NCBI RefSeq assembly: GCF_013337685.1
Contig: NZ_SUQN01000009.1
Coordinates: forward strand, 1 to 64,000
Reading direction: 5' to 3'
Length of the DNA stretch: 64,000 nt
Origin: Citrobacter gillenii
GTDB taxonomy: Bacteria; Pseudomonadota; Gammaproteobacteria; Enterobacterales; Enterobacteriaceae
Program-made: the position numbers and the translations under genes
Notes under the pieces: generated by a model
Database searches by the model: none
What the model was told of the DNA's origin: nothing
What the model saw: the letters and a program-made list of their open reading frames with translations, nothing else
Part shown: in pieces, positions 1 through 64,000 of the stretch
How positions within the stretch are numbered: the stretch's first letter is position 1
Layout: each line of letters opens with the position of its first letter

Positions 1-35
1 GCCGCCATAAACTGCCAGGCATCAAACAAGTGAAG

Positions 36-65
36 AAGCCCATCCTGACGGATGGGCTTTTTTGC
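36..65 (+). terminator. rRNA operon terminator (T2-like)
   Basis: A 10-bp GC-rich stem (36-45 pairing with 50-59, loop 46-49) is followed by a T-run. The preceding bases carry the 'actgccaggcatcaaa' motif that repeats the 3' end of 5S rRNA and is typical of the second terminator of enterobacterial rrn operons such as rrnB T1T2. The window therefore starts just after an rRNA operon. E. coli has rrnE a little upstream of metA, which fits. Confidence 0.85.
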
Positions 66-291
66 GTCTGTTGTATGTGAAAGCGGGTGGATAGCCGCGT
101 CAGCGCTTTATCTGTCCAGCGAAAGCCTCTCTTCTGTCCGCGTAAAATGTCCTTTATCCTGCCCGTGAACGACTAAGCATTCTCCTTTTGACTCTTACTG
201 CACTATTCTACAGCGAGTGAGTCGTGAAACTTTCTCACCTTGAGCATGCAGGCTCGACATTCACACGATTCCTGGTTATTGTCAGCTATCT
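66..291. other. Intergenic region between rrn terminator and metA
   Basis: No convincing ORF or RNA gene is seen. In E. coli yjaA and yjaB lie between the rRNA operon and metA; neither is present here. The 3' part should hold the metA promoter, next to the MetJ boxes. Confidence 0.5.
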
Positions 292-323
292 GGATGTCTA
301 AACGTTTAAACGTATGTTGTGAG
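292..323 (+). promoter_or_regulatory. Tandem MetJ operator (met boxes) of metA
   Basis: Successive 8-bp units resembling the met-box consensus AGACGTCT lie head to tail: ggatgtct (292-299), aaacgttt (300-307) and aaacgtat (308-315), with a weaker fourth unit. They end just before the metA ribosome-binding site (gagg, 321-324). MetJ with S-adenosylmethionine binds such arrays and represses metA in E. coli. Confidence 0.8.
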
Positions 324-334
324 GTTATCAGGTT

Positions 335-1264
335 ATGCCAATTCGCGTGCTGGACGAGCTACCCGCCGTCAATTTCTTGCGTGAGGAAAACGTCTTTGTC
401 ATGACGACATCCCGCGCATCCGGTCAGGAAATTCGTCCTCTGAAGGTGCTTATCCTCAACCTGATGCCGAAGAAGATCGAAACGGAAAACCAGTTTCTCC
501 GGTTATTGTCGAACTCACCGCTGCAGGTAGACGTTCAGCTATTACGCATTGATGCCCGCGAGTCGCGCAATACGCCGACGGAGCATCTGAATAACTTTTA
601 CTGTAATTTCGAGGATATTTGCGATCAGAACTTTGATGGACTGATCGTCACCGGGGCACCGTTAGGCCTGGTTGAGTTTAACGATGTGGCCTACTGGCCG
701 CAGATCAAACAGGTACTGGAGTGGGCGAAAGACCACGTCACATCAACATTGTTTGTCTGTTGGGCGGTGCAGGCCGCACTGAATATCCTTTATGGCATCC
801 CCAAGCAAACCCGCAACGACAAGCTTTCAGGTGTATACGAACACCACATCCTTCATCCCCATGCCCTGCTGACACGTGGTTTTGATGATGCCTTCCTTGC
901 ACCGCACTCACGCTATGCTGATTTCCCTGCTGCGTTGATCAGGGATTACACCGATCTTGAGATTTTTGCCGAGACGGAAGAGGGCGATGCCTACCTGTTT
1001 GCCAGTAAAGATAAACGTATTGCGTTCGTGACGGGTCATCCGGAATATGACGCCGATACGCTGGCCGGTGAATATTTTCGTGACGCCGAAGCGGGGTTGA
1101 CCCCGGACGTTCCGTACAACTATTTCCCGCAAGATGACCCACAAAACAAACCTCGGGCAAGCTGGCGTAGCCATGGCAATTTGCTGTTTATTAACTGGCT
1201 CAACTATTACGTCTACCAGATCACGCCATACGATCTGCGCCACATGAATCCAACGCTGGATTAA
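335..1264 (+). CDS. metA: Homoserine O-succinyltransferase
   Basis: MetA transfers the succinyl group of succinyl-CoA to homoserine, the first committed step of methionine synthesis. The 309-residue product matches the family length and is near-identical to E. coli MetA. The catalytic cysteine sits in FVCWAVQAA (about residue 142) and the conserved His and Glu in TGHPEYD (about 235-237). The ATG at 335 is 10 bases behind a gagg ribosome-binding site. It is a monocistronic unit controlled by the MetJ boxes directly upstream and ended by a hairpin terminator at about 1311. In E. coli the protein is feedback-inhibited by methionine and SAM and is heat-labile. Confidence 0.97.
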
Positions 1265-1308
1265 TCTTCTGTAGCAAACGATTCTTAAGCGTTTCAGCAT
1301 GTTGAATC

Positions 1309-1332
1309 AGGCACCTTCGGGTGCTTTTTTTA
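1309..1332 (+). terminator. Rho-independent terminator of metA
   Basis: Stem gcacc (1311-1315) and ggtgc (1320-1324) closes a stable TTCG tetraloop and is followed by a seven-T run. It lies 50 bases after the metA stop. Confidence 0.85.
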
Positions 1333-1404
1333 TTTCCGAAACGCACCTCACGGTGTGATTAATTTTTATTATGATTGTTATCAATAAGTTAATTGATAAT
1401 TAAA

Positions 1405-1460
1405 TTAAAAATGGAAATTGTTTTTGATTTTGAAATTTAAATGGGTAGTCTTAGTTGTGC
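1405..1460 (+). promoter_or_regulatory. aceBAK control region with IclR operator
   Basis: The AT-rich stretch at 1411-1442 (core ggaaattgtttttgatttt) closely matches the E. coli IclR operator in front of aceB. The same half-site pattern recurs upstream of iclR itself at 7418-7443. The downstream leader to the aceB start is about 90 bases. Confidence 0.7.
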
Positions 1461-1532
1461 TGAACGAAAACCGCACAACGATCCTTCGTTCGCATTGGGG
1501 ATGTGTTTGGATCAATGACGAGGAACTACGCA

Positions 1533-3134
1533 ATGAATCAACAGGCAACAACAACCGATGAGCTGGTTTTTACCAGGCCGCATGGCGAGCAGGAACAGCA
1601 GATTTTGACCGCAGAGGCGGTGGAATTCCTGACCGAATTGGTGACTCGATTTACGCCAAAACGCAATAAACTTCTCGCCGCGCGTATTCAGCAGCAGCAG
1701 GATATTGATGACGGTAAGTTGCCTGATTTTATTTCGGAAACAGCTTCCATTCGTGAAGGTGACTGGAAGATTCGCGGTATTCCTGATGATTTACAGGATC
1801 GTCGCGTGGAAATCACCGGACCCGTTGAACGCAAGATGGTGATTAACGCGCTCAACGCCAACGTTAGAGTCTTTATGGCTGACTTTGAGGATTCACTGGC
1901 TCCCGAGTGGAGTAAAGTGATCGACGGGCAAATCAACCTGCGCGATGCGGTGAACGGTACCATCAGTTACACCAACGAAGCTGGCAAGATATACCAGCTG
2001 AAGCCCGATCCGGCGTTATTGGTTTGTCGCGTACGTGGCTTGCATCTGCCGGAAAAACACGTCACCTGGCGTGAGGAAGCGATTCCCGGCAGTCTGTTCG
2101 ACTTTGCCCTCTATTTCTTCCACAACTACAAAGCCTTGCTGGCTAAAGGCAGTGGTCCTTACTTCTATTTGCCGAAAACGCAGGCCTGGCAAGAAGCGGC
2201 CTGGTGGAGTGAAGTCTTCAGTTATACAGAAGACAGATTTAATCTGCCACGCGGCACGATAAAAGCCACGTTGCTGATCGAAACACTGCCAGCCGTTTTC
2301 CAGATGGATGAGATCCTGCACGCGCTGCGTGACCATATTGTCGGCCTCAACTGCGGTCGTTGGGATTACATTTTCAGCTACATCAAAACCCTCAAGAATC
2401 ACCCGGATCGTGTTCTGCCCGATCGTCAGGTGGTAACGATGGATAAGCCGTTCCTCAGCGCCTACTCGCGTCTGCTGATTAAAACCTGTCATAAACGCGG
2501 TGCTTTTGCGATGGGCGGTATGGCGGCGTTTATCCCCAGCAAAGACGCTGAGCGCAACAATCAGGTGCTGGCAAAAGTTAAAGCGGATAAAGCGCTGGAA
2601 GCCAATAACGGTCATGACGGGACCTGGGTTGCTCACCCTGGACTGGCAGATACCGCAATGGCGATTTTCAACGATGTGCTGGGCAACAACAAAAATCAGC
2701 TGTTTGTCACCCGAGAAGAGGATGCGCCGATTACTGCAGAACAACTGCTGGCTCCGTGCGAAGGGGAACGTACTGAAGAAGGCATGCGCGCCAATATTCG
2801 CGTTGCCGTGCAGTACATCGAAGCGTGGATCTCTGGCAACGGTTGCGTACCGATTTATGGCCTGATGGAAGATGCGGCAACTGCCGAAATCTCCCGTACC
2901 TCCATCTGGCAGTGGATCCACCATCAGAAAACCCTCAGCAACGGTAAGCCGGTGACCAAACCGCTGTTCCGTCAGATGCTGGCCGAAGAAATGCGGGTGA
3001 TTCAGGACGAGCTGGGTGAACACCGCTACAGCAGCGGGCGCTTTGATGACGCCGCACGCCTGATGGAGCAAATCACCACCTCTGACGAACTGATCGACTT
3101 CCTTACCTTGCCAGGCTACCGCTTACTGGCTTAA
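1533..3134 (+). CDS. aceB: Malate synthase A
   Basis: AceB condenses glyoxylate with acetyl-CoA to give malate, the second step of the glyoxylate bypass. The 533-residue product has the malate synthase signature RDHIVGLNCGRWDYIF (about residues 265-280) and the active-site arginine in VCRVRGLH. I chose the ATG at 1533 because it gives the E. coli N-terminus and length and sits 7 bases behind an aggaa ribosome-binding site; an in-frame start at 1503 would add 10 unconserved residues. It is the first gene of aceBAK, needed for growth on acetate or fatty acids, and is repressed by IclR. Confidence 0.97.
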   Translation: MNQQATTTDELVFTRPHGEQEQQILTAEAVEFLTELVTRFTPKRNKLLAARIQQQQDIDDGKLPDFISETASIREGDWKIRGIPDDLQDRRVEITGPVERKMVINALNANVRVFMADFEDSLAPEWSKVIDGQINLRDAVNGTISYTNEAGKIYQLKPDPALLVCRVRGLHLPEKHVTWREEAIPGSLFDFALYFFHNYKALLAKGSGPYFYLPKTQAWQEAAWWSEVFSYTEDRFNLPRGTIKATLLIETLPAVFQMDEILHALRDHIVGLNCGRWDYIFSYIKTLKNHPDRVLPDRQVVTMDKPFLSAYSRLLIKTCHKRGAFAMGGMAAFIPSKDAERNNQVLAKVKADKALEANNGHDGTWVAHPGLADTAMAIFNDVLGNNKNQLFVTREEDAPITAEQLLAPCEGERTEEGMRANIRVAVQYIEAWISGNGCVPIYGLMEDAATAEISRTSIWQWIHHQKTLSNGKPVTKPLFRQMLAEEMRVIQDELGEHRYSSGRFDDAARLMEQITTSDELIDFLTLPGYRLLA

Positions 3135-3171
3135 CAGCCCAGGCTATTTTGTTCGCCATTTTAGCCCCGGG

Positions 3172-3223
3172 CAGTGCTCAAAATCCTCACGTACTATAAG
3201 TACGCTCCGGTTTTTGCGCGCTG
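3172..3223. repeat. 52-bp imperfect palindrome between aceB and aceA
   Basis: The left arm (from cagtgctcaaaa) and right arm (ending ttttgcgcgctg) are inverted copies meeting at cgtactataagtacg, so the transcript would fold into one long hairpin. The aceB-aceA gap is 156 bases here, longer than I recall for E. coli. It looks like a dispersed intergenic repeat and could act as an mRNA-stabilising or attenuating structure. Confidence 0.6.
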
Positions 3224-3290
3224 GCCGTGACCAAACTGCCTTCACCAATAACGCCTGGGAAGCCAGGAGAATAATATGGAGCATCTGCAC

Positions 3291-4595
3291 ATGAAAACCC
3301 GTACCCAACAAATCGAAGACTTACAGAAAGAATGGACACAACCACGCTGGGAAGGCATTACCCGCCCGTACAGCGCGGAGGAAGTGGTGAAGTTACGTGG
3401 CTCGGTCAACCCGGAATGTACGCTGGCGCAGCTTGGCGCAGCGAAAATGTGGCGTTTGCTGCACGGCGGATCGAAGAAAGGTTATATCAACAGCCTCGGT
3501 GCACTGACTGGTGGTCAGGCGCTGCAACAGGCGAAAGCCGGTATTGAAGCGGTCTACCTTTCCGGGTGGCAGGTGGCGGCAGACGCCAACCTGGCCTCCA
3601 GCATGTACCCGGATCAATCGCTATACCCGGCTAACTCTGTGCCCGCCGTGGTGGATCGGATCAACAACACCTTCCGTCGGGCGGATCAGATCCAATGGTC
3701 AACCGGCATTGAGCCAACCGATCCGCGCTATGTGGATTACTTCCTGCCGATCGTTGCCGATGCCGAAGCCGGTTTTGGCGGTGTCCTGAACGCGTTTGAA
3801 TTGATGAAGTCGATGATTGAAGCCGGTGCAGCGGCGGTTCACTTCGAAGATCAGCTCGCCTCGGTGAAAAAATGCGGTCACATGGGCGGCAAGGTGCTGG
3901 TACCGACTCAGGAAGCTATCCAGAAACTGGTGGCGGCCCGTCTGGCGGCAGACGTGATGGGCGTCCCGACGCTGGTTATTGCCCGTACCGATGCTGACGC
4001 AGCGGATTTGATTACCTCTGACTGCGACCCTTACGACAGCGAGTTCATTACCGGCGAGCGCACCAGCGAAGGGTTCTACCGTACCCATGCGGGTATTGAG
4101 CAGGCGATCAGTCGCGGACTGGCCTACGCCCCGTATGCTGACCTGGTGTGGTGCGAAACCTCCACACCGGATCTCGAACTGGCGCGCCGCTTTGCCGATG
4201 CTATCCATGCTAAATATCCGGGCAAACTGCTGGCCTACAACTGTTCGCCGTCGTTTAACTGGCAGAAGAACCTGGATGACAAAACCATTGCCAGCTTCCA
4301 GCAACAGCTGTCCGATATGGGTTATAAATATCAGTTCATTACCCTGGCGGGTATCCACAGTATGTGGTTCAACATGTTTGACCTCGCGCGTTCCTATGCA
4401 CAGGGCGAAGGTATGCGCCACTACGTTGAGAAAGTTCAGCAGCCAGAATTTGCGGCGGCGAAAGATGGCTACACCTTCGTATCCCACCAGCAGGAAGTGG
4501 GTACCGGTTATTTCGACAAAGTGACGACCATCATTCAGGGGGGCGCGTCATCCGTTACTGCGCTGACCGGGTCTACTGAAGAATCACAGTTCTGA
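3291..4595 (+). CDS. aceA: Isocitrate lyase
   Basis: AceA splits isocitrate into glyoxylate and succinate, the first step of the glyoxylate bypass. The 434-residue product has the isocitrate lyase signature KKCGHMGGK with the catalytic cysteine near residue 195. The start is not certain. ATG 3291 gives the E. coli N-terminus MKTRTQQIE and has ggag 9 bases upstream. An in-frame ATG at 3276 (adding MEHLH) is 6 bases behind a stronger aggag at 3265-3269. It is the middle gene of aceBAK. Confidence 0.96.
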
Positions 4596-4603
4596 TCGAC
4601 CTG

Positions 4604-4676
4604 ATGCCCGGTGGCGTAATGCTTACCGGGCCTACAGTTCTGTGTAGGCCGGATACGCGAATGCGCCATCCGGCAT
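4604..4676. repeat. BIME: two inverted REP sequences between aceA and aceK
   Basis: Two REP units in opposite orientation (4605-4636 with cccggtggcg...taccgggcctac, and 4642-4675 with gtaggccggat...atccggca). REPs at this junction are known in E. coli, where they are thought to help keep aceK expression far below aceBA. Confidence 0.9.
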
Positions 4677-4693
4677 TATTCGATTCTGAATGA

Positions 4694-6510
<1,817 letters not shown>

Positions 6511-6530
6511 ATCATCCCAACCTTGGATAG

Positions 6531-6562
6531 CAGGCCGGGCCAGGCGTAGCTGCCACCCGGCA
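6531..6562. repeat. Diverged single REP between aceK and iclR
   Basis: The segment caggccgggccaggcgtag to cacccggca keeps the REP stem arms with changed loop bases. It lies just downstream of both convergent genes aceK and iclR. In E. coli arpA occupies this interval; it is absent here. Confidence 0.6.
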
Positions 6563-6570
6563 GTCCCATC

Positions 6571-7395
6571 TTACCGAATCCCACCGTATGCCAGTGTGAC
6601 CTCTTTGGCCGCTTTGATTGCCATCGCACCGAACTCGGTGACGCGGTCGTCGGTAATGCGGGAGATCGGGCCGGAGATCGAAATGGCGGCGAACGGTTCG
6701 CGATGTTCGTCGTAAATGCATGACGCCACACAGCGCAGGCCCAGCGCATGTTCTTCATCATCAAACGAATAACCGCGCTTACGGGTCTGGGCGAGATCTT
6801 CTTTCAGATGCACCGGCGAGACAAGCGTGGCGTGGGTATACGCGTGCAGGCCTTTGCGGTGCAGCAGGCTGGTAACTTGTTCTTCGCTGAGTTGCGCCAG
6901 GAACGCTTTCCCCGCGCCAGAGGCGTGCATCGGCAGTTTGCCACCGATAGGGGCAGACATTCTCATCAGCTGTGTGCACTGTACCTGATCAATGATAATC
7001 GCCTGATGGTCGCTGTGATCCAACACCGCCAGGTTCACTGTTTCACCGGAATCTTCCATCAGCTTGCGCAGTATCGGGTGGACGATCGCCAGCAGGTTGC
7101 GGCTTTGCAGGAAGCTACTGCCGACGATAAACGCATGGGCGCCCACGGCCCAGTGTCCTAAGTCACCCACCTGACGCACAAAACCCTGCTGCTGCATGGT
7201 GGTCAATAAACGGTGCGTGGTGGAATTGGGCAGACCGGCCTGCTGCGCCAGCTCGGTCAGCGCTACGCTGCCGTTAGATTCCGCAATCCATTCCAGCAGC
7301 TTCAGACCTCGGGTCAAAGACTGAACCTGCCCGGTTGCAGGCGTAGTTGTGGCGGCGGGTTTTCTACCGCGTTTCGCGGGGACAGTGGCAACCAT
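6571..7395 (-). CDS. iclR: Transcriptional repressor IclR of the acetate operon
   Basis: IclR represses aceBAK and its own gene; glyoxylate and pyruvate modulate its binding. The 274-residue length equals E. coli IclR. A basic N-terminal tail (AKRGRKPA) is followed by a winged helix-turn-helix (about 25-85, with GLPNSTTHRLLTTMQQQGFV as recognition region) and the C-terminal effector-binding domain with GGKLPMHASGAGKAFLA and GYSFDDEEHALGLRC. It is transcribed toward aceK and diverges from metH. A ggag ribosome-binding site precedes the ATG, and an IclR-like operator lies upstream at 7418-7443. Confidence 0.97.
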   Translation of the reverse strand: MVATVPAKRGRKPAATTTPATGQVQSLTRGLKLLEWIAESNGSVALTELAQQAGLPNSTTHRLLTTMQQQGFVRQVGDLGHWAVGAHAFIVGSSFLQSRNLLAIVHPILRKLMEDSGETVNLAVLDHSDHQAIIIDQVQCTQLMRMSAPIGGKLPMHASGAGKAFLAQLSEEQVTSLLHRKGLHAYTHATLVSPVHLKEDLAQTRKRGYSFDDEEHALGLRCVASCIYDEHREPFAAISISGPISRITDDRVTEFGAMAIKAAKEVTLAYGGIR

Positions 7396-7417
7396 GGCAG
7401 ACTCCTTTTCTGTATCG

Positions 7418-7443
7418 TGGAAATCATTTTCGTTTTATTCAAT
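7418..7443 (-). promoter_or_regulatory. Probable IclR autoregulatory operator
   Basis: The sequence tggaaatcattttcgtttta resembles the IclR box before aceB (tggaaattgtttttgatttt) and lies 23 bases upstream of iclR. IclR autoregulation is established in E. coli. Confidence 0.6.
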
Positions 7444-7483
7444 TATAATGCAAGAGTTCCTGTACTGATCGGATGAGTGAAGC

Positions 7484-7496
7484 TGAACATGTCTCA
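7484..7496 (+). promoter_or_regulatory. Probable MetR binding site upstream of metH
   Basis: The sequence tgaacatgtctca matches the MetR consensus TGAANNTNNTTCA with one mismatch. It lies about 95 bases upstream of the metH start, in keeping with MetR activation of metH in E. coli and Salmonella. Confidence 0.55.
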
Positions 7497-7590
7497 TGTT
7501 GGTCGTTGTTTGCTTTTCCACCTCACTGGTTTATGCCAGTATGCTTTGTTGGCCTTTTTTCGGTCTGGTTGAGCGTTGTCGGGAGTGAGT

Positions 7591-10500
7591 GTGAGCAGCA
7601 AAGTTGAACAATTACGTCAGCAGTTAAAAGAACGTATTCTGGTGCTGGACGGCGGTATGGGCACCATGATCCAGGGTTATCGTTTGAGTGAAGACGATTT
7701 CCGCGGCCAACGCTTTGCCGACTGGCCGAGCGATCTGAAAGGCAACAACGACCTGTTGGTGCTGAGCAAGCCGGAGGTTATCACCGCGATTCATCATGCC
7801 TACTTTGAAGCGGGCGCGGATATCATTGAAACCAACACCTTCAACTCGACGACTATCGCCATGGCGGATTACCAGATGGAATCCCTGTCGGCGGAAATCA
7901 ACTTCACCGCGGCAAAACTGGCGCGCGCCTGCGCCGACGAATGGACAGCGCGTACGCCGGATAAACCGCGCTATGTCGCGGGTGTTCTCGGTCCGACTAA
8001 CCGCACCGCGTCTATCTCACCGGACGTCAACGATCCCGCCTACCGCAATATTACTTTTGATCAGCTGGTGGCCGCGTATCGTGAATCCACTAAAGCGCTG
8101 GTGGAAGGCGGTAGCGACCTGATCCTGATCGAAACCGTTTTTGACACGCTTAATGCCAAAGCCGCTATTTTTGCGGTAAAAACCGAATTTGAAGCCCTGG
8201 GCGTTGAGCTGCCGATTATGATCTCCGGCACCATCACCGACGCTTCCGGGCGTACGCTCTCCGGGCAGACCACCGAAGCCTTCTATAACGCACTGCGCCA
8301 TGCTGACGCGCTGACCTTCGGCCTCAACTGTGCGTTAGGCCCGGACGAGCTGCGCCAGTACGTACAGGAACTGTCGCGGATTGCCGACTGCTATGTCACC
8401 GCGCACCCGAACGCCGGTTTGCCAAATGCCTTCGGCGAATACGATCTCGACGCTGACACCATGGCGAAGCAAATCCGCGAATGGGCTGAAGCGGGTTTCC
8501 TGAACATCGTCGGCGGCTGCTGCGGCACCACGCCGGAACATATTGCCGCCATGAGCCGTGCGGTTGAAGGTTTACCGCCGCGTCAACTGCCGGAACTGCC
8601 GGTTGCCTGCCGTCTTTCAGGCCTTGAGCCGCTGAACATTGGTGATGACAGCCTGTTTGTTAACGTCGGTGAACGTACTAACGTCACCGGCTCTGCCAAA
8701 TTTAAGCGACTGATTAAAGAAGAAAAATACAGCGAAGCGCTGGATGTTGCCCGCCAACAGGTGGAAAGCGGCGCGCAGATTATCGATATCAACATGGATG
8801 AGGGGATGCTTGACGCCGAGGCGGCGATGGTGCGTTTCCTCAACCTGATCGCCGGTGAACCGGATATTGCTCGCGTACCGATCATGATCGACTCCTCGAA
8901 ATGGGACGTCATTGAAAAAGGGCTGAAGTGCATTCAGGGTAAGGGCATCGTTAACTCCATCTCGATGAAAGAGGGCGTTGAGCCGTTTATCCACCATGCC
9001 AAACTGGTCCGTCGCTACGGTGCTGCCGTGGTGGTAATGGCCTTTGATGAACAGGGCCAGGCCGACACCCGCGCGCGTAAAATTGAGATTTGCCGCCGGG
9101 CGTACAAAATTCTCACCGAAGAAGTGGGCTTCCCGCCGGAAGACATTATCTTTGACCCGAACATCTTTGCCGTCGCGACCGGCATCGAAGAGCACAACAA
9201 CTACGCGCAGGACTTTATCGGTGCCTGTGAAGACATCAAACGCGAACTACCGCATGCGCTAATCTCCGGTGGTGTCTCCAACGTGTCGTTCTCGTTCCGT
9301 GGCAATGACCCGGTGCGTGAAGCGATCCACGCAGTGTTCCTGTACTACGCCATTCGCAATGGCATGGACATGGGCATTGTGAACGCTGGTCAGCTGGCGA
9401 TTTATGACGATCTGCCTGCTGAACTGCGCGATGCGGTTGAAGACGTGATCCTCAACCGCCGCGATGACGGTACCGAACGCCTGCTGGAGCTGGCAGAGAA
9501 ATATCGCGGCAGCAAAACTGATGAAACGGCCAATACGCAACTGGCAGAATGGCGCAGCTGGGACGTGAAAAAACGCCTGGAATACTCGCTGGTGAAAGGC
9601 ATTACCGAGTTTATCGAGCAGGATACCGAAGAAGCCCGTCAGCAGGCTGCGCGCCCGATTGAGGTTATCGAAGGGCCGCTGATGGACGGCATGAACGTGG
9701 TTGGTGACCTGTTCAGCGACGGTAAAATGTTCCTGCCGCAGGTGGTGAAGTCTGCTCGCGTGATGAAGCAGGCGGTGGCCTACCTTGAACCGTACATTGA
9801 AGCCAGCAAAGAGAAAGGCTCCAGCAACGGCAAGATGGTGATCGCCACCGTCAAGGGCGACGTGCACGACATCGGTAAAAACATCGTTGGTGTGGTGCTG
9901 CAGTGTAACAACTACGAAATTATCGATCTTGGCGTGATGGTGCCGGCAGAGAAAATCCTGCGCACCGCACGCGAAGTGAATGCTGACCTGATTGGTCTTT
10001 CCGGGCTGATCACCCCGTCGCTGGACGAAATGGTTAACGTGGCGAAAGAGATGGAGCGCCAGGGCTTTACTATTCCGCTGCTGATTGGCGGCGCGACCAC
10101 CTCAAAAGCGCACACGGCGGTGAAAATCGAGCAGAACTACAGCGGCCCGACGGTCTATGTGCAGAACGCCTCGCGCACCGTCGGCGTGGTGGCTGCGTTG
10201 TTATCTGATACCCAGCACGATGATTTTGTCGCCCGCACGCGTAAAGAGTACGAAACTGTGCGTATTCAACATGCGCGTAAAAAACCGCGTACCCCGCCGG
10301 TGACGCTGGAGGCCGCGCGTGATAACGACCTGGCCTTCGACTGGGAAAACTATACCCCGCCGGTGGCGCACCGCCTGGGCGTGCAGGAAGTTGAAGCCAG
10401 CATTGAAACGCTGCGCAACTACATCGACTGGACACCGTTCTTTATGACCTGGTCACTGGCCGGGAAATATCCGCGCATTCTGGAAGATGAGGTGGTGGGT

Positions 10501-11274
10501 GAAGAGGCTAAACGCCTGTTCAAAGATGCCAACGACATGTTGGATAAATTGAGCGCCGAGAAAACCCTGAACCCGCGTGGTGTCGTTGGCCTGTTCCCGG
10601 CTAACCGCGTAGGTGATGACATTGAGATCTACCGGGATGAAACGCGGACGCACGTCCTGACCGTCAGCCACCATCTGCGTCAGCAGACGGAGAAGGTTGG
10701 TTTTGCTAACTACTGCCTGTCTGACTTTGTGGCACCGAAAACCTCCGGCAAAGCGGATTACATTGGCGCTTTCGCCGTCACCGGCGGCCTGGAAGAAGAC
10801 ACGCTGGCTGACGCGTTCGACGCACAGCATGATGATTACAATAAAATCATGGTGAAAGCGATTGCCGATCGTCTGGCGGAAGCCTTCGCTGAATATCTGC
10901 ATGAACGGGTGCGTAAAGTTTACTGGGGATATGCGGCGAACGAGAACCTCAGCAATGACGAACTGATCCGCGAGAACTATCAAGGTATTCGTCCGGCTCC
11001 GGGCTATCCGGCGTGCCCTGAGCACACCGAGAAGGCGACCATCTGGGAACTGCTGGATGTAGAAACGCACACCGGTATGAAACTCACTGAATCTTTTGCC
11101 ATGTGGCCTGGTGCATCGGTTTCCGGTTGGTACTTCAGTCATCCTGACAGCAAGTACTACGCCGTCGCACAAATTCAACGCGATCAGGTTGAAGATTATG
11201 CCTTCCGTAAAGGCATGAGCGTGGCAGAAGTTGAGCGCTGGTTAGCGCCTAACTTAGGCTACGACGCCGACTGA
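7591..11274 (+). CDS. metH: Cobalamin-dependent methionine synthase
   Basis: MetH moves a methyl group from 5-methyltetrahydrofolate to homocysteine through cobalamin. The GTG at 7591 gives 1227 residues, the E. coli length and N-terminus (MSSKVEQL), 5 bases after a gggag ribosome-binding site; an upstream in-frame TTG at 7576 is unlikely. The domains run in order: homocysteine-binding barrel with zinc cysteines (GLNCALG about 247 and GGCCGTT about 310), pterin-binding barrel (about 355-615), cobalamin cap and Rossmann domain with the lower-ligand motif [11 protein letters not shown] (His about 759), and the AdoMet reactivation domain (about 900-1227) with [12 protein letters not shown]. All key motifs are intact. 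Confidence 0.97.
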
Positions 11275-11305
11275 TTCACAAAACTGTTATCTTTCTTTAC
11301 AACAA

Positions 11306-11336
11306 ACAGGGCGCTCAATGAGTGCCCTGTCTCTTT
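11306..11336 (+). terminator. Terminator after metH
   Basis: A 10-bp stem with one G-U pair (11306-11315 with 11321-11330) is followed by ctctttatta. The T-run is broken, so termination may be partial. Confidence 0.6.
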
Positions 11337-11426
11337 ATTACGTTTAAACCCTTATACTGAAGGGAACTTGTGCGCGTTGGTGTCATGAGCCTCAGGAGCA
11401 TATAACGATAAGGAGAACCTGATTCC

Positions 11427-13058
11427 GTGCTAACTCTGTTACACCTGCTTTCTGCCGTGGCGATGCTGGTTTGGGGTACCCATATCGTGCGTACCGGCGT
11501 GATGCGCGTCTTTGGCGCACGCCTGCGTACCGTGCTCAGCCGTAGCGTTGAAAAGAAGCCGCTCGCCTTTTGCGCGGGCATTGGCGTTACTGCTCTGGTG
11601 CAAAGCAGTAACGCCACCACCATGCTGGTGACGTCGTTTGTCGCCCAGGATCTGGTGGCGCTGACGCCTGCGCTGGTTATTGTGCTTGGTGCTGACGTCG
11701 GGACCGCGCTGATGGCGCGTATCCTGACCTTTGACCTCTCGTGGCTGTCGCCGCTGCTGATTTTCATTGGCGTTGTTTTCTTCCTCGGACGTAAGCAGTC
11801 CCGCGTTGGGCAACTGGGGCGCGTAGGCATCGGGCTGGGGCTCATTTTACTGGCGCTGGAGCTGATTGTGCAGGCGGTCACGCCGATCACTCAGGCCAAC
11901 GGGGTGCAGGTCATTTTTGCCTCGCTTACCGGCGATATCATGCTCGATGCGCTGATTGGCGCCATGTTCGCGATTATCAGTTACTCCAGCCTGGCGGCGG
12001 TCCTGCTGACGGCAACGCTGACAGCCGCGGGTATTATTTCGTTCCCGGTAGCGCTGTGTCTAGTGATTGGTGCGAACCTCGGCTCCGGCCTGCTGGCGAT
12101 GCTCAATAACAGTGCCGCCAACGCTGCCGCCCGCCGCGTGGCGCTCGGCAGCCTGTTGTTTAAGCTGGTGGGCAGCCTGATTATTCTGCCGTTTGTGCAT
12201 CCGCTGGCGAATCTGATGGATGAACTGCCGCTGCCAAAATCCGAACTGGTTATCTACTTCCACGTCTTCTACAACCTGGTGCGCTGCGTGGCGATGGTGC
12301 CGTTCGCCGAGCCGATGGCGCGCTTTTGCAAACGTATTATCCGCGATGAGCCGGAATTGGACGGCCATCTGAAGCCCAAGCATCTGGACGTCAGCGCACT
12401 CGATACCCCTACGCTCGCACTGGCGAATGCGGCTCGCGAAGCCCTGCGTATTGGTGACGCCATGGAGCAGATGATGGAAGGGCTGAAGCGGGTGATGCAC
12501 GGTGAGCCGCGCGAGGAAAAAGAGCTGCGCAGGATGGCCGACGATATCAACGTGCTGTACACCGCGATCAAACTTTACCTGGCGCGGATGCCAAAAGATG
12601 AGCTGGCGGAAGAGGAGTCAAAGCGCTGGGCGGAGATTATCGAGATGTCGCTCAACCTGGAGCAGGCTTCCGATATCGTCGAACGCATGGGGAGCGAGAT
12701 TGCCGATAAGTCGCTGGTCGCGCGCCGGGCCTTTTCTCTGGAAGGTCTGAAAGAGCTGGATGCGCTCTACGATCAGCTGCTCAACAACCTGAAGCTGGCG
12801 ATGTCAGTGTTCTTCTCTGGTGACGTGACCAGCGCCCGTCGACTGCGTCGCAGCAAACACCGTTTTCGTATTCTTAACCGTCGTTATTCGCACGCACACG
12901 TCGATCGCCTGCATCAGCAAAACGTGCAGAGCATCGAAACCAGTTCCCTGCACCTCGCGCTGTTAGGCGACATGCAGCGTCTGAACTCGTTATTTTGCTC
13001 CGTTGCCTACAGCGTGCTGGAGCAACCGGACGAAGACGACGAACGGGATGATTACTAA
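11427..13058 (+). CDS. yjbB: Na+/phosphate cotransporter-family inner membrane protein YjbB
   Basis: The 543-residue protein has the NptA/YjbB layout: an N-terminal half of about eight membrane segments (1-310) with two inverted Na/Pi-cotransporter repeats carrying QSSNATT (about 62-68) and the parallel GANLGSG stretch (about 215), then a soluble PhoU-like helical domain (about 340-530). In E. coli overproduced YjbB exports phosphate. The start is a GTG, 10 bases behind an aaggagaa ribosome-binding site. The tail is strongly acidic (DEDDERDDY). Confidence 0.93.
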   Translation: MLTLLHLLSAVAMLVWGTHIVRTGVMRVFGARLRTVLSRSVEKKPLAFCAGIGVTALVQSSNATTMLVTSFVAQDLVALTPALVIVLGADVGTALMARILTFDLSWLSPLLIFIGVVFFLGRKQSRVGQLGRVGIGLGLILLALELIVQAVTPITQANGVQVIFASLTGDIMLDALIGAMFAIISYSSLAAVLLTATLTAAGIISFPVALCLVIGANLGSGLLAMLNNSAANAAARRVALGSLLFKLVGSLIILPFVHPLANLMDELPLPKSELVIYFHVFYNLVRCVAMVPFAEPMARFCKRIIRDEPELDGHLKPKHLDVSALDTPTLALANAAREALRIGDAMEQMMEGLKRVMHGEPREEKELRRMADDINVLYTAIKLYLARMPKDELAEEESKRWAEIIEMSLNLEQASDIVERMGSEIADKSLVARRAFSLEGLKELDALYDQLLNNLKLAMSVFFSGDVTSARRLRRSKHRFRILNRRYSHAHVDRLHQQNVQSIETSSLHLALLGDMQRLNSLFCSVAYSVLEQPDEDDERDDY

Positions 13059-13076
13059 CGGGGACAGGTGAAATGT

Positions 13077-13172
13077 TGCCCGGTGGCGCTTACGCTTACC
13101 GGGCCTACGGATAACCGTCAATTTTGTCGTCAATCTTGTAGGCCGGATAAGGCGCAGCCGCCATCCGGCATC
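13077..13172. repeat. BIME between convergent yjbB and pepE
   Basis: Two inverted REP units (13077-13110 and 13137-13171) separated by about 26 bases. They lie between the ends of two convergent genes. Confidence 0.9.
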
Positions 13173-13186
13173 AGACAACAAATCCA

Positions 13187-13876
13187 CTAAAAGCAGTGGC
13201 CTGCTTCAACGGCAACCGCGTCTTCACCCGCTTTAAAGATATATGTGGTGTTCGGACCGCCAAGAACCGCCTGACCATCGCTCACCTTGATCCAGTTGCC
13301 TTCTGGCAGACCAATTACCGTCAGCTCTGGCGCAACCACCAGCAGCTCGCGAATACGCTGTTCACGCGTTTCGCCTTTGTGGCCTTCCGGCAACGCGTTG
13401 GTGAAGTGCGGGTTAATCTGCAGTGGGAACAGGCCCAGGGCATCAAAGCCTTTTGGATCGACAATCGGCATGTCGTTAGTGGTACGGATGGTTGGGCAGG
13501 CGAGGTTGGAACCTGCACTCCAGCCAATGTACAGCGCGCCGCGTTTGACCACGTCAACAATCGGCGCCAGCAGCCCGCGTTCGCGACTCTCTTTCAGCAA
13601 CTGGAAGGTGTTACCACCACCGACAATCACCACGTCTGCATTTTCAATTGCCGCCACCGGATCGGCAACGGTATGAATACCCGTGACGTCGACGCCCATG
13701 GGAGCAAAGACGGCGGCCGTTTTCGCCGTGTACTCATCCCAGGTTTGCGTCACGCCAGCAAACGGGATAAACACCGCAGTACGGCGACCGTTCAGTTGCT
13801 CAGCAATCAGCGGTAGCGCGTGTTCCATCCAGGCTTTGCCCGGCAGCGTCGAGTTACTCAATAAAAGCAGTTCCAT
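13187..13876 (-). CDS. pepE: Dipeptidase E (alpha-aspartyl dipeptidase)
   Basis: PepE is a cytoplasmic serine peptidase (family S51) that hydrolyses dipeptides with N-terminal aspartate. The catalytic serine lies in IGWSAGSN (about 120) and the likely histidine in INPHFTNA (about 157). Two adjacent ATGs occur; the second (13876) gives the 229 residues and MELLLLS start of E. coli PepE and is better spaced (5 bases) from ggag. It is convergent with yjbB. In E. coli the next gene upstream is rluF; here two toxin-antitoxin pairs intervene. Confidence 0.95.
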
Positions 13877-13987
13877 CATTTCTCCATGTAATCAAAAAAT
13901 TACAAACCGCGGTCATGTTACCACCGTCAGTATAACGCCTCACTGATATGGCTCACGATGTTGGAAGGGGGGAGATAGAAGCAGGGG

Positions 13988-14266
13988 CTATTTTTTAAGT
14001 GTCAATTCAATACCGAGCGCCTTCATCACTGCAAGCGTAGTTTTCAGCGTTGGGTTACCTTTCTCACTAAAAGAGCGATAAAGTTGTTCGCGGGATAATC
14101 CCGTTTCTGCCGCGATGTTCGCCATTCCCTTAGCGCGAGCCACCACGCCCAGGGCTTTTGCAATGTACGCTGCATCGCCTGTTTCGAGGGCATCCGCCAT
14201 AAATACGGCAATTTCTTCATCATCAACCAGCGCAGTTGCGGGATCGTACCGAGTAAGTTTATTCAT
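13988..14266 (-). CDS. Antitoxin of an HI1420-like addiction module (HTH antidote)
   Basis: The 92-residue protein starts MNKLTRYDPATALVDDEEIA and has the 'addiction module antidote' pattern: FDPA-like start, acidic DDEE, GDAAYIAKALGVVARAKGM, then an Xre-type helix-turn-helix ending SREQLYRSFSEKGNPTLKTTL. It is the downstream gene of a toxin-first pair and overlaps the toxin by 8 bases, so the two are cotranscribed and translationally coupled. By family knowledge it neutralises the RelE/ParE-fold partner and probably represses their shared promoter. A longer in-frame ORF (to 14461) runs through the toxin gene and is not the real start. Confidence 0.85.
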   Translation of the reverse strand: MNKLTRYDPATALVDDEEIAVFMADALETGDAAYIAKALGVVARAKGMANIAAETGLSREQLYRSFSEKGNPTLKTTLAVMKALGIELTLKK

Positions 14267-14573
14267 GGTGGCGGATCTCTTGATAATCCAGTGAACGGGC
14301 GAGCATTTTTGCCATAGTGATATCGTTGGCTTGTGAGCTTTTATCGCCCCCACATAACAAAATGATGATGTGGCAGCCTTGCTGTTTAAAGTAAATCCTG
14401 TAACCAGGACCGTAGGAAATGCGCATTTCGCTGATGCCTTCTCCAACAGGTTTGACATCACCAGCTAAACCATTAGCCAAACGAAAAAGGCGTGTAGCAA
14501 TGAGCGTTTTAGCTCTCCTGTCCCGTAGGTTTTGCTCCCAACGCTGGAAAACCATTGTCTGAAGAATTTCCAT
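14259..14573 (-). CDS. RelE/ParE-superfamily toxin (HI1419-like addiction module killer)
   Basis: The 104-residue protein has the family features: basic RWEQNLRDRRAKTLIATRLFRLANGLAGD, then GEGISEMRISYGPGYRIYFKQQG and the C-terminal strand HIIILLCGGDKSSQANDI with following helix. This matches HigB-like killer proteins of the HI1419 family, which usually cleave mRNA at the ribosome; activity here is inferred. It comes first in the operon, with the antitoxin downstream and overlapping. A good sigma-70 promoter lies at 14589-14617. The gene pair is absent between pepE and rluF in E. coli K-12. Confidence 0.85.
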   Translation of the reverse strand: MEILQTMVFQRWEQNLRDRRAKTLIATRLFRLANGLAGDVKPVGEGISEMRISYGPGYRIYFKQQGCHIIILLCGGDKSSQANDITMAKMLARSLDYQEIRHHE

Positions 14574-14588
14574 GAGTACGTTCCATGT

Positions 14589-14617
14589 ATTTTATAAACT
14601 ACATTCTGAATTGACAA
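14589..14617 (-). promoter_or_regulatory. Sigma-70 promoter of the HI1419/HI1420-like pair
   Basis: Read on the minus strand: TTGTCA (14617-14612), a 17-base spacer and TAAAAT (14594-14589), placed 16 bases upstream of the toxin start. The surrounding AT-rich inverted sequence could hold the autoregulatory operator. Confidence 0.6.
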
Positions 14618-14825
14618 GTTGAGAGTGGATATTAAGTAAGTTTGTGATGCGGGCATACCTGGGTTGGAGGAAACAGGAAAGCGCCTCGCAGACTTTTTCT
14701 TCGGGGCGTGACAGGTCTGTGCAACCACCCTACTGTGACATGATGATTTGCTGGTCGGGGAATAGATAATGCTCGCTTATTACGCTAACCTTAGGTATGT
14801 CATGCGCATTACTATAGGGGTTATC

Positions 14826-15062
14826 ATGCGCACTGTATCTAAGGTAAAAAAATCAGTTAATGTCTCTCTGGCTCCAGAGATACTGGAAGAGGCACGTAAG
14901 CTTAAAATCAATCTGTCAGCTGTTTTAACCGAAGCCCTAATCGAAAAATTTCGTGAGAACAGACGCGAAGAATGGTTGCGGGATAATAAAAAATCGATAG
15001 AAGTATTAAATCAATGGGTGGAAGAAAACGGTTCGTTCAGTGATTTTCAAAGGACATTCTGA
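14826..15062 (+). CDS. ccdA: CcdA-like antitoxin
   Basis: The 78-residue protein starts MRTVSKVKKSVNVSLAPEIL. It has an N-terminal ribbon-helix-helix DNA-binding part (about 8-45) and an acidic, tryptophan-containing C-terminal tail (EEWLRDNKKSIEVLNQWVEENG) like the CcdA region that wraps CcdB. The start at 14826 is chosen because agggg lies 5 bases upstream; an in-frame ATG at 14769 would read through the likely operator, where tcatgcgca is directly repeated. Its stop overlaps the ccdB start (TGATG). This appears to be a chromosomal copy of the ccd module. Confidence 0.85.
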   Translation: MRTVSKVKKSVNVSLAPEILEEARKLKINLSAVLTEALIEKFRENRREEWLRDNKKSIEVLNQWVEENGSFSDFQRTF

Positions 15063-15379
15063 TGGAGCAGTATTGCGCTTATGAGAACACTGGAAGTGGA
15101 AAAGGTGTTTATCCGTTTTTAATTAGCTTACAGCATCCGGTGGCCGCTGTTTTGCGGCATGTACTGGTTGCACCCGTTATAGCGCTCAGTCAGTTCCCTG
15201 ACGAAGTACCTCCAGCTAAAATTTGTCCTGTTGTTAGTATTGGTGGGCAAGCCTATGTGGTGATGACGCACATGATGACAGGCATCCCTTTGAAAAATAT
15301 GGGTAACTGTGTGGGAGACCTGACCGCAAACAGGGCTGAACTTCGAGATGCAATTGATTTCCTGCTTAACGGTTATTAG
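15062..15379 (+). CDS. ccdB: CcdB-like toxin (gyrase-inhibitor family)
   Basis: The 105-residue protein follows CcdB along its length: YPFLISLQHPVA, an HVLVAPVIAL strand, ICPVVSIGGQAYVVMTHMMTGIP and a C-terminal helix NRAELRDAIDFLLNGY. F-plasmid CcdB poisons DNA gyrase with its last residues Trp99-Gly100-Ile101; here the end reads Asn-Gly-Tyr, so only the glycine is kept. Some chromosomal CcdB homologues also lack the Trp and their potency differs. It is coupled to ccdA by a TGATG overlap. Toxicity is unproven. Confidence 0.83.
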   Translation: MEQYCAYENTGSGKGVYPFLISLQHPVAAVLRHVLVAPVIALSQFPDEVPPAKICPVVSIGGQAYVVMTHMMTGIPLKNMGNCVGDLTANRAELRDAIDFLLNGY

Positions 15380-15491
15380 AGCGCCATGACGGGGCTGATT
15401 ATGTTGAAAGGCGTGACAGATCGCAAATAGTGTCGGGACTGGCGTTCACGATTATTTTTATCCCCCGCAAGGTAGGGTATATTTCGCTTTT

Positions 15492-15618
15492 AATACACAA
15501 GATCATTCAAGCTGTATCAAGGCGGCAAGGGAGCGAATCCCTGGGAGCATAGATTGCTATGTGACCTGGGGGAGTGAGAGCAGCCAACGCAGAAACAGCT
15601 TGAAGGATGAAGTGTATA
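15492..15618. repeat. ERIC (IRU) element in the 5' leader of rluF
   Basis: A 127-bp element, the canonical ERIC length, with terminal inverted repeats (AATACAC-type left end, GTGTATA right end). It has the usual core: aaggcggcaaggg, gaatccctgggagc, the central palindrome, ctgggggagtgag and agcagccaacgc. It ends one base before the rluF ribosome-binding site (aggag, 15620-15624), so it is transcribed as the rluF leader. Confidence 0.9.
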
Positions 15619-15629
15619 CAGGAGAAATT

Positions 15630-16505
15630 ATGCTGCCCGACTCATCCATCCGATTAAACAAATACATCAGTGAAAGCGGAATCTGCTCGCGTCGCGAAGC
15701 GGATCGCTTTATCGAACAAGGGAATGTCTTCCTGAATGGCAAACGCGCCACCATTGGCGATCAGGTGATGCCTGGCGACGTCGTGAAAGTGAACGGTCGG
15801 TTGATTGAGCCGCGTGAAGCGGAAGATCTGGTTTTTATCGCGCTGAACAAACCGGTCGGTATTGTCAGCACCACTGAAGATGGTGAGCGCGATAACATCG
15901 TTGATTTTGTTAACCACAGTAAGCGCGTGTTCCCGATTGGTCGTCTGGACAAAGATTCCCAAGGGCTGATCTTTCTCACTAACCACGGCGACCTGGTGAA
16001 TAAAATCCTGCGTGCCGGTAACGATCATGAGAAAGAGTATCTGGTGACGGTCGATAAACCCGTAACCGATGACTTTATTCGTGGCATGGGGGCGGGCGTC
16101 CCCATTCTCGGTACCGTCACCAAGAAATGTAAGGTCAGGAAAGAGGCTCCGTTTGTCTTCCGTATCACCCTGGTGCAGGGCCTGAACCGTCAGATCCGTC
16201 GGATGTGCGAACACTTTGGCTATGAAGTGGTAAAACTTGAACGTACGCGGATCATGAACATCGGCTTGTCTGGTTTGCCGCTGGGTGAATGGCGTGACCT
16301 GACCGATGATGAGCTGATCGATCTGTTCAAGCTGATTGAAAACTCTTCCTCGGAAGCGAAACCGAAGCCGAAAGCGAAGCCAAAAACTGCAGGCATTAAG
16401 CGCCCGGTGGTGAAAATCGAAAAAGCTGCTGAGAAAGAGAAAGCGCGCCCGGCATCCAACGGTAAACGTTTTGTTCAGCCGGGGCGTAAGAAGAAAGGGC
16501 GTTAA
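15630..16505 (+). CDS. rluF: 23S rRNA pseudouridine(2604) synthase
   Basis: RluF makes pseudouridine 2604 in 23S rRNA and also acts on tRNA-Tyr position 35 in E. coli. The 291-residue product has an N-terminal S4 RNA-binding domain (about 5-65), the RsuA/RluB-family catalytic motif [10 protein letters not shown] with the nucleophilic aspartate (about 107), and a lysine/proline-rich basic tail (about 240-291). The start at 15630 gives the E. coli N-terminus MLPDSS; the frame stays open upstream through the ERIC element, but that part is not expected to be translated. It is convergent with yjbD, overlapping it by 4 bases. Confidence 0.95.
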
Positions 16506-16774
16506 CGTCTGCCGCGCGTTGGCGTATTCGCTGACCAGGAAAACGAGGATTCCGCATCCGGTTTATAAGCCTGCTTTTTCTTCAACTGGCGGGCTTTTTT
16601 AGCCTCAGCTTCGCGCTGTAGCATCAGCTTATCGATGTACTCTTTCTTAATGCTGTTGGTTTCCGCGTTGGTTAGCAGTCGACCGTGTGCAATACGCGCG
16701 CGGTCGAGCAGCGTTTTCAGTTCGCGCTGTTCGCGCTCGGTCATCTCTTTTTGGGTAATGCGGGGGAGTGCCAT
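16502..16774 (-). CDS. yjbD: DUF3811 family protein YjbD
   Basis: A 90-residue, highly charged, mostly helical protein matching E. coli YjbD in length and sequence (starts [19 protein letters not shown]). Lysine- and glutamate-rich segments (about 45-70) suggest a coiled or extended helix. Function is unknown. It overlaps the rluF 3' end in the opposite direction. Confidence 0.85.
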
Positions 16775-16839
16775 ACGGTTGCCCTCAGTTTGCCGATTAA
16801 CCCAGTGTACGGTAATCCTGGGCTGGCTGATAGCATCCA

Positions 16840-16876
16840 GACCGGGTAAGCATGCGTCACCCGGTACTTTTTTTTA
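16840..16876 (+). terminator. REP-like hairpin followed by a long T-run
   Basis: The arms accgggtaagc and gcgtcacccggt form a REP-like stem, directly followed by about nine T residues, the shape of a rightward terminator. It lies between yjbD and rtcR, both leftward genes, so it would stop rightward readthrough from rluF rather than rtcR transcripts. The T-run overlaps the rtcR stop region. Confidence 0.5.
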
Positions 16877-18460
16877 ATTTAATGATTGGCTACGGACGTT
16901 TTCCCAGCTCAGCCCAAAACGGGCCAGATATTTGCGCAGGCGGTCGGCGTCGTTAGGATTGGCTTTCTTCAGTCTGGAAACGGCAAACAGCTCGCGGCCC
17001 GCTTCAGACAACGATGCGCTGCGTCGGCAGACGTCGATCACCGTTTCTAACTGACGCTTATCAAACAGGTCAATGTCCAGATCGAATTCCGGCTGTGAAT
17101 CGGTGAGCTGCCAGCTTTCCTGCAATAACGCGATCTCCTCTTCGACCAGCGCGAGCGTGATGCGCCCCTGTTCGGCCAGCGTCGCCATGCGTGCAACGGA
17201 TGAACTCAGCTCGCGAAAGTTGCCGCGCCATAGCGCCTTTGGTGAACAGGCGAAAGCCAGATAGCGCTCGCGCGCTTCTTTATCAAAGCGAGTCTGCGCC
17301 TGTTTGAGGCTGGAAAAGCGCTGGAGCTCATACTCCACGTTGGGTGCGATATCTTCCCGCCGCTGCGCCAGACCGGGCAGGGCAAAGCGCCACATATTGA
17401 TGCGCGCGTAGAGATCTTCGCGAAAACGACCTTTTGCCACCCACTGCTGCATATCGCGATGCGTCCCGGCAATCAACTGGAAATCGCTGTGCACCTCTTT
17501 GTCGCCACCAAACGGAAAAAAGGTTTTTTCTTCAATCGCTTTCAGCAGCATAGCCTGCTCGTCCAGCCCCAGTTCGGCAATCTCATCGAGAAATAACACC
17601 CCACCGTCAGCCTCGCGCAACAGACCTGTGCGTGGCGTAAGTGCGCCGGTAAACGCGCCTTTGACGTGTCCGAATAATGTCGACATTGCGTTGTCACCGC
17701 GCAGGGTGGCGCAGTTAACCGCTACCAGTTTACCGGCCACCAGATGGCGTGACTGGCGTAGCTGAAAAATCCGTTTGGCGAGGAACGATTTCCCCGCACC
17801 GGTGGGACCTGTCAGTAGAATCGGATCGGTCGAGCGCAGCGCCACGCGCTCAATACGGTCGATGAGCGTATTAAACGTGGCATTACGGGTCTCAATACCG
17901 GCTTTCAGGAAGGAGACCGATTGCTGCTGCTCACGCTGAAAGCGGCTGGTTAGCGTGGTATAGCGGCTTAAATCGAGATCGATAACCGAGCAGACGCCTG
18001 CGGCGACGACCTCATCAGATGAACCTCGCGGTGCCGGGCTGGATTGCAAAAGGCTGGCCGGCAGATAGCGCGCCTCCGTCAGCAGGAACCAACAAATCTG
18101 CGCCACGTGTGTGCCGGTGGTGATATGCACCAGATACTCTTCGTTTTCAGTATCAAATGTGTAGTGGGTGGCGAAGTCGAGGAACGCGGCGTAAACCTCC
18201 TCAAAATCCCACGGGTCGTTAATGGTCACCGCATGCGGGCGCACCTCGGTATGAGGAGAGAGCAGGGCGACATCTTCAATCAGCCGCTGTGCCATGCTTT
18301 CGTCGCGCGGCTGGTGGAGCAGTTCCAGTCTGTCGATGGGGAAATCAGCCTGCTGGCACAGTCCAACCGTAGGGCGCCATTTCTTAAACCGATTCGCCCG
18401 TTTACCGCGCTTATCCAGCACCGTGCCCAGAACGCCAATCACCACCCGCCGCTTTTTCAT
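16874..18460 (-). CDS. rtcR: RtcR-family sigma-54 transcriptional activator
   Basis: The 528-residue protein has an N-terminal CARF-type sensor domain (about 1-180, with VVIGVLGTVLD and EYLVHITTGTHV), a central AAA+ domain with Walker A GPTGAGKS (about 215), the sigma-54 contact loop GAFTGA and Walker B GGVLFLDEIAEL, then a C-terminal DNA-binding region. RtcR normally activates the rtcBA RNA-repair operon; studies in Salmonella link its CARF domain to broken tRNA. Here it diverges from a sigma-54 promoter leading to a slipin and a nucleotidyltransferase gene, and no rtcA or rtcB is in the window. It may be a paralogue beside a separate rtc locus. Confidence 0.9.
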   Translation of the reverse strand: MKKRRVVIGVLGTVLDKRGKRANRFKKWRPTVGLCQQADFPIDRLELLHQPRDESMAQRLIEDVALLSPHTEVRPHAVTINDPWDFEEVYAAFLDFATHYTFDTENEEYLVHITTGTHVAQICWFLLTEARYLPASLLQSSPAPRGSSDEVVAAGVCSVIDLDLSRYTTLTSRFQREQQQSVSFLKAGIETRNATFNTLIDRIERVALRSTDPILLTGPTGAGKSFLAKRIFQLRQSRHLVAGKLVAVNCATLRGDNAMSTLFGHVKGAFTGALTPRTGLLREADGGVLFLDEIAELGLDEQAMLLKAIEEKTFFPFGGDKEVHSDFQLIAGTHRDMQQWVAKGRFREDLYARINMWRFALPGLAQRREDIAPNVEYELQRFSSLKQAQTRFDKEARERYLAFACSPKALWRGNFRELSSSVARMATLAEQGRITLALVEEEIALLQESWQLTDSQPEFDLDIDLFDKRQLETVIDVCRRSASLSEAGRELFAVSRLKKANPNDADRLRKYLARFGLSWENVRSQSLN

Positions 18461-18596
18461 GCTTTATCCATAAAGATAAATATCGATATTGGAAGATAAA
18501 AAAATCTCTGCGCAACGGCAATCATTAATCTGAGTGTTAAAAATAAAAACTATATTAATCAAAGCAATAAAAAATAAATTTGATGATTTTTCTTTC

Positions 18597-18613
18597 TGGC
18601 ACGCTTCTGGCAA
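18597..18613 (+). promoter_or_regulatory. Sigma-54 promoter of the slipin operon
   Basis: tGGcacgcttctgGCaa has the invariant GG-N10-GC spacing (GG 18598-18599, GC 18610-18611) and the strong -24 half TGGCACG. Transcription should start near 18622. The AT-rich stretch upstream (18520-18590) could bind IHF. A palindrome aatatcgatatt at about 18479-18490 is a candidate RtcR enhancer site. Confidence 0.8.
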
Positions 18614-18621
18614 TACCTGAT

Positions 18622-18905
18622 ACGTCAACAACGCTGAAAACGCAGGGGGTTAAACCCCGCCGGCACGTCAGGAACGGCACAGGCTGTTTTCCCGGGGTGT
18701 TCCGTCAGCCGATGACCACCAAGTGGGTTCGATTCCCAATTTCATCCTCCAAATGAAAACTGGTTGTTAATCATAGAAATAAAACGGGTTCGTGCGCAGT
18801 CAGCACCGCCCAAAACAGGCTGCCGGTAATGACGCCGTGCGACAGGCAAAAGGGAATTCCCCTGCCGCTTCGCCCCTGCACCCGCGCCTGACTCACAATA
18901 AGGAA
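18622..18905 (+). ncRNA. Structured leader, possible Y-RNA/tRNA-like noncoding RNA
   Basis: About 290 untranslated bases separate the sigma-54 promoter from the slipin gene and are unusually structured. There is a hairpin at 18642-18660. A T-arm-like element has stem tggg 18724-18727 and ccca 18735-18738 with the canonical seven-base loop ttcgatt. A hairpin follows at 18740-18758. A regular stem-loop at 18791-18841 has paired blocks cgtgcg, gtca and accg. In Salmonella, RtcR-driven operons carry Y RNAs with tRNA-like domains. That parallel is my inference; I cannot fix the ends and it may be only a structured 5' UTR. Confidence 0.45.
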
Positions 18906-18911
18906 TAAAAA

Positions 18912-20039
18912 ATGATGAAGAAAATCACTATTCGTAAAGGCCAGCTTGGTCTGTTATCCCGCCAGGGTGACTACTACAAGGTGCTGAATGCAGGTGAACA
19001 CCGTTTGCCGTGGTTTAACACACCGGATGTTCTGGTGGTAAATGCCGATGGCAGTGATGTTCCTGAGGCGTTGGCGGAGTACCTGCGTCGCTTCCAGCCT
19101 GCGTGGGTGGAACAGTACTGTGTGGCGGCAGATTTAACCGATACCGAAGCCGGTGCGCTGTATGTGAACGGCGTCTTGCAGGAAATTTTACCGCCTTCAA
19201 CCCGTCGTCTGTACTGGCGAGCCGAGGAGGCGTTAACGTTGGTACGCATGGATACGCGTCAGGTTCAGGTCCCAACGGACGTGATGAATGCCGTGTTACA
19301 GCCACGCCGTAGCTGTGCAGTAAAAGGTCGTGACGCGATCTTAACGGTGCAGGTTCCGGCCTGGCACGTCGGTGTGCTGAAAATTGATGGTGAGACGCAG
19401 GCGCTGTTGCCGCCGGGGCTGAGTGCGTACTGGAAGGTGAATCATCTGGTGGAAGCGGAAGTCGTTGATACCCGCTTGCAGGTACTGGAGGTCGGCGGGC
19501 AGGAGATTCTGACCAAAGATAAGGTTAACCTGCGTCTGAATCTGGCGGCGAACTGGCGCTACAGCGGTGTGTTACAGGCGTTTGGCCAACTGACAAAACC
19601 TCTGGAACACTTGTACCGTGAGCTGCAGTTTGCGCTGCGCGAGGCGGTTGGTACCCGAACGCTGGACGAACTGCTGGAAGATAAGCAGGTGATTGACGAC
19701 GTGGTAAGCACGCAGGTGAAAAACCGCATGACGCCGTTTGGCATTGAGGTCGCTTCGCTGGGCGTGAAGGATATCGTGCTGCCCGGCGATATGAAAACCA
19801 TCCTGTCGCAGCTGGTGGAGGCCGAAAAATCGGCGCAGGCCAACGTCATTCGTCGACGTGAAGAAACGGCCGCCACGCGCTCGTTGTTGAACACAGCGAA
19901 AGTGATGGAAAACAACCCGGTGGCGCTGCGTTTAAAAGAGCTGGAAACCCTCGAGAGAGTGGCGGAGCGTATCGATAAAATCTCGGTATTTGGCGGTCTG
20001 GACCAGGTTCTTCACGGTCTGGTGAATATAAAAGGATAA
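18912..20039 (+). CDS. Slipin-family (SPFH/Band 7) protein
   Basis: A 375-residue SPFH protein. The N-terminal part (1-130) has beta-rich ITIRKGQLGLLSRQGDYYKVLNAGEH; the SPFH core follows (about 145-310, including VEAEVVDTRLQVLEVGGQEILTKDKV and VASLGVKDIVLPGDM), then a charged helical tail (310-375). No hydrophobic anchor is evident, unlike canonical slipins such as YbbK/QmcA. The ATG at 18912 lies 7 bases behind aagga. It is the first gene of the sigma-54 operon, with the nucleotidyltransferase gene only 5 bases downstream. The RtcR link suggests a role in RNA damage or stress response; the actual function is not known to me. Confidence 0.85.
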   Translation: MMKKITIRKGQLGLLSRQGDYYKVLNAGEHRLPWFNTPDVLVVNADGSDVPEALAEYLRRFQPAWVEQYCVAADLTDTEAGALYVNGVLQEILPPSTRRLYWRAEEALTLVRMDTRQVQVPTDVMNAVLQPRRSCAVKGRDAILTVQVPAWHVGVLKIDGETQALLPPGLSAYWKVNHLVEAEVVDTRLQVLEVGGQEILTKDKVNLRLNLAANWRYSGVLQAFGQLTKPLEHLYRELQFALREAVGTRTLDELLEDKQVIDDVVSTQVKNRMTPFGIEVASLGVKDIVLPGDMKTILSQLVEAEKSAQANVIRRREETAATRSLLNTAKVMENNPVALRLKELETLERVAERIDKISVFGGLDQVLHGLVNIKG

Positions 20040-20044
20040 GTAAA

Positions 20045-20830
20045 ATGAGCAATAACGGAGTGAACGCCGCGATGCGTGAACGGGTAGTGCGCCAGCTAAA
20101 AAAGGTGGAACAGCGCTATGGCGTGAAGGTGCTATACGCCTGTGAATCCGGCAGCCGTGGCTGGGGATTCGCTTCCCCGGACAGTGATTACGACGTGCGA
20201 TTTCTATACGTTCATCCGCCAGAATGGTATCTGCGGGTGGAAGCGCCGCGTGATGTTATTGAACTGCCCATAGACGATGAACTGGACGTGTGTGGCTGGG
20301 AGTGGCGAAAAGCGCTGGGTCTGCTGAAAGGGGCTAACCCGACGCTTATCGAGTGGCTGGATTCGCCGGTGGTTTATCAGCAGGATGACGCGACGGTGTC
20401 TGCGTTGAAAGCGCTGGTGCCAAAATGGTTTTCGCCTGTGCGTGCCCGCTGGCACTATTATTCGATGGCGCGAAAAAACTTCCGTGGCTATCTGCAAGGC
20501 AATGAAGTGCGACTAAAAAAATACTTCTACGTGCTGCGTCCGTTGCTGGCCGTGCGTTGGGTCGAAGCGGGAAAAGGCGTGCCACCTATGCGCTTTGCCG
20601 AACTGCTGGTGGGGAGCGAGCTGGATGCGCCGCTGCGTCAGGAGATAGATGACCTGCTGGAGCGCAAACAGCGGGCAGGGGAAGCGGAATATGGACTGCG
20701 TCGCCCACTGCTGCATGCGTTTATCCGCGAGGAGCTGGCGCGAGGCGAAACGCCACCGGTGTTACCGGATAGCCGGGAAGGCGATGTCAGGGAACTGGAC
20801 CGACTGTTATATGAGACAGTGATGTCATGA
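20045..20830 (+). CDS. MNT-fold nucleotidyltransferase (YcgL/COG3541-like)
   Basis: The 261-residue protein carries the polymerase-beta nucleotidyltransferase signature GSRGWGFASPDSDYDVRF (about 35-52), with the GS and D-x-D metal-binding residues intact, then EWRKALGLLKGANPTLIEWLDSP and a helical C-terminal part. This is the 'predicted nucleotidyltransferase' family seen in several RtcR-type and phage-conflict loci. The substrate is unknown; a tRNA or other RNA end is a reasonable guess from context. It starts 5 bases after the slipin stop, with its ribosome-binding site (aaaggataag) at the slipin end. Confidence 0.82.
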   Translation: MSNNGVNAAMRERVVRQLKKVEQRYGVKVLYACESGSRGWGFASPDSDYDVRFLYVHPPEWYLRVEAPRDVIELPIDDELDVCGWEWRKALGLLKGANPTLIEWLDSPVVYQQDDATVSALKALVPKWFSPVRARWHYYSMARKNFRGYLQGNEVRLKKYFYVLRPLLAVRWVEAGKGVPPMRFAELLVGSELDAPLRQEIDDLLERKQRAGEAEYGLRRPLLHAFIREELARGETPPVLPDSREGDVRELDRLLYETVMS

Positions 20831-20835
20831 CTGTG

Positions 20836-20918
20836 TTGCCCGATGGTATTGCCGCTTATCGGGCCTACGAATTCACCGTAGGCCCGATAAGGCGTTTCGC
20901 CGCATCCGCCATCCGGCT
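20836..20918. repeat. BIME between the nucleotidyltransferase gene and lysC
   Basis: Two inverted REP units (20836-20868 and 20877-20918) fill the space between these convergent genes and mark the right edge of the RtcR island. Confidence 0.9.
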
Positions 20919-20922
20919 GGTA

Positions 20923-22272
20923 TTACTCAAACAAATTATGATGCAGTTTCTGTACGACCTGCTCGGCTTCGCTGCCCGGCACCAGGAAGCACAGATTATG
21001 GCTGGATGCGCCGTAGCAAATCATGCGGATGTTGAACGGTTCCAGCACGCCGAACACCTCTTTTCCCACGCCGCAGGCTTTAGACAGGTCGTTCCCGATC
21101 AGGGCGACCAATGCCAGACCTTCTTCTACCTCGACCCGGCACAGCGCGGACAGCTCCATCAGCAGGGATTGCGTGAGCAGTGTATCGCCGGTGGACGTTG
21201 AACCGGTGGTATCCAGCGTCAGTGCGACGCTGACTTCTGAGGTTGTTATCAAATCCACCGAGATATTGTGGCGCGCCAGGATGCCGAACACTTCCGCTAA
21301 AAACCCGCGAGAATGCAGCATATTCAGGCTATGCAGCGTCAGCAGCGTTTGCTTGCGACGCAGCGCCAGGGCACGAAATAGCGGTGGATTCTCGGTTTTA
21401 TTACACACCAGCGTGCCACCCGCTTTGGGGTCTTTGCTGGAGCCGACAAACACCGGAATATCGCTACGCACGGCAGGGAGCAGCGTTGCCGGGTGCAGGA
21501 CTTTTGCGCCGAAGGTCGCCAGTTCTGCGGCCTCTTCAAAGGCAATTTCATCAATGCGTTTTGCGGCTGGCACCACGCGCGGGTCGGTCGTGTAAATGCC
21601 CGGTACATCGGTCCAGATATCGACGCGTGCGGCGTGCAGGGCTTCTGCCAGCAAGGCGGCGGTATAGTCGCTGCCGCCGCGCCCCAGTGTGGTAGTGCGG
21701 CCTTTGCTTTCGCTGCCGATAAAGCCCTGGGTGATCACCAGACCTTCTTCAAGGCGCGGTGCCAGCTGCAACGTGGCCAGTTCAGCCAGCGCCACGACAT
21801 CCGGTTCTGCGCGACCAAAACGATCGTTGGTACGCATCACTTTACGCACGTCAAACCACTGCGCCTGAACGTTACGCTCGCGCAGGATTTCGACAAACAG
21901 CAGGGTGGACATCAGTTCACCGTGGCTGACCAGTTCGTCAGTCAGCGCGGTTGAGGTCGCCAGCGAAGCCGCTTCCGCCAGCGTGGTGATATTTTCCAGC
22001 AGACGTTCGATCTCTTCGCGTATCACGTTTGGATAACGCAAACGCTCCAGAATATCGAACTGGATCTGACGAATAGCGTCGAGTTTCTCGAAGCGTTCAG
22101 TTGCCTCCAGTCCTTCAGCCAAAGCGACCAACAGGTTAGTAATACCCGCTGAAGCGGAAAGCACCACTAAACGGACGTTAGCATCGGAAAGCACCACATC
22201 AGCGCTGCGGTTCATGGCGTCGAAATCCGCGACGCTGGTACCGCCAAACTTGGAGACAACTACATCAGTCAT
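20923..22272 (-). CDS. lysC: Lysine-sensitive aspartokinase III
   Basis: LysC phosphorylates aspartate, the entry step to lysine, threonine and methionine. At 449 residues it equals E. coli LysC. The kinase domain begins VVSKFGGTSVADF and holds TTTLGRGGSDYTA (about 195-208). The C-terminal ACT domains include the lysine-sensing SVDLITTSEVSVALTLDTT region, unchanged from wild-type E. coli, so allosteric inhibition by lysine should be intact. A gagg ribosome-binding site precedes the ATG. The E. coli lysine riboswitch expected in the leader is not found: an ERIC element is there instead (22351-22477). Confidence 0.97.
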   Translation of the reverse strand: MTDVVVSKFGGTSVADFDAMNRSADVVLSDANVRLVVLSASAGITNLLVALAEGLEATERFEKLDAIRQIQFDILERLRYPNVIREEIERLLENITTLAEAASLATSTALTDELVSHGELMSTLLFVEILRERNVQAQWFDVRKVMRTNDRFGRAEPDVVALAELATLQLAPRLEEGLVITQGFIGSESKGRTTTLGRGGSDYTAALLAEALHAARVDIWTDVPGIYTTDPRVVPAAKRIDEIAFEEAAELATFGAKVLHPATLLPAVRSDIPVFVGSSKDPKAGGTLVCNKTENPPLFRALALRRKQTLLTLHSLNMLHSRGFLAEVFGILARHNISVDLITTSEVSVALTLDTTGSTSTGDTLLTQSLLMELSALCRVEVEEGLALVALIGNDLSKACGVGKEVFGVLEPFNIRMICYGASSHNLCFLVPGSEAEQVVQKLHHNLFE

Positions 22273-22350
22273 AACTACCTCGTGTCAGGGAATGAATAGA
22301 GCGACCATGGCACAAGGGCAGAACGGAAACCGGTGCAGGCGCAAATACCG

Positions 22351-22477
22351 TATTACATTTCGTCCTTCAATCTGCCTCTTCGTTGGCTGCACCTGCTCAC
22401 CACAGTCACTTACTTCAGTAAGCTCCTGTGGCGAGCAGGTTTGCCGCCTTGACGCATATCGAATGACTTTATGTATA
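22351..22477. repeat. ERIC (IRU) element inside the lysC leader
   Basis: A 127-bp element with ERIC hallmarks: terminal inverted repeats (tattacattt left; atgtata right), cttcgttggctgc, the central tcacttacttcagtaagctcctg, and ttgccgccttgacgc. It lies between the likely lysC -10 box and the conserved 3' part of the lysC leader, so it forms most of the lysC 5' UTR. Confidence 0.92.
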
Positions 22478-22506
22478 TAAATAAAAGGCATGGCCTGTAC
22501 TGTCAA
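22478..22506 (-). promoter_or_regulatory. Probable lysC promoter at the ERIC edge
   Basis: Read on the minus strand: TTGACA (22506-22501), a 17-base spacer and TATTTA (22483-22478). The -10 box abuts the ERIC terminus at 22477, so the transcript would start within the first bases of the repeat. Confidence 0.65.
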
Positions 22507-22676
22507 TGCTGGGATTATGCGGATTTTTCATGCTGCTGTAGCCCTGAGTAACCGAGCTTATAATTACCCCTGTTTGATGGACGCCAGGACAACGGCACTA
22601 AAACAATCACACTTTTCTGTGACTGGCGTTACAATCGATCTCAGTCACAATTCTCAAAATCAGAAGAGTATTGCTA

Positions 22677-24323
22677 ATGAAAAACATCAATCCAACGCAG
22701 ACCTCAGCCTGGCAGGCACTACAAAAACACTTTGAAGAGATGAAAGACGTTACGATCGCGGACTTGTTCGCGAAAGATAGCGATCGTTTCGCCAAGTTTT
22801 CCGCAACGTTTGACGATTTGATGCTGGTGGATTTTTCCAAAAACCGCATCACCGAAGAAACGCTGGCGAAACTGCAGGATCTGGCAAAAGAGACCGACCT
22901 GAGCGGTGCTATCAAGTCCATGTTCTCCGGTGAGAAGATCAACCGTACGGAAGATCGTGCAGTGCTGCATGTGGCGCTGCGCAACCGTAGCAATACCCCG
23001 ATCATCGTGGACGGCAAAGATGTGATGCCGGAAGTGAATGCGGTGCTGGAGAAGATGAAATCCTTCTCTGAAGCGATTATCTCCGGCAGCTGGAAAGGCT
23101 ACACCGGCAAAGCGATTACGGATGTGGTGAACATCGGTATCGGTGGCTCCGACCTCGGTCCGTTCATGGTGACCGAAGCGCTGCGTCCGTACAAAAATCA
23201 CCTGAATATGCACTTTGTGTCTAACGTCGATGGTACGCACATCGCCGAAGTACTGAAGAAAGTGAACCCGGAAACCACGCTGTTCCTGGTCGCCTCTAAA
23301 ACCTTCACCACCCAGGAAACCATGACCAACGCCCATAGCGCGCGCGACTGGTTCCTGGCGACCGCCGGTGATGAAAAACACGTGGCAAAACACTTCGCGG
23401 CGCTGTCCACCAATGCGAAAGCAGTCGGTGAGTTCGGTATCGATACGGCCAACATGTTCGAGTTCTGGGACTGGGTTGGCGGTCGTTATTCCCTGTGGTC
23501 AGCGATTGGTCTGTCGATCATCCTGTCCGTGGGCTACGACAACTTCGTTGAACTGCTGTCCGGCGCGCACGCCATGGATAAACATTTCTCCACTACCCCA
23601 GCGGAGAAAAACCTGCCGGTACTGCTGGCGCTGATCGGTATCTGGTACAACAACTTCTATGGTGCCGAAACCGAAGCCATTCTGCCGTACGACCAGTATA
23701 TGCACCGCTTTGCGGCCTACTTCCAGCAGGGCAACATGGAATCCAACGGTAAATACGTTGACCGTAACGGCAATGCGGTGGATTACCAGACTGGCCCAAT
23801 CATCTGGGGTGAGCCGGGGACCAACGGTCAGCATGCGTTCTATCAGCTGATCCACCAGGGGACCAAAATGGTGCCGTGCGATTTCATCGCTCCGGCTATC
23901 ACGCATAACCCGCTGTCTGACCACCATCCGAAGCTGCTGTCTAACTTCTTCGCCCAGACCGAAGCGCTGGCGTTTGGCAAGTCTCGTGAAGTGGTTGAAC
24001 AAGAATACCGCGACCAGGGTAAAGATCCGGCGACGCTGGACCACGTTGTGCCGTTCAAAGTATTCGAAGGCAACCGTCCTACGAACTCTATCCTGCTGCG
24101 CGAAATCACTCCGTACAGCCTGGGTGCGTTGATTGCGCTGTATGAGCATAAAATCTTTACTCAGGGCGTTATCCTGAACATCTTCACCTTCGACCAGTGG
24201 GGCGTAGAGCTGGGCAAACAGCTGGCGAACCGCATTCTGCCTGAGTTGAACGATGATCAAGAGATCAACAGTCATGATTGCTCGACTAACGGTTTGATTA
24301 ACCGTTATAAGTCCTGGCGTTAA
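22677..24323 (+). CDS. pgi: Glucose-6-phosphate isomerase
   Basis: Pgi interconverts glucose 6-phosphate and fructose 6-phosphate. The 548-residue product has both family signatures: the sugar-phosphate pocket [14 protein letters not shown] and [11 protein letters not shown], the FDWVGGRYS-type motif ([13 protein letters not shown]), and near the C-terminus [16 protein letters not shown]. The catalytic Glu ([14 protein letters not shown]) and His are present. It ends YKSWR, one glycine shorter than the E. coli WRG end, because the stop TAA is the first three bases of an ERIC element. The start is ATG 22677; the promoter region is conserved with E. coli. It diverges from lysC. Confidence 0.97.
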
Positions 24324-24449
24324 TCAGCTTCTTCCTTCGAACCGCAGCGGTGTTGGCTGCGTTCGTTAACCCCGGTCACATAGTAATCTATGCTCCCGGG
24401 GATTAACGGGCTTGCCGCCTTGCTGCAATTCGAATGAATTTACTGATTA
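24321..24449. repeat. ERIC (IRU) element at the 3' end of pgi
   Basis: A 129-bp element bounded by inverted taatcag (24321) and ctgatta (24449). It contains ggtgttggctgc, the accccggtcac/ctcccgggga central arms and cttgccgccttgctgcaattcgaatga. Its first three bases are the pgi stop codon. Confidence 0.92.
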
Positions 24450-24455
24450 CTTATA

Positions 24456-24487
24456 AAAAAAGCCGATATTATTATCGGCTTTTTTTA
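24456..24487. terminator. Terminator after pgi (bidirectional form)
   Basis: An 8-bp stem (agccgata 24461-24468, tatcggct 24473-24480) is preceded by an A-run and followed by seven Ts. Confidence 0.85.
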
Positions 24488-24793
24488 TAAGATAATTTAT
24501 CTTGTCTTCCGCATTACATGGGATTTAATTGAGTTTAATCCTAAAATAATTATACCACGTTAGATTTAACACAATGATTTTCAGATTTTACGGATATTGC
24601 ATTATTTATGTATTTATTTCATGTGATTGATTTATATTGATTTATGTATTTTTTAATAATGTTAGCTCCCACTTTTTTCTAATTATCCTAAATTCCTGCG
24701 CGGCGTAATTTACACACTTTCGGTTGTGTATACTCGATCTCGCCCGAAATTCTTTTGGGTAAATCTCCATTCATACAATGAAGGGATATTGTG
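24488..24793 (+). other. AT-rich upstream region of yjbE
   Basis: About 300 bases without a gene. It should hold the yjbEFGH promoter and possibly an RcsB site, as this operon is Rcs-controlled in E. coli, but I cannot point to a convincing RcsB box. A purine-rich ribosome-binding site (aaggga) precedes yjbE. Confidence 0.5.
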
Positions 24794-25036
24794 ATGAAAA
24801 AAGTACTGTATGGCCTGTTGGCTATATCTGCGCTTGCGACGACCTCTGTCTATGCTGCCCCCGTTCAGGTGGGGGAGGCGGCAGGGTCGGCAGCCGCGTC
24901 GGTTTCGGCAGGAAGTTCCTCCGCAACCAGCGTGAGCACCGTAAGCTCCGCGGTGGGGGTCGCCCTGGCGGCAACCGGCGGTGGCGATGGTTCGAATACC
25001 GGAACCACCACCACCACGACCACCAGTACCCAGTAA
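24794..25036 (+). CDS. yjbE: Exopolysaccharide production protein YjbE
   Basis: An 80-residue secreted protein with a Sec signal peptide ([21 protein letters not shown], cleavage likely after SVYA). A low-complexity Ala/Ser/Gly/Val region follows, then a tail of consecutive threonines from an ACC-rich repeat. It is the first gene of yjbEFGH, which is linked to an extracellular polysaccharide in E. coli. The ATG at 24794 is preferred over an adjacent GTG at 24791. A terminator-like hairpin after it probably makes yjbE more strongly expressed than yjbFGH. Confidence 0.88.
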
Positions 25037-25075
25037 TTCCGGTACGTAGCCCCTGAAGTATGAAGGGGATTAACC

Positions 25076-25103
25076 ATAACCACACTTCGGTGTGGTTATT
25101 TTG
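25076..25103 (+). terminator. Terminator/attenuator after yjbE
   Basis: A 10-bp stem (ataaccacac 25076-25085, gtgtggttat 25090-25099) on a TTCG loop, followed by four Ts. Confidence 0.75.
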
Positions 25104-25126
25104 AATTTCCAAAAGCCTGTGGGATT

Positions 25127-25159
25127 TGTAGGCCGGGTAAGCGTCGCGCCACCCGGCAA
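25127..25159. repeat. Single REP between yjbE and yjbF
   Basis: tgtaggccgggtaagcg to cacccggca, a one-unit REP in the operon interior, next to the yjbE terminator-like hairpin. Confidence 0.85.
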
Positions 25160-25179
25160 TAATGCGGAGAAACGTCGTG

Positions 25180-25815
25180 ATGCGACCAGCGCTCATATTG
25201 GTTTGTCTGTTATTACAGGCGTGTTCAGCTACCACCGAAGGGCTGGGTCATTCGCTGTGGCAAAGCGTGTTGGGTACTCCTGGCGTTCAGATGACGGATG
25301 ATGATATCCACAACATGCCTTACGCCAGCCAGTACATGCAGCTTAACGGCGGTCCGCAGCTGTTTGTGGTGCTCGCTTTCGCTGAAAACGGGCAGCAGAA
25401 ATGGGTCACCCAGGACCAGGCCATGCTCGTAACGCAACACGGGCGTCTGGTGAAAACGCTGCTGGGTGGAGACAACCTGATCGCGGTGAATAATCTGGCG
25501 GCGGACCCGCTTATCAAACCAAACCAGATTGTTGATGGCGTCACCTGGACCCGCACGATGGGCTGGACCGAGCATAAGCAGGTGCGCTACGCCACCGCCC
25601 GTTCGGCCTTCAGATGGGACGGCACTGACAGCATTCGGGTTGCCAGCGAAGATACCCCGGTACGCGTGCTGGACGAAGAAGTCACCACCGATCGGACTCG
25701 CTGGCATAACCGTTACTGGATCGACAGTGACGGAATGATTCGCCAGTCAGAGCAGTATCTGGGTGCGAATTATTTCCCGGTGAAGACCACTCTGATCAAG
25801 GCGGCAAAATCATGA
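25180..25815 (+). CDS. yjbF: Lipoprotein YjbF (GfcB family)
   Basis: An outer-membrane-type lipoprotein of the YjbF/GfcB family, about 211 residues. The signal peptide ends with the lipobox LLQAC, giving a lipidated Cys near residue 15. The mature part has the conserved MPYASQYMQLNGGPQLFVVLAF and VRQSEQ-like ends. It acts with YjbG and YjbH in polysaccharide export or attachment. The start could also be the adjacent GTG at 25177, which gives the E. coli length of 212; ggaga at 25166-25170 serves both. yjbG overlaps its stop by 4 bases. Confidence 0.9.
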   Translation: MRPALILVCLLLQACSATTEGLGHSLWQSVLGTPGVQMTDDDIHNMPYASQYMQLNGGPQLFVVLAFAENGQQKWVTQDQAMLVTQHGRLVKTLLGGDNLIAVNNLAADPLIKPNQIVDGVTWTRTMGWTEHKQVRYATARSAFRWDGTDSIRVASEDTPVRVLDEEVTTDRTRWHNRYWIDSDGMIRQSEQYLGANYFPVKTTLIKAAKS

Positions 25816-26549
25816 TGAAACGAATGATTACCGCGCTGACTTTTAGCCTTTGTGCGGCATCTGTTTTTGCCGCAGGAACGGTAAAAGTGATCACCTCAGG
25901 CAGTGCAGAACCGAAAACGCTGACCGGCGCGGAACATCTTATCGATCTGGTGGGTCAACCCACGCTGGCGAATAGCTGGTGGCCCGCGGCGGTGATCGGG
26001 GAAGAGCTGGCGACGGTTACCGCGCAGCGCCAGCAACAGGCGCTGTTGGGACGGCTGGCGGCGCTGAGTGCAGAAGAAGGCGGCGACGATGCAGCCGCTA
26101 TCAACACGCTACGCCAGCAAATTCAGACCCTGAAGGTAACCGGCAGACAGCGGGTGAATCTCGACCCGGACGCGGTGCGGGTGAGTGAACGGGGGAATCC
26201 GCCGTTGCAGGGCAACTACACGCTGTGGGTTGGGCCTCAGCCAACGGAAATCACCCTGTTTGGCGCGATCAATCATCCGGGTAAACAGCCGTTTATGCCA
26301 GGGCGTAATATCGCCAGCTATCTCGCCGGACAAAGCCTGCTGAGCGGTGCAGATCGCAGCTATGCGTGGGTGGTCTATCCCGATGGACGCACGCAAAAAG
26401 TACCGGTCGCTTACTGGAATAAACGTCACGTTGAGCCGATGCCCGGCAGCATCATTTTTGTTGGGCTGTCTGACTCTGTCTGGAGCCGCGCCCCTGATCA
26501 AATCAATGCCGACATTCTTCGCACTCTGACCCAGCGGATACCTGAATAA
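25812..26549 (+). CDS. yjbG: Capsule/exopolysaccharide biosynthesis protein YjbG (GfcC family)
   Basis: A 245-residue periplasmic protein with a Sec signal peptide ([20 protein letters not shown]). It belongs to the GfcC/YjbG family, whose fold resembles the polysaccharide-export protein Wza. Conserved stretches include [31 protein letters not shown] and [21 protein letters not shown]. It overlaps yjbF (ATGA) and yjbH (TAATG), so the three genes are translationally coupled. Confidence 0.9.
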
Positions 26550-28645
26550 TGAGAAAAACTTATCTGCTCAGCCTGCTGGCGCTGGGTATCAGCACGGCCT
26601 GCCACGGTGAAACGTACCCTGCGCCGATTGGGCCTTCCCAGTCTGACTTTGGCGGCGTGGGGCTGCTGCAAACGCCAACCGCGCGGATGGCGCGTGAAGG
26701 GGAAATGAGCCTCAACTACCGCGATAACGATCAGTACCGCTACTACTCCGCGTCGGTGCAGTTGTTCCCGTGGCTGGAAACGACCCTACGCTATACCGAT
26801 GTGCGCACCAAAAAATACAGCAGCGTGGAGTCATTTTCAGGCGATCAGACGTATAAAGACAAAGCGTTCGATCTCAAATTGCGATTGTGGGAAGAGAGCT
26901 ACTGGATGCCGCAGGTCGCGGTTGGCGCACGGGATATCGGCGGAACCGGTCTGTTTGATGCGGAATACATCGTGGCCAACAAAGCCTGGGGGCCGTTTGA
27001 TTTCTCGCTTGGTCTTGGCTGGGGATATCTTGGTACCAGCGGCAATGTGAGTAATCCGCTGTGCTCGTACAGCGATAAATTCTGTTATCGCGATAACAGC
27101 TATAAACAGGCGGGCTCCATCGACGGTAGCCAGATGTTCCACGGCCCTGCGTCACTGTTTGGCGGCGTGGAATACCAGACGCCCTGGCAGCCGCTGCGCC
27201 TGAAGCTGGAATATGAGGGTAACAACTACCAGCAGGATTTTGCCGGCAAGCTGGATCAGAAGAGCAAGTTTAACGTCGGCGCCATTTACCGCGTCACCGA
27301 TTGGGCCGACGTTAACCTCAGCTACGAGCGCGGTAATACCTTTATGTTCGGCGTCACGCTACGCACGAACTTCAACGATCTGCGACCAACGTATAACGAC
27401 AACGCGCGACCGCAATATCAGCCCCAGCCGCAGGATGCCATCCTGCAACATTCGGTGGTGGCGAATCAGCTCACGCTACTGAAATACAACGCCGGGCTGG
27501 CGGATCCGAAACTCCAGGTGCAGGGCGATACGCTGTACGTGACCGGCGAACAGGTGAAATACCGTGACTCGCGGGAAGGGATCGAACGGGCAAATCGGAT
27601 CGTAATGAACGATCTCCCTGAGGGGATCCGTACGATCCGTATTACGGAAAATCGCCTGAATTTACCGCAGGTCACCACCGAAACAGATGTTGCGAGTTTG
27701 CAGGATCATCTGCAAGGCGAGCCGCTGGGCCATGAAACACCGCTGGTGCAAAAGCGCGTGGAGCCCGTGGTGCCGCAGACCACCGAGCAGGGCTGGTATA
27801 TCGATAAATCACGCTTTGATTTTCACATTGATCCGGTACTCAACCAGTCCGTGGGCGGCCCGGAAAACTTCTATATGTATCAGCTGGGTGTCATGGGAAC
27901 GGCAGATCTGTGGGTGACAGACCATCTGCTCACGACCGGCAGTCTGTTTGCTAACCTGGCCAATAACTACGACAAGTTTAACTATACCAATCCGCCCAGT
28001 GATTCACATTTGCCGCGGGTCCGTACTCACGTCCGTGACTACGTGCAGAACGATGTGTATGTGAATAACCTGCAGGCCAACTACTTCCAGTCACTCGGCA
28101 ACGGGTTTTACGGACAAGTGTACGGTGGCTATCTGGAAACCATGTTTGGCGGCGCAGGGGCTGAAGTGCTGTACCGTCCACTGGACAGCAATTGGGCGTT
28201 TGGCGTTGACGCCAACTATGTGAAGCAGCGTGACTGGCGCAGTGCGCAGGACATGATGAAATTCACCGACTACAGCGTGAAGACCGGACATCTGACGGCG
28301 TACTGGAACCCGTCGTTTGCCCAGGATGTACTGGTAAAAGCCAGCGTGGGGCAGTACCTGGCGGGCGATAAAGGCGGGACCCTTGAAATCGCCAAACGCT
28401 TCGACAGCGGCGTGGTGGTCGGCGGTTATGCAACCCTCACCGATGCATCACCGGATGAGTATGGGGAAGGTGATTTCACCAAAGGCGTGTATGTCTCCGT
28501 GCCGCTGGATCTCTTCTCTTCGGGACCAACCCGCAGCCGTGCGGCAATTGGCTGGACGCCGTTGACGCGCGACGGTGGTCAGCAGCTTGGGCGTAAGTTT
28601 GGATTGTACGATATGACCAGTGACAGGAGTGAGAACTTCCGTTGA
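26549..28645 (+). CDS. yjbH: Outer membrane exopolysaccharide protein YjbH
   Basis: A 698-residue protein of the YjbH/GfcD family, predicted as a large outer-membrane beta-barrel protein that may export the polysaccharide made by this operon. The signal peptide ends ISTACHG; the cysteine has an imperfect lipobox. The N-terminal region has [22 protein letters not shown], typical of the family, and alternating aromatic/polar strands run to the end. It is the last gene of the operon and is followed by a BIME. Confidence 0.9.
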
Positions 28646-28659
28646 TGTGAATGTTGATC

Positions 28660-28721
28660 GCCCGGTGACGCCACGCTTACCGGGCCTACGGTAGGCCGGA
28701 TAAGGCAAAGCCGCCATCCGG
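28660..28721. repeat. BIME after yjbH
   Basis: Two REP units back to back (28660-28690 and 28691-28721) in inverted orientation, downstream of yjbH and upstream of psiE. Confidence 0.88.
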
Positions 28722-28753
28722 AAGAACCGTTGTGTGAACAAAACATAAACAAA

Positions 28754-28776
28754 AAATGTAGATCTCCGTCACATTT
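28754..28776 (+). promoter_or_regulatory. CRP-like site upstream of psiE
   Basis: TGTAGatctccGTCACA within aaatg...cattt resembles the CRP consensus with imperfect half-sites, about 45 bases before psiE. In E. coli psiE is under phosphate-starvation (PhoB) and cAMP-CRP control. I could not identify a PhoB box. Confidence 0.4.
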
Positions 28777-28819
28777 TTGCGTTATACAGGAACTTCGCCA
28801 TTGAGCAAAAGGGGCTGCT

Positions 28820-29230
28820 ATGACGCCGATATCTCGTCCGCGCGTGGAGTTTATCTCCACGATGTTACAGACTGTGTTGAATCTTGGGCTACTGAGTCTG
28901 GGGCTGATTCTGGTGGTATTCCTCGGCAAAGAGACGCTGCATCTGGCGGATGTGCTGTTCGCGCCGGAACAAACCAGCAAATATGAGCTGGTGGAAGGGC
29001 TGGTGGTTTACTTCCTCTACTTTGAATTTATCGCGCTGATTGTGAAGTACTTTCAGTCAGGTTTTCACTTTCCGCTGCGCTACTTTGTTTATATCGGGAT
29101 CACGGCGATTGTGCGGTTGATCATCGTCGATCATAAAGCTCCCATGGACGTACTGATCTATTCCGCGGCGATCCTGCTGCTGGTGATCACGCTGTGGCTG
29201 TGTAATTCCAAACGGTTGAAGCGTGAGTAA
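28820..29230 (+). CDS. psiE: Phosphate-starvation-inducible membrane protein PsiE
   Basis: A 136-residue inner-membrane protein identical in length to E. coli PsiE, with four hydrophobic helices: about 12-38, 55-78, 84-102 and 108-128. The conserved central part is [38 protein letters not shown]. Its biochemical function is unknown. It is convergent with xylE and shares the hairpin at 29236-29263. Confidence 0.92.
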
Positions 29231-29267
29231 AAAATAACACGCCGCATTGGGCTGCGGCGTGTTGTTT
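29231..29267. terminator. Terminator between convergent psiE and xylE
   Basis: An 11-bp stem (29236-29246 with 29253-29263) and loop ttgggc. The A-run at 29229-29235 gives a strong T-tail for leftward transcripts (xylE); the rightward tail gtttac is weak. Confidence 0.8.
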
Positions 29268-29274
29268 ACGTTGA

Positions 29275-30750
29275 TTACTGCGCAGACGCGGGCTGCGTTT
29301 TCTCTGCTGCGGGTTCCCACAGCTCTTCGAGTTCTTCCAGCGTTTTGCCTTTGGTTTCCGGTACGAACTTCCACATAAACAGTGCCGCCAGAATGCCCAT
29401 GCAACCGTAAATCCAGTAGGAGAAACCGTTGTGGAAATGGGCAACTAGCCACGAATTTTTGTCCATCATCGGGAAGGTCCAGGAGACAAAGTAGTTCGCC
29501 AACCACTGGGCGGCCACCGCAATGGCGAGCGCTTTGCCACGGATCGCGTTGGGGAAAATCTCAGCCAGCAGTACCCAGCACACCGGGCCCCAGGACATGG
29601 CGAATGCCGCAACATAAAACAGCATCGACAGCAGCGCCACCAGACCAGAAGCTTGGGTATAAAACGCAGTACCGAGGCTGAACATGCCGATGGCCATACC
29701 CAGTGCGCCAATAATTTGCAGCGGTTTACGGCCAAATTTATCGACCGTCATGATCGCCAGCACGGTGAAGCTCAGGTTGATTACGCCCACGATGATGGTC
29801 TGCAACAGCGCGACGTCGGTGCTGGCGCCCAGGGTTTTAAAAACTTCCGGCGCGTAGTAGAGCACAACGTTGATGCCGACGAACTGCTGGAAGATGGACA
29901 GCATGACGCCGATGACGATGACCGCAGTGCCAAACATCAGCAGACGCCCGCCTGTTTTGCGACCGTGCTCCAGTGACTGATTGATCTCCTGCATCGCCTT
30001 GGTAGCAAGATTGCTGCCCATAATTTTGCGCAGAATACCTTCCGCCTGCTCGTGTCTGCCGCGCGCCATCAGCCAGCGTGGGCTTTCCGGTACGGTATAC
30101 AACAGTATTAAAAACAGCAGGGCGGGAATGCTTTCAGAGGCAAACATATAACGCCAGCCATCGGTATTTAGCCAGCTGGCGTCGCCGGAACGGGCAATAA
30201 AATAGTTTACGCAGTAGACCATCAGTTGCCCGAAAATAATCGCGAACTGGTTAAAGGAAACCAGTTTTCCACGAATATGTGCCGGGGCCAGTTCTGCGAT
30301 ATACATCGGTGAGAGCATGGAGGCTAAACCGACACCGATACCACCAATAATGCGATAAATAACAAATTCGGGGACGTATCCGGCTAAATAAACAGGAACA
30401 GCATTATCGGGATTAATGGCGGTAAACCCTAATTCCGGCCATGCGGAACCGATGCCGGAAATAAAGAACAGGATCGCGGCGATTTTGAGTGAATCGCGAC
30501 GACCAAAGCGGTTACTGCAATAGCCACCCAGCGCACCACCGATGATACAGCCAATCAGCGCGCTGGCGACGCAGAAGCCTAACAGTGAGTTTGCGGCGGA
30601 TTCGCTCAGATGTTGTGGGGCGACAAAAACCGTATTTAAGGACTCGACGGTACCGGAGATGACGGCGGTGTCGTAGCCGAATAACAGTCCTCCTAATGTG
30701 GCAACTAATGTAATCGAAAAAATATAACTGGAATTATATTGGGTATTCAT
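29275..30750 (-). CDS. xylE: D-xylose:H+ symporter
   Basis: XylE is a 12-helix major facilitator sugar transporter that takes up D-xylose with a proton. The 491-residue length equals E. coli XylE. Sugar-porter motifs are all present: RFGRRDSLK after helix 2, PESPRWLMARGR at the end of helix 6, QQFVGINVVLYYAPEVF in helix 7, DKFGRKPL after helix 8, and PETKGKTLEELEELW at the C-terminus. It is a single gene read leftward; malG is the next gene upstream on the same strand, 320 bases away and separated by its own terminator. Confidence 0.96.
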   Translation of the reverse strand: MNTQYNSSYIFSITLVATLGGLLFGYDTAVISGTVESLNTVFVAPQHLSESAANSLLGFCVASALIGCIIGGALGGYCSNRFGRRDSLKIAAILFFISGIGSAWPELGFTAINPDNAVPVYLAGYVPEFVIYRIIGGIGVGLASMLSPMYIAELAPAHIRGKLVSFNQFAIIFGQLMVYCVNYFIARSGDASWLNTDGWRYMFASESIPALLFLILLYTVPESPRWLMARGRHEQAEGILRKIMGSNLATKAMQEINQSLEHGRKTGGRLLMFGTAVIVIGVMLSIFQQFVGINVVLYYAPEVFKTLGASTDVALLQTIIVGVINLSFTVLAIMTVDKFGRKPLQIIGALGMAIGMFSLGTAFYTQASGLVALLSMLFYVAAFAMSWGPVCWVLLAEIFPNAIRGKALAIAVAAQWLANYFVSWTFPMMDKNSWLVAHFHNGFSYWIYGCMGILAALFMWKFVPETKGKTLEELEELWEPAAEKTQPASAQ

Positions 30751-30960
30751 TCAGACCTGCCTTAGAAGATACAGCTCTTTTTATCAGTGTTGTGATGGTG
30801 GATTTAACAGGCAGGTATGACAATTATCATTTTTTACATTGCAATTACGTTTTGTCTTTTCTGTGATCTTCACTCTGTTTAATTAATGTCCGCTCAGGCG
30901 AGAAATAAAATTGCAGTGATGGCGAGCACGAAAGAAAATAATCGTAACCGCAATGCAAAA
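30751..30960 (-). other. Upstream region of xylE
   Basis: About 210 AT-rich bases that should hold the xylE promoter and XylR/CRP sites. I see no clear CRP or XylR box, and no ORF worth calling. Confidence 0.45.
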
Positions 30961-30964
30961 TTAC

Positions 30965-30992
30965 ATAAAAAAAGGGCGCTCCGTAGAGCGCC
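30965..30992 (-). terminator. Terminator of malEFG
   Basis: A 7-bp GC stem (ggcgctc 30975-30981, gagcgcc 30986-30992) with loop cgta; the A-run at 30967-30973 is a T-run on the minus strand. It lies 80 bases after the malG stop. Confidence 0.85.
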
Positions 30993-31073
30993 GAAAAACA
31001 GTCACAGGTTGGGATAACATAAGTTGAGGGTTGCAGTGGCATGCCCGTTGCCGGGCGGGTACATCGATGAAAC

Positions 31074-31964
31074 TTAGCCTTTCACACCGCCTGCCGTCAG
31101 GCCGTTAACCAGCCAGCGCTGGGCCAGCAGGAACACCAGGGTGATCGGAATAGCAGAAAGCACGGCTGCAGCGGCAAAGTCGCCCCACAAATAGTTCTGT
31201 GGATTGAGATACTGCTGCATACCGACTGCCAGGGTATAGCTGTTCACATCACGCAACAACAGTGAGGCGACCGGGACTTCGGTAATTGCGGCGATGAACG
31301 ACAGAATGAACACCACCGCCAGAATCGGCACCGACAACGGCAACAGCACCAGGCGGAATGCCTGCCACGGCGTTGCGCCATCCAGCGCGGCCGCTTCTTC
31401 CAGTGAACCGTCGATGGTTTCGAAATACCCCTTGATTGTCCAGACGTGCAGCGCAATGCCGCCAAGGTAGGCGAAGATCACGCCACCGTGGGTGTTCAGA
31501 CCGATAAACGGAATGTACTGGCCCAGACGGTCAAACAAGGCATATAACGCCACCAGCGACAGTACCGCCGGGAACATCTGGAAAATCAGCATGCCTTTCA
31601 GCAACGTGGCTTTACCTGGGAAGCGCATGCGGGCGAAGGCGTAAGCACAGGTGGTGGAGAGGGTCACGATACCGATCGCGGTAATGGTGGCCACTTTCAC
31701 CGAGTTCCACAGCCACAGCAGCACCGGGAACGGAGGCGGCGTCACGCGGCCATCCGCGTGTTCCACGCTAAAGCCCAGCGCCAGTTTCCAGTGTTCCCAG
31801 GAGATATTTTCCGGGATCAGACTGCCGGTGGCGAAGTTACCTTCGCGCAGCGAGATGGCAATGACCATCAGCAGCGGGAACATAATTGCCGCGATAAAAA
31901 TCAGCAGACCTAAGTGCGTTGCGAATAAACGTAACTTTTGTGATTTCGGTTGGACCATAGCCAT
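31074..31964 (-). CDS. malG: Maltose/maltodextrin ABC transporter permease MalG
   Basis: MalG is one of the two membrane subunits of the MalFGK2 importer. The 296-residue product has six transmembrane helices and the cytoplasmic EAA loop [21 protein letters not shown] (about 190-210) that docks on MalK. Length and sequence match E. coli. It is the last gene of malEFG, starting 14 bases after malF, and is followed by the terminator at 30965-30992. Confidence 0.97.
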
Positions 31965-31978
31965 TGTCGTTATCTCCC

Positions 31979-33523
31979 TTAATCAAACTTCATACGTGTG
32001 GCTTTCAGGTTCACAATCGCCAGCGCGCCAACCAGCAGGAAGATCAGGGTGGCTATCGCCGCCGCCAGACCGAAGTCCTGACCGCCGCCGCCTTCAAAGG
32101 CGATACGGTAGGTGTAACTGACAAGCAGGTCGGTATAACCGGCTGGCGTGGTGGTACCGAGTCGGTCCGGGCCACCGTTGGTCAACAGCTGAATCAGCAC
32201 GAAGTTGTTAAAGTTAAAGGCAAAGCTGGCGATCATCAGCGGCGTCAGCGGCTTGATCAGCAACGGCAGCGTAATCTTAAAGAAGTTCTGGAATGGGCCA
32301 GCGCCATCCATTGCCGAGGCTTCATACAGATCGTCGGGAATCGCCTTCAGCAGCCCCATGCACAGGATCATCATGTACGGATAGCCCAGCCAGGTGTTGA
32401 CGATGATAATCATCGAACGCGCGGTGGTTGGGTCGCTGAACCAGGCCGGCTTGATGCCGAACAGCGCGCTCAACATCATGTTGATTTCACCGAAGCTCTG
32501 GTTAAATAACCCCTTGAAAATCAGTATCGAGATAAACGACGGCACGGCGTAAGGCAGAATCAGCAGCACGCGATAAATCGCTTTGCCTTTCAGCGATTCC
32601 CATTGCACCAGACAGGCCAGAATCATACCGACGGCAACGGTCAGGATGACGGTGAGCACCGAGAAGACGACGGTCCAGATAAAGATCGCGAAGAACGGTT
32701 TCTGAATGCCTTCATCGGTAAAGACGCGGGTGAAGTTATCCCAGCCGATGGCGACGGTATAGCCTGGGCTGAGTTTCTCTGTACCCCAGCTACCGTCTAG
32801 CGCGAGTGACTGGTAGTAACCAATATCGTTATTGGCACGGTATTTTACGCCGCTCTGATTGTTGGTGAGCGTGCCGTCATCAGCAAGCGTATACAGCGGC
32901 TGCGTACCGGAGAACTGGCGCAGCGAGCTCATAATCACCTTGCTGTCATCCGGCAGCACGGCGGTCAGTTGGGTCAGCGCCTGGCGGTTTTGCGTGATGA
33001 TACGCAGCGTGGCACGTTCACCTGCTGGCAGCGCTTCGGCTTCTTTCAGTTGTAGTTTCTGCTCGCCATCAAATTTAAAGGCGTCGGAGACATAATTTTT
33101 ACCTGTTTCACCGTCGGTGAGGGCCAGTTGCCACTCCGTACCCGCCGGATACAGACCAAAGTTGTAAGTTTTACCCGCCTGATAAGAACGGTCCATCAGG
33201 ACTTCCTGGGCGCGCTCAAAGGTCAGTTGGTTGGTACTGCTGTAGTTGGTAAAGGCAATTGCAATGGTGCAAATGAGTGGGAACAGAACAAATAACCCCA
33301 TACCAGCCACGCCAGGATAGACATAGCGCCAGGCATAGGCTTTACGGTTGGCGAAAATATACAGGCCAGCAGAGCTTAAAATAAGCGTCATGATGGCAAA
33401 CAGGTACTCCCCCTGAGCGTACATCAAAACAACAAGGTAGCCCACCAGCAGACCCAGCAGACCCATCACTGACCATTTCAGCGTGTCGCTTTGCCACCAG
33501 TATTTCTTTTTAATGACATCCAT
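31979..33523 (-). CDS. malF: Maltose/maltodextrin ABC transporter permease MalF
   Basis: MalF pairs with MalG to form the channel and contacts MalE through its large periplasmic P2 loop (about 93-275), present here in full. The 514-residue product has eight membrane helices and the EAA loop [22 protein letters not shown] (about 401-422). A gagga ribosome-binding site lies 7 bases before the ATG. A 125-bp ERIC element sits between malE and this gene. Confidence 0.97.
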
Positions 33524-33537
33524 GGGGATCTTCCTCT

Positions 33538-33662
33538 TTACACTTTATCCTTCACGCTACCTCTTTGTTGGCTGCGAATGCGCACCCCAGTCACTGACTT
33601 TTGTCAGCTCCTGGGGATTTGCATCCTTGCCGCCTCGATGTAGCGCGAATGATTTCGTGTAA
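33538..33662. repeat. ERIC (IRU) element between malE and malF
   Basis: A 125-bp element bounded by inverted ttacac (33538) and gtgtaa (33662). Its centre has caccccagtcactgac and gtcagctcctgggga, plus tgttggctgc and ccttgccgcctcga. It lies in the transcribed malE-malF gap, where E. coli carries REP sequences. Confidence 0.92.
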
Positions 33663-33709
33663 CAACGTATTCAATAAACCTGATTCCCTAAGAAATAAGG
33701 GAAACCGTA

Positions 33710-35271
<1,562 letters not shown>

Positions 35272-36381
35272 ATGGCGAGCGTACAGCTGCGAAATGTAAC
35301 GAAAGCCTGGGGTGACGTGGTGGTATCGAAGGATATCAATCTCGACATTCACGAAGGAGAGTTCGTGGTATTTGTCGGACCGTCAGGCTGCGGTAAGTCG
35401 ACCTTGCTGCGTATGATCGCCGGGCTGGAAACCATCACCAGCGGCGACCTGTTTATCGGGGACACCCGAATGAACGACATCCCGCCCGCCGAACGCGGTG
35501 TGGGTATGGTCTTCCAGTCCTACGCGCTGTATCCCCATTTATCCGTCGCCGAGAACATGTCTTTCGGTCTCAAACTGGCCGGTGCCAAAAAAGACGTCAT
35601 GAACCAGCGTGTGAATCAGGTCGCTGAAGTCCTGCAGCTGGCGCACCTGCTTGAGCGTAAGCCAAAAGCACTCTCTGGCGGTCAGCGTCAACGCGTGGCG
35701 ATTGGCCGTACGCTGGTGGCTGAACCGCGCGTGTTCCTGCTCGATGAACCGCTTTCTAACCTGGATGCGGCACTGCGTGTGCAGATGCGTATTGAAATCT
35801 CCCGCCTGCATAAACGTCTGGGCCGCACGATGATTTACGTCACCCACGATCAGGTCGAAGCGATGACGCTGGCTGACAAAATCGTGGTGCTGGATGCGGG
35901 CCGCGTCGCGCAGGTCGGCAAGCCGCTGGAGCTGTATCACTACCCAGCCGACCGCTTTGTGGCGGGCTTTATTGGTTCACCGAAGATGAACTTCCTGCCG
36001 GTGAAAGTCACCGCAACCGCAATCGATCAGGTGCAGGTTGAATTACCTAACCGCCAGCAAATCTGGCTACCGGTAGAAAGCCGTGCCGTGCAGGTTGGCG
36101 CCAACATGTCCTTAGGTATTCGCCCGGAACATCTGCTGCCCAGCGATATCGCTGACGTCACCCTCGAAGGTGAAGTTCAGGTGGTCGAGCAGTTGGGCCA
36201 CGAAACGCAAATACATATCCAGATCCCCGCCATCCGTCAAAACCTGGTGTACCGCCAGAATGACGTGGTGTTGGTAGAAGAGGGTGCCACATTCGCTATC
36301 GGCCTGCCGCCAGAGCGTTGCCATCTGTTCCGTGAAGATGGCACTGCATGTCGTCGGTTGCATCAAGAGCCGGGCGTTTAA
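35272..36381 (+). CDS. malK: Maltose/maltodextrin ABC transporter ATPase MalK
   Basis: MalK powers MalFG and, when transport is idle, binds and inhibits the activator MalT. The 369-residue product has Walker [10 protein letters not shown] (about 36-44), the Q-loop in [11 protein letters not shown], the signature LSGGQRQR (about 134-141), Walker B VFLLDEP, the switch histidine in YVTHDQ, and the C-terminal regulatory domain (about 235-369). It is two residues shorter than E. coli MalK (371) through a small gap at VELPNRQQ. It is the first gene of malK-lamB-malM. Confidence 0.97.
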
Positions 36382-36420
36382 GGTGTCCCATTAAAAAAAA
36401 GCGCAAATCCGTCAAGGTGA

Positions 36421-37815
<1,395 letters not shown>

Positions 37816-37843
37816 TCCAGCATTAACCTGACGTAAAGACCGA

Positions 37844-37872
37844 AAGAGGGGCGTAAGCCCCTCTTACTTAAG
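37844..37872 (+). terminator. Attenuator hairpin between lamB and malM
   Basis: A 9-bp stem (aagaggggc 37844-37852, gcccctctt 37857-37865) with loop gtaa and a weak T-tail. It probably ends many lamB transcripts and lets a fraction read into malM. Confidence 0.65.
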
Positions 37873-37928
37873 GTTTAGCGCGCTATTGCCTGGCCACCGC
37901 TGAACCCATGCTATCTGAGGTGATAACA

Positions 37929-38879
37929 ATGAAAATGAAGAAAAGTCTCGTTGCCCTTTGTTTATCTGCAGGGTTATTTGCCAGTGCGCCCGGCATCAGC
38001 CTGGCCGATGTGAATTTTGTGCCACAGAACACCACCGGCGCACCCGCGATTCCCACTGCCGCACTGCAACAATTAGCCTGGACGCCTGTTGATCAATCTA
38101 AGGTTCAGTCCACACAGCTTGCGACCGCCGGTCAGCGTCTGGACGTAGCGGGAATTAGCGGTCCGGTTGCCGCCTATAGCGTACCGGCCAATATTGGTGA
38201 GCTGACCCTGACGCTCTCCAGTGAAGTGAACAAACAAACCAGCGTATTTGCGCCAAACGTCCTGATTCTTGATCAGAACATGACGCCATCTGCTTTCTTC
38301 CCCAGCAGCTATTTCACCTATCAGGAGCCCGGCGTGATGAGCGCGGATCGCCTGGAAGGGGTCATGCGCCTGACGCCAGCGCTGGGCCAGCAGAAGCTCT
38401 ATGTTCTGGTCTTCACCACCGAGAAAGATCTCCAGCAGACCACGACTCTGCTTGACCCGGCAAAAGCCTATGCCAAGGGCGTGGGTAACGCCGTGCCGGA
38501 TATCCCGGATCCGATCGCCCGTCATACCACAGATGGCTTGCTGAAACTAAAAGTCAAAACCAGCTCCTCCTCCAGCGTGCTGGTCGGGCCGCTGTTTGGC
38601 TCATCCGGTCCGGGACCGGTGACGGTGGGCAACACTGCCGCACCAGCAGCGGCCTATGCGGCTCCGGCTGCGGTGGCAGCTGCCCCGGTCGCCGCACCAG
38701 CCCCGCAGAAAAGCGAGCCGATGCTGAACGACACGGAAAGCTATTTTAACCAGGCGATTAAGGATGCTGTGGCGAAAGGCGATGTCGATAAAGCGCTGAA
38801 GCTGCTTGATGAAGCTGAACGTCTGGGATCCAAATCTGCCCGTTCCACCTTTATCAGCAGTGTAAAAGGCAAGGGGTAA
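37929..38879 (+). CDS. malM: Maltose operon periplasmic protein MalM
   Basis: A 316-residue periplasmic protein with the signal peptide MKMKKSLVALCLSAGLFASAPGISLA. It is co-expressed with the maltose transporter; its function remains unclear. The Ala/Pro hinge (about 245-270, AAPAAAYAAPAAVAAAPVAAPAP) is longer than in E. coli MalM (306 residues). The conserved C-terminal helical region DTESYFNQAIKDAVAKGDVDKALKLLDEAERLG follows. The start at 37929 has gaggt 7 bases upstream; an in-frame ATG at 37908 would lengthen the signal peptide. Confidence 0.94.
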   Translation: MKMKKSLVALCLSAGLFASAPGISLADVNFVPQNTTGAPAIPTAALQQLAWTPVDQSKVQSTQLATAGQRLDVAGISGPVAAYSVPANIGELTLTLSSEVNKQTSVFAPNVLILDQNMTPSAFFPSSYFTYQEPGVMSADRLEGVMRLTPALGQQKLYVLVFTTEKDLQQTTTLLDPAKAYAKGVGNAVPDIPDPIARHTTDGLLKLKVKTSSSSSVLVGPLFGSSGPGPVTVGNTAAPAAAYAAPAAVAAAPVAAPAPQKSEPMLNDTESYFNQAIKDAVAKGDVDKALKLLDEAERLGSKSARSTFISSVKGKG

Positions 38880-38912
38880 CCGTCTCCCCACATTGCTGAT
38901 TTTGCAACAACT

Positions 38913-38940
38913 GGTGCGTCTCCTGGCGCACCTTTTTTTA
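38913..38940 (+). terminator. Terminator of malK-lamB-malM
   Basis: Stem ggtgcg (38913-38918) with cgcacc (38927-38932) and a seven-T run. Confidence 0.88.
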
Positions 38941-39059
38941 TCCTTCCATGCTACTTGTTATGCTTGTGTTGCTCCGCCGATCACTTAATCATGTTTGCTC
39001 ACCCCGTAATGCCTTTTCTGCGATACAATGCCTGAACGTGATAAATCGGAGAGTAAGGC

Positions 39060-39557
39060 ATGCCACACCCTGCGTTAACGCAACTGCGTGCGCTGCGTTA
39101 TTTTGATGCGATCCCGACGCTGGACCCCCAACTGCTTGACTGGTTGTTACTGGAAGACTCCATGACCCAACGTTTTGAGCAGCAGGGAAAGCAGGTCAGC
39201 GTAACGTTGATACGAGAAGGATTTGTTGGGCAAAATGAGGTGGCCGAAGAACTGACGCTGCTGCCGACAGAATCCCGCTATTGGTTACGTGAAATCCTGC
39301 TCTGCGCGGATGGTGAACCCTGGCTTGCCGGGCGCACCGTGGTGCCGGAATCGACATTGTGTGGCCCTGAACTGGCCTTGCAAAATCTGGGGAAAACCCC
39401 GCTCGGGCGCTACCTGTTTACGTCATCGACATTGACCCGAGATTTTATTGAGATTGGCCGCGATGCAGAGCTGTGGGGGCGTCGTTCCCGCCTGCGGCTG
39501 AGCGGTAAGCCACTGATGCTTACCGAGCTTTTTTTACCTGCATCGCCGTTGTACTGA
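39060..39557 (+). CDS. ubiC: Chorismate pyruvate-lyase
   Basis: UbiC converts chorismate to 4-hydroxybenzoate and pyruvate, the first committed step of ubiquinone synthesis. The 165-residue length and sequence match E. coli UbiC, including the product-binding arginine in LIREGF (about 76) and the C-terminal [12 protein letters not shown] with the catalytic glutamate (about 155). It is the first gene of ubiCA, with ubiA 13 bases downstream. Confidence 0.96.
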
Positions 39558-39570
39558 GAGGAAGATAAAG

Positions 39571-40443
39571 ATGGAGTGGAGTCTGACGCAGAATAAGCTG
39601 CTGGCGTTTCACCGCTTGATGCGTACGGATAAGCCAATCGGCGCCTTACTGCTGCTCTGGCCAACGCTGTGGGCGTTGTGGGTGGCGACCCCTGGGGTTC
39701 CGCAATTGTGGATCCTGGCGGTGTTTGTGGCTGGCGTCTGGTTAATGCGCGCCGCCGGATGCGTGGTGAATGATTATGCTGACCGCAAATTTGACGGTCA
39801 TGTGAAACGCACCGCGAACCGACCTCTGCCAAGCGGTGCCGTGACGGAGAAAGAAGCCCGCACGTTGTTTGTTGTGCTGGTGTTGCTCGCCTTCCTGCTG
39901 GTCCTGACGCTCAACACGATGACCATTTTGTTGTCGATTGCCGCGTTGGCGCTGGCGTGGGTTTATCCCTTCATGAAGCGCTATACGCACCTGCCGCAGG
40001 TGGTGCTGGGTGCAGCGTTTGGCTGGTCTATCCCGATGGCGTTTGCCGCCGTGAGCGAGTCGGTGCCGCTCAGCTGCTGGTTGATGTTTCTGGCCAATAT
40101 TCTCTGGGCAGTGGCTTATGACACCCAATATGCGATGGTCGACCGCGATGATGACCTGAAGATTGGCATTAAATCGACCGCTATCCTGTTCGGCCAAAAC
40201 GACAAACTGATTATTGGTCTTCTGCAAGTGGGCGTACTGGTGCTGATGGCGCTGGTGGGCTGGCTGAACGGACTGGCGCTGGGCTATTACTGGTCTTTGC
40301 TGGTGGCAGGGGCGCTGTTTGTGTATCAGCAGAAGCTGATCGTTAACCGCGAGCGGGATGCCTGCTTTAAAGCGTTTATGAATAACAACTACGTGGGCCT
40401 GGTGTTGTTCTTAGGCCTTGCGATGAGTTACTGGCATCTTTGA
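39571..40443 (+). CDS. ubiA: 4-hydroxybenzoate octaprenyltransferase
   Basis: UbiA attaches the octaprenyl chain to 4-hydroxybenzoate in the inner membrane. The 290-residue product has about nine membrane helices and both Asp-rich motifs: [10 protein letters not shown] (about 67-76) and [16 protein letters not shown] (about 185-200). It is cotranscribed with ubiC and followed by a bidirectional terminator shared with plsB. Confidence 0.97.
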
Positions 40444-40456
40444 GTTTTAGTCTGCG

Positions 40457-40492
40457 ATAAAAAAAACCGGTCATTTCGACCGGTTTTTTTAT
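40457..40492. terminator. Bidirectional terminator between ubiA and plsB
   Basis: An 8-bp stem aaccggtc (40465-40472) / gaccggtt (40478-40485), with an A-run before and a T-run after, serving both convergent genes. Confidence 0.9.
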
Positions 40493-40494
40493 GC

Positions 40495-42915
40495 TTACTC
40501 ACCCTGAGTGGCGCTCTCGATGGTCAGACGGACATCCGACGTCACCAGTTCGGCCAGCATCTGGTAAATCTTCATCGTCTCTTCCGGCTCGGCATCTCCG
40601 GTGTCGCTGATGTAGCCTTCGTCACGCAGGGTCAGCACCAGGGAGCTGAACACCGCTTTATCGAAGAATTCCGGTGCGTTGATACCGTGCAGTACGGAAA
40701 GACGTTGAGCGACGGTGCGGCTCTCTTTCTCCAGCGTACCGCGGTTGATAGACGGATTCGCGCTCAACAGCCAGAAGGTGATGGCGTAGCGCTGCAGAGT
40801 CTCACGCGCACCTGCGGCCAGCAGCTGTAGCGTGCGGGAGCGTGCCGGGTTGATTTGCAGCTCATCGTTTTGCAACGTAATCAGACCCTGACGCTGCATT
40901 TCTCCAGCCAGTTCGTCGATCACCCCTGTAAGCTCATCGCGCTCCCAGCGCAGGAACAGCTCGGCTTTCAGCATCGGATACAGTGCATCAATATGTTGCT
41001 GCAATGCGACGCGTGAAATCCGGCGATGCTGAGTCACAATCGCCGCCATCAGTGACGGCAGCACCAGCATATGCGCAATGTTGTTGCGGTAGTAAGTCAT
41101 CAATACCGCCTGCTCGCGCGGCAGAATGATGATGTCACCGATGGTATCTTTCTCGACCTCAAACTTGTTCATCTGCAGGGCGTGATCGATAAGCTCACTG
41201 GCACTCTGCGTCGGAACCGTTGCATCTGATGCATACGGTACGTTACGCAGCAGGCTGAGGTAGCAATCAAGCTGCTCAGTTAACTGCTCGCGGGTCAGGG
41301 AACGCTGGCGGGATGCCAGTAGCGCGGTACAGCACAGGTTCATGGCGTTGGCCGCACCGGCGTTGTTAATGCGCACCATCAGATCGGCGGCAATGTTATT
41401 GACCGTCGGCGTCAGCCAGGCAGGGCGAATCGACTCGATAGGATCGATAGACTCACGCCACTCCGGCACGTGCTGATTGAGGTAGGTCATCAATGGCATC
41501 GGTTCGCCAAAGTTGACGTAGCCCTGACCCAGATTACGCAGCTTGCTTAAGCCACGCAGCATCTGCGGCAGGCTCTCTTTCTCTTTTGTCGCGCCACGCA
41601 GTTCTTTCGCGTAGGTGCCGACTTCCATCACGTGCTCGTAGCCAATGTAAATCGGCACCAGGGTGATAGGACGCGTACCGCCGCGCAGCATTGCCTGGAT
41701 GGTCATCGACAGCGTGCCGGTTTTCGGATCCAGCAAACGACCGGTACGTGAGCGCCCACCTTCGACAAAGTACTCAACCGAATAACCGCGGCTGAACAAC
41801 TCGCCGAGGTATTCGCGGAAGACGGTGGAATAGAGCTTATTGCCCTTGAAGGTACGACGAATAAAGAACGCACCCAGGCGGCGGAAAATCGGGCCAGCCG
41901 GCCAGAAGTTCAGGTTGATCCCGGCCGCAATGTGCGGAGGAACCAGCCCCTGGTGATACAGAACGTACGACAGCAGCATGTAATCCATATGGCTGCGGTG
42001 GCAGGGGACATAGACAATTTCATGCCCGTCGTGCGCCAGTTGGCGAACGCGTTCTGCATTGTGAACGTTAATACCCTGATACAGTCGGTTCCAGGTGAAT
42101 CCCAGAATACGGTCAGTCAGGCGGATCATCTCGTAGGAGAAGTTGGCGGCGATCTCTTCCATCAGCGCAATGGCATTTTGCTGCGCTTTTTCGTGGGAGA
42201 TCTTTTTACTGCGGGCTTCATCTTCTACCGCACGGGCGATTGCTTTTGAGGCCAGCAGCTTATTAAACAGATCCTGACGGGCAGGGAGGCGCGGGCCAAC
42301 AGCGGCCAAACGCTGACGGGCAAAGTGCATACGCGCCACGCGCGCCAGTTTCTGGGCGATGATTTTATCCGTACCGTGTTCGTCTGCCATGCGGCGCAGA
42401 GAGACCGACGGCGAGAAACGGACAAAACTGTCGCGACCGAGCCAGGAAACGGCGAAGAATTTCTGTACGCCGTTCAGCATGCGCAGCGGCGGGTTGACTT
42501 CACCTTTTTCGCGGCCAGGCGCGCGGCCAAACATCACCGAAACCGGCACCATCTGCACATCAAGGTCAGGATTGCTGCGATGCAGATCGAGATAGTTATG
42601 GAACAGCTTGATGGACTCTTCTTTTGGCGTGTAATAGGTGAACACACGCGGACCGCCGTGAATAAACACGTAGCGCGGCAGTAAAGTCCCGTCTATCTCC
42701 AGCGGTTCCAGGGGATCGGGAAGATCGTGCGCCAAACATTGGGCACGTAGCGTCAGCAAGTCTGCTTTTGAGTTGTACGGTAGGACGTACATAATGGGAC
42801 GAGACGTATCGAGTCCCAACTCCGGGGCAGGTTCTGCCGGAATAGACTTGCTTTTTACCAGGACGCTTAATGGTAAATTCAGTAATTTGTAGTAAATTCG
42901 TGGCCAGCCGGACAT
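40495..42915 (-). CDS. plsB: Glycerol-3-phosphate O-acyltransferase
   Basis: PlsB adds the first acyl chain to sn-glycerol 3-phosphate in membrane phospholipid synthesis. The 806-residue product carries the acyltransferase blocks in order: HRSHMDY (about 306-312, the HX4D motif), [25 protein letters not shown] and the [13 protein letters not shown] block. It lacks only the final glycine of E. coli PlsB. It diverges from dgkA, whose enzyme recycles diacylglycerol, an old neighbourhood in enterobacteria. Confidence 0.97.
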
Positions 42916-43085
42916 AAACGATGTAAAGCCTCTGGTTAATAATGCAAATGCGCTGCAAGGATATCAGAAAGTTTAGTGAATTTCTGGTGTATCCCGTCAT
43001 ACTTCGCGCTGCTTTGCCACACCCTGAAACAAACGGGGTAACGTTACAATGACATTGACGCTAATAATGTAAAAAGGTTCTTTTG

Positions 43086-43454
43086 ATGGCCAATAATACC
43101 ACTGGATTTACCCGAATTATCAAAGCTGCTGGCTACTCGTGGAAAGGTTTTCGCGCCGCATGGATAAATGAAGCGGCATTTCGTCAGGAAAGCGTTGCCG
43201 TACTGCTGGGCGTCGCCATCGCCTGCTGGCTGGACGTCGACGCCATTACCCGTGTGTTGTTGATTGGTTCAGTAATGCTGGTGATGATCGTTGAAATCTT
43301 AAACAGCGCTATTGAAGCAGTGGTCGACCGTATTGGATCGGAGTATCACGAACTTTCCGGTCGAGCGAAAGATATGGGGTCGGCGGCTGTTCTGCTGTCT
43401 ATTTTTGTCGCCCTGATCACCTGGGGCATCCTGTTGTGGTCCCATTTTCGATAA
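43086..43454 (+). CDS. dgkA: Diacylglycerol kinase
   Basis: DgkA phosphorylates diacylglycerol to phosphatidate, recycling lipid released by membrane-derived oligosaccharide synthesis. The 122-residue protein has the N-terminal amphipathic helix, INEAAFRQE, three membrane helices and the signature EILNSAIEAVVDRIGSEYHELSGRAKDMGSAAV with the catalytic Glu (about 69 and 76). The start at ATG 43086 matches E. coli; a TTG codon just before it is not needed. Confidence 0.96.
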   Translation: MANNTTGFTRIIKAAGYSWKGFRAAWINEAAFRQESVAVLLGVAIACWLDVDAITRVLLIGSVMLVMIVEILNSAIEAVVDRIGSEYHELSGRAKDMGSAAVLLSIFVALITWGILLWSHFR

Positions 43455-43518
43455 GGATTCCACAACTTCATAAATCTCCTGTTTTTTGTGCAGTTTGCGG
43501 TTCCAAAATCGCCTTTAG

Positions 43519-43555
43519 CTGTATATACTCACAGCATAACTGTATATACACCCAG
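43519..43555 (+). promoter_or_regulatory. Two tandem SOS (LexA) boxes of lexA
   Basis: ctgtatatactcacag (43519-43534) and ctgtatatacacccag (43540-43555) both match the LexA consensus CTG-N10-CAG, with a 5-base gap, as in the autoregulated E. coli lexA promoter. Confidence 0.95.
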
Positions 43556-43563
43556 GGGGCGGA

Positions 43564-44172
43564 ATGAAAGCGTTAACGGCCAGGCAGCAAGAGGTGTTTG
43601 ATCTCATTCGGGATCACATCAGCCAGACAGGTATGCCACCGACGCGTGCGGAGATCGCGCAGCGTTTGGGATTCCGTTCCCCAAACGCGGCTGAAGAACA
43701 CCTTAAAGCGCTGGCGCGTAAAGGGGTGCTCGAAATCGTCTCTGGTGCATCGCGTGGTATTCGTCTGTTGCATGAAGAAGAGGTAGGATTACCGCTTGTA
43801 GGCCGCGTTGCTGCAGGTGAGCCGCTGCTGGCGCAACAGCACATCGAAGGCCACTATCAGGTTGATCCATCCCTGTTCAAACCTAATGCTGATTTCCTGC
43901 TGCGCGTCAGCGGTATGTCAATGAAAGACATTGGTATTATGGATGGCGATCTGCTGGCAGTGCATAAGACACAGGACGTGCGTAACGGCCAGGTGGTTGT
44001 TGCCCGCATTGATGATGAAGTGACGGTTAAACGCCTGAAAAAACAGGGCAATAAGGTCGAGCTTCTGCCAGAAAACAGCGAGTTCAAACCGATCGTTGTC
44101 GACCTGCGTGAGCAGAACTTCACCATTGAAGGACTGGCCGTCGGCGTTATCCGTAACGGTGAATGGCTGTAA
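43564..44172 (+). CDS. lexA: LexA repressor
   Basis: LexA represses SOS genes and cleaves itself when activated by RecA on single-stranded DNA. The 202-residue product has the N-terminal winged helix (1-70, with [26 protein letters not shown] as recognition region), the Ala84-Gly85 cleavage site in GRVAAGEPL, the catalytic serine in VSGMSMKD (about 119) and the lysine in [10 protein letters not shown] (about 156). Two SOS boxes lie directly upstream; dinF follows in the same direction after a BIME. Confidence 0.98.
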
Positions 44173-44188
44173 CGGTCTGTTGATTTCC

Positions 44189-44261
44189 TGTAGGCCGGAT
44201 AAGACGTTTACGTCGTCATCCGGCAACGTGCCCGGTGGCACTGCGTTTACCGGGTCTACAC
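44189..44261. repeat. BIME between lexA and dinF
   Basis: Two inverted REP units (44190-44224 and 44229-44260). They separate the two genes of the lexA-dinF transcription unit. Confidence 0.9.
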
Positions 44262-44303
44262 AACTTTGTCCAGTACGTTTAACTTCTTCTCAGGCTCTCC
44301 TGT

Positions 44304-45623
44304 ATGCCTTTCTTTACCTCCTCTGATAAAGCGCTCTGGCATCTTGCCCTGCCAATGATTTTCTCCAATATCACCGTTCCCCTGCTGGGACTGGTGGACA
44401 CAGCTGTGATTGGTCATCTGGATAGCCCGGTCTATTTGGGTGGTGTCGCCGTGGGGGCGACGGCAACCAGTTTTCTCTTTATGCTGCTGCTCTTTCTACG
44501 CATGAGTACCACCGGGCTGACGGCTCAGGCATTTGGCGCAAAAAATCCGCAGGCGCTGGCCCGTGCGCTGGTGCAGCCGCTGATTCTGGCTTTGGGGGCG
44601 GGGGCGGCAATTGCGCTATTTCGTACGCCGATTATCGATCTGGCGTTACACATCGTGGGGGGGAGCGAAGCGGTACTGGAACAGGCCCGGCGCTTCCTTG
44701 AAATCCGTTGGCTCAGCGCGCCTGCCTCGCTGGCGAACCTGGTACTGCTCGGCTGGCTGCTGGGCGTTCAGTACGCGCGAGCACCGGTGATCCTGTTGAT
44801 TGTCGGCAATATCCTCAACATTGTGCTCGATATATGGCTGGTGATGGGGCTGCATATGAACGTGCAGGGCGCCGCGCTGGCGACGGTGATTGCCGAATAT
44901 GCCACGTTGCTGATTGGCCTGCTGATGGTGCGCAAGGTTCTCCACCTGCGCGGTGTTTCGCTCATGATGCTGAAACAGGCATGGCGCGGAAACTTCCGCC
45001 GTCTGATGGCGCTTAACCGCGACATCATGCTGCGTTCGCTGTTGCTGCAGCTGTGTTTTGGTGCGATTACGGTACTCGGGGCGCGTCTCGGGGGCGATAT
45101 TATTGCGGTCAACGCCGTTCTGATGACCCTGTTGACCTTCACCGCCTATGCGCTGGACGGATTTGCCTATGCCGTGGAAGCGCACTCTGGTCAGGCTTAT
45201 GGTGCCCGGGATGGCAGCCAACTGTTGGATGTCTGGCGCGCGGCGTGTCGACAGTCGGGCATTGTGGCGATCCTTTTTTCACTGGTCTATGCCCTGTTTG
45301 GCGAGCACATTATTGCGTCGTTGACCTCACTACCGCAGATTCAGCAACTGGCCGATCGTTACCTTATCTGGCAGGTGGTGTTACCACTGGTGGGCGTCTG
45401 GTGTTACCTGTTGGACGGCATGTTTATTGGCGCAACGCGTGCTGCGGAAATGCGTAACAGTATGGCCGTTGCCGCTGCAGGATTCGGCTTAACCTTATTC
45501 ACGTTACCGCTGTTAGGCAACCACGGTTTGTGGCTGGCACTCGCCGTTTTTCTGACGCTGCGCGGACTCTCGCTGGCTTTTATCTGGCGGCGTCACTGGC
45601 GAAATGGCACCTGGTTTTCCTGA
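44304..45623 (+). CDS. dinF: DNA-damage-inducible MATE-family efflux protein DinF
   Basis: A 439-residue membrane protein with twelve hydrophobic helices and the MATE-family layout of two homologous halves (LPMIFSNITVPLLGLVDTAVIGHL near the start; YALDGFAYAVEAHSGQAYGA in the second half). It is SOS-induced as part of the lexA transcript. E. coli DinF has been linked to protection from oxidative stress and bile salts; its substrate is not established. Confidence 0.93.
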   Translation: MPFFTSSDKALWHLALPMIFSNITVPLLGLVDTAVIGHLDSPVYLGGVAVGATATSFLFMLLLFLRMSTTGLTAQAFGAKNPQALARALVQPLILALGAGAAIALFRTPIIDLALHIVGGSEAVLEQARRFLEIRWLSAPASLANLVLLGWLLGVQYARAPVILLIVGNILNIVLDIWLVMGLHMNVQGAALATVIAEYATLLIGLLMVRKVLHLRGVSLMMLKQAWRGNFRRLMALNRDIMLRSLLLQLCFGAITVLGARLGGDIIAVNAVLMTLLTFTAYALDGFAYAVEAHSGQAYGARDGSQLLDVWRAACRQSGIVAILFSLVYALFGEHIIASLTSLPQIQQLADRYLIWQVVLPLVGVWCYLLDGMFIGATRAAEMRNSMAVAAAGFGLTLFTLPLLGNHGLWLALAVFLTLRGLSLAFIWRRHWRNGTWFS

Positions 45624-45759
45624 CTCGTATGGTTAAAAATTCCGAATAATAAATAGAACTCAGAATCACTGACTACACTTATTCTCACGTCCAGCAAAAA
45701 CATAGCGTGTCTGGACGCAGCACTCTCGCTATTCACAACCTAACGATGAGGATTTGATG

Positions 45760-45969
45760 ATGAATAAAGACGAAGTCGGTGGTAACTGGAAGCAGTTGAA
45801 AGGTAAAGTGAAAGAGCAATGGGGCAAACTGACCGATGATGATATGACGGTCATTGAAGGTAAGCGTGACCAGCTGGTGGGTAAAGTCCAGGAACGTTAC
45901 GGTTATGCGAAAGATCAGGCGGAGAAAGAAGTGAAGGATTGGGAAACCCGCAACGACTACCGTTGGTAA
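45760..45969 (+). CDS. yjbJ: CsbD-family stress protein YjbJ
   Basis: A 69-residue hydrophilic helical protein of the CsbD family (MNKDEVGGNWKQLKGKVKEQWGKL, then DQLVGKVQERYGYAKDQAEKEV). In E. coli YjbJ is abundant under stress and in stationary phase; its function is unknown. The ATG at 45760 follows gagga by 7 bases and is preferred over the adjacent ATG at 45757. Confidence 0.92.
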   Translation: MNKDEVGGNWKQLKGKVKEQWGKLTDDDMTVIEGKRDQLVGKVQERYGYAKDQAEKEVKDWETRNDYRW

Positions 45970-46013
45970 TTATCCCCTCCCGCCTGAATGTACAAGGATG
46001 TACGTTCTCTCGC

Positions 46014-46532
46014 TTAACGCCCGACCTTCTTTTTTACCTGAATCGTGTGATCATGCTGGCAGTCGCCAGGATGACGGCAGGCTTCAACTTCCACACAGAC
46101 CTGACACAGGCCATGCGCTTCAATTACGTTATGACGTAGGGCAAAGCCCATCTTGGCCGCCAGCGTATGCATGATGTCTTCCACGCCCTCCGCACACTCT
46201 TCTTTCACCACGCCGCAGCGGTCACAAATGAACATCGCGGAGCTGTGGGTGGGCTGATCGAACAAATGGCAAAGCACGTAGCTGTTGGTGGATTCTACCT
46301 TGTGGACAAAACCTTGTTCGAGCAGAAAATCGAGCGCACGATAGACGGTAGGCGGTTTAGCCTGTGGTTCAGTTTCCCGTAATAAATCTAGCAGGTCATA
46401 TGCGCTGATTGCCCCTTCCTGGAGGCTCATCAGGCGCAGCACTTCGAGGCGTTGCGGCGTGAGTCGCACGTTACGTTGCGCACAGAGTTTTTCAGCGTGA
46501 GCCAGCAACTCCTGCGTAGGGGTTCTTTCCAT
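46014..46532 (-). CDS. zur: Zinc uptake regulator Zur
   Basis: A Fur-family repressor that with zinc shuts off znuABC and related genes. The 172-residue product has the winged helix (about 10-85, RLTPQRLEVLRLM and PPTVYRALDFLLEQGFVHKV) and the dimerisation/zinc domain with CHLFDQPTH, CDRCGVVKEEC and CQVCVEVEACRHPGDCQHDH, supplying the structural-site cysteines. It reads toward yjbJ and diverges from the cupin gene. Confidence 0.95.
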   Translation of the reverse strand: MERTPTQELLAHAEKLCAQRNVRLTPQRLEVLRLMSLQEGAISAYDLLDLLRETEPQAKPPTVYRALDFLLEQGFVHKVESTNSYVLCHLFDQPTHSSAMFICDRCGVVKEECAEGVEDIMHTLAAKMGFALRHNVIEAHGLCQVCVEVEACRHPGDCQHDHTIQVKKKVGR

Positions 46533-46649
46533 TTTTGCGCCTCGATTTGCGTGGAAGGTTAATCCCTTACTTTATCATGTTCTGCATAAAACGCCGAGAT
46601 CAGCCGTGGTGTGCTATACCTGACGCATCGCAATACTGGAAAATATAAA

Positions 46650-47138
46650 ATGAAAAGACCGGATTGTATTCGCCACTGGCGTGAGGTGGAGGGGGCTGAT
46701 GACGCTACCTATCCCGGAAGCGATGAGCTGTTTTCTATCGGCGCACCGCTTGCTCGTAAACTGGGCTTGGGTCGCCTCGGCATTCACCATGAACGCCTGC
46801 CTCCGGGCCGTCGCACCTCGTACCCTCACGCCGAAAGCGACGAAGAAGAGTTTATCTACGTGCTGGAAGGGTATCCGGAGGCTTGGATTAACGGCTATTT
46901 ATGGAAGCTGGAACCGGGGGATAGCGTCGGATTTCCAGCGGGAACCGGCGTGTGTCACACCTTTATCAATAACACCAGTGAAGAGGTGCGACTGCTGGTC
47001 GTCGGCGAGGCAAATAAAAAATTCAACCGTATCTATTACCCACTGAATCCGGTGTATGCGGCCACGCGCGAGGATCGCTGGGTTGACCATCCACCACAGT
47101 TTTTTGGTTCCCACGACGGTAAACCCGGATCGAAATAG
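46650..47138 (+). CDS. Cupin-domain protein of unknown function
   Basis: The 162-residue protein has one complete cupin domain: motif 1 GRRTSYPHAESDEEEFIYVLEG (about 56-77) and motif 2 GDSVGFPAGTGVCHTFINN (about 91-109). The pattern resembles the small COG3837 cupins, which bind a metal. No substrate can be assigned. The start MKRPDCIRHW (46650) is chosen by homology sense; its ribosome-binding site is weak. It takes the place between zur and dusA where E. coli K-12 has yjbL and yjbM. Confidence 0.75.
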   Translation: MKRPDCIRHWREVEGADDATYPGSDELFSIGAPLARKLGLGRLGIHHERLPPGRRTSYPHAESDEEEFIYVLEGYPEAWINGYLWKLEPGDSVGFPAGTGVCHTFINNTSEEVRLLVVGEANKKFNRIYYPLNPVYAATREDRWVDHPPQFFGSHDGKPGSK

Positions 47139-47229
47139 CATGAGGGGGGCCGTGACGATGTGGCTCACTATCGTCGCGGTCTATGCTATAGTGGCGCCCC
47201 TTTTTTAACCGGATGCTTAATTATTCGCC

Positions 47230-48228
47230 ATGCTGCCTGAATCTCAGTCCACCGCTTTCCCTGCACATCGTTTTTCTATCGCGCCGATGCTCGACTGGAC
47301 GGACAGACACTGCCGCTACTTTTTGCGCTTACTGTCCAGCCAGACGCTGCTCTATACGGAGATGGTAACCACCGGGGCAATCATTCATGGTAAAGGCGAC
47401 TATCTGGCGTATAGCGACGAAGAGCATCCGATAGCCTTACAGCTTGGTGGTAGCGACCCGGCCGCGTTGGCTCAGTGTGCGAAGCTGGCGGAAGCGCGGG
47501 GCTATGACGAGATAAACCTCAACGTGGGCTGTCCTTCTGATCGCGTACAAAACGGGATGTTTGGTGCCTGCCTGATGGGCAATGCGCAGCTGGTTGCCGA
47601 CTGCATCAAGGCGATGCGCGATGTGGTGTCAATTCCGGTGACGGTCAAAACCCGTATTGGCATTGATGACCAGGACAGCTACGAATTTCTGTGTGATTTC
47701 ATCAACACGGTCTCCGGCAAAGGAGAATGTGAGATGTTTATCATTCATGCGCGCAAGGCCTGGTTGTCCGGGCTGAGCCCGAAAGAAAACCGTGAAATCC
47801 CACCGCTGGATTACGCCCGCGTGTACCAGCTGAAGCGTGATTTCCCGCAGTTGACCATGTCGATCAACGGCGGCATTAAATCGCTGGAAGAAGCGAAAGC
47901 GCACCTTGAACATATGGATGGCGTGATGGTGGGACGTGAAGCCTATCAGAACCCCGGTATTCTGGCATCCGTGGATCGCGAAATTTTCGGTTCAACGGGT
48001 GCTGACGTGGACCCTGTTGCCGTGGTGCGCGCCATGTACCCGTATATTGAACGGGAACTGAGCCAGGGAACGTATCTGGGACATATTACCCGCCATATGC
48101 TGGGGCTGTTCCAGGGCATTCCGGGCGCGCGTCAGTGGCGTCGTTACCTGAGCGAAAATGCGCACAAAGCCGGTGCGGATATCAACGTGCTGGAACATGC
48201 GTTGAAGCTGGTAGCAGACAAACGTTAA
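47230..48228 (+). CDS. dusA: tRNA-dihydrouridine(20/20a) synthase DusA
   Basis: DusA reduces uridines 20 and 20a in the D-loop of tRNAs using FMN and NADPH. The 332-residue barrel protein has [18 protein letters not shown] at the start, the catalytic cysteine in [19 protein letters not shown] (about 100), the FMN-binding VKTRIGID and [10 protein letters not shown], and [20 protein letters not shown] near the phosphate site. A -10-like tatagt and T-rich start region precede it; a terminator follows. Confidence 0.96.
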
Positions 48229-48257
48229 TTGTTCACCAAAAGTTAGTCAATTTCACC

Positions 48258-48290
48258 ACGCCCTGCGCACTGACGCGGGGCGTTTTCTTT
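48258..48290 (+). terminator. Terminator after dusA
   Basis: A 10-bp stem with one G-U pair (48258-48267 with 48274-48283) and T-rich tail. Confidence 0.78.
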
Positions 48291-48310
48291 ATAAATCAAT
48301 CAATTAATTC

Positions 48311-48326
48311 TGGCATGATTTTTGTA
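48311..48326 (+). promoter_or_regulatory. Sigma-54 promoter of pspG
   Basis: tGGcatgatttttGTa has GG-N10-GT spacing (GG 48312-48313, GT 48324-48325). It is nearly the same as the known PspF-dependent pspG promoter of E. coli. Confidence 0.82.
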
Positions 48327-48361
48327 ATGGTTTAAGCAGAAATTCATTATGGGAGAGCATC

Positions 48362-48604
48362 ATGCTGGAACTACTTTTTGTTATTGGCTTTTTTGTCATG
48401 CTGATGGTCACCGGCGTGTCGCTGCTGGGGATTCTGGCCGCGCTGATGGTGGCGACCGCCGTGATGTTCCTCGGCGGGATGTTTGCGCTGATGATTAAAC
48501 TGCTGCCATGGCTGTTATTGGCTGTCGCCGTGGTGTGGATTATCAAGGCCATAAAAGCGCCAAAAGTCCCGCACTATCAGCGCAATAACCGTCGGTTTTA
48601 CTAA
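48362..48604 (+). CDS. pspG: Phage shock protein G
   Basis: An 80-residue inner-membrane protein with two hydrophobic helices (about 2-28 and 30-62) and a basic tail APKVPHYQRNNRRFY. It is an effector of the phage shock response to envelope stress, induced by PspF and sigma-54; the promoter is visible 36 bases upstream. Length and sequence match E. coli PspG. Confidence 0.94.
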   Translation: MLELLFVIGFFVMLMVTGVSLLGILAALMVATAVMFLGGMFALMIKLLPWLLLAVAVVWIIKAIKAPKVPHYQRNNRRFY

Positions 48605-48734
48605 GGTATTGAGCGGTACATCACAACCTGCAACATTGCCTTTAGAACCAAATAGGAATTGATTATTAAATCTGTCACTATTGCGCGGTTAACGAATTCA
48701 TCGAGCTGTACCCTACATACAGCCGAACTAAAAA

Positions 48735-48768
48735 AAGAAAGGGCTTCCTACGGGAAGCCCTAATTCTT
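48735..48768. terminator. Bidirectional terminator between pspG and qor
   Basis: A 9-bp stem (agggcttcc 48740-48748, ggaagccct 48753-48761) with loop tacg, A-rich before and T-rich after, shared by the convergent genes. Confidence 0.85.
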
Positions 48769-48771
48769 TTC

Positions 48772-48830
48772 TTCCCCGTTATAATTCAAACCGCAGGCGT
48801 GTTGGCTGCTTGAATTATTTAATGGAGAAG
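48772..48830. repeat. Internally deleted ERIC remnant after qor
   Basis: Shows the ERIC left end (ccccgttataattcaaaccg, then gcgtgttggctgc) joined directly to a right-end-like ttgaattattta. The central hairpin is missing, leaving about 55 bases just before the qor stop. Confidence 0.6.
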
Positions 48831-48832
48831 TT

Positions 48833-49816
48833 TCACGGGATCAGCAAACTCGACCCCTGCGTGGCCCGGCTTTCGAGTACTTCATGCGCCCGCTGGGCAT
48901 CTTTTAACGCAAACGTCTGACCTTGCGCGATATCGACTTTAATCACGCCGCTGGCAATCAGTGAAAATAGCTCATTACTGGCTTCGGTCAATTCATTTCG
49001 GTTGGTGATGTAACCTTGCAGAGAAGGGCGTGTAGCGTACAGCGAGCCTTTCTGGTTCAGAATACCTAAGTTAACGCCGGTCACCGGCCCGGAAGAATTA
49101 CCAAAACTCACCATCAATCCCCGGCGTTGCAGGCAGTCCAGCGAGGCTTCCCAGGTGTCTTTACCCACCGAGTCATAAACTACCCGGACTTTTTTACCGC
49201 CCGTAATTTCTTTAACCCGCTCGACAATGCTCTCTTCGCGATAGTTAATCACCTGCCATGCGCCGGCCTGTAATGCAATTTGCGCCTTTTGCGCAGTGCC
49301 GACGGTACCAATTAGCTTCGCCCCCAATGCTTTTGCCCACTGGCAGGCAATCAGACCAACGCCGCCTGCGGCGGCATGGAACAGAAACGGCTCGTCAGGC
49401 TGGATTTCATAGGTTTTACGCAACAGATAGAAAACGGTTAACCCTTTCAGGTAGGACGCGGCAGCCTGCTCAAACGAGATGGCATCCGGTAAAATGGCGG
49501 CTTTATCGGCGGGGACATTATGTACGGAACTGTAGGCGCCGAGCATTGACTGGGCGTAGACCACGCGATCGCCAACGCTGATGTGGGTTACTTTGCTACC
49601 GACTTTGCTGACCACTCCGGCCGCTTCGGTGCCGAGTCCGCTGGGCAGAGAAGGGGGCGGATACAGTCCGCTGCGGATGTAGGTATCGATATAATTGATG
49701 CCAATCGCTTTGTTTTCGACCTGGATTTCATGCTCGGTCGGATCAACGGGCGTAAAGTCCACAGCCTTCAGTACGTCAGGGCCGCCGTGCTTGTGAAATT
49801 CAATACGTGTTGCCAT
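48833..49816 (-). CDS. qor: NADPH-dependent quinone oxidoreductase
   Basis: A zeta-crystallin-like quinone reductase of the medium-chain dehydrogenase family. The ATG at 49816 gives 327 residues, the E. coli QorA length; the open frame continues 87 bases upstream into the dnaB start region but is not conserved. The Rossmann motif AAAGGVGLIACQWAKALGAKLIGTV (about 147-170) and substrate-domain GINYIDTYIRSGLYP are intact. It diverges from dnaB by 61 bases. Confidence 0.95.
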   Translation of the reverse strand: MATRIEFHKHGGPDVLKAVDFTPVDPTEHEIQVENKAIGINYIDTYIRSGLYPPPSLPSGLGTEAAGVVSKVGSKVTHISVGDRVVYAQSMLGAYSSVHNVPADKAAILPDAISFEQAAASYLKGLTVFYLLRKTYEIQPDEPFLFHAAAGGVGLIACQWAKALGAKLIGTVGTAQKAQIALQAGAWQVINYREESIVERVKEITGGKKVRVVYDSVGKDTWEASLDCLQRRGLMVSFGNSSGPVTGVNLGILNQKGSLYATRPSLQGYITNRNELTEASNELFSLIASGVIKVDIAQGQTFALKDAQRAHEVLESRATQGSSLLIP

Positions 49817-49877
49817 GCTTCCTCCAGAAATGTGGTAATCTTTCGACCCAATCATTATCTCGGTAACTCCATTCACT

Positions 49878-51293
49878 ATGGCAGGAAATAAACCCTTCAA
49901 CAAACAACAGACTGATGCTCGTGACCGCGATCTGCAGGTCGCCGGGCTGAAAGTACCGCCGCACTCGATTGAAGCGGAACAGTCGGTGTTGGGCGGTTTA
50001 ATGCTGGATAACGAACGCTGGGACGATGTTGCCGAGCGTGTCGTCGCGGAGGATTTTTACACCCGACCGCACCGGCATATCTTCACCGAAATGCATCGTT
50101 TGCAGGAGATGGGCAAACCCATCGATCTGATAACCCTGGCCGAGTCGCTGGAAGTGCAGGGGCAACTCGACAGCGTCGGCGGTTTCGCCTATCTGGCTGA
50201 GTTATCTAAAAATACGCCAAGTGCGGCGAACATAAGCGCCTATGCGGATATCGTCCGCGAACGCGCCGTCGTGCGCGACATGATTTCGGTAGCTCATGAA
50301 ATCGCGGAGGCCGGATTTGATCCGCAAGGGCGTTCCAGTGAAGATTTGCTGGATCTCGCGGAATCCCGCGTTTTTAAAATTGCCGAAAGCCGCGCCAATA
50401 AAGACGAAGGCCCGAAAAATATTACCGAGGTGCTCGACGCCACCGTCGCGCGCATCGAACAGCTGTTCCAGCAGCCGCATGACGGTGTCACCGGGGTGAA
50501 TACCGGCTACGACGACCTCAACAAAAAGACTGCCGGTCTACAGCCGTCGGACCTGATTATCGTCGCCGCGCGTCCGTCGATGGGTAAAACGACGTTTGCA
50601 ATGAACCTCGTCGAAAATGCGGCGATGTTGCAGGATAAGCCGGTACTTATCTTCAGTCTTGAAATGCCCTCCGAACAGATCATGATGCGTTGTCTGGCAT
50701 CGCTGTCGCGCGTAGACCAGACTAAAATCCGTACCGGTCAGTTGGATGACGAAGACTGGGCGCGAATTTCCGGCACCATGGGGATCTTACTGGAGAAACG
50801 AAACATCTACATTGATGACTCCTCCGGCCTGACGCCCACGGAAGTGCGTTCGCGCGCACGCCGTATCGCCCGTGAACACGGCGGTATCGGACTGATTATG
50901 ATCGACTACCTGCAGCTGATGCGGGTGCCGTCGCTCTCCGACAACCGTACGCTGGAAATTGCTGAAATTTCGCGCTCGCTGAAATCATTAGCAAAAGAAC
51001 TGCATGTGCCGGTGGTGGCGCTGTCGCAGCTTAACCGCTCTCTGGAACAACGCGCCGACAAGCGTCCGGTCAACTCGGACCTCCGTGAATCGGGGTCTAT
51101 CGAGCAGGATGCCGACTTAATCATGTTTATTTATCGTGACGAGGTTTATCACGAAAACAGCGACTTAAAAGGCATCGCGGAAATTATTATTGGTAAGCAA
51201 CGTAACGGCCCAATCGGTACGGTGCGCCTGACGTTTAACGGCCAGTGGTCACGCTTCGATAATTATGCCGGACCACAGTATGACGATGAGTAA
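49878..51293 (+). CDS. dnaB: Replicative DNA helicase DnaB
   Basis: DnaB is the hexameric 5'-3' helicase of the replication fork. The 471-residue product has the N-terminal primase-interacting domain (about 25-130), linker helix, and RecA-like C-terminal domain with Walker A ARPSMGKTT (about 230-238), Walker B LIMIDYLQLM (about 338) and DnaB motif 4 SDLRESGSIEQDADLIMF with the arginine finger region. No intein or frameshift is present. alr follows 31 bases downstream. Confidence 0.98.
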   Translation: MAGNKPFNKQQTDARDRDLQVAGLKVPPHSIEAEQSVLGGLMLDNERWDDVAERVVAEDFYTRPHRHIFTEMHRLQEMGKPIDLITLAESLEVQGQLDSVGGFAYLAELSKNTPSAANISAYADIVRERAVVRDMISVAHEIAEAGFDPQGRSSEDLLDLAESRVFKIAESRANKDEGPKNITEVLDATVARIEQLFQQPHDGVTGVNTGYDDLNKKTAGLQPSDLIIVAARPSMGKTTFAMNLVENAAMLQDKPVLIFSLEMPSEQIMMRCLASLSRVDQTKIRTGQLDDEDWARISGTMGILLEKRNIYIDDSSGLTPTEVRSRARRIAREHGGIGLIMIDYLQLMRVPSLSDNRTLEIAEISRSLKSLAKELHVPVVALSQLNRSLEQRADKRPVNSDLRESGSIEQDADLIMFIYRDEVYHENSDLKGIAEIIIGKQRNGPIGTVRLTFNGQWSRFDNYAGPQYDDE

Positions 51294-51324
51294 CGCTCCG
51301 TCGTCCATTTATTAAGGAACACAA

Positions 51325-52404
51325 ATGCAAGCGGCAACTGTTGTCATTAACCGCCGCGCTCTGCGACACAACCTGCAACGTCTGCGTGAACTGGCACCTG
51401 CCAGTAAACTGGTTGCGGTGGTGAAAGCGAACGCTTACGGCCATGGTCTGTTAGAGACCGCGCGAACGCTCCCTGATGCGGACGCTTTTGGTGTCGCTCG
51501 TCTTGAAGAAGCTCTGCGACTGCGCGCGGGTGGGATCACGCAACCCATCCTGCTATTGGAGGGTTTTTTCGATGCCTCCGATCTGCCGACCATCTCCGCA
51601 CAGCGGCTGCATACTGCCGTGCACAATGAGGAGCAGCTTGCGGCGCTGGAAGCGGCTGAACTGGCGGAACCCGTCACCGTCTGGATGAAGCTCGACACCG
51701 GGATGCACCGTCTGGGCGTACGTCCTGAGCAGGCTGAGGCGTTTTATCAACGCTTGACCCACTGTAAAAACGTGCGTCAGCCGGTCAACATCGTCAGCCA
51801 CTTTGCCCGTGCAGACGAACCCGAATGTGGCGCGACGGAAAAGCAGCTCGAAATCTTCAATCGTTTTTGTGAAGGCAAGCCGGGACAGCGTTCTATTGCC
51901 GCATCTGGCGGTATCCTGCTGTGGCCGCAGTCCCATTTCGACTGGGCGCGTCCGGGGCTAATTCTGTATGGCGTATCGCCGCTGGAGAATCATTCCGCCG
52001 GGACTGATTTTGGCTGCCAGCCGGTGATGTCGCTCACCTCCAGCCTGATCGCCGTGCGCGAGCACAAAGCGGGCGAACCTGTTGGCTATGGTGGAACGTG
52101 GGAAAGCGCGCGTGACACGCGCCTGGGCGTGGTGGCGATGGGCTATGGCGACGGGTATCCGCGTGCAGCGCCGTCCGGCACGCCGGTACTGGTCAATGGT
52201 CGGGAAGTGCCGATTGTTGGTCGTGTGGCAATGGACATGATCTGCGTTGATTTGGGGCCAGAAGCGCAGGAAAAAGCCGGCGATCCGGTGATTCTGTGGG
52301 GCGATGGTCTGCCCGTTGAACGTATTGCCGAAATAACGAAAGTAAGTGCTTACGAACTTATCACGCGCCTGACATCAAGGGTAGCGATGAAGTACGTGGA
52401 CTGA
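51325..52404 (+). CDS. alr: Alanine racemase, biosynthetic
   Basis: Alr converts L- to D-alanine for peptidoglycan. The 359-residue PLP enzyme has the Schiff-base lysine in [10 protein letters not shown] (Lys34) and the second catalytic residue, tyrosine in MGYGDGYPR (about 255), plus [11 protein letters not shown]. Length equals E. coli Alr. It follows dnaB closely, and a REP unit comes after the stop. Confidence 0.96.
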
Positions 52405-52415
52405 ATCTGGCTGTC

Positions 52416-52449
52416 TGCCGGATAAAGCGGTTCTGCCGCCATCCGGCAA
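52416..52449. repeat. Single REP between alr and tyrB
   Basis: tgccggataaagcg to gccgccatccggca forms the REP stem directly after alr. Confidence 0.8.
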
Positions 52450-52535
52450 TAATCCTCTCAACATCCTCTCGATCTTCTCCCGCTTCCGGTTTATTGTGTT
52501 CTTACCCCCTGTCTGTAAACCTGGAGAACCACCAC

Positions 52536-53729
52536 GTGTTTCAAAAAGTTGACGCCTACGCCGGCGACCCGATTTTATCGCTCATGGAGCGCTTCAAGGA
52601 AGATTCACGTCGTGACAAAGTGAATCTCAGCATCGGTCTGTATTACAACGAAGACGGGATAATCCCTCAGCTTAACGCCGTAAGCGAAGCGGAAGCCCGG
52701 CTCAATGCTCAGCCGCAGGGTGCGTCGCTGTATTTACCGATGGAAGGCCTGAACAGCTATCGCCACACCATTGCGCCACTACTGTTTGGTGCAGAACACC
52801 CGGTTCTTCAGCAGCAGCGCGTGGCGACGATTCAGACGCTGGGAGGATCTGGTGCGCTAAAAGTAGGTGCGGATTTTCTGAAGCGTTACTTCCCTGATTC
52901 TGGCGTCTGGGTCAGCGATCCGACATGGGAAAACCACATCGCGATTTTTGAAGGGGCTGGATTCGAAGTAAGTACTTACCCCTGGTATGACAACACGACT
53001 AACGGCGTGCGCGTCAACGACCTGCTGGCAACCTTGAACACCTTACCGGCTCGCAGCATTGTACTGTTGCATCCGTGCTGCCATAACCCGACCGGTGCGG
53101 ACTTGACGCCCGCGCAGTGGGATGCGGTTATCGAGATTCTGCAAGCGCGCGATCTAATCCCTTTCCTTGATATTGCCTATCAGGGATTTGGCGCGGGAAT
53201 GGAAGACGACGCCTATGCGATCCGCGCCATTGCCAGCGCTGGATTGCCTGCCCTGGTCAGCAACTCGTTCTCTAAAATTTTCTCTTTATACGGTGAGCGT
53301 GTCGGCGGCCTTTCCGTGGTGTGCGAAGACGCTGAGACTGCGGGTCGCGTGTTGGGGCAGTTAAAAGCCACGGTGCGTCGTAACTACTCCAGCCCACCTA
53401 ACTTTGGTGCGCAGGTGGTTGCCGCCGTGCTGGGCGATGACGCGCTTAAAGCCAACTGGCTGGCGGAAGTAGAAGCGATGCGTACCCGCATCCTGGCGAT
53501 GCGTCAGGAATTGGTCAATGTTCTCCATGCCGAGATACCGGGCCGTAACTTTGACTACCTTCTGCAACAGCGCGGTATGTTCAGCTATACCGGGTTGAGC
53601 GCCGCCCAGGTCGATCGCCTGCGTGATGAATTCGGGGTTTACCTGATCGCCAGCGGCCGCATGTGCGTCGCCGGGTTGAATCACGGTAACGTCCAGCGTG
53701 TGGCAAAAGCGTTTGCTGCTGTCATGTAA
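52536..53729 (+). CDS. tyrB: Aromatic-amino-acid aminotransferase
   Basis: TyrB makes tyrosine, phenylalanine and leucine from their keto acids with glutamate. The GTG at 52536 gives 397 residues and the E. coli start ([12 protein letters not shown]), 10 bases after ctggag. The PLP lysine is in [17 protein letters not shown] (about 247), and [12 protein letters not shown] and the substrate arginine near [11 protein letters not shown] are present. A TGTAAA half-site at 52514-52519 may belong to a TyrR box, as E. coli tyrB is TyrR-repressed; the full box is not clear. Confidence 0.96.
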
Positions 53730-53755
53730 CCGGATTTGTCATTTCTCGCACAGTG

Positions 53756-53845
53756 TTGCCGGATGGCGGCGTAAACGCCTTATCCGGCCTACAAAGTATT
53801 GGATTTTTCGTTTGTAGGCCTGATAAGCGTCGCGCCATCAGGCAC
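53756..53845. repeat. BIME after tyrB
   Basis: Two inverted REP units (53757-53792 and 53813-53844) between tyrB and aphA. Confidence 0.9.
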
Positions 53846-53966
53846 GCTTTTTCTGTGTGATCATCCTCTTTTTCTGTAACAAAACGAGAGAAACCCCTTC
53901 CTTTCACCTTCCCCAGGGGGTAAGGTCAGATAGTTTTTTGACCAGTTGTTAATAAAAAAATGATAA

Positions 53967-54704
<738 letters not shown>

Positions 54705-54831
54705 GGGTACAGGTTCTTTATTGGTGATTTTTTAAACAAATTTGCGTTGCTGGCTTTTACCTTTGGCAGAGTTGCTGCACACTGAGTAAAAGATGTTCTC
54801 ATTAGGCGAGCTGCTGGTAAGGGGAATAAAG

Positions 54832-55188
54832 ATGACGAACTCGGAGTTGCTGCAATACTGCATGGCGAAAACAGGTGCCGAACAGAGCGTGCACAGCGAC
54901 TGGAAAGCCACGCAAATTAAAGTCGAAGATGTGCTTTTTGCGATGGTAAAAGAGGTGGAAGAACGCCCTGCTGTGTCGCTGAAAACCAGCCCTGAACTGG
55001 CCGAGTTATTGCGCCAGCAGCATAGCGATGTCCGGCCAAGCCGGCATCTTAATAAGGCGCACTGGAGCACGGTGTACCTGGATGGTTCGCTGCCAGATTC
55101 ACAAATTTACTATTTGGTGGACGCCTCTTATCAACAGGCTATCAAGACGCTGCCGGAAGATAAACGCAGGATGTTGGCGCAGTTCTGA
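54832..55188 (+). CDS. yjbR: MmcQ/YjbR-family protein
   Basis: A 118-residue protein nearly identical to E. coli YjbR over most of its length (ELLQYCMAKTGAEQSVHSDWKATQIKVEDVLFAMV; WSTVYLDGSLPDSQIYYLVDASYQQA). The CyaY-like fold family has no established function. The ATG at 54832 follows an aagggg ribosome-binding site. In E. coli yjbQ lies immediately upstream in the same operon; here the 127 bases back to aphA are too short to hold it. Confidence 0.92.
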   Translation: MTNSELLQYCMAKTGAEQSVHSDWKATQIKVEDVLFAMVKEVEERPAVSLKTSPELAELLRQQHSDVRPSRHLNKAHWSTVYLDGSLPDSQIYYLVDASYQQAIKTLPEDKRRMLAQF

Positions 55189-55195
55189 GCCTTTT

Positions 55196-55280
55196 TGCCG
55201 GATGCGGCGTAAGCGCCTTATCTGGCCTACAACCCAATACGTCTATCCTGTAGGCCCGATAGCTTGCGCCATCGGGCATG
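55196..55280. repeat. BIME between convergent yjbR and uvrA
   Basis: Two inverted REP units (55196-55231 and 55249-55279) ending 6 bases before the uvrA stop codon. Confidence 0.9.
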
Positions 55281-55285
55281 AGTAA

Positions 55286-58108
55286 CTACAGCAGTGGTTT
55301 GAGGAAGCGGGCGGTGTGTGAGGCTTCACACTCTGCGACCGTTTCCGGCGTACCGGCAACCAGGATTTCTCCGCCGCCGCTACCCCCTTCCGGACCGAGA
55401 TCGACAATCCAGTCGGCCGTTTTAATCACGTCCAGATTATGCTCAATGACCACGATGGTGTTGCCCTGATCCCTGAGCTGGTGCAGCACGTCCAGCAACT
55501 GCTGAATATCCGCAAAGTGCAGACCGGTAGTCGGCTCATCGAGGATGTACAGCGTTTGTCCTGTACCGCGTTTTGATAACTCACGCGCCAGCTTCACGCG
55601 CTGGGCCTCGCCGCCAGAAAGGGTTGTTGCGGACTGCCCAAGGCGAATATAAGTCAAGCCAACGTCCATCAGCGTTTGCAGTTTACGCGCCAGCGCCGGG
55701 ACGGCATCAAAGAACTCACGTGCCTCTTCAATGGTCATATCCAGCACTTCGTGGATAGTCTTGCCCTTGTACTTGATCTCCAACGTTTCGCGGTTATAGC
55801 GCTTGCCTTTGCACTGGTCACACGGCACGTAGATATCCGGCAGGAAGTGCATCTCAACTTTGATTACGCCGTCGCCCTGACAGGCTTCACAACGTCCACC
55901 GCGCACGTTAAAGCTGAAGCGCCCTGGCGTGTAGCCGCGCGCGCGTGATTCCGGCACGCCAGCAAACAGTTCGCGGACGGGTGTAAATACGCCGGTATAG
56001 GTTGCCGGGTTGGAACGTGGCGTACGACCAATGGGGCTCTGGTCGATGTCGATAACTTTATCGAAATGCTCCAGCCCCTGAATGTCGCGATAAGGTGCAG
56101 GTTCAGCCAGCGTAGCGCCGTTGAGCTGGGTCTGAGCAATCGGGAACAGCGTGTCGTTTATCAGCGTTGATTTACCGGAACCGGATACGCCGGTAATACA
56201 GGTAAACAGGCCAACCGGCAGCGTCAGGGTGACATCTTTCAGGTTGTTGCCGCGCGCACCGGTGAGCTTCAGCACTTTTTCCGGGTTAGCGGGCACGCGT
56301 TGTTTCGGCACTTCAATCTTGCGCTTGCCGCTCATATACTGGCCGGTCAGTGACTCAGGCACTGCCATAATGTCATTGAGCGTACCCTCCGCCACCACCT
56401 GTCCACCGTGGACGCCCGCGCCTGGACCGATATCGATCACATGGTCAGCGGCGCGAATCGCATCTTCATCGTGCTCAACCACAATCACGGTATTACCCAG
56501 ATTGCGCAGATGGATAAGCGTACCCAGCAGGCGTTCGTTATCGCGCTGGTGTAGACCGATGGACGGTTCATCCAGCACGTACATTACGCCGACCAAGCCC
56601 GCACCGATCTGGCTTGCCAGACGGATACGCTGGGCTTCGCCGCCGGAGAGCGTTTCGGCCGAACGCGACAGCGTCAGGTAGTTCAGACCGACGTTAACCA
56701 GGAACTTGAGGCGGTCGCCAATCTCTTTAAGGATTTTCTCCGCAATCTTCGCCCGTTGACCGGCAAGTTTGAGATTGTTGAAGAAATCCATCGCATGACC
56801 GATGCTCATGTCAGAAATAGTAGGCAGCGGTGTGTTCTCAACAAACACGTGGCGCGCTTCACGACGCAGGCGCGTGCCTTCACAGCTGGCGCACGGTCGG
56901 TTGCTGATGAACTTAGATAATTCTTCGCGTACCGCGCTGGATTCCGTCTCTTTATAACGGCGCTCCATATTGTGCAGCACACCTTCAAACGGGTGACGAC
57001 GTACGGAAGTATCACCGCGGTCGTTCATATATTTGAATTCGATATTCTCTTTGCCGGAACCGTACAGCACCACTTTGTGAACCGTTGGGTTCAGGCTGGC
57101 CCATGGGGCTTCTATGTCGAACTTATAATGCTCTGCCAGTGACTTAAGCATCTGGAAGTAATAGAAGTTACGGCGATCCCAGCCACGGATCGCGCCGCCA
57201 GCCAGCGACAGCTCTGGGTTTTGGATCACGCGGTCAGGGTCGAAATACTGCTGCACGCCGAGACCGTCGCAGGTAGGACATGCGCCCGCCGGGTTATTGA
57301 ACGAGAACAAGCGGGGTTCCAGCTCGCGCATGCTGTAGCCGCAAATCGGGCAGGCAAAGTTGGCGGAGAAGAGCAGCTCCTCCGCTTTCGGGTTGTCCAT
57401 ATCGGCAACCACCGCCGTGCCACCGGAGAGATCCAGCGCGGTTTCAAAAGACTCCGCCAGACGCTGTGACAGGTCGTCACGGACTTTAAAGCGGTCGATG
57501 ACCACTTCAATGGTATGTTTCTTTTGCAGCTCCAGCTTTGGTGGATCGGACAGGTCACACACTTCACCGTCAATACGGGCGCGGATATAACCCTGGCTTG
57601 CCAGATTCTCCAGCGTTTTCGTGTGTTCGCCTTTGCGCTCTTTGATGATCGGTGCCAGCAGCATCAGGCGCTTGCCTTCCGGTTGTGACAGCACGTTGTC
57701 CACCATCTGGCTAACGGTCTGCGCTGCCAGCGGTACGTCGTGATCCGGACAGCGCGGCTCACCGACGCGGGCAAACAGCAGGCGCAGGTAGTCGTGAATT
57801 TCGGTAATGGTACCTACCGTGGATCGCGGGTTATGGGATGTCGATTTTTGTTCAATTGAGATGGCTGGCGACAGCCCCTCAATGTGGTCGACATCCGGTT
57901 TTTCCATCAGCGACAGGAACTGACGCGCATACGCGGAAAGCGATTCAACGTAACGACGCTGCCCTTCGGCATACAAGGTGTCGAAAGCCAGCGAGGATTT
58001 GCCTGAGCCCGAAAGCCCGGTGACGACAATCAGCTTGTCGCGCGGGATGACGAGGTTGATGTTTTTGAGATTATGGGTGCGGGCGCCCCGAACTTCGATC
58101 TTATCCAT
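55286..58108 (-). CDS. uvrA: Excinuclease ABC subunit A
   Basis: UvrA is the damage-sensing ATPase of nucleotide excision repair. The 940-residue product matches E. coli in length. It has two ABC modules with Walker [10 protein letters not shown] (about 31) and GVSGSGKST (about 640), two signature LSGGEAQR motifs, and zinc modules CPICGYSM...CPTCDG (about 253-280) and CEACQGDG...CDQCKG (about 740-766). It diverges from ssb across a shared SOS box at 58194-58209. Confidence 0.98.
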
Positions 58109-58193
58109 TCATCTTTCCCGGATTAAACGCTTTTTTGCCTGGCTGCATGGTGCTACCGGCGATCACAAACGGTTAATTATGACACAACCTGAC

Positions 58194-58209
58194 CTGAATG
58201 GATATACAG
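58194..58209. promoter_or_regulatory. SOS (LexA) box between uvrA and ssb
   Basis: ctgaatggatatacag matches CTG-N10-CAG and lies 86 bases before uvrA on its strand, at the same place as the known uvrA/ssb LexA site of E. coli. Confidence 0.9.
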
Positions 58210-58359
58210 TATTGGAATGCAAAACGCAGGTGTCTGTGTAACAATGTCTGGCTGAGGTTGTTTACTGGAATCCACCTCTCAACGTAGTAAAAGCGCTATT
58301 GGAAATGCTACAATCCCGCGCTTACACTTATTAAGAAACGTTTTTCAGGAGACACGATC

Positions 58360-58893
58360 ATGGCCAGCAGAGGCGTAAACAAGGTGATTCTCGTCGGTAA
58401 TCTGGGCCAGGACCCGGAAGTACGCTATATGCCGAATGGTGGTGCAGTTGCCAACATTACGCTGGCTACTTCCGAATCCTGGCGTGATAAAGCGACCGGC
58501 GAGATGAAAGAGCAGACTGAATGGCACCGTGTTGTGCTGTTTGGCAAACTGGCGGAAGTCGCCAGCGAATATCTGCGCAAAGGTTCTCAGGTCTACATTG
58601 AAGGTCAGCTGCGTACCCGCAAATGGACCGATCAGTCAGGTGTCGAGAAGTACACGACTGAAGTTGTTGTGAACGTCGGCGGCACCATGCAAATGCTGGG
58701 TGGTCGTCAGGGCGGCGGTGCACCGGCGGGCGGTAATGCAGGTGGCGGTCAACAGGGTGGTTGGGGTCAGCCTCAGCAGCCGCAGGGTGGCAACCAGTTC
58801 AGCGGCGGTGCACAGTCTCGTCCGCAGCAGTCCGCTCCGGCAGCGCCGTCTAACGAACCGCCAATCGACTTTGACGACGACATTCCGTTCTGA
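58360..58893 (+). CDS. ssb: Single-stranded DNA-binding protein
   Basis: SSB coats single-stranded DNA as a tetramer and recruits repair and replication proteins. The 177-residue product has the OB-fold (about 1-112; [22 protein letters not shown]), a Gly/Gln-rich flexible linker (about 113-165) and the C-terminal interaction tip DFDDDIPF. It ends with a strong terminator. Confidence 0.97.
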
Positions 58894-58927
58894 TCGTGAT
58901 TTAACGATTATTACCGTAATGAATGAA

Positions 58928-58956
58928 AAGCCCCATTTAAAATGGGGCTTTTTTGT
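58928..58956 (+). terminator. Terminator of ssb
   Basis: Stem aagccccatt with its complement (58928-58950) and six-T tail. Confidence 0.88.
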
Positions 58957-59271
58957 ATTTGACGATCTTCTCACATATAATATTCGAATATTTTGCAAGG
59001 AAAAAACGAAATATAATCATTGTTTATAATTACTATTTTAATATATGCAATTAATAACATTGATAGTAATCAAATTTAAATAAACTATTGCGAAGTTATT
59101 TGTTTCATGATTCAAAAAATATTGACAGCGTGATGTACCGCATTAAATAATGCTCTGAGATTGTCAATTCATCATTGATACAAGTGTATTGCTCTCCGAT
59201 CTCTTTTTATTAATGAGGATTTGATAGTCGTCTTGATATTTCTATATTCTTTTGTACTTCGGAGTCTATAT
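58957..59271. other. AT-rich region upstream of the autotransporter gene
   Basis: About 315 bases, strongly AT-rich compared with the flanking backbone. No ORF is supported. It should contain the autotransporter promoter; a TTGACA at about 59123 is a possible -35 box. Base composition suggests that the insertion starts here, just after the ssb terminator. Confidence 0.5.
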
Positions 59272-61581
59272 ATGTATCAATGGAAGAATAACGCTAAGGT
59301 AATATTGCCTTTAGCCTTGTCGGTGAGCATTAGTAATGCGCTATATTCTGGGGCAGCATTCGCTAAAGATTATACACTGAACTATATCGGTAAGGACCCC
59401 GAGCTCCCTGGTATCAGCATCAAAGATACGATTGCCGGCGACAACAACTACGATTTTACGGTTAAAATTGATAATCCTGTGCGAGGCGAAGGTAACGGTC
59501 TTGAGGTCAAGATTGGCAACATCACGAGTGATCAGGGCGGTGAGTATCATATTGGTAATTACAACGTCAATATTAGCGGGACCACGGAGCAGGAGCATCG
59601 TGCCGGGTTAGCCTTCTTTGGGTTGTCTGCAGAAGGCAGTGACACCAAAGTGACTGTCGACAATTTTAGTCTTAAAAATAATTTCCTAATTGGCAATAAG
59701 TATACACACAACAATACTGCATTATATGTAGGCGGTGGTGCGGATGTGTCTGTGAACGGCAATGTGTACATTCGTTCTGAAGTTGAGCACACCAAACAGG
59801 GCGAAGATGCAACGCTGGCCAATAACGGAATTTATGCGCGGGGCGCGGGTTCAACCATTACGGCAAACGGTGGCGATGTTTACATTAATACCTATGCCAG
59901 TAACTTTAAAGAACTCCTGGAGAACAATAGCGGTTACCCGGAAGGCTCATCAAAAAGTGATGCGGTCAGTGCTAAAGACGGTGGTGTCGTTAATATTAAT
60001 CAGGCTGGAGGCAACAAGGTTAATCTATTAGGTAACCTCGACTTCGGTGATAAGCTTTATTCTAATACAAGCCAGATGAATATTACGCTTAATGGGGCAG
60101 ATTCATACTGGCATGGGCATGAAGCAAACTTCTTTGATGCAACAACCGGGAAATGGAGCGGCGATCTCAACCTTACGCTGGCGAATAACGCCCACTGGAT
60201 CCCCGATGGTAAAGATGCGGAAATCAGTGCCATCACCCTGAAAGACGGCGGTACGGTAAACCTGCATGGTTTTAACCTGCACACCAATCAGAGTATCAAC
60301 GAAACCGTTAAAATTCATGATTTGAAAGGGAACAACGGTATTTTCCTGATTGATGTCAATACCAATAAAACGGATGAGCAGCGACGTAACGGCAGCGACT
60401 TCATTGAAGTTGTTAAAAGTAGTACCGGCGGTACACATGCGATTGAAGCGTTGAATATCAACAAGCTCACTGATTTGAAGGAAGATATCTGGGTTGCCGA
60501 TGCGGCAAGTAATGTGACATTCGAAGCGTACGATAAAGTCGATATTACGAACGAGTATGTGTATGACTATAAACCACTGCTGCGTTCTGATATCCGTGAA
60601 GGCGATCCGCAAAGCCAGTACGGTACCAACTGGTATATCACGGGTGTTTCGACGAAAGCCAGCGCAGGTAGTAACACCGTGATCGCCAATGCTGGGCTGA
60701 ACTACGCAATGGCGACCGCCCGTCTTGAAATCGACAGCCTGAATAAGCGTTTAGGCGAACTCCGCCAGGATCAGCAGCAAAATGGTCTGTGGATACGCTA
60801 TAAAGGTGGTGAAATAGAGAGTGATACTGGGAGCTACTTCAAAAACCTGTATAGCTTCTGGCAACTCGGTTATGACAACAAAGACGAAGGCGAATCGTCT
60901 GTCTGGACGCGAGGGATTGCCGCGCATTACATGAGAGGCAATGCCGACTTCACTTATGGTACTGGCGATAACAAGAACTACGGTGGTTCACTTTATGCTG
61001 CATGGAATCGCCCAGAGAAACAAGATTACCTGGATCTGGTGTTGAAATATAGCCGCCATGAAAGTGACTTCAATTACAGGAACACATACGGCAACTCTGG
61101 CTTTGCAGATAGCAGCACATGGTCAATCAGTGCCAGCGCAGAATACGGTCGCGAGTTTAGCTTAGGAAACTCTACGTTTATCGAACCGCAAGGTCAGCTC
61201 GTGTATACCTATCTGGATGAGGCCAGTTACACCACCAGTAGTGGGTTGAAAGTCCGTCAAAACGATATAGACAGCGTTATTGGCCGTGTCGGATTGCGCG
61301 GAGGTTATCGGTTTGAATCGCGCCCGGATAGCGATATTTACGTGAAGCTGGATTTGCTGCATGAGTTTGCTGGCGATCGTGATGTCACCGTTTGGGGTAA
61401 AGATGCCGCACTGAAAGTGAGCGAAGGGGGAAGTGACTCCTGGATCAACTATGGTATAGGTACCAATATCCATCTCACTCAGAACAATAACTCCCGGTTG
61501 TATGTTGATCTGGAAAGATCGGCGGGAGGTGACATTGATATGAACTGGCAGGTTAACGCGGGTTTCCGTATGGAGTGGTAG
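59272..61581 (+). CDS. Autotransporter (type Va) outer membrane protein
   Basis: A 769-residue autotransporter. The signal peptide is MYQWKNNAKVILPLALSVSISNALYSGAAFA. The passenger (about 33-490) has beta-helix-like repeats rich in Asn, Gly and Val (NTALYVGGGADVSVNGNVYI, GVVNINQAGGNKVNLLGN, GTVNLHGFNLH). The C-terminal barrel (about 510-769) includes GLWIRYKGGEIESDTG and ends VNAGFRMEW with the terminal aromatic residue needed for assembly. The ATG at 59272 follows cggag by 7 bases. It is probably an adhesin or biofilm factor; no specific relative is recognised. Base composition points to horizontal acquisition. Confidence 0.88.
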   Translation: MYQWKNNAKVILPLALSVSISNALYSGAAFAKDYTLNYIGKDPELPGISIKDTIAGDNNYDFTVKIDNPVRGEGNGLEVKIGNITSDQGGEYHIGNYNVNISGTTEQEHRAGLAFFGLSAEGSDTKVTVDNFSLKNNFLIGNKYTHNNTALYVGGGADVSVNGNVYIRSEVEHTKQGEDATLANNGIYARGAGSTITANGGDVYINTYASNFKELLENNSGYPEGSSKSDAVSAKDGGVVNINQAGGNKVNLLGNLDFGDKLYSNTSQMNITLNGADSYWHGHEANFFDATTGKWSGDLNLTLANNAHWIPDGKDAEISAITLKDGGTVNLHGFNLHTNQSINETVKIHDLKGNNGIFLIDVNTNKTDEQRRNGSDFIEVVKSSTGGTHAIEALNINKLTDLKEDIWVADAASNVTFEAYDKVDITNEYVYDYKPLLRSDIREGDPQSQYGTNWYITGVSTKASAGSNTVIANAGLNYAMATARLEIDSLNKRLGELRQDQQQNGLWIRYKGGEIESDTGSYFKNLYSFWQLGYDNKDEGESSVWTRGIAAHYMRGNADFTYGTGDNKNYGGSLYAAWNRPEKQDYLDLVLKYSRHESDFNYRNTYGNSGFADSSTWSISASAEYGREFSLGNSTFIEPQGQLVYTYLDEASYTTSSGLKVRQNDIDSVIGRVGLRGGYRFESRPDSDIYVKLDLLHEFAGDRDVTVWGKDAALKVSEGGSDSWINYGIGTNIHLTQNNNSRLYVDLERSAGGDIDMNWQVNAGFRMEW

Positions 61582-61617
61582 TTCATAGCTTTGAATGGGT
61601 TCACTTAACCTAAAAAT

Positions 61618-61660
61618 AAGCGTCCGATTGAAATTTTAGTTCAGTCGGACGCTTTCTTTT
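61618..61660. terminator. Terminator between the autotransporter gene and yjcB
   Basis: A 14-bp stem with one G-U pair (61618-61631 with 61641-61654) and a T-rich tail, three bases before the yjcB stop. A-rich sequence before the stem lets it serve both directions. Confidence 0.85.
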
Positions 61661-61662
61661 GA

Positions 61663-61944
61663 TCAGTTTAATACCATCGGCCACTCTGGCGGCGTATGGC
61701 TCATCACTTCTACCATCACAGACTGGATGTTATTCCAGATAGCGGACACGTCCATCAGGGTGATGCCGAGCAATCCGGTTGCAAACCAGCAAGCGAAAAC
61801 CAGCCCTAAACCGCTGCTGATAACGGCCAGGCCAATATAATCTGATTTACGAAAACGGATATTGAGCGTGCTGGCTAAAAACATCAGCACTGCGCTCAGC
61901 AGTTGCCACCGCAGAAGAACTACGCCAGTTGTTATTGTTGCCAT
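61663..61944 (-). CDS. yjcB: Small inner membrane protein YjcB
   Basis: A 93-residue protein matching E. coli YjcB (MATITTGVVLLRWQLLSAVLMFLASTLNIRFRKSDY), with two to three hydrophobic helices (about 8-26, 38-62). Its function is unknown. The start at 61944 is chosen by similarity; an in-frame ATG 15 bases upstream is possible. A perfect CRP half-site pair lies 123-138 bases upstream. Confidence 0.88.
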   Translation of the reverse strand: MATITTGVVLLRWQLLSAVLMFLASTLNIRFRKSDYIGLAVISSGLGLVFACWFATGLLGITLMDVSAIWNNIQSVMVEVMSHTPPEWPMVLN

Positions 61945-62066
61945 GAAAAACGTCCTCAAAAAGTCTTGATGCCCAGGACAGCACGGGGTTGTTCACAACA
62001 GGTGTGGCACTCTGGCTATCGGCGGGCATGCACATCAATGAAACACTGTTTCTGTTACATGATTTT

Positions 62067-62082
62067 TGTGAACTATATCACA
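62067..62082. promoter_or_regulatory. CRP binding site upstream of yjcB
   Basis: TGTGAactataTCACA is a perfect TGTGA-N6-TCACA palindrome with supporting flanks (ttt...tctg). It is nearer to yjcB (start 61944) than to pdeC (start 62493). Confidence 0.75.
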
Positions 62083-62492
62083 TCTGTTCGTTTGTTCACC
62101 AGTGCGGGACGCTCTTTTTATTGTTTAATAGCCTTTATTAAATTGTGGTTATAGGATGTGGTGAGAGAATGCATCATTCGTAATAGAAGGTGTATTTACG
62201 CTGCTTGTTATCTTTATCCTAAATTAATCTTTAAAAAAATTTATGTATTTTTTATGCGAAGCCCGTATAACGCGTATAAAACATTACGACTTTTACAGTG
62301 TGCTATTTTCAAATAAGCTTAACTTTAAGTTTGCCTTACGGAAAAAGAATATCATCATCCGCTATTATCAGACTTTTACATAGAGACGGCGGTTGCGAAT
62401 GTTGATAGATTCATACAACTTAACTAGCCGGCGTTTATAGCATCCTGCCTTGATGGGTACTGGCATATACGATACAGGGAAATAGGGCTGAC
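62083..62492. other. Intergenic region between yjcB and pdeC
   Basis: About 410 AT-rich bases. I see no ORF, repeat family or RNA gene. The last part must hold the pdeC promoter; an aggg-type ribosome-binding site precedes the pdeC start. Confidence 0.45.
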
Positions 62493-64000
62493 ATGACTCA
62501 CAGTGCGCGACGTAAGACGCTGAGGTTCCTTGGAACACTCACGGTGGTATTGCTCCCCGTGGTACTGGCGTTATGGTTTGCTCATGTCAGGGCGACGTCC
62601 GAAACCCGCAATCAACTCCGCACTTTTGCGCAGCTGGCCCTCAATAAAACGGAGCTGGTGATCCAGCAAGCCGATCTCGCGCGTGATATGGCACAACTGT
62701 ATCAAGGGGAGATGTGTACCCCGGCGCATCAAAAAAGTATGCTGAATATTATTCGTGGGCGTTTATATATCAGCGATCTCATTTATGCGCAGGGCGATCA
62801 TTTTTTGTGCTCAACGTCGATGGTGCCGCCAGCCTCATATATTATGCCCACCGCTGACTATAAGCGGACGCCGGACATCTCCATTTATTACTATCGCGAT
62901 ACGCCGTTTTTTTCTGGCTACAGAATGACGTATATGCAAAGAGGAAACTACGTTGTCGTTATCAATCCTTTATCCTACAGCGAGGTCATGTCTGATGATC
63001 CGGACCTTGCCTGGGGTGTCTATGATACGGTAACGGATAGCTTTTTCTCTGCCAGTGAAGGGTCAAACGTTGCGCAATTACTGCCGCTGGTACGCGGCGA
63101 TGCCCCGACATTCCAGCAAGACGATCGTTTCTATACCATCGTGCATTCAGAAAAGCGGCCCATTGCGGTTATTGTGTCGACCACGGACGATCGCGTTGAT
63201 CAGAATTTCTATCATGAAGCTGTACTAACGCTCCCTTTCGGCGTGATCTGTAGCATCCTGATCCTACTGATGTGGTGGCGTACGCGCCAACAATACTATT
63301 CTCCTCGCCGTCTGTTAAAACGCGCGCTCAAAAAACGCCAGCTTTGCCTGCATTACCAGCCGATCATTGATATCAAAAATGGTCAATGCGTTGGGGCCGA
63401 GGCGCTGTTGCGCTGGCCCGGTTGCAAAGGTGAGGTCATGAGTCCGACAGAATTCATTCCGCTGGCGGAAAAGGAAGGGATGATTGAGAAGATAACGGAT
63501 TATGTGGTCGAAGAAGTGTTCAACGATTTGGGCTATTTTCTGTCAGCACACCCTCAGCTTTACATCTCAATAAATCTCTCTGCCTCCGACTTTCATTCAT
63601 CCCGGCTGATCGCGCTGATTGCTGAAAAATCACGCGACTACTCTGTACGTTCGCAGCAAATCAAGGTTGAAGTCACCGAGCGCGGATTTATTGATTTGCA
63701 GAAGATGACCCCGGTTATTCAGGCATTTCGTCAGGCGGGTTATGAAGTCGCGTTTGATGATTTTGGGACTGGGTATTCCAATCTGCACAATCTGTCTTCG
63801 TTGAATGTGGATATTCTGAAGATCGATAAATCGTTTATCAGTACGCTGACCACCAACAGTACCAGCCACATGATTGCCGAACATATCATCGAAATGGCGC
63901 AAAGTTTACACCTGAAGACAATTGCAGAAGGGGTCGAAACAGCGGATCAAATCAGCTGGCTGCTGGAGCGCGGCGTACAGTTTTGTCAGGGATGGTACTT
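62493..64000 (+). CDS. pdeC: Cyclic di-GMP phosphodiesterase PdeC (partial, runs off window)
   Basis: A CSS-motif EAL-domain phosphodiesterase; 502 codons are visible and the frame is open at the window end (E. coli YjcC has 528 residues). N-terminal membrane helix (about 14-32), periplasmic CSS domain with a variant cysteine motif LCSTS (about 110), second helix (about 240-260), and the EAL domain from about 280: GAEALLRW, FIPLAEKEGMIE, INLSASDFHSSRL, FDDFGTGYSNLHNL, LKIDKSFI and AEGVET. All catalytic signatures are present, so it should hydrolyse c-di-GMP. In E. coli the CSS domain links activity to periplasmic redox state (DsbA/DsbB). Confidence 0.94.
   Translation, partial: MTHSARRKTLRFLGTLTVVLLPVVLALWFAHVRATSETRNQLRTFAQLALNKTELVIQQADLARDMAQLYQGEMCTPAHQKSMLNIIRGRLYISDLIYAQGDHFLCSTSMVPPASYIMPTADYKRTPDISIYYYRDTPFFSGYRMTYMQRGNYVVVINPLSYSEVMSDDPDLAWGVYDTVTDSFFSASEGSNVAQLLPLVRGDAPTFQQDDRFYTIVHSEKRPIAVIVSTTDDRVDQNFYHEAVLTLPFGVICSILILLMWWRTRQQYYSPRRLLKRALKKRQLCLHYQPIIDIKNGQCVGAEALLRWPGCKGEVMSPTEFIPLAEKEGMIEKITDYVVEEVFNDLGYFLSAHPQLYISINLSASDFHSSRLIALIAEKSRDYSVRSQQIKVEVTERGFIDLQKMTPVIQAFRQAGYEVAFDDFGTGYSNLHNLSSLNVDILKIDKSFISTLTTNSTSHMIAEHIIEMAQSLHLKTIAEGVETADQISWLLERGVQFCQGWY

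Follow-up and report, generated by a model that had tools for sequence, protein, structure and literature searches.

Was the lysine riboswitch of an enterobacterial lysC gene displaced by a repeat element, or was it lost by another route? The question is raised by a 64,000-nt window of Citrobacter gillenii DNA (the whole stretch analyzed here), in which lysC, encoding the 449-residue lysine-sensitive aspartokinase III (20923–22272, minus strand), is divergent from pgi (start at 22677, plus strand) across a gap of 404 bp. The lysC assignment follows from the open reading frame, the relatives retrieved with lysC and the annotated lysC of E. coli. An earlier note on this DNA, written from the sequence, had stated that the lysC leader of E. 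coli carries a riboswitch, which the annotated riboswitch in the leader of E. coli locus L031 bears out. The note went on to propose that an ERIC repeat had replaced the riboswitch in the window, leaving lysine control to LysC allostery and to the folded repeat.

No match to the lysine riboswitch (Rfam RF00168) at the gathering score was found anywhere in the window; the sole Rfam match at that score was STnc430 (24449–24608, minus strand, 87.2 bits), which lies just beyond pgi. A scan of the lysC leader with the riboswitch model, suggested in the note, was run over 22000–23000 and gave no match up to E = 10. The same held up to E = 10 for the whole genome to which the window belongs; an identical whole-genome search picked up the E. 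coli riboswitch. Outside the repeat, about 80 nt separate the promoter from the start codon, a space into which the ~180-nt aptamer would not fit. The statement that no aptamer is left in the lysC leader thus stands for leader, window and genome alike. A remnant aptamer in the window leader was also considered and rejected on the lack of any match up to E = 10; a degenerate stretch of this kind was seen, by eye, in L072 only.

The promoter is retained. Since a generic consensus promoter scan of the window did not include the lysC promoter in its list, conservation was taken as the basis for its placement. The −35 element TTGACA (22501–22506, minus strand) and the −10 element TATTTA (22478–22483, minus strand) lie as the note had described them, in a TTGACA-17-TATTTA pattern that is present in 61/61 riboswitch-free rows and 40/42 riboswitch rows (several genomes being counted twice, as named and second copies), with its register kept across related loci. 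The ERIC element begins at 22477, the base following the −10 element, and does abut the promoter. With a predicted start ~7 nt past the −10 element, the predicted lysC leader is ~198 nt long, and its first ~120 nt are ERIC. The remainder (22273–22352, minus strand) is, by alignments and the leader tree, an old short leader homologous to the 3′ part of the E. coli leader with the aptamer missing, and the alignments confirm that its 3′ end, ccctgacacgaggtagtt, is common to the window and E. coli. Within it, GGTCGC (22301–22306, minus strand) is diagnostic of the riboswitch-free leader: GGTC[GA]C occurs in 44/44 short leaders and 0/42 riboswitch leaders, with GGYTGA in 42/42 riboswitch leaders. 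The identical ERIC-in-leader arrangement is found in a second genome of the window's species (L113), which speaks against an assembly error.

The repeat itself was delimited by nhmmer and BLAST relatives, with its ends set from six compared copies. The repeat family is called ERIC on the strength of the consensus rather than a library match. It is a multicopy family, with 24 matches in its own genome to a 501-bp query; among the own-genome matches listed, the locus itself aside, only the ERIC part is covered, at 73–86% identity. The window element is related to multicopy ~127-bp repeats, and its transcript is palindromic with a long stem. The earlier note was thus right that an ERIC is present, but its extent, given as a canonical 127 bp at 22351–22477, is 125 nt at 22353–22477 (minus strand) by the six-copy comparison; 127 bp is the ERIC length stated in a review (PMC2229807). 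TA stands on both sides of the element, and the ERIC-free site, TTTATTTATAAATACGG, is off by 1–2 bases from a clean TA duplication. The copies at this site differ in one arm: in the window's species (L112 and L113) the left arm, CCTGCTCGCCACAG, is a nearly exact complement of the right arm, and in the other four (L114–L117) it reads CCTGAGAATCCACAG. Templated palindrome correction is the likely source of the near-perfect complementarity.

Repeats were also seen near lysC at other loci. L042 bears a different ERIC between the two genes, on the pgi side of the promoter, as does L128, a further genome of the genus, which reads like L042. Six Kosakonia and Franconibacter-like loci (L053, L054, L059, L061, L073 and L078) carry ERIC-like repeats ahead of lysC, between one and three each; in L053 they lie between promoter and aptamer. 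At L090 (Cedecea sulfonylureivorans), an ERIC-like repeat at ~1731–1859 comes immediately after a shortened match to the lysine riboswitch (1563–1723, 67.6 bits); placed by eye in the P5 region of the aptamer, this repeat lies within the riboswitch, unlike that of the window. The lysC leader seems to attract repeats.

Whether the repeat had displaced the riboswitch was decided by the relatives. At a cut-off of E 0.001, the riboswitch is matched in none of the 17 genomes of the genus (the window's own is one of them), yet ERIC occupies the lysC leader site in 6/17 and is missing there from 11/17. ERIC-free Citrobacter leaders read TTTATTTATAAATACGGTATTTGC followed by the same 3′ end, with a predicted length of roughly 70–90 nt. 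The leader comparison over Citrobacter, Salmonella and Escherichia that the note had suggested was made with Salmonella-like genomes, and the riboswitch-free short leader proved common to all three, in Escherichia at some loci only; without a leader ERIC it occurs in five Salmonella-like genomes, Enterobacter, Lelliottia and three Escherichia loci. Because leaders free of both riboswitch and ERIC occur in 11/17 genomes of the genus and in other genera, the sequences place the loss first and the ERIC later, and the proposed replacement does not hold.

In the wider sample, the named lysC loci are the best 80 of 368 relatives; 20/40 and 21/40 of their genomes have the riboswitch, and all 41 matches lie within 700 nt upstream of lysC. 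The 39/80 named-locus genomes that lack it comprise 34 with the short leader, four of an Atlantibacter type and L072, which has a degenerate aptamer remnant in its riboswitch-free leader. The Atlantibacter-type loci (L085, L087, L088 and L105) bear a distinct leader, GCATTCCC...GGGAATCACACGAGG; L105 is titled Citrobacter freundii, yet its lysC groups with Atlantibacter. L047, on a contig titled Chryseobacterium sp., has an enterobacterial lysC with the riboswitch, and its assembly is probably mislabelled or mixed. A further set gave the riboswitch in 28/56 other family genomes, several of the negative ones being 0.5–2 Mb only, and in 25/47 other order genomes. InvR, which we take to be a Salmonella-specific RNA and on which the five genomes are called Salmonella-like, was found in 5/392 genomes of the family, which belong to a single genus; each of the five has the short leader at lysC, and these lysC loci gave no Rfam match that reached the gathering score. 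The riboswitch was matched in 5375/5426 E. coli genomes, and since any match to the lysC region was likewise limited to 5375, the remaining 51 are uninformative. Three loci with the short leader and no riboswitch match are named Escherichia sp. E1V33, E. coli E69 and E. coli SCPM-O-B-8794; they stand as separate species in a one-genome-per-species collection and, we infer, are not E. coli proper.

The spacing of the loci follows the leader types. The distance from the −35 element to lysC is 106–151 nt where neither riboswitch nor leader ERIC is present (106–124 nt in ERIC-free Citrobacter), 234–242 nt in ERIC-bearing leaders and at least 333 nt at riboswitch loci; L072, with its remnant, measures 216 nt. 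The pgi-lysC intergenic region is mostly 293–374 nt long without the riboswitch and at least 514 nt with it.

The history of the leader was compared with that of the gene. With the aptamer excluded, the promoter and 50 nt of the 3′ leader placed the 44 short leaders in one clade (100/100), which was recovered in 100% of 200 bootstrap trees. This leader tree was built from 153 columns and 88/91 rows, leaving out L085, L087 and L088, which have no 3′ motif; the position of L105 in it is meaningless, its 3′ piece having been drawn from inside pgi. On the lysC coding tree of 91 rows, the riboswitch label needs 11 changes, at least six of them forced by starred branches. The lysC tree rejected a short-leader clade (delta lnL 478, p-AU 2e-142), the tested group being defined by leader state and not by a tree; this shows that the history of lysC is not that of one clade and does not indicate the process behind it. 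The lysC trees are unrooted because no lysC start was found in five order-level outgroup loci.

A segment scan localized the discordance. The label changes nine times on the pgi side (250–1200 nt upstream of the −35 element, a stretch made up largely of pgi) and six times within the 100 nt preceding the −35 element; the promoter needs three changes, the 3′ leader one, and the thirds of lysC 8, 8 and 10, for 82/91 rows (five other riboswitch-free leaders and four loci without pgi adjoining lysC being dropped). Poorly resolved short segments would be expected to give more label changes, not fewer. Both the trees and the scan set the history of the leader at odds with that of the flanking genes; the comparison is one of gene trees, and lysC and pgi may themselves have recombined. 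As the short leaders form one clade in the leader tree and are mixed in the lysC tree, the simplest reading is a single riboswitch-free cassette exchanged between lineages, presumably by recombination, with independent deletion followed by convergence as the main rival.

The ERIC-bearing leader hints at a similar history. At the site, ERIC copies are 96–99% identical in 7/15 pairs (equal-length pairs), and in three of those seven lysC is just 87–88% identical; exchange of the ERIC-bearing leader between Citrobacter lineages is therefore probable. The 17-genome Citrobacter lysC tree requires four changes of the ERIC label, two of which starred branches force, and its clustering was equalled in about 100 of 500 shuffles (about a fifth). 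This scatter fits exchange, but repeated insertion or loss as well.

If the riboswitch is gone, what carries lysine control? RNAalifold applied to 31 of the 44 short leaders yielded a predicted hairpin covering the Shine-Dalgarno sequence, in which the arm CACGAGG (22278–22284, minus strand), invariant or nearly so in the 31 aligned leaders, pairs in the consensus with CCUUGUG (22311–22317, minus strand). Of its 11 pairs, seven are invariant and none shows a compensatory change. The idea of a novel structured switch within the short leader was rejected, this hairpin without covariation being all that was obtained, and five short leaders folded singly were not clearly better than their shuffles (z 0.91 to −1.44). 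Also rejected was a leader peptide noticed by eye, ATGGTCGCT..., because its start codon is missing or its frame shifted in other genera. The ERIC forms a separate strong predicted hairpin, whose removal leaves the predicted 3′ fold as it was. The note's suggestion that the folded ERIC contributes to lysine control found no support: the element is predicted to fold on its own, with the Shine-Dalgarno region unchanged, and most relatives have no ERIC there.

Upstream of the promoter, a conserved box may point to control of initiation. T-N11-A is the form of LysR-type regulator sites, and ATGAAAAATCCGCAT (22517–22531, minus strand), which has this form, is a candidate site for such a regulator, e.g. 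ArgP. Lying 25 nt upstream of the −35 element, it is found with at most three mismatches in 88/91 rows, riboswitch or not, and is the most conserved stretch upstream of the −35 element; the best matches in 1820 random upstream stretches had 5–10 mismatches, one perfect match excepted. Two further observations make ArgP the candidate regulator: i) argP is present in the same genome (TIGR03298, 371.7 bits against a cut-off of 273.55), and ii) ArgP stimulates lysC, among other genes, in E. coli, and lysine prevents the stimulation (PMC12925634). With a candidate box, argP and known ArgP control in E. coli, initiation control plus LysC allostery may suffice, and lysine control in the window's species probably rests on these two.

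Taken together, a two-step history emerges, which we consider probable as a whole: one ancient loss, exchange of the resulting cassette and a later ERIC insertion. An ancestor within the Enterobacteriaceae would have lost the ~220-nt lysine aptamer from its lysC leader, while the promoter, the box ahead of it and the final ~80 nt, which contain the ribosome-binding hairpin, stayed in place. This riboswitch-free promoter-leader cassette would then have persisted and passed between lineages by recombination, which would explain why the riboswitch varies between related genera and even among Escherichia lineages. Later, in some Citrobacter, an ERIC would have entered at the −10/start site, becoming the first ~120 nt of the transcript, and the ERIC-bearing leader itself would have been exchanged between Citrobacter lineages. 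lysC would now be transcribed from the old promoter without lysine-dependent switching in the leader, lysine feedback being left to allosteric inhibition of LysC, probably with ArgP at the promoter. The ERIC would fold as an independent 5′ hairpin, nearly neutral and at most altering mRNA stability. The sequence comparison itself shows the missing riboswitch, the conserved promoter, the sequence of loss and insertion, and a one-clade leader beside a mixed lysC tree; recombination as the route, the lost lysine response, the part played by ArgP and the near-neutrality of the ERIC are inferred.

Four other explanations were weighed against this history. That the ERIC inserted into the riboswitch, or mediated its deletion, and took its place is suggested by its position in the window, where it occupies the aptamer's place between promoter and 3′ leader. 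The sister loci L120 and L121, ERIC-free and likewise riboswitch-free, stand with the 11/17 genomes of the genus and the ERIC-free short leaders of Salmonella-like genomes, Enterobacter and Escherichia against it; the ERIC as the cause of the loss was rejected on relatives free of both elements, and we regard this explanation as very improbable. Many independent aptamer deletions, each with the same adaptation of the 3′ leader, could give the short-leader clade without exchange. Separate losses do exist (L072 and the four Atlantibacter-type leaders), and TGCGC repeats, seen by eye to flank the aptamer in several riboswitch leaders, could favour deletion; shared constraint after aptamer loss could likewise pull short leaders together in a tree, and the perfect split between GGTCGC and GGCTGA could have followed from the loss for functional reasons. 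Yet all 44 short leaders share GGTC[GA]C, the TGCGCCTGCACC block recurs in most of those aligned, the promoter groups the short leaders too (three changes, against 8–10 in the flanking genes), and the independent losses that can be recognized look different. Independent deletion is thus a rather unlikely account of the clade.

The remaining two explanations concern function. The ERIC hairpin might have been co-opted in the window's lineage to regulate the stability or translation of lysC mRNA; this explanation draws on the ERIC-bearing leader folding far better than its shuffles (z −5.85), on arms that are almost perfectly complementary in the window's species, and on Yersinia, where ERIC RNA affects mRNA stability via RNase E in an orientation-dependent manner, according to the review (PMC2229807). 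By analogy with Yersinia, a role of the ERIC in lysC mRNA stability is possible. The z-score may, however, reflect just the palindrome of the ERIC itself, the ribosome-binding region has the same predicted fold without it and the site is ERIC-free in most of the genus; we give co-option little credence. A diverged or unrecognized lysine-sensing RNA might instead persist in the short leader, in which the blocks TGCGCCTGCACC, TTGTGCC and CCCTGACACGAGG are strongly conserved. Such a sensor would have to fit into roughly 70–90 nt, far under the 182 positions of the model, and the window gives no match to E = 10, nor do the short leaders show covariation or a clear folding excess, which makes it very improbable.

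The two-step history, with its exchanged cassette, has a wider corollary that we favour by a small margin over its negation: riboswitch control of lysC in the Enterobacteriaceae would be an exchangeable trait, with two cassette alleles, one with the riboswitch and one without, moving between genera by recombination in the pgi-lysC region. If so, species could gain or lose metabolite sensing in a single step with the gene unchanged. Each exchange may have run in either direction, and the riboswitch of E. coli may have been kept or regained; on this corollary, even E. coli and E. albertii may owe theirs to a later regain. The E. coli lysC riboswitch has been studied intensively and proposed as a drug target. 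With the riboswitch missing from 39/80 named-locus genomes and five Salmonella-like loci and present in 5375/5426 E. coli genomes, the family offers a natural experiment, in which closely similar promoters and aspartokinases of one genus occur both with the aptamer and lacking it, and the contribution of the riboswitch beyond LysC allostery and ArgP could be tested directly.

ERIC elements, riboswitch loss and the exchange of regulatory regions are known kinds of event; here the presence of a well-known riboswitch appears to follow an exchangeable leader allele. The literature, searched in part, yielded no statement that the lysC of Citrobacter or Salmonella lacks the riboswitch, and such a statement may therefore well be in print. 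One study describes the lysC riboswitch system as well conserved in the Enterobacteriales and notes eight species without any lysine riboswitch (PMC5584792); here whole groups of Enterobacteriaceae are without the lysC riboswitch. The tabulated riboswitches of pathogens in another article have no lysine heading (PMC9495176). Compared with the E. coli leader and its riboswitch (RF00168), the window agrees in gene, promoter, Shine-Dalgarno region and the end of the 3′ leader; it lacks the ~200-nt aptamer, and its predicted leader reaches ~198 nt owing to the ERIC. The repeat resembles the enterobacterial ERIC/IRU/RU-1 elements in its ~125 bp, palindromic, multicopy and intergenic nature and TA ends. 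What sets the window copy apart is its place directly at the −10/start site, where it forms the 5′ end of the predicted leader of a biosynthetic gene. Finally, as in what PMC9944727 terms horizontal regulatory transfer, the exchange of intergenic regulatory alleles, the history of a regulatory segment differs here from that of its flanking genes; unlike such transfer in general, the alleles differ by a whole riboswitch.
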